This document shows, in pieces, positions 1 to 64,000 of a DNA stretch of 64,000 nt (within the stretch, counting starts at the first letter, position 1; each line of letters begins with the position of its first letter). Source of the DNA: Dictyostelium firmibasis (lineage: Eukaryota > Evosea > Eumycetozoa > Dictyosteliales > Dictyosteliaceae). The position numbers and the translations under genes are program-made. The DNA lies in contig CM069767.1 in assembly GCA_036169595.1 (NCBI GenBank), positions 3,973,501 to 4,037,500 of the forward strand. The letters run 5' to 3'. A model generated the notes under the pieces. It searched no databases. It was not told the origin of the DNA and was given only the letters and a program-made list of their open reading frames with translations.

Positions 1-1141
1 AAAAAAATTGTTCCTAAGCTTGATAATTATTATTTTTTTATTTTATTATAATAATAAAAAAAAAAAAAAAAAAAAAATCAATCTTAACAAATAAAAACTA
101 TATTCAAAACAATCTAATTTAAATTTCGTTTGCGAGATATTCTTTTATTAAACATTTATTCTTCATATTATTTTATTTATTAATGGTAAAATATATTTTT
201 TTTTTGAACTATCTCGTAAGATGAGAATGGTAATAAAAATTTATTTTATTTCAAAATAAAATAATCACGATCACTTTTTTTACTTCAATATTTTTTATTT
301 TTTTTTATCAATATTTTTTATTTTTTTTTTTTTTCTACCTTTTGATTTGTTAAAAGTCGTTTTTTTTTTTTTTTTTTTTTCACCACCGAAAAAAATCTTA
401 ACTCATCTTTTTAGACTTTTTTGACGATTTTAATTTTTTATTTTTTTTTTATTTTTTCTCAAAAAATAAAAATAAAATTTCGTTCTGCAAAAAACAAATT
501 TCTTCATATTAATTCAAATTGATTGAAATTTATTCAATAATTTTGAAATTTAGTGTGTTTTTCTAGCTTGGAAAACTGAAAAAAAAAGAAAAAAAAAAAA
601 ATATAATAAAATAAATTGCAAAAATCCAACCATTGTTTGAACTATTAAGAAAAAACAATTTATTAAATTGGTACATAAATATTGAATATCTGTTATGTTA
701 TCTCGATTATCCTCTACAATAATTAATAATCTAAAATTGATGGATTAACTTATCTTCCTACACATATTTAAAAGATAAATTGTGTAGAGGTATATTTAGA
801 TAGATTATGGTTTATAAAAAAAAAAAAAAAAAAAAAAAACTTAATTGTTCACAAGAAATATTTATTTTTTTAAGCTCGTTTTTTTTTTTTTTTTCATTTT
901 TTTTTATATTTATTTTTGATGATCAAAAGTGATTGTTGGAAAAAAAAAAAATGACGACATGGGTAATTAATACTGTTGTGAAATGACAAATGAGATTTTT
1001 TTTAAAATTTTTTTTTGATGAAAAAACTATTTATGTTTTTTTTTTTTTTTTTTTTTTTGTGGCAGTATTATTAAAATATGAGAAGATTTTTATTACAAAT
1101 CTCGATTGCAACAAGATTATGTTCACTACCACATAAATAAA

Positions 1142-1179
<38 letters not shown>

Positions 1180-1200
1180 TAAGAAAGAAAATGCATTTTT

Positions 1201-1238
<38 letters not shown>

Positions 1239-1350
1239 ATAAATTTAAAATAATTTTTCTTATTTTTTATAAATAAAACAAAAATAATTTATAAATATAT
1301 ATATATAATATAATCACTTTTTATAAAATTAATTTTATATAAAAAGAAGA
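1..1350. other. AT-rich spacer upstream of the tmc-like gene
   Basis: No open frame or RNA gene is recognisable. The stretch is dominated by A and T homopolymers. Slightly more complex patches occur around 660-800 and 940-1140. The last 150 bases before the ATG at 1351 should hold the promoter of the tmc-like gene, in the usual Dictyostelium form of T runs followed by A-rich leader. Confidence 0.6.
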
Positions 1351-6314
<4,964 letters not shown>

Positions 6315-6316
6315 AG

Positions 6317-6370
<54 letters not shown>

Positions 6371-6652
6371 TAATAAACTAGAAAATAAAACTGTATTTTT
6401 AATATTATTTTTTTAAAAAGTCTTTATTATTGTAGAATATTTTAGCGAAAATACAAATTTAATTTATTTGAATTTTATTTTATTTTATTTTTTTGGAATT
6501 TTTGTTAAAAAATTTTTTTTTTTATTTTTTTTTTTTTTTTGAACTTAAAAAAACAGGTATTTAAATTTTTCTTTTTTGGTTCCCACTTTTTTTTATATAA
6601 AAATAAAATTTTTTTCACCTTTTTTTTTCATTTATACACTGTGTAAATTTAA
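6315..6652. other. Spacer between the tmc-like and F-box-like genes
   Basis: It holds a long A run directly after the tmc-like stop codon, then T-rich promoter-like DNA before the ATG at 6653. No other feature is visible. Confidence 0.6.
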
Positions 6653-7753
6653 ATGACTCTATTACCAAATTATTTATATAAAAAAATTCTAATAATTGTC
6701 ATAACAAACCTTTATAAAAATGATGCAATAAAAAAACTATATCATTTAGATTTTAGTTTATTTAATAATAATGAAATAATTTTATATTCAACAGTTTCAA
6801 AAGATTGGTTTGATGCCATTTCATCATCTTTGCCACATATTGTAAATAAATATAATTATGATATTTTAAAACAATTTATGGATTTTAATGGTAGCGATGA
6901 TGATCACCAAAAACAACAACAACAACAATCATTCAAACTAATAAAAAATAATAGTTTAAAATTCTTCAAGAGATTTATGTATTTTTCAGAATATGTAGAA
7001 TTGTTAAAATTAGCAACACCTGAAGAAATTGCTCAAGATCCTGAATTTAATTTAAAAGAAATTGAAAGAGAGAGACAAAGAAACAATTTAAATAAATATA
7101 AAAAAGTTTTCCTTAAAGAATTTAGTATTGAAGAATCTTGTAGAATCATTAATTCTTTAAATCAAAATACAAAGGATATTCAATTTTTTTTATGTTTAGA
7201 TAGAGATCATTTCATTCATAATAAAATCAACAACATTATTGAGGAAGAAACTTTAAAAAAAATTTCTTTAAATTTAGGTTGTAGTTTATTAGATGAATTT
7301 TCTCTAAATAAATTTTTAAATTTAAACATTAAAAAGAAAATTTTTCAACATTTACCTGAAGAAGAATATAAATACCAAAATTTTACTTTTAATTTCAGTT
7401 TTAAAAGTTTTAAAAACTCGTTGAATCAAATCAATATAAATTATTTATTTCCAAGTTTTAATTTAGATAATAAAAATTCATCACCAAAAACAAATAAAAA
7501 ATTAACTCTAACTAATATTAGTTTAAATGATATGTTAAATATATATAATATTAATAATAACGAAAATAATGAAAATAATGAAAATAATGAAAATAATGAA
7601 AATAATAATGAAAATAATAATGAAAATAATAATGAAAATAATAATGAAGAAAATAATGAAAATAATAATAATGAAGAAAATAATAATAATGGAAATAATG
7701 AAAACAATGAAGAAAATAATGAAAATAATGAAATTAATAACAATAACAATAAC

Positions 7754-7817
<64 letters not shown>

Positions 7818-8596
7818 TTAATAATAATAATAATAATAATATTAATAATATTAATAATACCAATAATGATATTGCCGCTAATGATAATGTTATTTTTAAA
7901 GATGAAGATTTAAATTTAATTTTTAAAAAATTATCAAATGATAAAACATTAAGAGAATTAGAAATTCATCATATTTGTAAAAAAGGTAGTTGCCATTGTT
8001 TTGAAACATATGGTTTAACTATGGAATCATTTGGTAACAAAATTGAAAAATTACTTTCAAGTTTAAATTCAGTTAAAACAATTGACCTACATCTATATGC
8101 ATCTGGGATAGATGATTATATTATTAATGGTTTAACAAAATGTAAATCATTAAAAACACTTTATTTAAGTGGTTATAATTATGATGGCGTTGATTTCCCA
8201 TCAATAGCCAACAGAATATTATATTCAAATTCATCAATTAAAAACATTTCAATGGATTCTTTTCTAGATGATGAATATGATAATTTAATGGATATAACAT
8301 ATATTACAAATGCTTTACTTCAGTTTACTATCAATAGAGAAGTTAATACAAATGCTTTGGGCTATAATGAAAGCTTTAATATCAACAATGATAATTTTGA
8401 ATTATGTTCAATAACTATTCATTTAAATCATTTATACTATGACATTATTATTGACAGTTTAAAAAATCATACTTATAAGGTTAAAGAATTCTTTTTAATA
8501 TTTCGTAAGTCCGGCGAAAAAATAGAACGCGAATCTCATCAATTTAAATTTAATAACTCGATTATTAACGTTTTCATTCTAAATAACGATAACTAA
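6653..8596 (+). CDS. F-box-like / leucine-rich repeat protein
   Basis: A single exon of 647 residues. The N-terminus resembles the degenerate F-box of a large Dictyostelium family: hydrophobic LPNYLYKKILIIVI at residues 4-17, then TVSKDWFDAISSSLPHI near residue 50. F-box proteins recruit SCF ubiquitin ligase targets through C-terminal repeats. Here the C-terminal third has weak leucine-rich repeats, for example LRELEIHHI, VKTIDLHLY and LKTLYLSGY. In between is a low-complexity block rich in ENN and Asn from about residue 300 to 410. The protein is intact, with no intron. The F-box call is by eye and weak; the LRR-like C-terminus is more convincing. No specific orthologue is recognised. Confidence 0.5.
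7560..7860 (+). repeat. GAAAAT/AAT array encoding Glu-Asn-Asn and Asn runs
   Basis: A tandem array of GAA-AAT-AAT units grades into pure AAT, encoding repeats of ENN, then ENNN, then more than 20 Asn. It lies inside the F-box-like gene and keeps the reading frame throughout. Confidence 0.9.
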
Positions 8597-8904
8597 TAAT
8601 AACATAACAATATATACAAAAAAAAAAAAAAGAAAAGAAAAAAAAATATTGACGTTTTACAATAACTAATAATAACAACATACAAAAAAATTAAAAAAAA
8701 AAAAAAAAAATTAAAAAAATAAAAGTTTGTCAGATTATTCTGATCTCTTGATTTTCATATACTTCGCATTTCTTTTTATTTTTTTTGAATTTTTTTTGTT
8801 TTTTTTTTTTTGAATTTTTCATTTTTTTTATTTTTTTTTTTCGTTTTTTTGAAATTGATCAATTCTTTACAATTTCGGTTTATAAATAAATAAAATCACA
8901 AAAA
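8597..8904. other. Spacer with a duplicated segment and promoter of the small gene
   Basis: A stretch reading ACTAATAATAACA followed by an A run occurs twice (near 8593 and 8662). At 8730-8743 is a perfect small palindrome, TCAGATTATTCTGA, about 160 bases upstream of the next ATG. T-rich and A-rich promoter DNA follows. No gene is seen. Confidence 0.5.
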
Positions 8905-9463
8905 ATGAACAGAGGATTTGTAACTGGTGTTAGAGTTGCAACTAAATGTGCAAACAAATCATCCAACTGTGGATTCAAAGCTGCATCATCAAATAATATA
9001 TATAATAGTTTTAAATCAACCTGTACATTAAATAACAATAACAACTCAAATATACCATCATCATCACAATCATCGCCATCATTTGCTTCATTTTTTTCAT
9101 CTACATCTACATCTGCAACTTTAAAAGGTTGTTCACCAAATAATTCAGTTGTACCAAAAAGGTAAGTTTTGTTACCTAAACCCTCTTTTCCATTTTTTTT
9201 TTTTTTTTTTTTTTGTTTTATTTTTAAAAAAGAAAGATTGTTTGAGACACGATTTTAACACAACTTCCAATTTTTAGTTTAGAAAATATTTCAAGTGCAT
9301 CCCAATTTAATTTTAGCAGTTTCTTTATCATTTCTGATGGTAATTATCAATATTCATTTTTTTTTATACGTAATATGAACACAACACTAACTTTTTTTTT
9401 ACTTTTCAAATAATTACATAATTTATTTTTACTTTAAAATAATTAGATGATGATGGTATGTGA
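8905..9463 (+). CDS. Small three-exon protein of unknown function, possible mitochondrial presequence
   Basis: I join 8905-9161, 9278-9339 and 9447-9463 with GTAAGT, GTAATT and AG borders. All phases agree and give 111 residues. The N-terminus (MNRGFVTGVRVATKCANKSS) is basic, lacks acidic residues and is rich in Ser, as in mitochondrial targeting peptides. The middle is Ser/Asn-rich low complexity. The C-terminus has a conserved-looking SQFNFSSFFIISD segment ending in DDDDGM. The last exon is only 17 bases, so read-through of intron 1 would give a shorter 86-residue product. No family is recognised. Targeting is inference from composition. Confidence 0.6.
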
Positions 9464-10088
9464 TTAGGCTTTACAAAATATTTTAATCGTAATAATCAAT
9501 TTTTATTATAATTTGTTTTTATTATTATTTTTTTTTTTATTATCTAAATAAAAAGAAAATAGAAATAAAAAAATCTATCTCTTGTGTTTATATAATTCTA
9601 AAATTAAATATTTATATTGATAAAGGCTCTTAATTAATAAGTTTGATAATAAAAATATAGGATCATAACAATTAAGAACGGAAATATACAACAAATAAAA
9701 GAAAAGAAAAAAAAAAAAAAGAAAAAAATAAAAGCAAAAAAATATATATTTAAATAACCTTTTTCTTTTTATCTATTTTATTTTTAAAAAAATTAACATT
9801 GACAGAATGGTGAGTTGATAAAGAAATGACAACAAAGTTAGAGTAAGAATTTAATAATTTGAGATGCCAAATTCAACCACAATTTCGATAAATGGGTGGA
9901 ATTCAGTCTTTAATAAGTAGTGAATTGGTTGGTACCAATGTTTTCCCTTTTTTTTTTTGGAAAGAAACTATTAAAAACATATCATAAATTTTGAAAGTTT
10001 TTTATTTTTATTTAATACAATTTTCATAAATTTTTTTTCTTTTTTTTTTTTGATCGGGTTATCTATTATTTTTTAATAACTATAAAGT
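9464..10088. other. Convergent spacer with a richer-GC patch
   Basis: 3' flanks of the small gene (+) and the RhoGAP gene (-). Most of it is A/T homopolymer. From about 9800 to 9950 the base composition becomes gene-like, and this patch holds the minus-strand remnant listed separately. Confidence 0.5.
9851..9946 (-). pseudogene. Possible gene remnant or unrecognised terminal exon
   Basis: On the minus strand 31 codons are open and end at TAA (9851-9853). They read like real protein: HWYQPIHYLLKTEFHPFIEI, followed by VVEFGISNY. Composition is clearly richer than the surrounding spacer. No start codon or convincing upstream exon is visible before the 3' end of the RhoGAP gene. It may be a decayed 3' exon or a short exon of something not recognised. 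No function is assigned. Confidence 0.25.
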
Positions 10089-13000
10089 TTATAAACTTGG
10101 GCCAGAAGAAGAAGAATCACTATTAGAATCTAAATCATCTTGGAATAAAGAAGAAACTGTTCTTGATTCATTTGTCCAAGCACGTGGTAAAACAGGTGAA
10201 TAAGAAACACGATTAACTCTACTAAATCTTTTACTTCTTAGAGTTGATTTACCATCACCGATATAAGACATACTTGGTGAGTCTGGTGGTGTTGGAGTTG
10301 GACTGGGATTGCTTGAGCTTTTACCAGAAGAAGAATTTGATGAGGAGTTTGATGTGGAGGTAGTGTTAAGACTATTACTTGAAGTATGAGCGGACAAAGG
10401 AATGCCAGCAAAAGTTGATAATGATCCACCCATTGTTGGTGGTCTTTTGATAGGTGAAGCGGATGGTCTAGATGGCATAGTATTATGATGTGGTGCAACA
10501 TTCGAAAGTGGTGGAGTATTTCCGCTAACATTGTTATCCGGTCGTTTAGTGGTTGTTGGACCAACAGTATGTGATCTTTCGTGGCTTGGTGATCTTGAAA
10601 CTTGAACTGTTGTATGTAAAACGTTATCGGAAGCACCGTTTGATTTGGTTGGTGTTGTGGATGGTGAAATAGGAGAGCTTAACGAAGCAGCCAAACTGCT
10701 ATTGGAGGTAACAGTTGAGTCGGTTTCAGCGTCACCACTGTTATCACTTGAAATGGGTTTATTCTCTGGATCAAAAATATCAAAGTAATTTACAATCATA
10801 AAGGAATTTATTGGTAAGAGTTCAGAGGCGAATGATCTGAAAAAGGTTGGAGCCCAACAAATTGCAATATTCTCTGGAGACATCATATTCACATCCTTTT
10901 CCAAAGAGATTAAATGTAAGAGATGGAATAGTTTCTTTATCATTTTGCATTCAAGAGGTGAAAGTTGGTCGATAATCTCCTTGAGGGATTGAATTCTCTC
11001 TTCGTTGGAAGGTTGTCTCATGGCTTGGTAGAATGACTCATGTAGATTCTCTGGGAATATTGGTATTGGTAACTCACGGAAATAGCTCTTTAATACACCA
11101 GCAACAGTATCTACGTCAACACCCTCTGCCTTAAGATCTACATCTTCACCAGCCTCAAATCTGGTTTTTATCTTTTTCAATGCAGTTGCAGATGCACAAG
11201 TTCTAAAAATACCAACCGATGAAATACCTTGTTCTATTAATAAATCGATTGAACGAGATACAAGTGATGGTAATTCGATGGTTGCAGCATTGGTTTGAGC
11301 CTTATCGGTTGAAGCTGGAGTAATTGCACGACCTGGATATAGCGGACCTCTTGTTGGTCTTTTGGGTAGTGTTTGAAAACCTGGATTTGAATTTTTAGTT
11401 GGTGTTGATGGTGGTCCAATTGGTTTCTTTATAACACCACTCGATGATCCTGGTTGTTGTTTTGTTGGTGTTAAACCACCCGAGCTAATATCGATTGGTT
11501 GAATATTATTTGGATAATTATTAACTATTGAATTTTGTAGGTCTTGAATTGTTTTAATAATTTTTTCATGAGACAAACTGCCATTGTCATTCTTTAGAAT
11601 GGTTGCAATGTCACTCAATGGTAGTGGTAAGATGGTGAGTGATTTTTCATTACGTTTAATTGAGGATTTGATCATTTTCAAAGCGGTATAGGAGAAATCA
11701 TTACCATCGCATTTCAATGATTTCAAGGTTTGATTTTTCCAAAGGATCTTTGAAATTGCCAATGCACCACTATCACCAATACCATTGCCAGAGACGTCAA
11801 GTTTAACTAATGATTGATTCTTTAACAAAGATAGTAACAGTGGCATTAAATCACTTTTTAATTGATACTTGCCACTACCACTTGCTAATGAGAGTGATTC
11901 AATCGATGTATTATCATCGATCAAGTTTATCAATGCTTCGATAGCACGTGCTCTTAGTTTTGTTCTAGTTTTAAAGTTACCATCGATTGAAAGATGACGA
12001 AGATTTGAATTTGGATACATAATTTCGCAGAGTTTTATAATACCACTGTCACCAAGATCATTCTCTGATAAATCAACATTTGCGCACTTTAATAATGACG
12101 TTGCTGGGCTAAACAATAATTTCAAATCGTCTGCAGTGGTTTGAATTCTGGATAAATTAACATTTTGTAATTGTGACATTTGTTTGAAAAATGATAGTAT
12201 ATCAATTACACCCTCCTTTGTGGTTGTTGATTTATTGCCACTGAAATCGAGGATTTGAATTGATGATGATGATGTTTTTAAACAACTATAAACTGGGCTT
12301 GTATTGCTAATTATTAATTGTTGTAATGCCGTTGCTTTCGATAGGAATCTACATAAACCAGTTGTACCATAACTCTCCAATTTATTGTTTGAAATATTTA
12401 AATAGGTCATTGATCCACAAACTACACTATTCACTGCTAAACATGAAAACATTGCTTCCAATCCTTTGCCAGAACATGATGTATTCTCAATATTTAAATA
12501 TGTTAAACCACTTGAAAATGTTTGAATACTTGATCCTAATGTTAAAATACCTTTATTCTTAAAAATAATAATAACGAAAATTATTATTATTAATCTATCA
12601 AATATATATATATATCATTAATCCCTAATAATATGTTCAACTTACTTCTAATGAATTATTATTTAAATTTATATAATTTAAATGAAGACCTTTGTTTTCA
12701 GCTACATTTTGAAGTAAAGTTATTATTGGCTCCTTTGAAGCTTGACTGTTTGTAATGGTTAATTGTTGAAGGGAAGTATTCTCTTTGAATACCTCAGCCA
12801 ATAGATTTAGATCTTCGTTTGATAGTTTACCATTGGATTGAAATGAGTGAAAGTATGTATTATATGAGAGTGATAAAAGTATTGCTTTTAGATCTGTGAA
12901 TGAGTATTGATAGATTTCCGCTAAGTTGAATTCTCTAACTTGATTGAATGGATATAGATTCTCAATATCCCAAAGTATTGATGATAATGGTTGTACACCT

Positions 13001-13636
13001 ATATGATCACAAACTGAACGATAGGTCAGATTGAATGATCCACAGCCCTGAATATCTTTAAATGAGGTTGCTTGAAATATTGATGCTATTCTATTGACTG
13101 GTGTAATATTGAATATAATGGTTTTACCAATTTTAATGCCAGGGAATGTTGACATCAATATACTATATAATGTTTTCAATACCTCTGATGCATCTAAATT
13201 CATCTTCATCATACTTTGATTCTTAAATTTTATTGTAACATCATTCTCTGATTGACTAGATATCTCTGTAATATCTAAATAATGATGTTCTGCTGATAAC
13301 TGTTTTATTTTTAATTATTATTAATTAAAATCAATAATCAAAAATTATTGTCTTTTTTATGCAATTACTTACTTTTCCTTTTGAATCTGTAAATAAAAAT
13401 ATTCTATTGCTTGATAAAATTAATGTTTTAATTTCTAACTTCTTTTTTTTCTCATTTAAAATTGTACATTTTGTAATTAATTTACCCTCTTCTTTTTTGT
13501 TTGTTAAAATTGATTCAATAGTTTCTATATATTAAAAAAAAAAAATATTTTCTTAGAATGAAGTTTTATTACTGTTATTTTTTTTAATTTTTAAATTACT
13601 TTTTTCAACTTGTGAGAGGGAAACTGGTGTTGCCAT
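10089..13636 (-). CDS. PH-like, leucine-rich repeat and RhoGAP protein (CARMIL-GAP-like)
   Basis: Four exons on the minus strand (13636-13600, 13524-13373, 13299-12646, 12557-10089) join in phase to give 1,103 residues. The first about 140 residues resemble the PH-like start of CARMIL proteins (KLITKCTILNE, LILSSNRIFLFTD). Leucine-rich repeats follow from about 200 to 560, for example LTYLNIENTSCSGKG and LVKLDVSGNGIGDSG. A RhoGAP domain spans about 705-890 with arginine finger GIFR (Arg about 733), KSYFRELPIPIFP and NIAICWAPTFFRS. The tail is Ser/Pro/Thr-rich. RhoGAPs speed GTP hydrolysis by Rho/Rac, and CARMIL-type LRR proteins regulate capping protein, so actin control is the likely role. 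Dictyostelium has a described CARMIL-GAP with this architecture, and this may be it. I do not assign a symbol because I cannot confirm identity. Confidence 0.85.
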
Positions 13637-14473
13637 TATTTTTTTATTTGATCAGACCCCTTCAGTTTTTTTTTTTTTTTATATCAATAAATACAACAAT
13701 TAAATAATAAACAAATAAACAAATAATAAATAAATAAATAATAAATAAATAAATAAATACAAAAATATAAATAAATACAAGATTAATAAATAAATAGAAT
13801 TATGTTACAAGGTTTTTTTTTTTTTTTTATTTTATTTTATTTTTTTTTTTTTTTTATTATTTGAATTAATTTTTTTTTTTGAAATCAATTTTTTTTTTTT
13901 TTTATTATTTGAATTAATTTTTTTTTTAAAATCAATTTTTTTTTTATTTTATTTTATTTTATTTTTATTTTTTTTTATTTTTTTTTTAAAATTAATTTTC
14001 AAAAAAAAATTGGGGGGGACTTGGTTTATTTATTGTGAAAATTGTTTTTTGACCTTTTATATAGTGCTTATCACATTTTTTTGATACCTCCTTTATTTTG
14101 TGTCAAAGTGTTCACTTATTTTTTCTTTCACCCTAAACCAAATTACTTTCCTCTGTGATTTTTATTGAAGGGTATTTAATGAAAATTTAAAGTGTGTCAA
14201 AATTAATATTGTTTTAGTTGTTCCTGTATTTTTATTTAACCAAAAAAAAAAAATAAAAAAAAAAAATAAAAAAAAATTAAATAAATAATTTGATCATATT
14301 TTTTTTTTTTTAATTTTTTAATTTTTTTAATTTTTTAATTTTCTTTTTTTTCAAATTAAACCAAACAAACAAAATGTGAAAAAAAATTATAAAAATCGAA
14401 ATATAAAAAGACATAACAAAAATAATAATTATTTATATTAAGAGATATGTGATAAATAGATCAATTGATTTAT
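13637..14473. other. Promoter of the RhoGAP gene and 3' flank of the G8 gene
   Basis: AAAT-type short repeats (13690-13800), T homopolymers and a slightly richer patch at 14020-14230. The latter probably carries upstream elements of the minus-strand RhoGAP gene. No ORF is seen. Confidence 0.5.
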
Positions 14474-17400
14474 TTATAAAGTTGAAGAAGGTCTAACATT
14501 TGGTAGATTTAAAAAGTAACCATTCACAGGTGGTTTGGCAGTATTGGTAGCACGAACATTGTAAATGTATGACCAATATATATTTGGTATTTTGATACCA
14601 GCTCTATTGAAACTTTCAGAGCTTGAACCAGTATTCATAAAATTAACAAGTTTTAAGAATAAATGAGTACCATCGAAAAAGTATTGTTTGCCATTACCTT
14701 GTTTAACTAAAAGTGCTGAGGTGGTTTGAGTGAAAGTGTATGTATATTGACTATTATAATCATATTCACTACTAATTGAAAATTTTGTACCACTTGGATA
14801 AGGTATTGCTAAAAATATATACTCACCATATTGAATTTGTGCAGTCCATATTCTAAAATAAGCTGGTGTACCAATTGTCCAATAGACATACCAACCCATA
14901 TTAGAAACACCAGTAATACCAGCTATATATCCATTAACATTAATAAATAAATTAAGATACCATATTAATATTTATTGTGTAAAAAAAAAACAAAAAAAAA
15001 AAAAAAAATTTAATAATAGTATAAAACATACCATTTCTAGTTAATAAAGTTTTTCTTTCATCAGTGATACCACTACCAAATAATGAAATTGTTCCAATAT
15101 ATGAATCTGGGTCTTGTGGTACTTCACGTTCCATAAATCCTGGTATCCAAAATTCGATATTGGCCACACCTTTAGTACCTTTGTTACAAACCCAAACATT
15201 CCAATCTGTATTAAATAAACATGATGAATCGAATTTCCACCATAGTTCATGTGCACCAACAATTTGTGGTAATCCTAATGCTCTGCCGGTGAATGAACTT
15301 GTTACTGAACCATCCCAATCTATGAAATTAAATTGTCTACTACTACCAGAATCTACTACATCCTCATGACCAATGATTTGCTTTTGTAAAACATTTTGGA
15401 ATGTGATATTAATGGTGGCAGAGATATATTGTGGTTTGAAAAGATCGCTAAATGTTAAACCTACAAAAACAACATTATCATTATCACGTAGAGTTGCAGC
15501 AGGTGAATGAACAAAGTTTCTAAATATTATATTCGATAGAACAGTTTGTACATAGGTATCATAGAATTGGAAACCTCTTCTGGTGAATGAATTTAAACTT
15601 AAAATATTACCAGATTGACCATTAACAATTGCGTTATGTACCCAAGCTTTACCGAAAACTGAAGCAGGAAGTTTATTATCATGTGATTCAAAACCTACTA
15701 CTTCGACTGTTTCGCCCCAAAATCCAATTCCATTGTTTGAAAGGAAGATCTTGGTATTATTGAATCTATTGAAAACAACATTATCTTCATTAAATATACC
15801 ATTTAGATATGTATTTCTTGCTAATCTACCAGAGTGATATATTAACATTCCATTTGCTTCATTAAATGTAAGATTACCGCCAATATAAATTGATGCACTT
15901 TATATAAATATAATATTAATTAGAAAATCATTTTTAAAAAAAATATATAATAATTTTTAGTATTTACCCATCTTCAAAGAAATATCCACTAGAGTGAGCA
16001 GTATTTCCTTGCCATTCTTTAATTGGATATTGCATTGGTACAATATTAACTGTTCTATGATTTCCAATTGGTTTAGGCTTAGTTTTAATATAATGGCATT
16101 AGTATTTTTGTGAAAGATATAAATATAATAATAGTGATGATAAACTTACTAAATTTGGGAATGCATAACCTGCCCATCCACCACTTGCAGCATTACCAAT
16201 AAATGAATTCCAGGCGTTTGTAATATAAAAACATGCCGCACTACTATCAGCAGGTTGAGTTAATTCACTATTTTGATAAAATATCTCACCTAATTTTAGA
16301 TAATAATGTGAATGTTATTGGGTTATTAGTTATTACTACAATATCTATAAACACATTAGTTTTAATATATAAAACCAGTGATGATAATAATCGAATAATT
16401 ACCAAATTGAGATGGACCAGCAGCTGGTGCACCAATCGTATGGACATATGAACCTAGGTTATAAGATAGGATATTATCAACTTCAACACCATCCTCTAAA
16501 TAATAACAATGACCATATACATCATATGCAACTAAAATATCAAAGAATAAAAAAATTTAAAAAAATTATTAATAACCAATTATTATTATTATTTTCAATT
16601 GGAGAATATTAATTAAAATTATATATATTAAAACAAACCATTTCTAGTTAACGTAACATTATTTGTACCATGAATTGTATAACAACGATAATAACTATTT
16701 GTTACTGAACAGTCTGAAATAAATGAATTGTTTAAAGTTCCACCCAAATGATAATGAAGTGGATAACGTGCTTTAACATTCTTTTGACCCATTCTTTTTA
16801 ATTGAACACCTGCAAATTGCATTTCACCAGATGATAAAACATGACCACCAAATGAGGTTGAAGCAGATGATTCATCACCTGAAAATACAATTCTTCTTGA
16901 GAGTAATGCAACTTCACTTTGGTATTCTTGAGAACCATATTTATACCATTTAATTGGATCAGTAAATTCAATCTTCTTACCGTCTATTGCTTTAATTGTC
17001 ATTACTTCATTTTGGTTATCTAATTCATCTTTATAAATCGATGTTGTAAGTAATACTTGTTGTCCTACCTCCCAATTTACATTGTCTTGTATATAAATTA
17101 CTCTATCTCCTGACCATGCAGTAGAAGAAAGTTTAGTCCATGTGTTATGATATTGTTTACCTTGTACTGAAATAAAACCACCTGCAGCAACAGCAATACC
17201 CTTTGATCCAAAAAATGGAGCAATTGTATCATTTAATGTTTTTGCGCCATTGAAAATAATATTTATATAAGAATTATAACGACATAATTTTGTACCAATA
17301 ATAAATTTACCTTGAACGTAAATATCTTTAACGTTCATTGTGATATCTTGATCGGCAAAAATCAATTCACTGTTTACTGGTACAACGATTCTATTATAGA

Positions 17401-18292
17401 TTTCAGTTTGTGAAATTGAAAAAGGTGAAATTAAAACACGTTTACCAGAGGGTAATGTAATGTTTTGATTTGGAGATGGTACAACACTATTTGGCCAAAT
17501 GGAAGGATCATTCCAATGAACCAAATCACTTGCAAGATATGGGCACTTTGATAAATCTTGTGGGTCTAAAGAATCTGATGGTTTTGGAATTATTACTAAT
17601 TCCGAATCTTTGGTTAATAAATTGATTGGTGTTGTAATTGTTTTAGATGGAATTGTTAATTTCATATTTCTAAAATAAACACTTAATGGAGTTGGACCAG
17701 TATCGGTTACACGATTAATACGAAGTACCATAGTTGAATAACCAATATCAATTGTTGATTTAAATGTTAAGGTTCTCGATTGATAGGTTGTGGATGAAAA
17801 ATTACCAGTAAATGTAATTGTATAAATTGGTGTTCGTGGAGCCCAAAGGAAATATTGAATATCTTCTGGAATATAGAAAGATAATGACATATTTTTATAA
17901 TTATTATACTGTCCCAATTTTTGACCAAGTTTAAAATCAAATGAAAATAAATAATCAACATTTGCCTTTAAAGATGGCGAAGAAACCTTTGAAACTAAAT
18001 AATTGTAATCTGGCCCCCATACACCATAATTTAATGCAAACTCACTTGAATCTGTACTACCAGAAACATTTGAAATACTATTAGCATTGACATCCCATTC
18101 TGCAACAAAATTTAAATTTGATTTATCAAATTTAATTTCTGTTATTGGTTGGATTGTTGAGAATGTGCCTGCAGTATTAGAAGCAGCTACTGATGGAGTG
18201 TTTATTTCAAATTCTGAGCCATTAATGCCTAATAAAAAACTAAAATAAAAAAATATAAAAAATAATATAAAATTATTTTTTAAAATTTTCAT
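14474..18292 (-). CDS. Secreted G8-domain, parallel beta-helix protein
   Basis: Six minus-strand exons (18292-16639, 16531-16403, 16289-16150, 16077-15968, 15897-15032, 14922-14474) join in phase to give 1,115 residues. A hydrophobic signal peptide covers about residues 1-25 (FILFFIFFYFSFLLGINGSE). A G8 domain starts near residue 250 (VHWNDPSIWPNSVVP, then LPSGKRVLI). Beta-helix-type segments follow, including YPLHYHLGG, NVAYDVYGHCYYLEDGVEV and LLTRN. The G8 family includes vertebrate CEMIP and TMEM2, which are linked to hyaluronan handling, and several Dictyostelium paralogues. Here an extracellular, probably glycan-related role is inference. No C-terminal anchor is evident, since the last residues are polar. 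Many N-x-S/T sites fit secretion. Confidence 0.85.
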
Positions 18293-18660
18293 TTTTTTTT
18301 TTTTTTATTTTTTTTCAATAAATAATGTTTTTTTTATAATAAATAATGTTTTAAAACAAATTGGAAATAAATTTAACTCTTTAAATACTTTTTTTTTTAT
18401 TTTTTTTTTTTTCCAAAAACTATTTTTTTCCAAAAAAAAAAAAAAAAAAATCATAGTTACCATAAATTTTTTATTATAATAAAAAAAATATCTATTATCC
18501 CAAACTTATTTTATTATTATTATAAAGAAATCAACTAATGCAATTGGGTATATTAATTTTCAAAAAGACAACAGATGGGAAATAATTTTATATTCCCACC
18601 TAACTAACTTCAATAAATTTATTTCATAAAAATCTTTTTTCTCTCAAAAAAAAAAATATC

Positions 18661-18698
<38 letters not shown>

Positions 18699-19347
18699 AA
18701 TTATAATAAAACATTGTTTTATTTCGTTTGCATTTTCTGATTTTTATTTTTTTTTCGAGTTTATAAATTAGAATAGATTTTAATTAAAAGATTCAAGAGA
18801 AAGATTTTGAAAATTTTTAAAAAAAATAAAAAAATAAAATAATTAAAACTAAATGGTTTTTAAAAAAAAAAAAAAAAAAAAAAATCTACCTCGAAAATCG
18901 GGTAATATCTTCTCAAAAACAGCTGGTTGTTTGCGAGTCTGATATTTTATTATTTTACATTAACTTTTTTAATTTTTTTTTTCAATTTTTTGGTTTCTTT
19001 TGAATTCCCACCCTAAAAAAAATTAATCTCAAATTTTAAAAAAGAGGTAATTTAAAAATTATATCTCAAATATATCTCAATATATAGTAATTTGTTATTT
19101 CGTGATCAAACAACATTATGTGGTTTTTATTGATGTTTTTTTCTTTCACATATTTGTTTTTTGTTTTATTTTGTTGTATTTCATTCTTTTTTTATTTTTA
19201 TTTGTAGAGAAAAAAAAAAAAAAAAAAAAAAAAATTGAGATCGGAAATTTGTTTTTTTGAGAAATTGATTGAAAGTGATTTAAGTGCAGATATTTCATTT
19301 ATTTATATGTGTTTTTCAATATTTATTAAGTAAGCTCGTCAATTATT
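18293..19347. other. Divergent promoter region
   Basis: It lies between the G8 gene (-) and the small ORF at 19348 (+). Long A and T runs alternate with patches of mixed sequence at 18530-18610 (containing an inverted TGGGAA/TTCCCA pair), 18890-18950 and 19040-19120. No coding frame is seen. Confidence 0.5.
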
Positions 19348-19647
19348 ATGAATTTCGTTTTAGCGAAACCAAAAAATGAGAAATTAGGATTGGCATTATT
19401 TTTATTATCATTATTTTTATTCTTTTCAATTTATACTTTCTTTAAATTTTTCACCATAAATGAAATAACCTATGATGTTAGTTTAGTTTCATGCTTTGAT
19501 AATGACATTTCACTATTATTTGAAGACAAATTACAAACATCAATATTTCAAATCCTATTGAACATTTCAATTTTCTTTAGAAATCTATCTGTCTCCTTAA
19601 CTATTCTAGCTGTATCAAAAATAAAAAAACAAAAAAAAAAAAAGTAA
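19348..19647 (+). CDS. Small two-TM protein with lysine-rich C-terminus, or first exon of the next gene
   Basis: An open frame of 99 residues with Dictyostelium-like codon choice. It has two hydrophobic helices (about 14-34 and 68-90) and ends in KIKKQKKKK. Lys at -3 and -4 fits a KKxx-type ER retrieval signal. The general plan of a short N-terminus, two helices and a basic tail recalls DPM2, but sequence support is poor. The stop lies only 119 bases before the ATG at 19767, which is tight for a separate promoter. A donor-like GTATCA near 19610 would allow splicing into the next gene. Separate gene and leader exon are both possible. Confidence 0.4.
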   Translation: MNFVLAKPKNEKLGLALFLLSLFLFFSIYTFFKFFTINEITYDVSLVSCFDNDISLLFEDKLQTSIFQILLNISIFFRNLSVSLTILAVSKIKKQKKKK

Positions 19648-19766
19648 AAAATTTCTTTGTGGCTGAAAAAAAAAAAGTGAAAAAATAAATTAGAAGCACC
19701 AATTTTTTTTGAATTTTTTTTTTTTAAAATTTTTATTTTTTTTTTTATGAAAAGTTAGTTAAAAAG

Positions 19767-20066
19767 ATGAACATGATAAATGAAATAAAAAATTTTAAGG
19801 ATCATAAAAATATTTATTCATATATTGAAAACCAATTAGTTTATTTGTATCACTTTTCATCTCAAGAAAATAATGTAAATTTACTTCAAGAAACTGTGGA
19901 GTCAATTTCAATAATATGTGATAATAGCAATGATGACAATGACGTTTCTTTTCCAATTTCAATTTTAAATTCTTTTAAAACTTTTTTAATAAAAAAGGTA
20001 GAAATTAATGAAAATAGTAACGAAAACTCTAACAATCAATTGTTTGTATGTTTTTATCTTAATTTG

Positions 20067-20101
<35 letters not shown>

Positions 20102-21324
20102 CTTTTTATTTTTTTTTTTTTTTTTTTATATTTGGAGTCTGTTGATTTAGGACTATTATATATTTATAAATGGATAATCAAGGGTTTATTTAATAAGAAA
20201 TTAGTAAATATTAATTATCATAAAAATCAAATCGATTCACCACAATTTTCTCAATTAAGAGAGTTGATCGAAACAGTTTTAATTTTATCAATAAAGTTAT
20301 TAGATATACCTGAATTTCTAAAAACAATCGAAGAACAAAGTAAGTATATACAATATAAACAATTATTTTTAATCATTAAATAAGATAGATAACTAATAGT
20401 AATTAAAAAAAAATAAATAAAAAGAACAATTCAACGAAAAAGAGTACAATGATACTATAAAGAGATCAAATCTATTTAGAAAGAGAATAATTATAATATT
20501 TGAAATTATTTTTCAATTTTTCAACAGTGAAATCGATAAAAATAATATATTAAATTTAGAAATTAAAAATACAGCATTAAATCAATTGTTTTATAGAATA
20601 TTAGAATATAAAATAATAGTAGAAGATGATAGTAACAATAGTAATAATTATAATAATAATAGTAATAATAGTAGTGATATAATTTCAAAACATTGGACAA
20701 ATTTAGAAATTTCAAATATTTGTAATGAATTATTGAAAAAGTTTCAACAATATTATTCTAGAAAGTATGAATTTATTACAAACCTATTGGAATACTATAA
20801 ATGGTCAAGAACAACAACAGAGATTCATTTTCGATTATTAGGATCATTGGAAGATAATGAAAACCGATGGAAATACAATTCACCATATATTCATTCCTTT
20901 CAAATGTTTGTTCAATCATTAACAACACCTGTTGATTTGTTTGACTACTTTTATACATCCTCATCAATTCAATCACATCGTTTCATATTATCAGTTATTT
21001 TCAATTTATTAGATTGTACATCAAATGATATTAAATTCATTGGAATTGATATCATTAATTATTTTAAATTAAATTTTAATAATAATCATCATTTTAAATC
21101 ATTTTTAATAATTGACTCAAAAATCAATATTGATAATAATAATAATATTAATAATAATAATAATAAGGATATTTATATAAAATTGTTTGATATTTTTAAA
21201 TTATTTGAATCAGTAAATCAAAATGATACATTTAAATGTGCACATTTATTATTTGATTTATTATTGGTATTATATCCAATAACTTCAAATAATTTAATTC
21301 ATCCAAATATTAAAATAGTAACAA

Positions 21325-21355
<31 letters not shown>

Positions 21356-21905
21356 TAAAAAGAATTTAAAAGAAATAATAATATTTAATAACAATTTTAA
21401 AAAGTATCAAGATATAATAATGTTGTTAATAAATATTTTAGTTAATGATCAAGATCAAAAGCAAGTGGAATCAATTAAAAAATTAATTACACTTAGGGAA
21501 TGTAAAAATAGAATTTTTAAAGAACTTGGTTTACATTGTATTCAATTCTTCAATTTATTAATACCCTCTTTAATAGCAAACTTGGAAATTTATTCAATGA
21601 AATCCGATCAATTATTAATTTTAGAAATTTTAAAATCTTTAGATGAAATTATCAATCAATGTTGGATTCGAATAGTGAATTCAAATTATTCAATAGATAT
21701 AATAAAATCAATTTCACCATTATATAATAATAATGAACTCACTGTATATAATAATATTATAATATCGATTCTAGATAGATTATCACTTTCATTTAAAAAA
21801 TTAAACAAATTCGATAAATTTATTGGTATTTTTAATAATAGTGAAAACAATTTAAAAAATAATGTCGATTTCTTTAATTTATTCATTAAAAAATATAATA
21901 AATAA
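19767..21905 (+). CDS. Alpha-helical repeat protein, possibly TTI2-like
   Basis: Three exons (19767-20045, 20138-20339, 20425-21905) join in phase to give 653 residues. The sequence is almost entirely amphipathic helix with Asn-rich insertions, as in HEAT/ARM proteins. Segments such as FILSVIFNLLDCTSNDIKFI followed by GIDIINYF, and LILEILKSLDEIINQCWIRI, resemble the helical repeats of TELO2-interacting protein 2. TTI2 acts in the TTT complex that matures PIKK kinases. That assignment is only a suggestion from pattern; no diagnostic motif is seen. Start choice: the ATG at 19767 follows AAAAAG, but a link to the upstream ORF cannot be excluded. Confidence 0.6.
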
Positions 21906-22137
21906 AAGTGTATAAGAAAAAGAATCATTTTTTTTAAAAAAAGTGATTATTATCTTTATACAGAGTTACATAACAACTGATAATAGTTTCAAATTTATCT
22001 AGGAAACTAAAAAAGAAAAAAGAATTTTTTATATTTAGAATAAAAAAAAGCCAAAGAAGAATAAAAAAAAAAAATCTAGATTTTCAGAAAATGAAAAAAA
22101 GTTGGACAAAATAAAATGGGTTGATAATTTTCTTATG

Positions 22138-22173
<36 letters not shown>

Positions 22174-22226
22174 AAAAATGAAATTGATTTCTATAAAGAA
22201 TATCCTTTTATTAGAGGGAAAAAAAA
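21906..22226. other. Spacer upstream of TMEM151-like gene A
   Basis: A-rich spacer with a long A run at about 22137-22167. Nothing else is recognised. Confidence 0.5.
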
Positions 22227-23468
22227 ATGAAAAAACTATTTATACAACATGAAAATGATATTTTGTGTGATAGAAAAGATGCTTTTTCTCTCTTTAAAGA
22301 TAATAAAAAATTAAAAAAGAATGAAAGTAATAGAAAAACAATGTCATGTATTTTAATTTTTTCTGGTATTAAAATTGGAGTTGTTATTTATTTTCTATAT
22401 TTATCCTCTTTTATAATTGGTATTATTGGTGTTATTAATATCCCAAAATTTCATTTCTCTGTATGTATAATTTTTTTTTTTTTTTTTTTTTATGAATTAT
22501 TATTAAAAAAAAATTAAGTACATAATTAATACTAAAGTTTGTTTTTCTTTACTACCTAAAAACAGATTAATAATAATAATGATTCATCGTCACATGAACA
22601 ATGGCCATTAGTAATGACAATTGCAGGATTTTCAGTGTTTGGTTTAACATTTATCATTTCATTAATTAGAATTATATCTAGTGATATAACAGACTCTTTA
22701 AAGAATTTTAGAAGTATTGAAAATCAAGTTCTTCAAGATTATATAAATTCAATAGAAGAGAGTACGGTTGAATTGTTTTGTAAATGTGAATGCTACCATA
22801 AATATGAATCAAGTTCAACAACAACAACAACAACAACAACAACACATAATAACACAAAATCAACAACAAAAAAAGTTGTTACTTATAGAGAAGAAATGAA
22901 AATTCCAATAGTAGAAATTAACGATTTAACTAATCCTTTGATTTTTGATGAAATTAATTCACATTGCAGTGATTCTAAATTTTTAAAAGTTTCTTTCTTT
23001 AGGGATTGGATGCCTGCTGATGAAAAATCACAAGTTATCATTAAATCTGTTGTTGATCATTTAACTATAAAGAATGAAAAAAGAGATACTTACTTTAAAA
23101 TTTATTTAGATTTTCAATATGTTGATAAAAAATTTAAAGAACATATACTATTTCCATTATCTTCTTCATCATCACCACCATTTTTATTTAGATATGGTTT
23201 TTACATTTTATCATTATTTGTTTTTATGTATTTACCTTTTGAACTTTATTTTAGATCAAAAATTTATAAATCTGAATTTTCATTTGTAAAATTAATTAAT
23301 GTTGATGACAAACCTATAGATTTCGATAGATTAATGGTCATCCAAGTTCAAAATCAAACTACTCAATTTCAAATATTTGATAATTATTTAACATTAAATA
23401 AAAAACAATTTAATAATAAAGTTTTACAAAAACAACAACAAAACTTTTCCGTGGATATAAATTTTTAG
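22227..23468 (+). CDS. TMEM151-like membrane protein, paralogue A
   Basis: Two exons (22227-22460, 22566-23468) give 378 residues. Membrane helices lie near residues 45-70, 95-115 and 325-345. The central soluble part carries motifs typical of TMEM151-family proteins: CKCECYHK, then a Thr-rich stretch, VTYREEMKIP, FFRDWMP, and NEKRDT followed by FKEHILF. Vertebrate members have the related pattern CYHY, RDW, then RDT with GFKEHML. The biochemical function of the family is unknown. Paralogue B at 36141 has the same intron position after exactly 78 codons, and an almost identical 188-base tract. The first 50 residues (ENDILCDRKDAFSLFKDN) are cytosolic-type. Confidence 0.75.
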
Positions 23469-23761
23469 CTGTAAAAATAAAAATAAAAATAAATATAAAA
23501 ATAAAATAAATATAAAAATAAAAAATTTTTGCCCAAAAAGATGTTCTTTTTTGAAATTTTTTTATTTTTTTTTTAAAATTTTTTTTTTTTTTCTGAATTA
23601 TATTTATTTTTTTTCGATCTTGTGTTAATACATTATACATCAACAACAGCATCGTCCTAGAAATAAAACAAAAATCAAAACAAAACATTAATAATAATAA
23701 TAATAAAAATAATATTAATAATATAATTAATAATAATAAAAATATTAATAATAATAATAAT

Positions 23762-23856
<95 letters not shown>

Positions 23857-24071
23857 TAATAATAATAATTATTTATAATAATAATAATAGATTTCAAACT
23901 TTTCTCTTTTTCCAAACAGTTTTTAAACATTTTTTCAAAATTAATTAATATTGGTATTTTTTTTTTTTTTTTTGTTACGAATAGTGGGGTAATATTTTTT
24001 AAAAACAAAATAAAATTGAATAATAATATTAATATTTTTTTTTTTTTAAAACTTTATTATTTATAAACATA
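23469..24071. other. Spacer with large TAA array, promoter of the polyketide synthase
   Basis: After AT-rich 3' flank (23469-23690) comes a long AAT/TAA array, then T runs and an A-rich leader before the synthase ATG at 24072. A small mixed patch at 23890-24000 could hold regulatory sites. No gene is seen. Confidence 0.6.
23690..23882. repeat. TAA/AAT triplet array
   Basis: Nearly 190 bases of ATA/AAT triplets in non-coding DNA about 190 bases upstream of the polyketide synthase start. Because it is intergenic, it is not explained by an Asn-coding requirement. Confidence 0.9.
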
Positions 24072-27000
24072 ATGGATAATAATATTAGTGAAATAAAAAA
24101 AGAAGAGGGTGTTGCGATTATTGGTTTGGGATTTAGATTACCAATATTAAATGAAAATGATAACACAAAATTAAAGTATACACCAAATTCATTATGGAAT
24201 AGTTTGATGAATAAATTTGATGGTGTAGTTAATTCAAATGAAAGATGGAGTGAAAATTTTAGTAATTTAGGTGAAATTAGTAGTAATTATGCAGGTTTAA
24301 TACCATTGGATGAATGGAAATCATTTGATCCATTGTTTTTTGGTATTAGTCCATCGGAAGTACCAACAATTGATCCACAACAAAGAGTATTATTAAAGTG
24401 TACTTGGGAAGCATTAGAAGATGCAATGATTGATCCAATTGAATTACGTGGTTCAAATACTTCTGTATTCATTGGTAGTTCAACAACTGATTATAGATTG
24501 GTTAATTGGGAGAATGATGAAATTTATCCAAATTTATTTGGTACTTGTACTCATTCTATTGCCAATAGAATATCATATTGCTTTGATTTTAATGGTCAAT
24601 CAGTTACATTAGATACAGCATGTTCATCATCATTGAATTCAGTTCAATTAGGTTGTAGCACAATTCAAAACGGTACATCAAATATATCTATTGTTGGTGG
24701 TGTAAATTTAATTTTAGGTAGGCATACCCAAACCACATAAACTTTTATAGATTGCTATTACTATTAGTTTATTAATATTTTACAATTTTAGATCCAATGA
24801 CTTCAAAATCATATTCATATTTAAATATGCTAAGTAAAACAGGTAGATGCAAACCTTTTGACGAGTCAGCTGATGGATTTGTTCGTGGTGAAGGTGCAGG
24901 TGTTGTTGTTTTAAAAAGTTTAAAACAAGCAATTGAAGATGGTAATAATATTTATTGTATTATTAAAGGTTCAAGTTCAAATATTGATGGTAATGGTTCA
25001 TCAGATAAATCAAGTTTCTATTCACCATCATCAAATTCACAAGCTGATAATATCAAATTAGCATTAAAATCAACAAATGGTAGTGTTTTAGCATCAGATA
25101 TAGATTATATTGAAGCACATGGTACTGGTACTCCAACTGGTGATCCAATTGAATTAGAAGGTATTTCAAAAGTATTTAAAGATCATAGACCAACATCCCC
25201 CGCTTACTCTCCATTATTAATTGGTTCAATCAAATCAAATATTGGTCATTGTGAAGCAGCATCTGGTATTGCATCTTTAATCAAATGTTGTTTGATGTTT
25301 AAAAATCAATGTTTTTTACCAAATATTCACTTCAAAACACCAAATCCATCAATCAAGTTTGGTGAATGGAAATTAAAAGTTGTAACTGATCCAATTCCGT
25401 TTAATTCAAATAAAAAAGTTTCAATGGCTGTTAGTAATTTTGGTATTACTGGTTCAAATTGTTGTTTAATTTTATCACAATTTAATCCATCACCATTACC
25501 ATTGTCATCACCTTTACCTTCACCATCACCTCAACAACAAAAATTATTAATACCATTTTCAGCCAATTCAGTTGAATCATTAAATCAATATAAATCAATT
25601 ATTGAATCTACTAATATTTTTAAAGATTCAGAATTTATTAAATTTGCACAACAACAAACTCAATATAAATCAAAATCACTTTTTCAACGTTTAGTAGTTA
25701 TTGCAGGTAGTTGGTCAGAGTTTAATGATAATTCAAATCAAATCAAGTCATCAAACACAAAATCATCAAATATATTATTATCATCAAATAATAATAAAAA
25801 GAATCCAATCACTGTATTTGTATTTTGTGGTCAAAGTTCTCAATACAATTCAATGGCATTAGAATTATATAATAGTAATGAAATATTCAAAAAATCAATG
25901 GATTTATTAGATGGAAAATTATCAAAATACTTTGGGTATTCAGTATTGAACAAATTAAGATCAATAAATGATAATGATTTTGTATCAATTCATGATCCAA
26001 TCCATGTACAACCCACTATTTGTATGGTTCAAGTATCATTGTTTCAATTATATAAACATTGGGGTATTGAACCATCATTTATTATTGGTCATAGTTTAGG
26101 TGAGTTAACTTCTGCATTTTGCTCAGGTATGATGGATTTAGATACTTTTTGCTTTGTCGTTTATCATAGATCACTTTTACAATCAAGTACTAATGGGTGT
26201 GGTAAAATGTTATCAATTAGTATTAGTGCAGATGAATTTCAATCAAAATATTCAAATCGCTATCCATCCATTGAAATCGCTTGTTATAATTCACCAACTT
26301 CAACAGTCATTGGAGGTAATGAAAAGCAATTAATAGAAATAGAAATGGAATTAAAAGAAAAAGGTATATTTACAGCAATGTTAGGTTCATTATCTTCATT
26401 TCATACTAGTAGTCAACTTGTTACCAAAGAACAAATTTTAAATTTACACTTTGAATCCAAATTACCTTCTATTCCTACCTTTTCAACAACAACTTCCAAT
26501 TTATATGATAATAATACTTTTACAGCTCAACATTTATTTGAAAATATTTTAAAACCAGTTTATTTTACTCAAACTATATCAAATTTATATAAACATATTG
26601 AAGAGAATCAATTAGGAAATGAAATTGTATTTATCGAAATTGCACCACATCCAACTTTATCATTTTATTTAAAACAAATGATACCAAAAAGCAGTAGTAC
26701 AACATCAAATTACTTTAAAGATGGTGAATTCATTTCGATTTATTCACCATTACACAAGAAAAAGAATGATATTCAAGAGATTAATCAAATGATTGCAAAT
26801 CTATATTGTCAAAATAAATATAATATAAATTTTAAGTGTCAACAATTTCATTCAAATTTACAATCAAATTCAAATATCACGTTTCAATTACCACTTTATC
26901 AATGGGAAGATCAAAAATATTGGAAATCAAGTATCAAAAATCAAAACCATTTATCAAACGGGCCATCAATTAATCATTTAGGTAATATTAATAAATCATC

Positions 27001-30000
27001 AACAAATATCAAATCATATGAAACATTTATTGATGTAGCAAGAAAACCATTCAAATATTTAAAAGGTAACTAAAAAAAAAATATTTAAAAGATTTGAATA
27101 CATAAATTATTGTTAAATAATGATATCTAACTTCTTTTCTTTTCTTTTTTTTAATTTTTTAAATAGGTCATATTGTTAAAGGTAAATACTACTTTTCAGG
27201 TTGTGGTTATATTGATAATTTATTAAAAATGTATCCATTACAAGATATTACAATCGATTATCTTTATTTTAAAACACCATTAATATTTAAAGATGGTGTT
27301 AATCAATGTTTACAAACTAATATATACCAAATGGGAAATAGTGACTACAAAATTCAATTCCATTTCAAAGATTTGACAACCAATCAATGGATTAATTGTT
27401 CAAATGGTAATTTTCAATTAGTTAATCATGATACTACTACTTTCAAAAAAAAGTTAAATATTGAAAACGTATTAAATAGTCAGTGCAATTTAACAAAATT
27501 GTCAAAGAATGAACTATATGAATATATTAAAATGAAAACTGGATTAACATTTAATGGTTATTTCCAAGCAGTAGAACAAGTATATTTGGGTGATGGTTGT
27601 TCTTTATCAACTTTATCAACTTCAAGCGAACAACAAATTACATCTACATCTTTTTTCAATACCCCAATTCTAGATTGTTGTTTACATGGTATGATTGTAT
27701 TAATAGATGAAAAATGTCAAATTGTATTTGAGAAAATTGAAGGATTTAAATACTATTCATCAAATATTCCAACAAATGATATTAGTAAATGTATTTATGT
27801 TTATTCAAAATTAAAATCAAGAGTTGGTGAATCTTATTCAGCATCAATAACAACTACTTTAATGGATGGTACAATTTTATTTGAAATTGAAAACGCAACA
27901 TATAAATCATTAGTACCAATCAAAGAATCATTATCAATTGAATACCCAACTAATGAACTATTTACACCATACCATCAATCAATTGAATCATTAATATCAA
28001 CATCATCATCCAAATTCCATTCTCTTTTTGACCATTGTGAAGCTTTAATTAAAGATCATGGACTCACAACTAATGATGATACCACTCAATCATTATTTGA
28101 ACAAGAGGAATTTTATAAAAATCCATGTTTAAATTATCAACATGAATTATTAAGTAATATTATTCAAGAATGTATAAAACCAATAATTAATGAAAAGATG
28201 GTATTTAGAATATTGGAATTTGGTGGTGGTAATTGTTTATTATCAAATCAAGTATTGGATAGAATTTATCAATTACTAGAACAAAATCCATCCCATGAAA
28301 TTGATATTGAATATACATGGAGTGATATTTCACCTTCTTTTATAACAGATGCAAAGAATAAGTTAATATTAAAACAAAAGTCAAATAGTAACTCCGGAAA
28401 CACCACCTCAATTAATATTATTTATAAAGTACTTGATTTAGAACAACCATTAATAGATGACAAACAAGAATTATCACCTTCATATTATGATATTATAATA
28501 ATGTCAAACATATTACATGAAATTAAAGATATTAGATATGGTATAAATCAAATCTATGATTTATTATCACCAAATGGTCAATTATTATTTATTGAACCAT
28601 CAAATAGAAAAGATAGATGTACAATGGATCAGGATTCATGGAAAAAACTATTATTAGATTGTAACTTTGAAAATATTACAATGACAAAAGAAATTCGAGA
28701 TGTTTCAATTTGTTTTTTATCACATGCTCAAAAACCATCGTTGAATAGTATTTTATCATCAATACAAATTAAATCAAATGTTGATGAAAATATTATAGTA
28801 TATGGAGATAATAATACACTACTTGGTGATAATAATGGTTACAAAACAATTTCAAATATTCAAATATTCAGTGATTTAGTTAAATCATCAGTTATTAATA
28901 ATCAAACAATCATTTATTTCACAAAATCAGTTAATCAATTAAATTTAGATAATTTTAAATCAATTACATTGGAATATATTCAAATTAATCAAATATTATT
29001 AGATAATAAATTAAATGGTTGTAAACATATATTACTATCATTAGATTCATCAAGTAGTAATTATTTAGAATCATCAGTTATTGGTTCTTTTAAATATTTT
29101 TGTGAATTCCCTCAATTACAATTATATTCAATATCATTGGATTCAAATTCACTAGAATCAAGAGTTTATCTTTCAAAAATAATTAAATATTTAATTACCA
29201 ATTCAAACAAGACCACTATTTACAATGAATTTATAATCAAAAATAATAAAGTTTTTTATGAAAGATATAAACAAGAATTGAAATTGAAATATTCATTCAA
29301 ATCATCATCTTTTGAAATCGGTAGCTGTAATAGTAATAGTTTTGAAAATCTATTATCTACATTAACTTCAAATTTAGAATATCAATTAGATTCAAAACAA
29401 TTAAAATTAAAAGAAAATGAAATTGAAGTTAAAGTAATGGCAACTGGTATAAATTATAAAGATTATTTAATTTATTCAGGTTTGGTGTCAAATAATGATG
29501 GTGTAAATAATAATAAACAAAATTTAGGTGTAGAATTTTCAGGTATTATTACAAGAGTTGGTAGTAATTGTTTTGATTTTAAAATCGGTGATCAAGTTTA
29601 TGGTATTGGGTATAATACAACTGCATCACATGCTGTTGTAGATAAAAGAAAAATTTATTTTAAACCAAACAATATTAGCCATTGTGAAGCTGCATCAATT
29701 CCAAGAATTTATTTAACAAATCTTTATGGTATTTTCAATGTAGGTGGTTTAGATATTGAAGAAAAAGATACTATTTTAATTCATTCAGCAGCAGGTGGAA
29801 TTGGTTTATCGGCATTAGAAATATTAAAATGGAAAGGTCATAAAGCTCAAATATTTGTAACAGTTGGTTCCAAAGAGAAAGAACAATTCCTTTTAGACAA
29901 TTATGGTGAAATTATTACCAAAATATATTCAACAAATAATAGAAACTATTCTGATGAAATAAAACAACAAGGTGGTGTTGATTTAATTATAAATACACTA

Positions 30001-32832
30001 TCAAGTGATTTTATGGATGCAAACTTTAAATGTTTAGCCACTAAAGGTAGAATTATAGATTTATCAACTTCGCATTTAAACTATAATGAATTCACATGCA
30101 ACAATAAATTCAAATATAATTTAGGTTATCATAATATTGAATTGACACATGTCAGTGGATCAATCATTTTTAAATTATTAAAAAAATTATCAGTTGCAAT
30201 TGAAAGTGGTAAATTAAATTTAATACCAATTACTCAATTTTCAAATTCAAACATTAAAGAAGCAATTGAATATGTTGGTCAACGTAAACATATTGGTAAA
30301 ATCGTAGTAGTTAATCATAATGATATAGTGAAAGAATTAATAGATCAACATTCAAAACAATCAAAATATTCAGTATTAAAATCAAATTATCAAATCAATA
30401 ATTTTGGTAGAAATATTATTATTACAGGCCAGTCAGGTATTGCACTAGAAATATTAAAATGGATTTTAGAATTTGGATCTCATTGTATTGAAAATATTAT
30501 TATACTTTCAAAATCATCATTAAAATGGGAATTAGAACTATTAATAAACAAAACAATTAATAAAGCAAATAATAAAATCAAATTCCATTTCAAGAGCGTT
30601 GATGTTGGCAATTCAGAATTAATGAATAATACAATCGATCAAATATTATTAGATAATACATCAATTACCAATATTGATTCAATACTTCATTATGCATTCA
30701 TTCAAATCGCATGTAAAGTAAATGAAATCGAAATGAATCATTTAGATGTATCACATGGTGCAAAAACAATGGGTGCAATTAATTTACATAATCAATCAAT
30801 TAAACGTGGTTGGAAATTATTAAACTTTGTAATGGCATCATCAATTGCATCTGTTATTGGATCTAAGGACCAATGTAGTTATGTTTCTGCATGTAATATT
30901 TTAGATAATTTATCAAAATATCGTAAATCAATTGGATTACCATCTACTTGTATAAATTATGGTTTAATAGGTTCAACTGGTTTCGTTGCTAAAAATGAAT
31001 CAATTGCAGCTATGTTAGATGGTGAAGGTATAGAAAAAATTTCGACAAATAAAATATTGGGTTCATTAGATTTACAAATTCAAAACCAACAACAATCTAC
31101 CAATTTTGTAGTTTGTAACTTTAATTTTCAAAATATTAAAAATAAGAATCAATCAAATTATCAAAATATATTATCTTTAAAATTCGATTACCAAATTAAT
31201 TTAAATGTTTCACATACAATTAAAAGATTTGATTTAAAAGATGATATAAATGAAAAAATTAAAATCAATGATTTATTTTTAAATAAAGTTTCAGAATTGT
31301 TATCAATTGGAGTATCAAAAATCAATACAGGTGTTAAATTAATTGACTATGGAGCTGATAGTTTATTAATTGTACAATTAAAGAATTGGGTTGATAATGA
31401 TATTTTACAAAATATAATTTCAATTCAACAACTTCAAAATAATACAATTCAAGATTCAATACAAATTATAACAAATTCCTATAGTAAAGATGACAAAACA
31501 GCAGACACAAAAGCAACCAATACAAACTCATTAGAATATTGGAATAATGAGGCAAAATTAGATAGTTCAATTATAAATTTAATTAAAGATAAATTTAAAT
31601 CAACATCATCAACAACAATAATAGATAGATATTCAATTATTGAAAAAATGAATCAAAATATGGTAATTCTTTTAACTGGTTCATCTGGATTTTTAGGTGC
31701 ATATCTTTTATGGCATTTTATTCAGTTATCAAACTGTTCAAAAATTTATTGTTTGATTAGAAACAAATCAAATTTAATCAACCCAATTGATGAAATAATT
31801 AACAGTTTAAAACATCATAAACTACTTTGTAAAGATCAACTTTCAAATATTGATGAATTAATATCATCAAAAGTGCAAGTTATAATTGGTAATTTATCAA
31901 AGAGTAAACTTGGATTGTCAGATCAAGATTATGCATCCATTTCAAGTGTTAATTTAATTGTAAATTCAGGTGCAGATATTGATTTAAAATCAAATTATCT
32001 ACATTCTAAACAAGTTAACGTGGATGGTTTAAAAGAAATAATTAAATTGTCAGTTACAGGTGAAATCAAATGTATTGTAAACTTTTCATCCTATGCAGTG
32101 TTTGTAAATCAAATATTAAATCAAGATAATTTTGATGAATCAATAACAATACCCTCAGCTAATGTAATTAGTAATTCCAAACTTTCTGGTTACGTTCAAA
32201 GTAAAATAGTAGCAGAAAATCTATTCATGGAAGCTTCATCATATGGTATTCCTTCAATGTTAATTAGACCTCCAAGTATTTTTTCGAATTCAAAAACAGG
32301 TATAGGCAGTAATAATGATATATTTTTATTATTGGTTCAATCGTGTTATGCAATTGGATATTATCCAAATGATATAGATATTGGTTTATTAACAGTACCA
32401 ATTGATTGGTGTGCTGATAAAACCATTAAAATAATCACAAATGAAAATTTATGGAGAAAAACAATACCGTCACCCACCGACAGTAACAGCAACAATAACA
32501 ACAACAATAACAACCATCTAAATATTTTTAATATAAATGGCGAATTAATTCAATTTAGTATTTTATTTAAATATTTAGAAAATGATTTCAATTGTAAAGG
32601 TATTGAATTTAATAAATGGTTTAAAATTATGAATGAATCAAATAACCTATCATGTATTAAATTAAGGTCATTTCATAATGTAAATAATTTTGTAAATGAA
32701 AATAACTTTACACTGTGTCATAATTTTTCAAGTAAAACTAAATCAATATTAGAATCAATGAATACGTATGATGGTTGGTTAGTAACAAGTGAAATCGTTA
32801 AAAATCATATTAACCACATATTTAAAAATTAA
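24072..32832 (+). CDS. Modular reducing polyketide synthase with C-terminal thioester reductase (KS-AT-DH-MT-ER-KR-ACP-TR)
   Basis: Three exons (24072-24717, 24792-27065, 27167-32832) give 2,861 residues. Ketosynthase: DTACSSS (Cys184), [12 protein letters not shown] (His325) and [10 protein letters not shown] (His368). Acyltransferase: GHSLGE (Ser650). Dehydratase-type region: starts with [15 protein letters not shown] near 975. Methyltransferase: ILEFGGGNC near 1322. Enoylreductase: [10 protein letters not shown] and [13 protein letters not shown]. Ketoreductase: [10 protein letters not shown] and [10 protein letters not shown] (Tyr2212). Acyl carrier: YGADSLLIV (Ser2372). Terminal reductase: [13 protein letters not shown] from about 2475. 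This is the order of iterative type I synthases. The reductase should release the chain as aldehyde or alcohol, which is inference from the family. All core catalytic residues look present, so the gene appears functional. Dictyostelium carries dozens of such genes and I do not assign a number. Product unknown. Confidence 0.95.
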
Positions 32833-33229
32833 TAAAAAAAAAAAAAACGAAAAAATCATTTGTTAATGGTACAAAACAAGTTTAATTACCAATTGCTCTT
32901 TATTCAAAAAATTGAAAAATAAAAAGGAAATTATTAGTTTCTTTCACTTTATTTTTATTCATTCTTTTTATATTTAAAGTTTTTTAATAAAAAAAAAAAA
33001 AAAATAAAATAAAATAAAAAAAATAAAAAAATTGTACTGTATGTATAATTTTTAAATTTCTAAAAAGTTTATTTTTTTATTTATTTTTTTTGTGCATCAA
33101 ATTCAAAATATCAATATATCAAAATTAAATTTGGTGTAAAAATTAATATTTGGTGTAAAAAAAAAAAAATTTAAATTTTTTCAATTTTTTCAAATTTTTT
33201 TTTTTTTTTTTTTTATTTTTTTATTTTTT
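32833..33229. other. 3' flank of the synthase and left end of the candidate transposon
   Basis: A/T-rich spacer. From 33131 it contains a repeated TTGGTGTAAAAA word and the left arm of the inverted repeat, then T runs up to the transposase stop codon. Confidence 0.6.
33142..33181 (+). repeat. Left inverted repeat of the candidate transposon
   Basis: A 40-base segment starting ATTAATATTTGGTGT, followed by 13 A and TTTAAATTTTTT. Its reverse complement occurs at 35786-35825 with one mismatch. The runs inflate the score, but the ATTAATATTTGGTG core and the identical A-run length are specific. Confidence 0.6.
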
Positions 33230-34409
33230 TTATTTAACAACAAACATCGTTCTTTTTTCTTTTATTTCCATTAATTTTTGTTTTTCAAATTGATAATCAA
33301 ATCCATCATTATGAATTTCTTGTATATCAGCCAACACACTAAGTATGAGGACTATTTTATTCAAGTGTTCTAAATTTCCACGGTAAGTAGTTGAAACTAC
33401 TTTAAAATGGTTTATTTTTAAAAAAAAATTTTCCACATATACACGGTTGGAGCTTACAAAATTATTATGGACTACTTGATCAGGTGTTGGTTTTTCTTTT
33501 TTCTTTTTTGATCTTTTGTGAGGAACCACAAAATTAGGCAAAGATATATAAGCACGATCACCTATAAAATAATATTAAATAAAAAAAATTTGGTTATTAA
33601 CAATAAAAAATATAAATGTATTCATTTCAATAAAGATTAAAATAAATGAAAATAAATGTTATATACTGTTGTAATTACCTAATATCGGAAATTTATCGTG
33701 TCTACGAATCATTCGACCATTGCTATAGTATTGTGGTTCGCCATTATGATCCTTTTCCATATATATTTGATCAGCAATCTTAATATCGTCTACAGCACCA
33801 GGGAACCCTTCTGGATGAAGTAACAATAATCGGTATGATGTAGTGCTTACCTCACAATGGAATTTCACCACATGACTCTTACTTTTACCAGAATAGAATT
33901 TTTTTTGAATTTGGTAATCGATTGGAGTTTCTATATCAATGGAAGTAGAATCGGCTGCAATTGCACGATAATTCACTTTGGTAATGGGATGCTTTAAAAA
34001 GCCAACAGATTCAACAAGTTGTTCATATCTTTGTTCCATTATTTCCTTGCAAACAACCCAAAGAGCATGAATGGTTTCACCATAGTGATTAAGAAATGTT
34101 TTAGGACTAATACCAAAAGTAACACATATCTCGGTGATTGGTAGATATTGCTTCCAATACAAAAGAGTCTAAAATAATAAAAAAAAAAAATAAATGTTAT
34201 TCATTTTTATTTTACACATATTTTAAATCACACATTTCTCTAATTCATACCCAAATAATATGTTTGTCTTTGATTCCTTTGTTTTTTACTTCATCATTAC
34301 ACTCGATTAAATATAATAATTTGTCTATTATATCTGGTTCAAATCCAAGTGAATATAAAATTAAATTAGGTTGTGTTTTTTGTTTTTTACTTGGTCTTGG
34401 GTTTTTCAT
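33230..34409 (-). CDS. DDE superfamily transposase (DDE_Tnp_4/Harbinger type), intact
   Basis: Three minus-strand exons (34409-34251, 34168-33679, 33561-33230) join in phase to give 326 residues. An N-terminal basic segment (MKNPRPSKKQK) and a helix-turn-helix-like region (LPITEICVTFGISPKTFLNH) precede the catalytic core. Candidate catalytic acids are Asp in AIAADSTSIDIETP, Asp in HPEGFPGAVDDIKIAD, and Glu in NRVYVENFF, with the accessory motif GDRAYISLPNFVVPHKR before the last. Harbinger-type nucleases cut and paste DNA using two Asp and one Glu. No frameshift or stop interrupts the frame, so the gene is either recently active or domesticated. The size is similar to HARBI1-like proteins. The call of superfamily is good; the subfamily is tentative. 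Confidence 0.8.
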
Positions 34410-34424
34410 TTTTTAATTTATTGT

Positions 34425-34510
34425 AAATGAATATATTAAATTTTTTTAAATGAATATATTAAATTTTTTTAAATGAACATATTAAATTTTTTTAAATGAA
34501 TATTTTATAT
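34425..34510. repeat. 23-bp tandem repeat, about 3.5 copies
   Basis: The unit begins AAATGAATATATTAAA and continues into a run of seven T. Three complete copies (one with a T to C change) are followed by a partial one. It starts 16 bases upstream of the transposase ATG (minus strand), a place where transposons often carry protein-binding subterminal repeats. Binding is not shown. Confidence 0.85.
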
Positions 34511-34623
34511 TATTTTAAAGGAGGGGGTGAAGAAAAAAATAATAAAACATAAAATTAGACAAATTTCTTATTAAAAATCGATTGGGGTAAAATAATTTTT
34601 TTCTCTGTGTTCAAATTCTATGT

Positions 34624-34663
34624 ATTTAATTTAATTTAATTTAATTTAATTTAATTTAATTTT
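34624..34663. repeat. TTTAA pentamer array
   Basis: About eight direct copies of TTTAA. Simple repeat with no assigned role. Confidence 0.85.
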
Positions 34664-34982
34664 TTAAATTTACCACGAAAATAGGGTTTTTAGAGAATTT
34701 TTTATAAATTGTGTTAATTTTTCCAAAAATAGACTTTATTTTTAAGTATTTTAATTTTTATTTTTATTATGAAACTAAAAAGAGTAATTTTATTTTTAAA
34801 ATATAAAGTTAATTTATTAAATTTTCTATCAAATATATAAATTTGGAAAAAAAAAAAATAAATAATTTTATTTTTAAAATAAAACCCATCCATTTTTATA
34901 AAAAAATATTTTCATTGCGTTACTATACATATTTAAAATATATATATATATTAACATTTATTTTTTATTTTTATATATATAG

Positions 34983-35757
34983 AGGAGGGTGAAATTTTCG
35001 ATATTGACGGAAGTAAATATTTGTTATTATCGGTAAATGGAAAAAGGGAAATGGTCATGACCAGTCACCAGTAGCTCCAAATTCACCACATGAAACAAAG
35101 GCTGGTGAAGAAAAAATGAAATCTGGTGGTTCACCAAATATTGGCCAGCCAGAGGATCTCCTTGATTCACCAGTAATGCCAAGAGTAAAGTTGGAAAAAA
35201 GCTTCATGGATCTTGAGAGTGTCACCTCAGCATCTGGAATGGAGGTTAATTCAAAAAATAATGGATCTGGTACCTATACACACCCATATAGTTTATCAGA
35301 TTGCTCATCAGACACTGTTATTGCGGATAATAATAATAACCTATTTCACAGAATGGTGAAAATCGATTCGTATTATAGTCTAGGCGGTGTCCAAAAAAGA
35401 TTCTATCTACTCTTTCCAAAGTTGTTACACATCAAATTAGAAACTGTGGCCAACGATATTGATGAAAACTCAATAAAATTCCTTTTCAAAAACATTTTAT
35501 CTAGAGAAGATATTGAAACTGGAATCAAAAACATTGAAGACCACAGGTTGGCCAAAAAATACCAAGAGGAGGTGTCCGACATACAAGTGGTGTACAAATA
35601 CCCACCATTATTCAATATATCAAATATTGAAAAAATTGGTGTTGGTGATCGATTGGTGAAAGTGGTCGGTGCTGCAATTTACTGCGTCGATGCAGGCACC
35701 TTAAGAAATAATAATAAAAAAAATAAAAAAAATATAAAATATAAAATAAATAATTAA
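34983..35757 (+). pseudogene. Degraded gene fragment of unknown family within the transposon interval
   Basis: After an acceptor-like TATATATAG, the frame EGEIFDIDGSKYLLLS is open, then hits a stop. From about 35010 a second frame takes over (GHDQSPVAPNSPHETK) and runs through an ATG at 35116 to 35757. A 32-base intron would be needed to join the frames, shorter than usual here, so a frameshift is more likely. The downstream part has protein-like segments, for example FHRMVKIDSYYSLGGVQKRF and YKYPPLFNISNIEKIGVGDR, with noticeably more G and C than neighbouring genes. It ends in a low-complexity Asn/Lys tail caused by the A-rich DNA. The 5' end is missing. I do not recognise the family. Confidence 0.45.
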
Positions 35758-35785
35758 AAAAATAAAAAAATAAAAAAAATAAAAA

Positions 35786-35825
35786 AAAAAATTTAAATTT
35801 TTTTTTTTTTGCACCAAATATTAAT
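35786..35825 (-). repeat. Right inverted repeat of the candidate transposon
   Basis: Reverse complement of 33142-33181 with one mismatch (GGTGC instead of GGTGT). It lies just after the low-complexity tail of the degraded ORF. Confidence 0.6.
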
Positions 35826-35999
35826 ATTAATTTTTTCACAATTTTTATTAAAAAAAAAAAATCACAACTTTTTTTTCACTACAACAACTAAAACATTTTT
35901 GGTTATGACCATGAGCATCAAATTAAAAAAAAAATCACCTCCTAAGACGTTTATTTTTACTTGAAAAAATGGGAATTAATTTTTTTTCATTTTTATTTT

Positions 36000-36076
36000 C
36001 ATTTTTATTTTTATTTTCTCTTATTTTTATTTTTATTTTTATTTTTATTTTTATTTTTATTTTTATTTTTATTTTT
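36000..36076. repeat. TTTTTA hexamer array
   Basis: Around a dozen copies of TTTTTA or close variants immediately upstream of the TMEM151-like gene B. Simple repeat. Confidence 0.8.
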
Positions 36077-36140
36077 TTATATATTAGTAAGAAAAAAGTA
36101 ATAAAAACTAAAAAAACTTTAAAATAAATTTACAAAAACA

Positions 36141-37304
36141 ATGAAAAAAATAATTATTCAAAAAGAAAATGATATTTTAAAATATCAAAGTGATGCTTTT
36201 TCACTCTTTAAAGATAATCCAATTTTAAATAAAAATGAAAGTAATAGAAGAAACATGACATGCATTTCAAGTTTCTCAGGTATTAAATTTGGAATAGTTA
36301 TTTATTTTCTTTATATATCCTCTTTTATTATTGGTTTAATAGGCGCGACAAATATCCCAAAAAATAATTTCTTTGTATGTATTATTATTTTATTATTATT
36401 ATTATTTTAAAGATATTATTTTTAACATATTCATATATAAATATAGGATAATGAATATAAAGTATGGCCAGTAGTTATGACAGCAATAGGATTTTCAATA
36501 TTTGGTTTAACATTTTTCATATCATTAATTAGAATTTTATCGAGTAATATTACAATATCATTAAAGAATTTCAGAAGTCATAATGATCGAGTACTCCAAG
36601 AGTACATAAGTGCAATTGAAGAGAGTACAGTTGAATTATTTTGTAAATGTGAATGTTATCATGAATCAAGCTCAACTACAACTAATTCAGATGGTTCAAA
36701 ATCAACATCTACAACAACACACGTTACCTATAGAGAGGAGATGAAAATTCCAATCATTGAAACAATCAATTCAACTAATCCATTGATTTTCAATGAATTG
36801 AACCAAAATAATAATAGTTCTAAATTTTTAAAAGTTTCTTTCTTTAGGGATTGGATGCCTGCTGATGAAAGATCTCAACTTATTATAAAGTCAGTAGTTG
36901 ATCATTTAACGACAAAGAATGAAAAAAGAGATACTAGATTTAGAATTTATTTGGATTTTCAATATGTTGATAAAAAATTTAAAGAACATATACTATTTCC
37001 ATTATCTTCCTCCTCATCACCACCATTTTTATTTAGATATGGTTTTTACATTTTATCATTATTTGTTTTTATGTATTTACCTTTTGAACTTTATTTTAGA
37101 TCAAAAATTTATAAATCTGAATTTTCATTTGTAAAATTAATAAAAACTGATATCCAAGCTTTAGATTTTGATCAATTAGTAATTCCAATTCAAGGTCAAA
37201 CTACTCAATATCAACCTCTTGATAACTATGAGGTTATGGTCGAAGACCCATATAATAATAATAACAATAATAATTATAATAATAATAACATTTATGTACC
37301 CCAG

Positions 37305-37342
<38 letters not shown>

Positions 37343-37403
37343 ACAACAACAACCAACAGTATCCCTTTCGAAGGATATATCAATCGATATAGATAAATAT
37401 TAA
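36141..37403 (+). CDS. TMEM151-like membrane protein, paralogue B
   Basis: Two exons (36141-36374, 36447-37403) give 396 residues. It has the same plan as paralogue A: an ENDILKYQSDAFSLFKDN start, three membrane helices, then CKCECYHESSS, VTYREEMKIP, FFRDWMPADE and KRDT with FKEHILF. Intron 1 follows codon 78 exactly as in A. The C-terminal tail differs, carrying an Asn run and a long Gln run before SKDISIDIDKY. The A tail ends with the similar SVDINF, so the ends are homologous with repeat expansion in B. Function of the family is unknown; a membrane role is supported by the helices only. Confidence 0.75.
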
Positions 37404-37410
37404 TTGTTAT

Positions 37411-37807
37411 TTGAAAAATTATTTCCAAATAAAATATAATTTAGTAACCTATTTAAATAATTGTTTTAATTTTACAAATTTAATAAATGATATTAATTCA
37501 AATGAAAACTTTAACCAAAAAAATCCCAATAATAATAATTTCATAGAAAATGATAATCAAGGATTTAATAAATTTTTAATTCCAATTTTATTGTGAATAA
37601 TTATTATATTAATTGTATTATTAAAAATAAAAAAAATTATTATCTTTTTTTAAAAAGGAAAATGGAGTTGGTTTAAGTGGTGGAAAAGAAAATATTGAAA
37701 TAAGTGAAGTTATTCAAAACAATGAACTTGCTTCAAATGAAAATATAGGAATTCCGATATATTCCCAACTGAATAAAGTTTTTTATTTTTTTTATTTTTT
37801 TAAATAA
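37411..37807 (+). pseudogene. Remnant of a gene, two unconnected open pieces
   Basis: The first piece (37411-37596) reads NYFQIKYNLVTYLNNCFNF and then an Asn-rich segment ending at TGA. After an intron-like AT stretch with an AAAAAG acceptor, a second piece starting near 37662 reads ENGVGLSGGKENIEISEVIQ and ends at 37807 in low complexity. The only GT near the end of piece one (GTGAATA) does not join to the second frame in phase. The composition is gene-like, so a decayed gene or unrecognised exons are likely. Family unknown. Confidence 0.3.
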
Positions 37808-37830
37808 TAATTGTTTTTATTAATTTTATT

Positions 37831-40800
37831 TTATTGTTGAATAAATTGAACTAATATACAAAGAATCATTTTAATTGGCATACCAGTTGGTTTAACTATT
37901 TTTTCATATTCAGTTGTAGGATCATCAGAATTTGGTAATACATAAGTTGAAGACTTTAAATTGAAACCAATTCTCAAAAGTTGTTGAGCTAATAACTCTG
38001 AATCTGTGAAACCAGAGATTTCTAAAGCCTCTTTGAATGAGAAATCTTCGATTTCATCTAAAATTTTAAAAACTAAAATTGAGAAAACGTCATATCTCTT
38101 AAAGATTGTACTAACTTCTTGAGCGAAAAGATCGAAACTTTTCTTCCAAATTCTTTTACCCTGTATCATACTTGAATCGACTAATCTTTTCTTTTGAACG
38201 TTGTTTTTATTTCTAATAGCTGCATTACTAACGATATCCTTTAGAATACCTACATTCTGTTTCATTAATCTATCTTTTCTACGAGTTTCAATTTGTTGTT
38301 GAGTGTCTATATGTTGTAGATTCAATGTGTTATTCTTTACTTTTGTTTGTAATTCATTCATTAAATGAGAGAATGGTGAATTACCACTATTGAAATTATT
38401 TACTACATGGCTATTCTTACTACTACCAATTTCTGCTATTGGAGTTGGATCGTTTTCACGTTTCTTATATACAGATGAATTTAAAATGTCTGCTGGTGAA
38501 ATTACACCACCAGATGTTGTTGATGATTCTTTTTTTACATGAATTGTTGGTTTTAATTGTACATTATTTAATTGTGATGGAGAGAATGGTGATGATGATG
38601 TTGTTGTTGGTGATGATTTTGTTGGTTTTAATGTTAAATTTAAGGATGGTAGTGGTGGTGGTGGTGGAGGTGGTGTGGGTACTGAAGGAATTGATCCAGA
38701 AGACGATAATGTTGGTGATGTTGAAGGTGGAGTTACTGATGAAACTGGCTGTGGTTGTGGAGTTGGTACAGTAGGATAAGGTAAAAGATTTGAAGTAATA
38801 ACATTTCTGATCGATGTTGGTAAAATATCTGCTAATTGAGTATTTTGTTTAATCAATTCTAAAACTACATCTTTTAATTGCTCTTGACTTAATTTACATA
38901 AAACTGACTCAATCTTTTTAAAATCTGGTAATTGTTGTGGTTTGGTTGAGGCTTGTTGTGGTTGTGGTTGTTGTGGTGGTGATGATGTAACAGCTTTTTG
39001 AATTACAACAGGCTCTGGTGGTATAACTGGTTTAATTTGTTCTGGTACTGGTTTTGTACTATTTGTTGATCTATTACCAATTAAAATATTTGTTGATTGT
39101 TCTTTTTTAATTGGTTGAACTTGTTTTTTTGGTGCTTCTTGTATTTCTTGTGATTTTTGTTGTGGTTGTGATTGTGAATGTGATTGTTGTTGTGATTGTT
39201 GTTGTGGCTGTCGCTGTGGTTGTGGATGTGGTTCTGGTTGTGGTTGTGGTTGTGGCTGTGGTTCTGGTTCGGGTTGTGGGATTGATTTAACTGCAATAAT
39301 AAATGATCTCATTGGGTCAATTAATGTTGAATTTGTTTTAACTACATTTTCTATAGGAGGTTTAAAGAATTAATATTTTTAAAAAAAAAAAAAAAAAAAT
39401 TAAAAATTACACATACCATGTGTTGATAAACTTTTTAATTTGTTTACAATACCAGAATTTAAAATTATGGTTTGTGCATTTGAATTTTTAATGATTCTAT
39501 TTAATAGAATTAATACTTGAAACTGTAATTGTTCATTATTTGAATATAATGAATTTAATAATGATGGTATTCCACCATTACCTATAAATTTTTCTAAATA
39601 ATTCTCTTTATTTAATAAATAAGATAACCTTATTAGTCTATATTCCATTTTATTTTATTTTATTTTATTTTATTTTATATTTTCGAAAAAAAAGAGAAGA
39701 TAAAGATAATGTGAAAGAAAAAAAAAAAAAAAAAGGAGATAAAAAAAAAAAAAATAAATAAATAAATAAATAAATAATAATATAATTACCATCAAAAGAA
39801 ATTAAATTTTCAATCATTAATACAACAGATATTTGAATTTCAGACTCATTTCCATATAATAAAGAATTTAATATGGCTGGTGATAAACCATTGGAAATTA
39901 ATTCAACACCCTCAGCTATATATTTATGCATATGTGTGTTTGTATACAAGTGTGTGTTGCGTGTGTGTGTTTGTGTGTTAAAATAAATAGAAAAAATTTT
40001 AAGATAAAATATATATTAGTATTTGTAGTATTTCTTTATCTAGATTTACTAATTTTTAAACAAAAAAATAATAATAATAATAATAAAAACAAAAAAAAAA
40101 TTTAAAAAAAAAAAATTAAAAAAAAATAAAGAAAAATAAAAATAATAATAACAATGTTTTACAAATATTCGTAAAAACGATTATAAAATATTATAGTAAA
40201 TAGCAACAATATATTATTAGAAATAACAACTTACAATCTTGAGAGATATTATTTAAAATATTGGTGGTACTTTTTTTGATTGAAGAATTTTGAATGGAAA
40301 CTTTTTCGATAATAACAGAAATTGTTCCCAATAATCTTAAAACCTTTCTTATAAAATCTATTAATTTTTAAAAATAATTTAAAACAAAAAATGAAAATGA
40401 AATATAAAAAGAAATTATATGTATATTATATTTTAAAAAAAAAAAAAGATAGATAATGGTTATAATAGAGGTAGTAAAAAGATAGAATAAAGGGAATTTT
40501 TTTTTTTTTATGTTTTTTTTATATAAATAATAATAAATAAATAATAGTACAGGAAAAGGAAAATATATTTATAATACAAAATAAATAGTAGTAATGGTAA
40601 CATTGATATTGTTTTTGATTTTTTTTGTTTTGATAGATAAGGGTGACAGAAAGAAAAGAATTATGGATTATAATAATATTTAAAAATAAAACTTTGGTTA
40701 GCAATCTTTTTTAAAGGTAACTCTTCTTTCCCCTTTGTTCACTTTTGGTTTTGTTGAAGGGATCATTTTAACATTAATATAATTATATAAATGAGTATTA

Positions 40801-40935
40801 CTATTTGTAGAAAGAACTGTTAAGGTATCCAAAGAATTTGATACAACTTCTAAATCATCGGTGTTCAATAGATTATGTAATAATTGGTATCCACCCTCTG
40901 AAAATATAATTTGTTTATTATCATCTTGGAGAGAG

Positions 40936-40980
<45 letters not shown>

Positions 40981-42084
40981 TTATGTGTAAGTAAAAAAAA
41001 AATAAAAATAAAAAAGAAACAATTAAAATAAAATTTTTTAACATACCAATTGTACCTAAATGTTTAAAAACATTACACATTAAAATTTTTAAAGATTTTT
41101 CATCAGGAAAAGATTTATATAACTTCATTAAAGATGGAATGACATCACTTTCAATGATTTTTTCAATTGAAATTTGAATAGAATTTGAAGAAGATTTCTT
41201 TGGAGTCACTACGATACTAAGTACTTGAGCACAAGATAATAAAACCGAAGATGAGAAGAGATCAGATTGTTGTACCATCCAAACCATATTTTTACAACCA
41301 TCCTTCTCAACAAAGACTTGTTTATGATTATCGTCTTGTAGCATATGAATTGCTAATTTCAAAGTTCTCTCCAAAATTAGAGTATTCCATTTAAAAACAT
41401 CTCTTGGTATTTTAAACATTGTTGAAGAGTAAGTTAAAATTAACTCTGTAGCATGTAAACCAAGTTTAGTTCTATTTAATTCATGTTTTGATAATTTTTC
41501 TAAACAAGATAAAACCTTTGATTGTAATGAAGTTTGAACTTCTGTAGAGTCTAAAACTTGTTTAGAATAGTTGTTTGCAACATTACCAATTCTAAAATAA
41601 TTAACTCTATTCAATTCTTGAGGATAAATTAAATCAATACGTAATAGTGTTAATAGTTTTTCAATACCACATTCAAAAGCAATGGCTCTTGTTTTTGCAC
41701 AATCTGAAACTTGATAAAGTAAATCTAAAAATTTAATTGATAATTGATTATTTGAAGCTGAGTTAACATTATTATTGTTATTTGTAATACAATTATTTAT
41801 AATATTATTAAATATTAATTCTAATGATTGTTTTGAATCAACAATTGCTTCACTAATCTTTGGATCTGAATAACTTGAAAATATAATTAATGTATTCAAT
41901 GCAATTATTCTTAAATCATTTGAAATTGTTTCATTTATTGACATTGAAAAAATTGGTCCAATTGATCCTGCTTTTCTTAAAATCGATGCACATGATTCTT
42001 TTTTTAAAAAAAAATTAAATAAATATATAAATAAATTAATAATAAATTAATAGAAAAAAAGAAAAAATTATTAATATATAGTTT

Positions 42085-42116
<32 letters not shown>

Positions 42117-43034
42117 TTATTAGTTACCTTGAGTTGCTAAATTTGAAATTAAATTAATTAAACTTAAATTAAAAGAATTAAAAGTTGGTAGTTTATGAGA
42201 CCAATTTAAAACTTGAACAATAATTGGAATATCACCAGTTTGTTTTATGAATGATTTAATTGAATCATTACCAGTTAAAATTGAAATTACTTTTAATGCT
42301 TCCAATTGACTATTATATTCAAAAGAATCAATCTTTGGTTGTGAAATTGTAAGATAGGATAAAAGTGAACGTAAACATGTACCTTTATTAACCTCTTCAA
42401 GAAATTGTTGTTTATGTGAATTATTTGAACATGCTTGTTGATATAGTTCACCAATTTGTTTGATTGCTTGAATATGTACAGATCCCTCTCTTCTCTTTGT
42501 TAATAGTAATGATAATTCTTTAATTCCAATCTTTTTAACATCAATAAATGATGATTCAATTGGATTTTTTTTAACTGTTTGCTGCTGCTGCTGCTGCTGA
42601 TTAATAATATTTAAATTATTATTTATTTGTTGAATTTGTTGTGGTGTTTGTGATGTTGATGAAGTTGTTGTATTGGTATTATTTAATTTAAACAATCTTT
42701 CAGATGGTTTTAATATATTATTACTACTATTGTTGTTATTACCACCATTATTTAATAATCTATTTGAAACTGAATTTGGTGATGTTGATGATGATGATGG
42801 TTGTGGTTGTGATTGTGGTTGTGGTTGTGGTGATTTTTGATTTATAGAATTTTTAACAGCAACTGGTGATGAATTTAATCCAATTGTCATTTTATTATTT
42901 GCTGATGGTACAAATTTAATTGTATAATTATCAAATAATCCTCTAACCTCTTCCATTAAATCATTTACATTTTTTGGTGATCCAAAATTTTCAATTTCAG
43001 AATCTTGTAATAATCTTAAATTTATTGCACTCAT
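37831..43034 (-). CDS. Armadillo-repeat protein with Pro/Gln-rich linker
   Basis: Seven minus-strand exons (43034-42128, 41997-41047, 40897-40802, 40357-40235, 39915-39790, 39605-39417, 39350-37831) all join in phase and give 1,303 residues. Armadillo-like helical repeats start near 175 and run to about 800, for example LISNLATQESCASILRKAG, GGYQLLHNLLNTDDLEVVSN and FIGNGGIPSLLNSLYSNNEQ. Next comes a region rich in Gln-Pro (PQPQ type) and a PPPPPPP stretch. A conserved-looking C-terminal part follows (KSFDLFAQEVSTIFKRYDVF, then FSFKEALEISGFTDSELLAQ). Armadillo repeats bind protein partners; the specific role is unknown. Exon 3 is short and its donor is a less usual A|GTAATA. I do not recognise an orthologue. 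Confidence 0.8.
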
Positions 43035-43790
43035 TTTTCTTTTTTTTTTTTTGGTTTTTACTATTTTTCTAAATTACTTTAGTAATAATATGAATTTTAA
43101 TTGTTTTTTTTTTTTATTTACTTTTATTTGTATTGACTCTTTTATTTATAAATTAAAAAAAATACAAAATAAGAAAAACAAAAAAATTATATAAATATTG
43201 TTTTTTTATGTTTTGTTAATTTCTTTTATTTTTTTTATTTTTTATTTTTATTTTTATTAATATATATATATATATACAATAATTTTTTAATGAAATTTAC
43301 AACTTATTATTGAATATAAATAGAATAATTTAAATAGAAAATGTTTTTATGTTAAATTTATTTTTTTTTTTATTTTTTTTTTTTTATTTTTTTTTTTTTT
43401 GTTGTTAAATTGTGTGTTTGTATATTTGTATGTGGAGTGTGGATAAAAACATAAATTTATATAAAAAATGATGTTAGTGATGATTGATAGGTGTGTGTGG
43501 GGGAGAGAAAAATATTTATCAATAATAATGAAACAAATTTAAAAAAACCAATAAAAAAATCTATGTATGGGGTGAATATTGGACCGTATTGTTGTCACTA
43601 TAATGGTAACTCCCGAAATTTAAATCACAATATACAAAAAGATATATAAATTAATAATGATAATAAAATTAAATGATAGATTATCGTGATTACAAACAAA
43701 CTACTTTTTTCCCTTTACTATTTTAAATGGTTATTGATTCAAATGGAAGTATTACAAATAAATAAATTAATAAATTAATTAATTAACAAA

Positions 43791-43833
<43 letters not shown>

Positions 43834-43876
43834 ATGATCAAAACAAATTAAATTGCTTTCATAAAAAAATAAAAAA

Positions 43877-43913
<37 letters not shown>

Positions 43914-44177
43914 GAAATTAAAAAAATAATAAAAAAAAAAAATTAAAAAAAAAATTAAAAAAAAGATATTTTTAACTAATCTCATCCACTGGAATAACAA
44001 AACCCAAAGTGGGGCAGTTGCAGTTTGATTTATATAGTAAAAAATAAAATAAAATAAAAAAATTAAAAAATTAAAAAAAAATTAAAAAAAAATAATAAAA
44101 TGATTAAAATTCACTTGAATTATAGATAATACAATTATTAAATTAATACCTCTTGATCTTTACTTTATGGACTAATC

Positions 44178-44210
<33 letters not shown>

Positions 44211-44638
44211 AAGGGTATTTAATTTATTAATATTACATTAATATCTATAACTATAAGTATAACACTCATAATTTGCATTGTAATATACCCATCAAATTAT
44301 AATAATATTATTTAACTCACAAAAAAAATCTGATATTTCGAAAAAAAAAAAAAAAAAAAAAAAATAAAATGATAACAATTTAATATTCTAATGTAGAATA
44401 AAAATTAATTTCCTTTTAAGATCCATATGATATTTTTTTTTTTTTTAAATATAAAAGGCAAGAACATTAATATACAAGCTATTGTGTGTGTGTGTGTGTG
44501 TGTGTGTTATCCTTGCATTATCCAACCATCAAAATCTAATTTTAATCAATGGTATCCAAATTTAATAATTTCAATATATTTCTTCACAATCCTTAATTGA
44601 TTTACATTCATAAAAAAATTAACTATAACCATTGAAAT

Positions 44639-44670
<32 letters not shown>

Positions 44671-44896
44671 ACAAAGATTTTTTTTTTTTTTTTTTTTTTT
44701 TTTCATTTTATTTTTATTTTTATTTTTATTTCAAAACTTTTACATATCTGAATATTCAATAAAAAATTAATTTAATTTTTAATTTTATAAAATTAAAATT
44801 TACAATATTATTAAATTTATAATAATACGATAATTTAAAAAAGGAAAAGGGAAAAAAAAAAAAAAAAAAAAAAAAGGAAAAAAAAAAAAAACAAAA
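43035..44896. other. Long divergent promoter region
   Basis: 1.9 kb between the armadillo gene (-) and the CHORD gene (+). It contains an AAAT tetramer array (43792-43836), TA repeats (44188-44212), a GT repeat, and richer patches at 43480-43510 (GGTGTGTGTGGGGGA, which looks like a G-box), 43565-43625 and 43980-44030. These patches could be regulatory or a small ncRNA. No ORF of note. Confidence 0.5.
44483..44507 (+). repeat. TG dinucleotide repeat
   Basis: Twelve copies of TG in the divergent promoter. A GT repeat is unusual in a region otherwise made of A/T repeats, and could form a variable site. Confidence 0.95.
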
Positions 44897-45974
44897 ATGG
44901 TTAAATGCGGTAATAATGGTTGTGGTAAAGAATTTGAAGTAGGTAGTCAAGATGAATGTTGTTTTCATCCAGGATCAGCAGTATTTCATGAAGGTTCAAA
45001 AGGATGGTCATGTTGTAAACCTAGAGTATTAGATTTTGATGATTTTTTAAAAATACCAGGTTGTGCAACAGGTTCACATAAAATTGCTGAACCAAAACCA
45101 CAATCAAAACCAATTGTACAATCCTCAACAACCAATTCAGATTATGCTTCATCATCATCAACAACAACAACAACTACTACAAAACCACATCCATCAGATA
45201 AATTTACACCAAAACCAATAAACAATAGCGGTAATGATAGATCAACACCAACATTAGCACAACAATTCCAAAAACCACCAATTGAATATGTAGAAGAGAA
45301 TGATGCTGATGATGCAGTTATATCAATTGGTGCTAGATGTTGTAGAAATGGTTGTTCCAGTGGTATTTATAAAGATGATGAATCACGTAAAGAACAATGT
45401 AATTATCATCCTGGTGAACCTGTATTTCATGAAGGTTCAAAAGGTTGGTCATGTTGTAAACCAAAGGCTGCAATCTTTGAAGAGTTTCTAAAGATTAAAG
45501 GTTGTAAACATGGTAAACATAGATTCGTACCACCTCCAAAAGACAATAGTGTAGTAGAATGTCGTCATGATTGGTATCAAACATTTGATTCTGTTTTAAT
45601 GACCATCTATGCAAAAGCTGTCGATAAAGATAATTCTAAAATTCAATTTTTAGATAATAAAACTGTAATCTTTCATTCCTTACTCAAAAAAAAAAAAAAA
45701 AAAACAAAACAAAAGCAAAAACAAATAATAGTAACTAATTAATTTGAACAATTTATTTTTTTAAAAAAAAAAAAACTAGGTATCAGTAGATTTGAAATTA
45801 GCTGGTGATAAAATGTTTAAAAAAGTTTATAATTTAGCAGGAACAATTAATACTGAAACAAGTAAATTTGATGTTTTGAAAACAAAGATTGAATTCAAAC
45901 TAATTAAAGATCCACAAGAATCTTGGTCAAGATTAGAAATTGAAGAACAAGAATTATATAGTTACCAAGTTTAG
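44897..45974 (+). CDS. CHORD-CS domain protein (RAR1/CHORDC1 family)
   Basis: Two exons (44897-45664, 45780-45974) give 320 residues. Two Cys/His-rich CHORD domains lie at about 4-63 (CGNNGCGKEF, CCFHPG, FHEGSKGWSCCKP, CATGSH) and 147-209 (CCRNGCSSG, CNYHPGEPVFHEG, GWSCCKP, CKHGKH). Each binds two zinc ions in known members. A CS domain covers about 215-305 (CRHDWYQT, VSVDLKLAG, KIEFKLIK). The order CHORD-CHORD-CS is that of animal CHORDC1/Morgana, an Hsp90 co-chaperone, and the length agrees. In plants the related RAR1 acts with Hsp90 and SGT1. An Hsp90 co-chaperone role is therefore well supported by family, not by direct evidence here. The intron falls within the CS domain. Confidence 0.93.
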
Positions 45975-46353
45975 AAATATCGATAAAAAAAAAAATAATA
46001 AACGTTCAAAAATTATTATTTCTCTTTTTTTTTTTCTTTCTAATATTGAAACAAAACTAAAATAAAATAAAATAAATGAAATGAATTTGTTTTTTTTTTT
46101 TTTTTTTAGTTAAAAAGTTATAAATTGTACAAGTTGAGTTAGGTTTATTGTGTATTTTTAGAAGTGAAAAAACTTAATGTGAAAAATGTTATTACTCTAA
46201 AAGATGTAAAATATTCAGAGGTTTTTTTTTGATTAAAAAAGGGGAGTAGGTGCGAGGAGGAAAAAAAAAGGAGGTAGAAGAAATAAAAAAATTTTGATTA
46301 TTTTTTTTTTTTGTTTTGTTCTTTTTTCAATTACTTTTTTTTTACTTTTGATT
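45975..46353. other. Convergent 3' spacer
   Basis: 3' flanks of the CHORD gene and atg8b. A/T-rich with a slightly mixed patch at 46120-46290, and no gene seen. The minus-strand open frame at 46233-46430 is in low-complexity DNA and overlaps the atg8b 3' end out of frame. Confidence 0.5.
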
Positions 46354-46991
46354 TTAAATATCGGAACCAAAAGTATTTTCTCCACTGTAGCAAATATATA
46401 AAAAGCCGTCTTCGTCTTTATGTGCATCATATATTGAGGATAAAAATTGGCTAGATGGTGGTAAATTATTCTTATTTACAAATAAAAAAATTGCTTTTTG
46501 TTCATTATGATCGGAATCGTCTAAATGTTTTCTAATCTCCATTATAAAATTCTATTTTTAATAATTTTAATATTATTAGTACGTGACTTTTCTTTTTTCT
46601 CTTGTTTTTTTTTTTTTTTTTTTATTGTTTAAAATTGTTATTTGTACATACAGTTATAACCATATTTGATGGTGCAAGGAATTTCTTTTTGTTAATATCT
46701 GGTACATCACTATTTGCAGCTCTTTCAACAATAATCTGTTAAAAATGAAAATAAAAAATGAATTAATAACACTATTGTATTATTATAAATGAAAAAAAAT
46801 CCTACATACTGGTAATCTATCCTTATATCTATTTCTAATTTTTGATGATATTAATTTTCTCTTTTCTACAAAAACAAAGAAAAAAAAAAGTTAGTATATT
46901 GAGGAAAAACCGAATTTCGTGTCAATTTTAAAAAAAAAAAATACACACCAAGAGAATACTCTTGTTTAAATGATTTTGATAGTAATGCCAT
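46354..46991 (-). CDS. atg8b: Autophagy ubiquitin-like protein Atg8b
   Basis: Four minus-strand exons (46991-46949, 46865-46810, 46735-46652, 46551-46354) join in phase to 126 residues. Typical Atg8/LC3 pattern: [20 protein letters not shown] at the start, then [40 protein letters not shown] and [20 protein letters not shown]. It ends in TFGSDI, so a protease of the Atg4 type would have to remove SDI to expose the Gly for lipidation (family knowledge). Several positions differ from the more usual Atg8a (for example [20 protein letters not shown]), so it is the divergent second copy known in Dictyostelium. It acts on autophagosome membranes. Small first exon and three introns make it easy to miss. 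Confidence 0.93.
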
Positions 46992-47085
46992 AGTTTAATT
47001 TGTTATTTAAAAAAAAAACTATTATTTATATTTTAATTATTTGTTTTTTTTTTTTTTCTTTCTTCTTTTTTTCTTTTTTCTTTTT

Positions 47086-47125
<40 letters not shown>

Positions 47126-48366
47126 AAATTCAAAAAAAAAAAAAATTAATATCCAAAATTATATTGTTTCTAATTATTGTTGTTTATTTAAAAAAAGTTT
47201 GTTTCTAAATTTATTTATTTAAAAAAATATATTTATATTTTTAAAAAAAAAAAAATATATAAATATATTATTATTATTTTTAATATGACAAGTGGAAAAT
47301 AACAAAAAAATAAAAGGGAAAAAAATATTTATTTATTTAAAAAAAAAAAAAAAAAAAAAACCACAAAAAAAAAAAATTAAAAAATTAAAAAAAAATAAAA
47401 TAAAAATAAAAAAAATTATTTTAAAAAAAAAAAAATTAAAATTAAAAATTTAGGTGTGTGGATATTTTAAGAGATTGAGTTTAAATTTATAAACTAATAA
47501 CTATGTAGAAATACACAACTATAGCCATAGGTTTTTTTTTATTTTTTTTTATTTTATATATTTTTTAACACTGGGAAATTTTAACTCTTTTTTTCATTTT
47601 TATAAAATTTAATAAACTGAGTTTCAAGATTTTTGAATTTTTTTTCAAAACGATCGATATAAAAAAAAAAAATAAAAAAAATAAAAAAAATAAAAAAAAA
47701 TAAGAAACAATGAACTTTCATGATTATTATTATTATTATTATTTATTTTTTTTTTTCTTAAAAGAATAATATTATTTTTGGGTATAATTATATAATCTAT
47801 AGATATATCTTTTATTTATTATATTTTTTTTTTTATTTTTTTTTTTTATTTTAAAGTAACATATAAATTTTGTAGGTAAGTATTTTTATGTTATTTTTGA
47901 AATTCAATTTAAAAATAAGGTTACACGAAAGAAAAAGTAAAAATAAAATATCTGTAAACTCCATACAAAAATTAAAAAAAAAAAAAAAAAAATTAACAAA
48001 GTAAAAAGATTATTTTATATAATTTTGTTAATTATTTTTTTTTTTATTTTATTTTTTATTTAAATTTTACTCTTTCTCTTTTTTTTTTTTTTTTTTTTTT
48101 TAAAACTAGTATTATTATTTAAAAAACAATTACAATAATTAATAATTTCAGAATAAAATTTTCAAAAAAAAAAATTCAAAAAAAAAAAAAAAAAAAAATC
48201 TTTTTCACCAAAGATTACAACAACACCCCCCACAACACTAACTAATACAAATTAAAAACAAAAATAAAAACAAAAATAAATAATAAATAATAAATAATAT
48301 AATAATAAAAATAATAATATAAAAAAAACGGAATAAAATAGGGGGAGGTATCTCTAGATTTACATA
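46992..48366. other. Divergent promoter region of atg8b and the RhoGEF gene
   Basis: Almost only A/T homopolymers and a CTTTTTT-type pyrimidine tract at 47055-47120. Mixed patches at 47450-47640 (containing GGTGTGTGGAT) and 47860-47970 may carry regulatory sites. C-rich leader (ACACCCCCCACAACAC) lies at about 48225. No gene seen. Confidence 0.5.
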
Positions 48367-51273
48367 ATGATACAACCATCAGACAATGATAAAAATAAAA
48401 AAAATGATAAAATAAAAGAAAAAGAAAAAGAAAAAGAAAAAGAAAAAGAAAAAGCAAAAGAGAAAGAGAAAGAGAAAAAATCAAAGCCAATTAAAAAGAA
48501 AGATTTCGTAATATCAGCACCAACAAATTTTAGATCATTTGATGATCCTATACCAATACAATCACAACCATCAGAACACAGTGTATCAACTGATATATCA
48601 GATAACGATACACAACAACAACAACAACAACAACAAGAAGAAGAACAACATCAAGAACAAGAACACAAAAATACAACACAAAAAATAAAACCACCACCAT
48701 TACCAAATAAAAATAATTGTAAACTTTTACCAAATTATAATAATAACCATAAAAATAATGATAATGAATTAAACGAAAAAATTTATTTTAAAGTTTCAAA
48801 TGAATTATTAGAGGATGTAAAGAAATGGGAGACAAAGAAACAAGAGTATAGTGAATCTATTGATTCATTATTATTGAAGAAACAAGAGCAATTGAATCAA
48901 ATCTTTCATGATTATCTATTAGAGATGAGACCAATATTGGATAAACATTTCGTTAACAATGACGAGATGATGGATGAAAAATTAAAGAGAGAGATATTAG
49001 AGAATGAAGAGCAAAGACTTCAACAAGTTCAACAGAAACTATTCGGTTCAAAGAATGCATCTATTCTAACTATTGAATCAAAGATTAGAGTAAAACGTCG
49101 TGAAATCGATATGCATAATAAAATAACATTGATTCAATCAGTTGTCAGAGGTTGGTTAGCGAAAAGACGATATAAAAAGTTACGTTCAAAGCTACAAAGA
49201 CGTCAACTATGTCTACAAGAGATTGTTGAAACTGAAAGAAAATATGTAGAATCACTATCGTTAATGATTAAACTATTCTTAGTACCATTACAAACTCAAA
49301 AGAAAGATTTACTATCACCATTAGAAATTCAATCAATCTTTGCAAACTCTTCGGTAATATATGGTGTACATAAAGAATTATTAGATACTTTAGAATCATC
49401 ATTAAAATATAATAATGGTAATGGTTGTGGAGGTATTAATGGTAATAGTGTTACTAGTGGTACCAATGAAGAAGGCAAATCAATTGCAGAATGTTTCTTA
49501 TCATTATCACCATTTTTAAAGTTATACACACAATATATTAATAATTTCAATAATGCCTCATCAACATTAGTTGAATGTAAGAAAAGGGATTCTAAAATCA
49601 ATCAATTCTTTTTTAAAGATAATAAAGATAATATACAATTGGGTAAGAGGGATTTCTTAGACTTACAAATTCAACCAGTTCAAAGAATACCAAGATATAA
49701 ATTACTTCTCTCTGAATTATTATCATCTACACCAATAGATCATAAAGATTATGAAGTTGTAAAGAAAGCATTTACTGTAATTCAAGAACTTGCAATGAAC
49801 ATAAATGAAAGTAAAAGAACTGCAGAAGGATTAGAAAAGATTATATTGGTTCAAAGTTGTTTAACAAAATTCATTGAATTAGTTAAACCACATCGTCGTT
49901 TAATTAAAGATGGACCATTATTATTTGAAAGAAGAGGTAAATTAAAAGAACGTTATCTATTCTTATTCAATGATAGTTTATTATTATGTAAAAAATTAAA
50001 TGGTATATTATCAACATCAGATCATAATTCAATATCATCATCATCATCAAATAATAATAATAATAGCAATAATAATAGTGGTGGAAGTAGTAATAATAAT
50101 AGTAGTGTAAATTCATTTACAAGTATAATAAGTAGTAATTTTAATTCAGATATTAGATTTTTACCAATTAGTTTTATGGATATGAACAGTGCTATTGTAT
50201 TACCAACTCAAGATCCAGAGTATCAACATGGTTTCGCTATACTAGGTAATGAACATCTTTATTTCTATTCAAGGAATGCAATAGAACAACATGAATGGTT
50301 ATTAATTCTAAAAGAGATTACCAAAGAATTGGATCAAAATTTAAATTCACTAAAAAAGGAAACATCAGAATTGGATCTTAAAGACTCAATGTTAAATCCA
50401 TTAGTTAAGCAACATGATAGTAATAGAGACTCTCTACTATTGGCTTCATCAATCACAAATCCTAAAAGACAATCTAAAATTTTATCTGAACAACAACAAC
50501 AGCAACAAAATAGTCAACCAAGAGTTGTTGAAAGATATAGTGGCGGTAATTATAATAGTATTAATAATGGTAACTTAAGTAATAGTGGTGGTAGTAATAG
50601 TCCATCAAGTTTTTCTCCTCCACAAATCAATAGGAGTAATGGCAGTAATGGCAGTAATGGAAGTGGTAATAATTCACCAACACAATCACAAATTTTACAA
50701 CCACCACCACTACCTTTATCTTCTGTTCAAACAATATCATCACCACCCCCATTTATTTTACCTCAACAACACCAGGTACAATATCAACAACAACAACAAC
50801 AACAACACCAACAACCACAACAACAACCAATTGTTGATTTAACAATTAGAGAATTATTATTAATTTATAGTGAAATCAATGAATTACAAAAAGAAATGAT
50901 TAATCCAAGTAATCAATTTGAATTATTATTTAATGGGCAATTAGGACAAATTAATATGATTAGACAACAATATCCAAATGTTGAAATGATTTATAATAAA
51001 TTGACACAAATCCTACAGAGAGTATCAACATTAAAGAATCAATCAAATACTTTACTATCAAATCAAAATACACTTCAACTTTTACAAAATGTAATTATTC
51101 AAGGTAAAGATCACATTGGAGCTTATAATGAATGGATTAAAAGAACTTATCCAATGGGACCATCTGATCCTTCCTCAACTCAACCACGTTTCTTGACTAT
51201 AAACTTTATGAAGTGGTATAATAATTTACATACTGTTTGGGGTCAAATTATAGATTTAAAACAACAACAATAA
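48367..51273 (+). CDS. RhoGEF with IQ motif, DH and PH domains
   Basis: A single exon of 968 residues. The N-terminus is a KEKEKE-type charged repeat and a Gln/Glu-rich stretch. An IQ motif (ITLIQSVVRGWLAKRRYKKL, near 255-275) should bind calmodulin-like light chains. It leads straight into a DH domain (LQEIVETERKYVESL near 280, then DLQIQPVQRIPRYKLLLSEL near 435) and a PH domain (about 515-660: KDGPLLFERRGKLKERYLFL, FNDSLLLCKK, then HEWLLILKE). DH domains exchange GDP on Rho/Rac proteins. The PH domain is interrupted by a Ser/Asn-rich loop. The C-terminal 300 residues are Ser/Gln/Pro-rich with a helical end. Likely a Rac activator in actin control. Not tied to a particular named Dictyostelium GEF. 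Confidence 0.9.
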   Translation: MIQPSDNDKNKKNDKIKEKEKEKEKEKEKAKEKEKEKKSKPIKKKDFVISAPTNFRSFDDPIPIQSQPSEHSVSTDISDNDTQQQQQQQQEEEQHQEQEHKNTTQKIKPPPLPNKNNCKLLPNYNNNHKNNDNELNEKIYFKVSNELLEDVKKWETKKQEYSESIDSLLLKKQEQLNQIFHDYLLEMRPILDKHFVNNDEMMDEKLKREILENEEQRLQQVQQKLFGSKNASILTIESKIRVKRREIDMHNKITLIQSVVRGWLAKRRYKKLRSKLQRRQLCLQEIVETERKYVESLSLMIKLFLVPLQTQKKDLLSPLEIQSIFANSSVIYGVHKELLDTLESSLKYNNGNGCGGINGNSVTSGTNEEGKSIAECFLSLSPFLKLYTQYINNFNNASSTLVECKKRDSKINQFFFKDNKDNIQLGKRDFLDLQIQPVQRIPRYKLLLSELLSSTPIDHKDYEVVKKAFTVIQELAMNINESKRTAEGLEKIILVQSCLTKFIELVKPHRRLIKDGPLLFERRGKLKERYLFLFNDSLLLCKKLNGILSTSDHNSISSSSSNNNNNSNNNSGGSSNNNSSVNSFTSIISSNFNSDIRFLPISFMDMNSAIVLPTQDPEYQHGFAILGNEHLYFYSRNAIEQHEWLLILKEITKELDQNLNSLKKETSELDLKDSMLNPLVKQHDSNRDSLLLASSITNPKRQSKILSEQQQQQQNSQPRVVERYSGGNYNSINNGNLSNSGGSNSPSSFSPPQINRSNGSNGSNGSGNNSPTQSQILQPPPLPLSSVQTISSPPPFILPQQHQVQYQQQQQQQHQQPQQQPIVDLTIRELLLIYSEINELQKEMINPSNQFELLFNGQLGQINMIRQQYPNVEMIYNKLTQILQRVSTLKNQSNTLLSNQNTLQLLQNVIIQGKDHIGAYNEWIKRTYPMGPSDPSSTQPRFLTINFMKWYNNLHTVWGQIIDLKQQQ

Positions 51274-51492
51274 CAATAACAATAATCAATAATAATAACA
51301 CCTACAAAATAATAACAACATATATCAAATAGTTATTATAATAAAACCAAACTTTTATTTATTAAACTTTATATATATATGTTTTTTTATATAAATAATT
51401 TTTCAGAATATCTGAATTTTAGTTTATTTTTTATTTTTTTTATTTATTTATTTATTACTTTTTTTTTTTTTTTCAATAAAACTTCTAAATTT

Positions 51493-52161
51493 TTAAATTT
51501 TTTTACCTGCTCTTGATAAATAACGAGCTAATAATGGTACAATGATTAAAGTGAGTGGAGTACGAACTACTGTTGAAATTTTTGTACAAGCGAATGCAAC
51601 AGCAAATGCACCTAAACTTGGATTAACAGCATTACGTGGAATATGTAAAAAGTCAAGTGCATGATTGATGTCGACACCAGATGAGAAAAGAATATAGAAA
51701 CCTCCCATTGTTAAGAAATAAATACCAAAATGAACGATGAGTGCTAATTTACCATATTTTTTAAACATATATTTAATTTTTTCACCAGTGCTTAATTTTT
51801 TTAATTTTTCTTTTTCATCAATTCCATCATCGTCATCCTCTTTTTCTTTTTTATCTTTAATCTTTTCTTCTTTATTTTCTTCTTTATTTTCTTTTGGTGC
51901 ATTAGATGATGATGAAAAAGTTCTAATATTCGATTTTAAACTATTTGATACCATTGGTAAAACTGAACCAAATGAAAATAATGTTTTATTATTAAATTTA
52001 TTATTGCTCGAAAATAAAGATTTATTATTTTGATTGAACGATGCAATATTATTATTATTATTATTATTATTATTAAATGGAAGTTTACTTGAAAAACCTC
52101 TATTTAAATTTAAAAAATTTGGTTTGGCCAAATTATTACATAATCTGATAGATTTTAACAT
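51493..52161 (-). CDS. FAM210/DUF1279 mitochondrial membrane protein
   Basis: A single minus-strand exon of 222 residues. The N-terminus (MLKSIRLCNNLAKPNFLNL, then NRGFSS) is basic and lacks acids, fitting a mitochondrial targeting signal. A charged Lys/Glu/Asp segment follows. The C-terminal domain (about 125-222) has KYMFKKYGKLALIVHFGIYF, two or three hydrophobic helices and NPSLGAFAVAFACTKISTVV ending in RTPLTLIIVPLLARYL. This matches the FAM210A/B family (DUF1279), whose animal members act in mitochondrial translation and membrane biology. The orthologous function in amoebae is inference. Confidence 0.85.
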   Translation of the reverse strand: MLKSIRLCNNLAKPNFLNLNRGFSSKLPFNNNNNNNNNIASFNQNNKSLFSSNNKFNNKTLFSFGSVLPMVSNSLKSNIRTFSSSSNAPKENKEENKEEKIKDKKEKEDDDDGIDEKEKLKKLSTGEKIKYMFKKYGKLALIVHFGIYFLTMGGFYILFSSGVDINHALDFLHIPRNAVNPSLGAFAVAFACTKISTVVRTPLTLIIVPLLARYLSRAGKKI

Positions 52162-52503
52162 TTTTTTTTTTTGTTTTTTTTTATTTTTTTGATAAAAATG
52201 AAAATTTACAAACGACCAACTACTAATTTATTATTAAAATTTTTATGAAAATGAAAAAAAAAAAAAAATAAAAATAAAAAAAAAAAATAAAAAATAAAAA
52301 TTAGAAAATAAAAAATCAATCTCGACATGATTACGCTTTGAAATTCGTTTAAAATGAAAGATATACCACTGCACACACAAAAATTTTGTCATATTTAAAT
52401 TCTTTAATTAAAAGAATCACTTTTTAAGAATATTTAGATAATAAAAAAAAAAATATTTTAATTATTATTATTTTTTTTTAAATTTTATTTTTATAATTTA
52501 TTA
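52162..52503. other. Spacer between the FAM210 and F-box-like genes
   Basis: Upstream region of the FAM210-like gene (-), with a mixed patch at 52320-52400 (CTCGACATGATTACGC and CACTGCACACAC) inside A/T-rich DNA. The patch is a plausible promoter element site. No gene. Confidence 0.5.
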
Positions 52504-54438
52504 TTATTTTTTAAATATATAATATTTTAACTTTATATAGTTATAATAAATTGAAAAATTATTTTTTAAAAAGTAAGGACATAAAGTTGTACAACTTGTT
52601 TCAATTACAATTTTATAAAGTGATGGATGATCTTGAACTGTTAAAAGTAAAGATTGAATATGATCTTGAGTTATATCATATGAAGCTAAGAGTGTTAAAG
52701 TTTTCAAGGTTGTATTTGTTGAAAGGGAATTTAAAATTTGACAAAACTCTTGTTTGCCAACTGAAGCCTTTAAATTTTCTATTGAACCATTTCTATCATT
52801 TGTTAGTAGTCTAGAGATAAAAGTATTTACAAAGAGTCCATTATCATTTAATAACACTAATTTCTTTAGATTTCTAGATTTAGCAGATATATTATTAATT
52901 AGATTATCAATCTCAACTAGTTGACAACATTTTAAATGAGCTTGATAATCCAATGACAATGAGGTCAATTGATTATTTTCACTTATAAAACTTGTGAAAA
53001 CCGGTGTATTTATACGTAACTTTTTTAGATTTGTTTTTTCTTGAAAAAGAAATTCTATAAACTCTTTATTGAATACTCTAGACATATCATCCGATATGAA
53101 ATCAATTGATAAGGTTTCTAAGGTTTTCTCCTCTTGAAGATACTTTTGAAATGAACCAATATTGAATAACTCTTGATCATCGATTATATTAAAGAAAACG
53201 ATTGACAAAGATAGATAGAGTGATCTTAATTTTGGTAATTTGGCTAATCCTGAAAAGAATGCTTCACTAGAGATACTACTAAATAAATTTGAATCATCAA
53301 ATATAATAACTAATTTACTTAAATTATTTAATCTATTATGATGTAATGAACAAACTAATTCCTGTAACATGAAAACTGATACTGATTCTAAATGAAGTGA
53401 TTTTAAATTTGAAACATTATTTGATGAAATATATGATCTTATACATGTTGTTATTATTCCTCCGCCTCCACATCCACCTATTGTAGCTAAAGAAGAGGAG
53501 GATGTTGATGATGATGATGATGTCGATGATGGTGGTATATGAGAAGAAGAGGAATTAAATGATGAAAAAGAACTAGAAGTAGAAGAAGAACAATAGGAAG
53601 GTAATGTACATTTTTGAGATAATTGTGGTGTTGTAGTTGTTGACATTACTACTGGTAATCTAATTTGAATTTTCTCAGATCTACCACCATCCTCTTCCAA
53701 AAACAATAAAGAGAATGATTCCAATCTTAAATTATTTAAATATTTATTTAATTGAGACAATGCATTTAGACAACAATTCCCATTAAATTGTACGGAAACA
53801 TTTTTAATGGTATCAACACTTGAAAATAATAACGCCAAATCATTTTCTTCCATACTATATCCATTATATTCTAATTCAATAGAACTTAATTTTGAAAATA
53901 AACATTTAATAGCTGATAGTATATTAAAGGAAGAATTGGTAGCGGTAGTAGTGGCAACAGCAGTAGTAGAAGAAGAAGATGATGATGATGATGATGTAAT
54001 TCTTTGTGATAATAAAGGTATTCTAAACAATCTTTTAAAATCATTTGTTGAGATTTGAATTTTTTTAGGTGAAAATCTAAACAATGTAAATTTATTCAAT
54101 TTATAATGATAAAATATATTTATGTCCTTCTCTAGAGTCATTGTTTCTTCTGATCTTGTTAAATCTAAATTTTCACTACAATACATTGATATGAAATGAT
54201 GAAATCTCCATGAAACCAATGACAATGATATCTTCCATCTTCTACAACTATATTTATCTCTCCAACAAAATCCAACTATTATCTTTTGTATTAAACAATT
54301 ATTTAATATATTCTTTATGTTTAAATTATGTTGTTCTTGTTGTTTTTGTTTTGATAATTGGCATTTATCATTATTACTATTAATATTTATATTATCACAA
54401 TAATAACTATCGCTATTATTATGTATATTAAAATCCAT
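52504..54438 (-). CDS. F-box-like / leucine-rich repeat protein (second copy)
   Basis: A single minus-strand exon of 644 residues. Residues about 40-95 (NCLIQKIIVGFCWRDKYSC, then SLSLVSWRFHHFISMYC) resemble the F-box start found in many Dictyostelium family members. Leucine-rich segments follow, for example LSSIELEYNGYSMEE, LKSLHLESVSVFMLQEL, LRSLYLSLSI and LKTLTLLASYDI. Ser-rich runs (SSSSSSSS) interrupt the repeats at about 150-170 and 270-310. Such proteins may present substrates to SCF ubiquitin ligases; no partner is shown. It is not a close copy of the gene at 6653. The F-box part is weak and the repeat part good. Confidence 0.6.
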   Translation of the reverse strand: MDFNIHNNSDSYYCDNININSNNDKCQLSKQKQQEQHNLNIKNILNNCLIQKIIVGFCWRDKYSCRRWKISLSLVSWRFHHFISMYCSENLDLTRSEETMTLEKDINIFYHYKLNKFTLFRFSPKKIQISTNDFKRLFRIPLLSQRITSSSSSSSSSTTAVATTTATNSSFNILSAIKCLFSKLSSIELEYNGYSMEENDLALLFSSVDTIKNVSVQFNGNCCLNALSQLNKYLNNLRLESFSLLFLEEDGGRSEKIQIRLPVVMSTTTTPQLSQKCTLPSYCSSSTSSSFSSFNSSSSHIPPSSTSSSSSTSSSSLATIGGCGGGGIITTCIRSYISSNNVSNLKSLHLESVSVFMLQELVCSLHHNRLNNLSKLVIIFDDSNLFSSISSEAFFSGLAKLPKLRSLYLSLSIVFFNIIDDQELFNIGSFQKYLQEEKTLETLSIDFISDDMSRVFNKEFIEFLFQEKTNLKKLRINTPVFTSFISENNQLTSLSLDYQAHLKCCQLVEIDNLINNISAKSRNLKKLVLLNDNGLFVNTFISRLLTNDRNGSIENLKASVGKQEFCQILNSLSTNTTLKTLTLLASYDITQDHIQSLLLTVQDHPSLYKIVIETSCTTLCPYFLKNNFSIYYNYIKLKYYIFKK

Positions 54439-55642
54439 AGCAGTACTGCTGCCACCTACATTTTTACAATTGTTTATAGATTGAATTTTTGATTGATTTA
54501 ATTGGATATTTAAAAAATATGTATATAAAAAAAAACAATAATAATAAAAAAAAAATTTTATTATTATTATTTTTTTTTTATTGTTTTTTTTTTTATTTTT
54601 TTATTTTTATTTTTTTATTCTTGGGGAAAATGGAAAAATGAGAAAAAATACAAAAATAAAATATAAAAAATAAAAAAGAAAAAAAAAAAAAAAATTTTAT
54701 ATATATATGTATTTATCAATATTTATTATTAAATAATATTATTTAAAAATAAAAGAAAGAGGGAAAAAAAAAAAAAATAAAAAAAAAAAATAAAATATAA
54801 AAAATACAAATTTTTAAAAAACTTCTAAAACCCGTTCTGGAACCCTTTGTTTTTTTTTTTATTTAAAAACCAAATTTTTTAAATTTTTTTTTTATTTAAA
54901 ATTTTTTTAGATTTTTTTTCCGTATTGTTTAAAAAAAAAAAACAATATAATTGAAGCATTCAGAAAACCACAACTCCATTTATTTATGGGAACAAATTGT
55001 TTTTTTATTTTCCAGAATTTGAAATAATAATTTTATAACCGGCTTATAAAATAAAAAATAATAAATTTTCCAATATAACAAAAATTATTTCTCGAATAAC
55101 AATTTTTTTTCGCGATAACAAAAAAATTTTTTAGTTAAAAGTATGGCTAACAAATAATCACAATAAAACAATTTTTATGACGTAAAAAAAAAGATTTTGT
55201 TCTGAAGGTTTTTTTTGGAATATATTGCGGATTTGAGAATGTTTTCCCATAAATAAATGGAATTGCAAGATTTTTCAATTTTTCACAAAAATGATCTGTT
55301 TGACACGAGAAAAACAATTGAAAAAAAAAAAAATAAAAATGAAAATAAAAATGAAAATAAAAATAAAAATGAAAATAAAAATGAAAATAAAAATAAATAA
55401 CAAAAGATGGGTGATTCGATTAAGAATTGGAAATTTTAAAAGTTCACCATATTTAAAGTTAATTTAGTTGTTTTAGTTATGTTTGATATTTTGATGAAAT
55501 AAAAGTGGTGAAAATATTAATTATTAAATTTTCTTTACTATAATTATTTTTTATTAATTATTATTATTACTACTATTTCTCACTTTATATCTTTATAACT
55601 CTGGGTTCACCTTAATAATTATATATATTATTGATATCATCG

Positions 55643-55677
<35 letters not shown>

Positions 55678-56355
55678 ATGCCAATAAATACAATATTGCA
55701 CTGATAAAAATGAAATATACAAACAATAAAAATGATAAAAGAATTTTACATCTATTTCTTTAATTATTTTTTACTATCATTTTTATATAAATAAATATAT
55801 TAAAAACGATAGAAATTTATTTTTAAAATTTCTATTTGTTTCATTTTTTTTTTTTATTCGTTTTGTTTAGTTTTTTTTATTATTTTTTTATTATTTTTTT
55901 TTTATTATTTTTTATTTGTTTTATTTAATTTTTTTTATTTTTTTATTTAATTCTTATAAAATCCTCCCACACAATTATTGCTTTTAATTTAAAAACCAAC
56001 CCACACGCAATTGTTTATCTTTTTTATTTCATATTTTTTTTTGTTTTTTTTTTATTTTTTTTAAATTTTTTTTTTTTAATTTTTTTTTATTTTTTTTATT
56101 TTTTTTTTTTTTTTTATTTTAATAAATTCACATCCAAATGTTTATTTAAATAAAAAAAAAAAAAGATATTTCTTTTATGCCTTCAACACTAATCATAGTG
56201 CTTTTAAAATCGAAACTAAAAAAAACTTAATTAAAAACTAACACAATTTTAGGAAAAAAAAAAAAAAACAATCATAACACCATATTTATAATATTACGTA
56301 AAAATTTTCACATATAAAATTACAAATCTTTAAAAAATAAAAAAATAAAAACAAA
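54439..56355. other. Long divergent spacer with an inverted repeat
   Basis: 1.9 kb between the F-box-like gene (-) and the PRELI gene (+). Mostly A/T. A mixed region at 54820-55320 contains the 22-base inverted repeat listed separately and the word CGCGATAAC. AT dinucleotide tracts lie at 55645-55675. No coding frame is seen. Confidence 0.55.
54971..55265. repeat. 22-base inverted repeat with 251-base spacer
   Basis: 54971-54992 (CAACTCCATTTATTTATGGG plus AA) is the reverse complement of 55244-55265 with one mismatch. The word is not simple sequence. It could fold into a long hairpin or be the ends of a small non-autonomous element. The repeat does not extend outward or inward. Confidence 0.7.
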
Positions 56356-57172
56356 ATGCCTTTATTCGAAACAATTAAACATACATATAAGTAGGTATTA
56401 ATTGAAGTGTTAATAGTAACAAAAAAAAATAAAAAAATAAAAAAAATAATAATACAGTAAAAAAAAACAATAAATCTAATAATGAAAAAAATATAAAAAT
56501 TTTTTTTTTTAAAGGCATTTATGGTCAGATGCTTCAGTAGCAAGTTTTAGAAAATATCCATCACCAGAAAGACCAGACATATTAAGTATTGATATTCTAT
56601 CAAAAGAGGTAGATCCAAGTACAGGAGTATTAAAATGTACAAAATTGATTATATGTAAAGGTAATACACCATCATGGTTAAAGTCGATATTGGGATCAGG
56701 TGAGTGTCTATTCTATGAAGAGACTACAGTGGATCCAAAGAATAAAATTATGACATTAAAGACAAAGAATTTAAATTTCACAAATATATTAGGTGTCGAC
56801 GAAGTTTGCACCTATGAACCACACCCAGACAATGAAGAATGGACCCTTTTTACACAAGAGGCAACCGTAACATCTTCAATCTTTGGTGTTGCTCGTAAAA
56901 TGGAGGCTTTCTGTCTTGATCGTTTCGTGGCAAACGCTGGTAAAGGTCGTAAGATCATGGAAGATACAATCATTAAAGTTAAAAAAGAAACCGAAGAATC
57001 TTTGGCATCTTTCGATAAAACTTTCACCTCTATTAAACATGAAGCCGAACAAAGTATAGAAAAAGCTTTCTCTACTGCTGAAGATATTTTACCAATCATT
57101 AAATTAGATGATAAACAATCGTCAAATCCAAATAATATTTCACAACAATTACCTAATAATAAAAAGAAATAA
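56356..57172 (+). CDS. PRELI/Ups-family lipid transfer protein
   Basis: Two exons (56356-56390, 56515-57172) give 230 residues. A short first exon encodes MPLFETIKHTYK, then HLWSDASVASFRKYPSPERP continues the domain. Other PRELI hallmarks are DILSKEVDPSTG, LKCTKLIICKGNTPSWLK and CTYEPHPDNEEWTLFTQEA. The C-terminal 50 residues are helical and Lys/Glu-rich. Relatives (yeast Ups1-3, human PRELID) carry phospholipids between mitochondrial membranes with a small Cys-rich partner. PRELI proteins lack a cleaved presequence, and none is seen here. The exon 2 frame alone lacks an ATG at the domain start, so the short exon 1 is needed. Confidence 0.9.
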
Positions 57173-57373
57173 CCTTTTTTTTTTTTTTTATAATATATAA
57201 TAAGTAAATAAAATAAAATAAAAAAAATTTTAAGCTAAAAAGTTTTTAAAAAAAATAAATTTACTATTTTTTGTTTTTGCAAATAATTTACAAATTTAGA
57301 AATCACCTTATATTAAATTATTTTCAATTTTTAATTTTCAATTTTTTTTTTTTTTTAATTTTGTTTTTTTTTT

Positions 57374-57405
<32 letters not shown>

Positions 57406-57406
<1 letters not shown>

Positions 57407-59384
57407 TGCAAAGAGTTTTAAATAAAGTTATTTCAAAAGATAAGATCAACAACATGGGTAAAGTGGCAATTTCTAGAAAGGTTGAAAAACTTAGAACCTT
57501 TATGAAGGATCAATCATTATCAGCCTATATTGTACCAAGTGAAGATGCACACCAAAGTGAATATATTTGTGTAAAGGATAAGAGAAGAGAATATATCAGT
57601 GGATTTAGTGGTAGTGCTGGTTGCGCTGTAATCACATTGGATAATCAATTATTGTGGACTGATGGTCGTTATTGGTTACAAGCTGAAAAAGAATTAGAAT
57701 CAAATTGGAAAATTATGAAAGATCGTGTTGTTGGAGAACCAACAATTCAAGATTGGTTATTATCTGTATGTTTCTCTACTCTTTAAGAAAAAAAAATATA
57801 AAAAATTAATATTAAAACTTTTTTATTTTTATTATTATTATTATTATTATTATTTTTCAGAATTTAAATAAAGAAAATAAAGTTGGTATTGATAGTAGAT
57901 TAATTTCAAAAGGTTATTATGATAGCATGAAATCAACATTAAAAGAGAAATCGATTGATATTAAATTTGATGAAGATGGTGAGAATTTGATTGATAAAGT
58001 TAGAGAAAGTTTTAGACAAGAGGAGGAGATCCCAGAATATCCAAAGAATCCAATTTTCTTTTTAGAGGATAAATTCACAGGCAAACAATCCAATGAAAAA
58101 TTAAAGGAGATTAGAGAGGAAATGAAAAAACAATCGGTAGATTTAATGGTAGTTTCAGCATTGGATGAAATTGCATGGTTATTGAATTTGAGAGGTTCTG
58201 ACATTTCTTTCAATCCTGTATTTTTATCATATGTTGTGGTTGGTATTCAAACCATTACACTTTTTGTAGATGAGAGTAAATTAAATGATAAAACCAAATC
58301 ACAACTTCCATCAGGCATTGCAATTTCACCATATAATCAAGTCTTTGAATATTTAAGAGCATCTGATAAACAAGGAAAAAAGATTTGGATTGATCCACGT
58401 TCAAGTGTTGCATTATACAATTGTGTATCGGTTGTTAATTTAATTGAAAAGATTAATCCAATCCTTTTAACAAAGGCAATCAAAAATGAAACTGAAATTC
58501 AAGGTATGAAGAATGCACACATTCGTGATGCCGTTGCATTGATTCAATTTTTGGCTTGGATGGAAGAGGAGATCGTTGAGAAAGGAGATGAAACATCTCA
58601 CACTGAATATAGTGTCAGTGAGAAATTGGAAGGATTCCGTCGTCAACAATCCGATTTCGTTAGTCTTTCATTCGATACTATTTCATCTATCAATGCAAAT
58701 GGCGCAATCATTCATTATAAACCAGACGAGACCACCTCTGCCACAATTGTTAAAGGTATGTATTTGGTCGATAGTGGTGGTCAATATTTAGATGGTACCA
58801 CTGATGTCACTCGTACCCTTCACTATGGTCAACCAACTCAACATGAAATCGATTGTTACACTCGTGTATTACGTGGTCATGTTGGTTTAAGTCTTTTGAA
58901 ATTTCCAAATCGTGTAAATGGTCGTGATATCGATTGTGTCGCTAGAACTCATCTTTGGTCAGTCGGTTTAGATTATGCCCATGGTACAGGTCATGGTGTT
59001 GGCTCCTTCTTAAATGTTCATGAGGGTCCACAAGGTATTTCCTATCGTGCAATTGCAAATCCAACCAATCTTCAAGCCGGTATGACACTCACAAATGAAC
59101 CAGGTTATTATGAGTCTGGTAATTTTGGTATTCGTATTGAAAATGTTATGATTGTTGCACCAGTCACCACTCAATTCAATAATGGTAAATTCATTGGTTT
59201 CGATAATATTACTTTGGTTCCATACGAACGTAAATTAATTAATCTAGATATGTTAACAAAGGATGAAATTAACTTTATCAATGCTTACTATAAAGAAATT
59301 GGTGAAAAAATTTTACCACTCATTGAAAAAACTAATAATCAAAAAGCTATAAATTGGTTGAAAAATCAAATTAAACAATTATAA
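57406..59384 (+). CDS. Xaa-Pro aminopeptidase P (M24 family)
   Basis: Two exons (57406-57765, 57861-59384) give 627 residues, close to animal XPNPEP1. The enzyme removes the N-terminal residue from peptides with Pro at position 2, using two metal ions. An N-terminal creatinase-like part (SAYIVPSEDAHQSEYI, SGFSGSAGCAVITLDNQLLW) is followed by a second repeat and the catalytic pita-bread domain. Metal ligands are Asp424 and Asp435 in VDSGGQYLDGTTDVTRT, His498 in TGHGVGSFLNVHEGP, and Glu533 and Glu547 in TNEPGYYESGNFGIRIEN. All are present. Two candidate starts exist, Met1 and Met17 (MGKVAIS). The extra 16 residues are basic (QRVLNKVISKDKINN). Confidence 0.95.
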
Positions 59385-59447
59385 TAAATAATAAATATTT
59401 TTTTAATTATAATAATAACAGTTTTATTTTTTTTTTTTTCAAAACAT

Positions 59448-62400
59448 TTATTTTTCTAATTGATTTGAAACCCAAATTGGCCATTCTTCGAATTTAATAT
59501 TTGAAGATTTAATTTCGTCAAACATATCAAAAATTGATCTACTCATTGACCAACCCATATGAGCACCTTGTAATTTGAGAGAACGAGCAATAGCAAAGAA
59601 GTATTTCTCTCTGATGGTGTCAATTTCCAATTGAATTGATTGTAATTTTTCAGAGGATTCAACTTTTTTTTGATCAATTTCAGTGTGATATTGTTTATCC
59701 ATTTCTTCTACTTGATTTTCTAAACTATCGATTTTAGATGATTTCTCCTGTAGATCTTTTTCCAATTGTTTAATAGTCAAATCTTGATTGGATATGATAT
59801 CCAATTTTTGTTGTAACTCTGAAGAATTTGGTGATGCCATCGATTGATTATTTAATCTTTCATTCAATGAATCGATTTCATTCTTCCAACCTTCATTTTC
59901 TTCTTCCAATTGTTGATATTTGAGTTCATTCTCTTGTTTACTTGAATTGAATTGCTGACATAAATCTTGTATTTGTTGATCTAATTGTTGATTCTTTTCT
60001 TTTAATTGATTAATAATTTCTTCTTTCTCTTCAATTGATTCATCAATGTCGATAGAATTTGATAAATCTGGACTAATCATTTGTTGTTGTGGTTGATTTG
60101 ATCTCTCTTTATAGGACTCTCTTAATTGTAATTCAAGATCACTAATAATTTGTGATTTTTCTAATAATAAATTATCTTTTTCAGATAATTGGCTAGTAAT
60201 TAAATTTAATTGTGATTGAATTTCACTCAAACCATCTTTGGATAATGAATGAATTTGATTATCTTTTTCATTGATTTTTAAGTGAGCTATTGTTAATCTC
60301 TCATTTAATGATTTAATTAAATCCTTTTGTTCATTGTTTTCATTAATAGATTCATCATAATCATGTACCATTTCATTGATTTCTTGTTCTTTTTCATTTA
60401 ATGTCTCTGAAATTGATTCAATTTCATCTTTTAATTCTTTGATTTTTTCATATTTTTCATTAACTGTGTCTTTCTCTAAATTTAATTCATTCTCTAAATC
60501 TTGTAATTTTTCTTTTAAATCTTCGATTAATTTCGTACTTTCATCATTATTATTATTACTATTATTAACAATTTCTTTTTCTTTTTCACTTAATTGATGA
60601 TTAATATCAAGTATTTTAGAATTTAAATCTAGGATTGTATTATTTTGATTTTCAATTTCTTGATCTTTATCATTTAATTTTGATTGTAATTGAGTTATTT
60701 CGTTCTCTTTATCACCAAATTGATGATTGACATCAATGATTTGTGAATTTAAGTCCAAGACCTTATTGTTTTTATCTTCCAATTCAAGTTTAAGTTGTTC
60801 TAATTCATTTGTTATTTCATCAAATTTAGTTTGTTGATCTTTTGATGATTGATTGCTTTCAATTAATTCATCATCTTTTTCTTTTAATTTCTCTTGTAAT
60901 TCATCGATTGTTGCTTGATTGGATTGAGTTAATTCATCAAGCTTTTGATCTTTTTCAATGATTAAAGTTTCAAATGATTTTAATTGGTTTCCTTTTTCTT
61001 GTAATTGATCAGATAATTGATTTAGTTTAGATTGTAATTCATCGGATGATGAAGAACTATTTTCAATTAATTCTTTAATTCTATCCTCTCTTTCATTTAA
61101 TTTCTCTTGTAATTCATCATTTGAAACTTTGTGAGATTGAATTAATTCTTCAAGTTTTTGATCTTTTTCAATGATTGAAGTTTCAAGTGATTTTAATTGA
61201 TTATCTTTCTCAATGATTGATGTTTCTAATGATATTAATTCGTTATCTTTTTCTTCTAATTGGTTAGATAATTGATTTATTTTAGATTGTAATTCATCAT
61301 ATGAAGATTCATTATTTTCAATCAATTCATTAAGTTTTTGATCTTTTTCAACTATTAAAGTTTCAAATGATTTTAATTGGCTATCTTTTTCTTGTAATTG
61401 ATTGGAGAGTTGATTTAATTTTGATTGTAATTCATCGAATGATGATTCATTATTTTCAATTAACTCATTGATTTTATCTTCTTTTTCATTTAATTTCTCT
61501 TGTAATTGATCAATTGATAGTTTGTGAGATTGATTTAATTCATCAAGTTTTTGATCTTTTTCAATGATTGAAGTTTCTAATGATTTTAAGTTTACATCTT
61601 TTTCTTTTAATTGATCTGATAATTGATTTAATTTAGATTGTAATTCATCAGATGAAGAAGTACTATTTTCAATTAACTCTTGAATTTTATTATCCTTTAC
61701 AATTAATTCATTTTCTTTATCATTCAATTTATTATTAATATCTAAAATCTTTGAATTTAATTCTAAAATTGAATTACTTTGGTTATCTAATTCATTTTCT
61801 TTATCTTTTAATTGATCTAATAATTGAGATAGTTTTGATTGTAACTCATCAGAATATGATTCATTATTTTCAATTAATTCTTTAATTTTTTCCTCCTTAT
61901 CTTTAATTTCATTTTCTTTTTCAACCATTAAATCTTTAATTGATTTTAATTCATTATCCTTTTCATTAAATTCATTATCTTTATCTTTTAATTCATTATC
62001 TTTATCTTTAATTTCATTATCTTTATCTTGTAATTGATTTTCTTTTTCTTTTAATTGACTATCTTTATCTTGTAATTGGTTATCTTTATCTTGTAATTGA
62101 CTATCTTTATCTTGCAATTGATTATCTTTATCTTGTATTTGGTTATCTTTTTCTTGTAATCTATCTTGTTTTTCTTTAATTTCATTTTCTTTTTCATACA
62201 ATTCATCTTTTATCAATGTTAATTCATTGAGATTATCTTGTAAAATATCTTCTTTATCTTGTAATTTTGTTGATAATTGTTCAATATCTTTTATTTTTTC
62301 TTGTAATTGATCAGAGATATCATTTAGTTTTGATTGTAATTCATCTGCTGATGAAGTACTATTTTCAATTAATTCTTTAATTTTATATTCTTTTTCTTGT

Positions 62401-64000
62401 AAATAATCTTGAGTTGATTTTAACTGAGTGAGGGTTTCATTTAATTCATTATTTTTCTCTTGTAATTGATTTGATAGACCATCTAATTTTAATTTTAACT
62501 CTTGTTCTTTTTCTTTTGATTGAACTGATAAATCGTCAAGTTTAGATTGTAGTTGCATAGAAGAAGAGTTTGAATTTTCAATTAATTGATTGATTTCATT
62601 TTGTTTTTCAGTTGATTGCTTAGATAATTCTTTAATCTCTTGTTCTTTTTCATCTAATTGATCAGAGGTTTTTAAAATCTTTGAATTTAATTCTGAAATC
62701 ATTGTATTATTATTTTCAATTTCTTGTTGTTTATCATTAAGTTTTTCAAGAATTTGGGATTGTGAATCATTTAATTTCTTTAATTCTTCATCTTTTTCTT
62801 GAATTGAATCTTTGGCAATATTTAAAAAGCTTTCATATTCTTGAATCTTATTTGATTGTTGATTTGAAGTATCTATCGATGATTCAAGTTCTTTTTCTTT
62901 TTCTTTTAGATTTGATTTCAATTGTTCTAATAATAAATTTAATTCATTTGAAGTTGATGTTGAATTTTCAAGTAATGATTGAATTTTTTCATCCTTTTCT
63001 GTTAATTCTCTATCTTTTGATTGAATTTCCTTTAGTTTATCATCTACAATCGATTTTAAAGAGTCGATTTCATTATTTACCAATTGTAATTTGGTAGAGA
63101 ATTCATTTCTATCATTTTCTAAATCTGCTTGAGATTGTTGTAAAGATTGTTGAAATGTTTTAACTTGTTCTAATCTTTGTTGATTAGTTTCATTCAGTTC
63201 CTTTTCTTTATCTTCAATTTCAGATTCATATTGTTTAACTCTTTTATCAGTTTGTTGTTTTTGTGTATCCATAGATGATATTAGATCTTCATTTTCATCT
63301 TTAGCCTCTTCTAGTGATTCTTGTAATCTTTTAATTTTCTCCTCTAATAATTGAGTTACTTTTGAATCGGTTGAATTTAAATTCTCAATTAATTGAATTT
63401 CTTTAATCTTTTCAGTCAATTTCAAGATTTCATTATCTTTTTTAGTTTGTTCAATCTCTGAACGATGTTCAACATCAATTAGTCTCTCCATTTGTTTCCC
63501 TAATGTCTTTAGTGAATCATCTTTAGTTGACAATGATTGAGTTAACATTTTGATCTCTTGATCTTTTTTAGTGGTTTCTTTAATTTCAATGGTTCTTTGC
63601 TCTTCTAATCTTTTTTCTTTCTCTTGGAATCTCCTTTCAGTCTCTTGATATTTCTCTTGTAAATTTTTAACTTTCTCTTTTAGTTTAATGATTTCATTAT
63701 CTTTGGTTTTAACTAATCCATCTAATACTTGAGTTTGACTAGAGTTAATCTCATGATATTTAATGGCATCTTTTATACCCTCTATCCAATAGTTAATCTC
63801 TGTATCATTTCTAGCTCTTAATATGTAAACTCTACCTGGTACCTCTACATGAAATACAAAATTACCATCAACTTTCTTTATTGAAGTAACTTGACGAATA
63901 TCTAAATTACCTAATGATAATGCTGTAGATGATGCTGTTGATGAACTAAAACTAACATCTTTTGGTGGTGGATTTTCAAAATAATGTAGATCATATCCAT
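59448..64000 (-). CDS. PH-domain giant coiled-coil protein (5' end outside the window)
   Basis: The minus-strand frame is open from the window edge to the stop at 59448, at least 1,517 residues, so the start lies beyond 64000. The visible N-terminal part (LDIRQVTSIKKVDGNFVFHV, then RARNDTEINYWIEGIKDAIK) looks like the end of a PH domain, which binds phosphoinositides or proteins. Then follows about 1,300 residues of coiled coil with regular heptads. Internal repeats of about 70 residues carry ELIENSTSSSDELQSKLNQL and related forms, and a very regular QDKDNQL 7-mer block. The C-terminus (about the last 70 residues, FFAIARSLKLQGAHMGWSMS then EWPIWVSNQLEK) is non-repetitive and may be a separate domain. 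Probable scaffold or tether. Confidence 0.85.
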   Translation of the reverse strand, partial: GYDLHYFENPPPKDVSFSSSTASSTALSLGNLDIRQVTSIKKVDGNFVFHVEVPGRVYILRARNDTEINYWIEGIKDAIKYHEINSSQTQVLDGLVKTKDNEIIKLKEKVKNLQEKYQETERRFQEKEKRLEEQRTIEIKETTKKDQEIKMLTQSLSTKDDSLKTLGKQMERLIDVEHRSEIEQTKKDNEILKLTEKIKEIQLIENLNSTDSKVTQLLEEKIKRLQESLEEAKDENEDLISSMDTQKQQTDKRVKQYESEIEDKEKELNETNQQRLEQVKTFQQSLQQSQADLENDRNEFSTKLQLVNNEIDSLKSIVDDKLKEIQSKDRELTEKDEKIQSLLENSTSTSNELNLLLEQLKSNLKEKEKELESSIDTSNQQSNKIQEYESFLNIAKDSIQEKDEELKKLNDSQSQILEKLNDKQQEIENNNTMISELNSKILKTSDQLDEKEQEIKELSKQSTEKQNEINQLIENSNSSSMQLQSKLDDLSVQSKEKEQELKLKLDGLSNQLQEKNNELNETLTQLKSTQDYLQEKEYKIKELIENSTSSADELQSKLNDISDQLQEKIKDIEQLSTKLQDKEDILQDNLNELTLIKDELYEKENEIKEKQDRLQEKDNQIQDKDNQLQDKDSQLQDKDNQLQDKDSQLKEKENQLQDKDNEIKDKDNELKDKDNEFNEKDNELKSIKDLMVEKENEIKDKEEKIKELIENNESYSDELQSKLSQLLDQLKDKENELDNQSNSILELNSKILDINNKLNDKENELIVKDNKIQELIENSTSSSDELQSKLNQLSDQLKEKDVNLKSLETSIIEKDQKLDELNQSHKLSIDQLQEKLNEKEDKINELIENNESSFDELQSKLNQLSNQLQEKDSQLKSFETLIVEKDQKLNELIENNESSYDELQSKINQLSNQLEEKDNELISLETSIIEKDNQLKSLETSIIEKDQKLEELIQSHKVSNDELQEKLNEREDRIKELIENSSSSSDELQSKLNQLSDQLQEKGNQLKSFETLIIEKDQKLDELTQSNQATIDELQEKLKEKDDELIESNQSSKDQQTKFDEITNELEQLKLELEDKNNKVLDLNSQIIDVNHQFGDKENEITQLQSKLNDKDQEIENQNNTILDLNSKILDINHQLSEKEKEIVNNSNNNNDESTKLIEDLKEKLQDLENELNLEKDTVNEKYEKIKELKDEIESISETLNEKEQEINEMVHDYDESINENNEQKDLIKSLNERLTIAHLKINEKDNQIHSLSKDGLSEIQSQLNLITSQLSEKDNLLLEKSQIISDLELQLRESYKERSNQPQQQMISPDLSNSIDIDESIEEKEEIINQLKEKNQQLDQQIQDLCQQFNSSKQENELKYQQLEEENEGWKNEIDSLNERLNNQSMASPNSSELQQKLDIISNQDLTIKQLEKDLQEKSSKIDSLENQVEEMDKQYHTEIDQKKVESSEKLQSIQLEIDTIREKYFFAIARSLKLQGAHMGWSMSRSIFDMFDEIKSSNIKFEEWPIWVSNQLEK

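Follow-up and report, generated by a model that had tools for sequence, protein, structure and literature searches.

The 64,000-nucleotide stretch of Dictyostelium firmibasis DNA analysed here (the window) very probably contains a worn copy of a cut-and-paste DNA transposon that belongs to the PHIS (IS5/PIF-Harbinger-like) superfamily, has few copies, and moved recently. The element most likely represents a new family of an established transposon type. The initial annotation had proposed a DDE transposon with two divergent genes, and this proposal was upheld by three dispersed full copies in the genome.

Extent and genomic copies of the element

Alignment of the three full copies placed the copy in the window at 33127–35846 (2,720 bp), where similarity between the copies stops. 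The other two lie at C1:7.93 Mb (3,354 bp) and C6:1.94 Mb (3,343 bp). All three copies had the same ends, and their flanks were unrelated.

We searched the host genome (12 contigs, 31,455,843 bases, largest contig 9.41 Mb) with transposase exon 2 as query and obtained nine matches at six places, the window included. Matches with 99% identity at C1:7930636 and C6:1941764 lie in the other two full copies; the gene is not single-copy in this genome. The remaining places were C1:4288294 (83%; a diverged relative), C2:207138 (37%), and C4:585410 (a degraded match). A DNA search of the genome, in which 40 of 594 candidates were scored, added an element fragment at C2:3827113. The DNA search gave 195 matches, and most of those listed were short AT-rich stretches from the element ends. 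The published telomeric repeat of D. firmibasis occurs in this assembly at 61 sites, near both ends of C1 and C6 and near one end of C3, C4, and the small contig C8, against none for its reversed control; this placement matches that given in the D. firmibasis TNS-C-14 genome paper. A published D. discoideum miRNA (PMC4894637, Table 2) had no match in the genome at up to 2 mismatches, and D. discoideum was rejected as the host.

The window copy begins 295 bp past the stop (32832) of the preceding gene, which we take to be polyketide-synthase-like. The C1 and C6 copies start ~150 bp and ~25 bp, respectively, from where an adjacent open frame has its 3′ end. Scanning the window against Rfam and for tRNA genes gave no hits, nor did tRNA scans at four loci of the element; there was thus no sign of tRNA targeting. 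Two open frames of the window, 22560–23468 and 36447–37403, have the same orientation and long stretches in common, and look by eye like paralogues; they bracket the polyketide-synthase-like gene and the element.

Terminal repeats and target site

The inverted repeat reported initially at 33142–33181 and 35786–35825 is present, and forms the inner part of a longer repeat that ends at 33127 and 35846. Alignment of the flanks, which had been suggested as a way of fixing the ends, gave these two positions and showed ATT directly outside both (33124–33126 and 35847–35849), a putative 3-bp target site duplication. ATT was present on both sides of the element in 3 of 3 full copies, although it could in principle be the element's own sequence. 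The element ends start with AAA, and each contains a pair of TT(G/T)GTG words, of which the inner begins 23 bases from the end. In the left terminal repeat (33127–33156, + strand) both words read TTGGTGT and lie at offsets 4 and 23. The right terminal repeat of the window copy (35811–35846, − strand) deviates from this arrangement: its two words stand 6 bases further apart, and the inner one carries a single substitution.

Random scatter of the repeat word through spacers, raised in the initial annotation as an argument against a transposon, was not what we observed: a 29-base end pattern with up to three mismatches occurred at 10 sites in 31.5 Mb and at none in the reversed control. A looser 20-base pattern was uninformative (68 sites vs. 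60 in the control). The ten sites consist of five of the six full-copy ends, one end of the diverged relative at C1:4287.8–4289.1 kb, and four solitary ends; the right end of the window copy is missing from them, presumably because of its extra bases. The left end of the diverged relative has the same word layout and spacing with a different spacer, and no right end was seen in its 9-kb locus.

The solitary doubled-word ends (C1:2140032, C5:643816, C3:3525119, and C6:2052727) have little or no element body adjoining them. BLAST beside these four ends detected no element body and only two short, weak DNA matches. On reading the sequence by eye, the end at C5:643816 may retain a short stretch resembling the end of the transposase gene. 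Triplets at the relatives' ends could be read on one side: ATT at locus L024, AAT at the C1:4287.8–4289.1 kb relative, and TTT, TAT, AAT, and ATT at the four solitary ends. Two of these six triplets do not fit ANT.

Transposase gene

As the initial annotation had stated, the window copy contains an open three-exon DDE gene for a protein of 326 aa, the splicing being predicted. The gene lies on the − strand and consists of exon 1 (34251–34409), intron 1 (34169–34250), exon 2 (33679–34168), intron 2 (33562–33678), and exon 3 (33230–33561); both GT..AG introns were deduced from frame and splice signals. Pfam analysis of the protein gave a match to PF13359 (DDE_Tnp_4) at residues 126–293 with E 1.8e-20, and a match to DDE_Tnp_1 with E 4.6e-6; a helix-turn-helix match was below cut-off. 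The catalytic triad is D126/D218/E260, with 91 and 41 residues between its members. D126 is encoded in exon 2; D218 and E260 are encoded in exon 3, within PF13359. On sequence grounds, the transposase is a DDE_Tnp_4 protein of IS5/PIF-Harbinger type. A PDB sequence search with the transposase gave no match, an NCBIfam search gave IS5/IS4 models only, all below cut-off, and a search of viral contigs with the transposase or the second protein revealed no relative.

The transposase is identical in the C1 and C6 copies, and the window copy differs from both by T136I and H180D, encoded in exon 2. The residue after H180 is an aspartate conserved across the seven aligned sequences listed. H180D need not be fatal, because two bacterial sequences have S at this position. 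The 23-bp tandem repeats noted upstream of the transposase gene are real; the array (34408–34522 in the window) occurs in all three copies.

Second gene

The degraded gene described initially in opposite orientation was also confirmed, and corresponds to exon 3 of a gene whose C1 and C6 versions are open. In those copies the second gene is divergent from the transposase gene, has three exons (from predicted splicing), and encodes 364 aa. Alignment with the C1 and C6 copies showed that a 645-bp deletion in the window copy, with its junction at 34928/34929, removed exons 1 and 2, including the start. The exon 3 remnant (34983–35706, + strand) is frameshifted by a 19-bp deletion after 35051.

The second protein was searched whole and as two end parts. 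No Pfam family was found at cut-off and no Myb/SANT match at E up to 10, in keeping with the earlier remark that this protein is not recognisable as Myb; a very diverged Myb/SANT domain is possible. The NCBIfam search with the second protein gave no match, and the PDB search gave a single chance match (E 0.85). In the host genome, exon 3 was found at the three full copies only, and the N-terminal part of the protein matched nothing but these copies, aside from one weak match (E 0.31). A single-sequence model of the C-terminal 125 residues had a mean pLDDT of 36 and was unusable. The loci C6:567759 and C6:775812, which are one segmental duplication (97% identity over 2,956 bp), contain a relic of the promoter and first codons of the second gene, adjoining short tandem repeats.

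Divergence and state of the copies

Over 3,343 aligned bases, C1 and C6 are separated by 11 substitutions and 3 indel events. All but one of these substitutions (A>C, T>G, and one A>G) fall in a single 73-base cluster of the C6 copy, within the spacer that precedes the second gene; the C6 copy is otherwise almost identical to the C1 copy. This cluster is probably a sequencing, assembly, or polishing artefact. When it is set aside, one substitution is left, which lies in the second gene. The small number of differences supports recent movement of these two copies. Against C1 the window copy shows 15 substitutions, and against C6 it shows 20. It is the most worn of the three copies, as indicated by its damaged right end, the H180D change, and a second gene broken by the 645- and 19-bp deletions. 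The initial annotation had taken the intact nuclease gene as a hint of recent activity or domestication. The near identity of C1 and C6 favours recent activity; for domestication of the window copy, which is damaged, we found no support.

The diverged relative at C1:4287.8–4289.1 kb (− strand) has an open 326-aa frame that encodes a transposase 84% identical to that of the element. Its dN/dS relative to the C1 copy is 0.19, and its catalytic glutamate is changed (E260K). This locus is a candidate for either a worn element or a domesticated gene.

Relation to known transposons

The element has a DDE_Tnp_4 transposase with a D,D,E triad, and terminal inverted repeats common to 3 of 3 dispersed copies, as in PHIS/IS5-like elements. 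PHIS groups are defined in PMC4482050 by target duplication: TWA (Harbinger), AT (ISL2EU), none (Spy), CWG and TNA (Nuwa), and ANT (Pangu, and also bacterial IS5). The ATT flanks of the present element fit the ANT of IS5-like relatives and Pangu better than the TWA of Harbinger. PIF/Harbinger elements resemble it in having a DDE_Tnp_4 transposase, two genes, and an end starting with A; however, neither a TWA duplication nor a Myb/SANT second protein was found. The Harbinger parallel drawn in the initial annotation thus stood with regard to transposase superfamily and two-gene layout, and failed with regard to target duplication and Myb protein.

Pangu elements, as described in PMC4482050, resemble the present element in having a DDE protein and a mean length of ~3.5 kb; their 3-bp ANT duplication would fit the putative ATT duplication seen here in 3 of 3 copies. 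The second ORF of Pangu, like the one here, has no known motif according to the Results of that paper, but Myb/SANT according to its Discussion. The ends of Pangu are usually AG or GG, in contrast to AAA here, and the host groups of Pangu named in the text of PMC4482050 include no amoebozoan. We assigned the element to the PHIS superfamily only, because its AAA ends are unlike those of Pangu and the tree was confined to bacterial and host-genome proteins. Two other groups were considered and rejected. ISL2EU elements have an AT duplication, GG ends, YqaJ, and THAP, whereas the present element has AAA ends and no YqaJ or THAP match. Spy elements have one gene, no target duplication, and an AAA/TTT target, whereas two genes and ATT repeats are found here.

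Bacterial relatives were sought through two short motifs, with a query alignment that included a partial frame from a relic on C2. This search found 22 loci; the nine compared showed 24–29% transposase identity. The stretch QKKFYSGK, which also served as a search seed, is common to the bacterial relatives partly by selection, since the loci were found through short motifs. The ends were examined in 19 of the 22 loci, with candidates having equal flanks ranked up. In 10 of the 19, AGAC was found at both ends together with equal 3-bp flanks: ATT in four, ACT in two, AAT in two, GAT in one, and TAT in one, such that eight of the ten are ANT. No AGAC pair with equal flanks scored above threshold in the other nine. 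At locus L079, AGAC ends are present but the flanks differ. Cyanobacterial IS5-type elements (L083, L084, and L086) have a DDE transposase, QKKFYSGK, and 3-bp ANT flanks in common with the D. firmibasis element; however, they are ~1.14–1.15 kb long, with one open frame and AGAC ends, whereas the D. firmibasis element is ~3.35 kb long, with two spliced genes and AAA ends with doubled words.

A tree was built from 9 of the 22 bacterial loci and proteins of the host genome itself; deep placement in it is unreliable because of long branches. Bacteria are the food of the amoeba host. We consider it quite unlikely that the element is an IS5-type insertion sequence of bacterial descent (from a subgroup presumed to be ISL2-like) that gained introns and captured an unrelated accessory gene of a new type, forming a two-gene eukaryotic lineage outside the known PHIS groups.

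Alternative explanations

The element could be a true PIF/Harbinger transposon with a TTA target duplication and a second protein that is a diverged Myb/SANT protein; we regard this as unlikely. The transposase superfamily and the two divergent genes would fit, and when the ends are shifted by one base, TTA appears on both sides of the window and C6 copies. However, the same shift gives TTT on the right of the C1 copy, so that TTA is possible in two of the three copies, and it gives ATA at the C1:4287.8–4289.1 kb relative. The lack of a Myb/SANT match to the second protein, even at E up to 10, also argues against it. It is extremely improbable that the window contains a domesticated host DDE nuclease gene whose inverted repeats arose by chance in AT-rich spacers, given that three near-identical copies with common ends occur at separate positions in the genome, and that the 29-base end pattern is absent from the reversed control. 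The open frame, low dN/dS, and E260K change of the C1:4287.8–4289.1 kb relative are features that a domesticated gene might have, but dN/dS also comes out low during the active phase of a transposon.

Tdd, DDT, and thug are described DNA transposons of D. discoideum (PMC5633606), and thug-S contains an intron and is present in several copies (PMC4894637). Membership of the element in one of these named families is very unlikely. The DDT-B consensus is 5,471 bp long (PMC9012585), and the Tdd-4 transposase is Gypsy-integrase-like (PMC2836005). The transposases of these families are described in PMC5633606 as having no significant similarity to known ones, whereas the window transposase matches Pfam at 1.8e-20. 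The published descriptions most likely set the element apart from Tdd and DDT, and less surely from thug.

Proposed mechanism and significance

For the PHIS transposon that we favour, the transposase would bind the TTGGTG word pair of each end, excise the element, and insert it at an ANT site (here ATT), with duplication of 3 bp. By analogy with two-gene Harbinger elements, the second protein may be an accessory factor for DNA binding or nuclear delivery. Any movement of the window copy would have to occur in trans, through proteins encoded in C1 and C6.

The annotation described in the D. firmibasis TNS-C-14 genome paper identified transposons by tblastx to D. discoideum Repbase entries only; a family of this kind could therefore be missed or annotated as ordinary genes. 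Open-access papers, judged mostly by title and the beginning of the abstract, disclosed no dictyostelid Harbinger-type element. The family is probably undescribed. The function of additional ORFs in PHIS elements is called unknown in PMC4482050. Two nearly identical open copies of a compact element in an easily grown amoeba offer a practical system for studying the function of the second gene of Harbinger-like elements.

Other DDE_Tnp_4 elements in the genome

Another element of the same genome has the DDE_Tnp_4 domain in common with the window transposase, but differs in having a chromodomain exon and many copies in repeat-rich regions. Its domain layout was read in one copy (C1:4695000–4699500), in which locus positions 1190–2679 (+ strand) comprise one exon for the chromodomain (PF00385) and another for DDE_Tnp_4. 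Among the PF13359 matches in the genome, 32 of 57 cover profile positions 1–146, like this element; these 32 are located at C1 4.5–4.8 Mb, near the ends of C2–C6, or on the small contig C7. BLASTP of the window transposase against two other DDE_Tnp_4 proteins of the genome showed little or no similarity, with E 3.3 for the chromodomain-element protein and E 0.003 for the second. In the repeat-rich region C1:4695000–4699500, a frame with hexapeptide repeats of bacterial transferase type (3644–4258, + strand) adjoins the chromodomain element.
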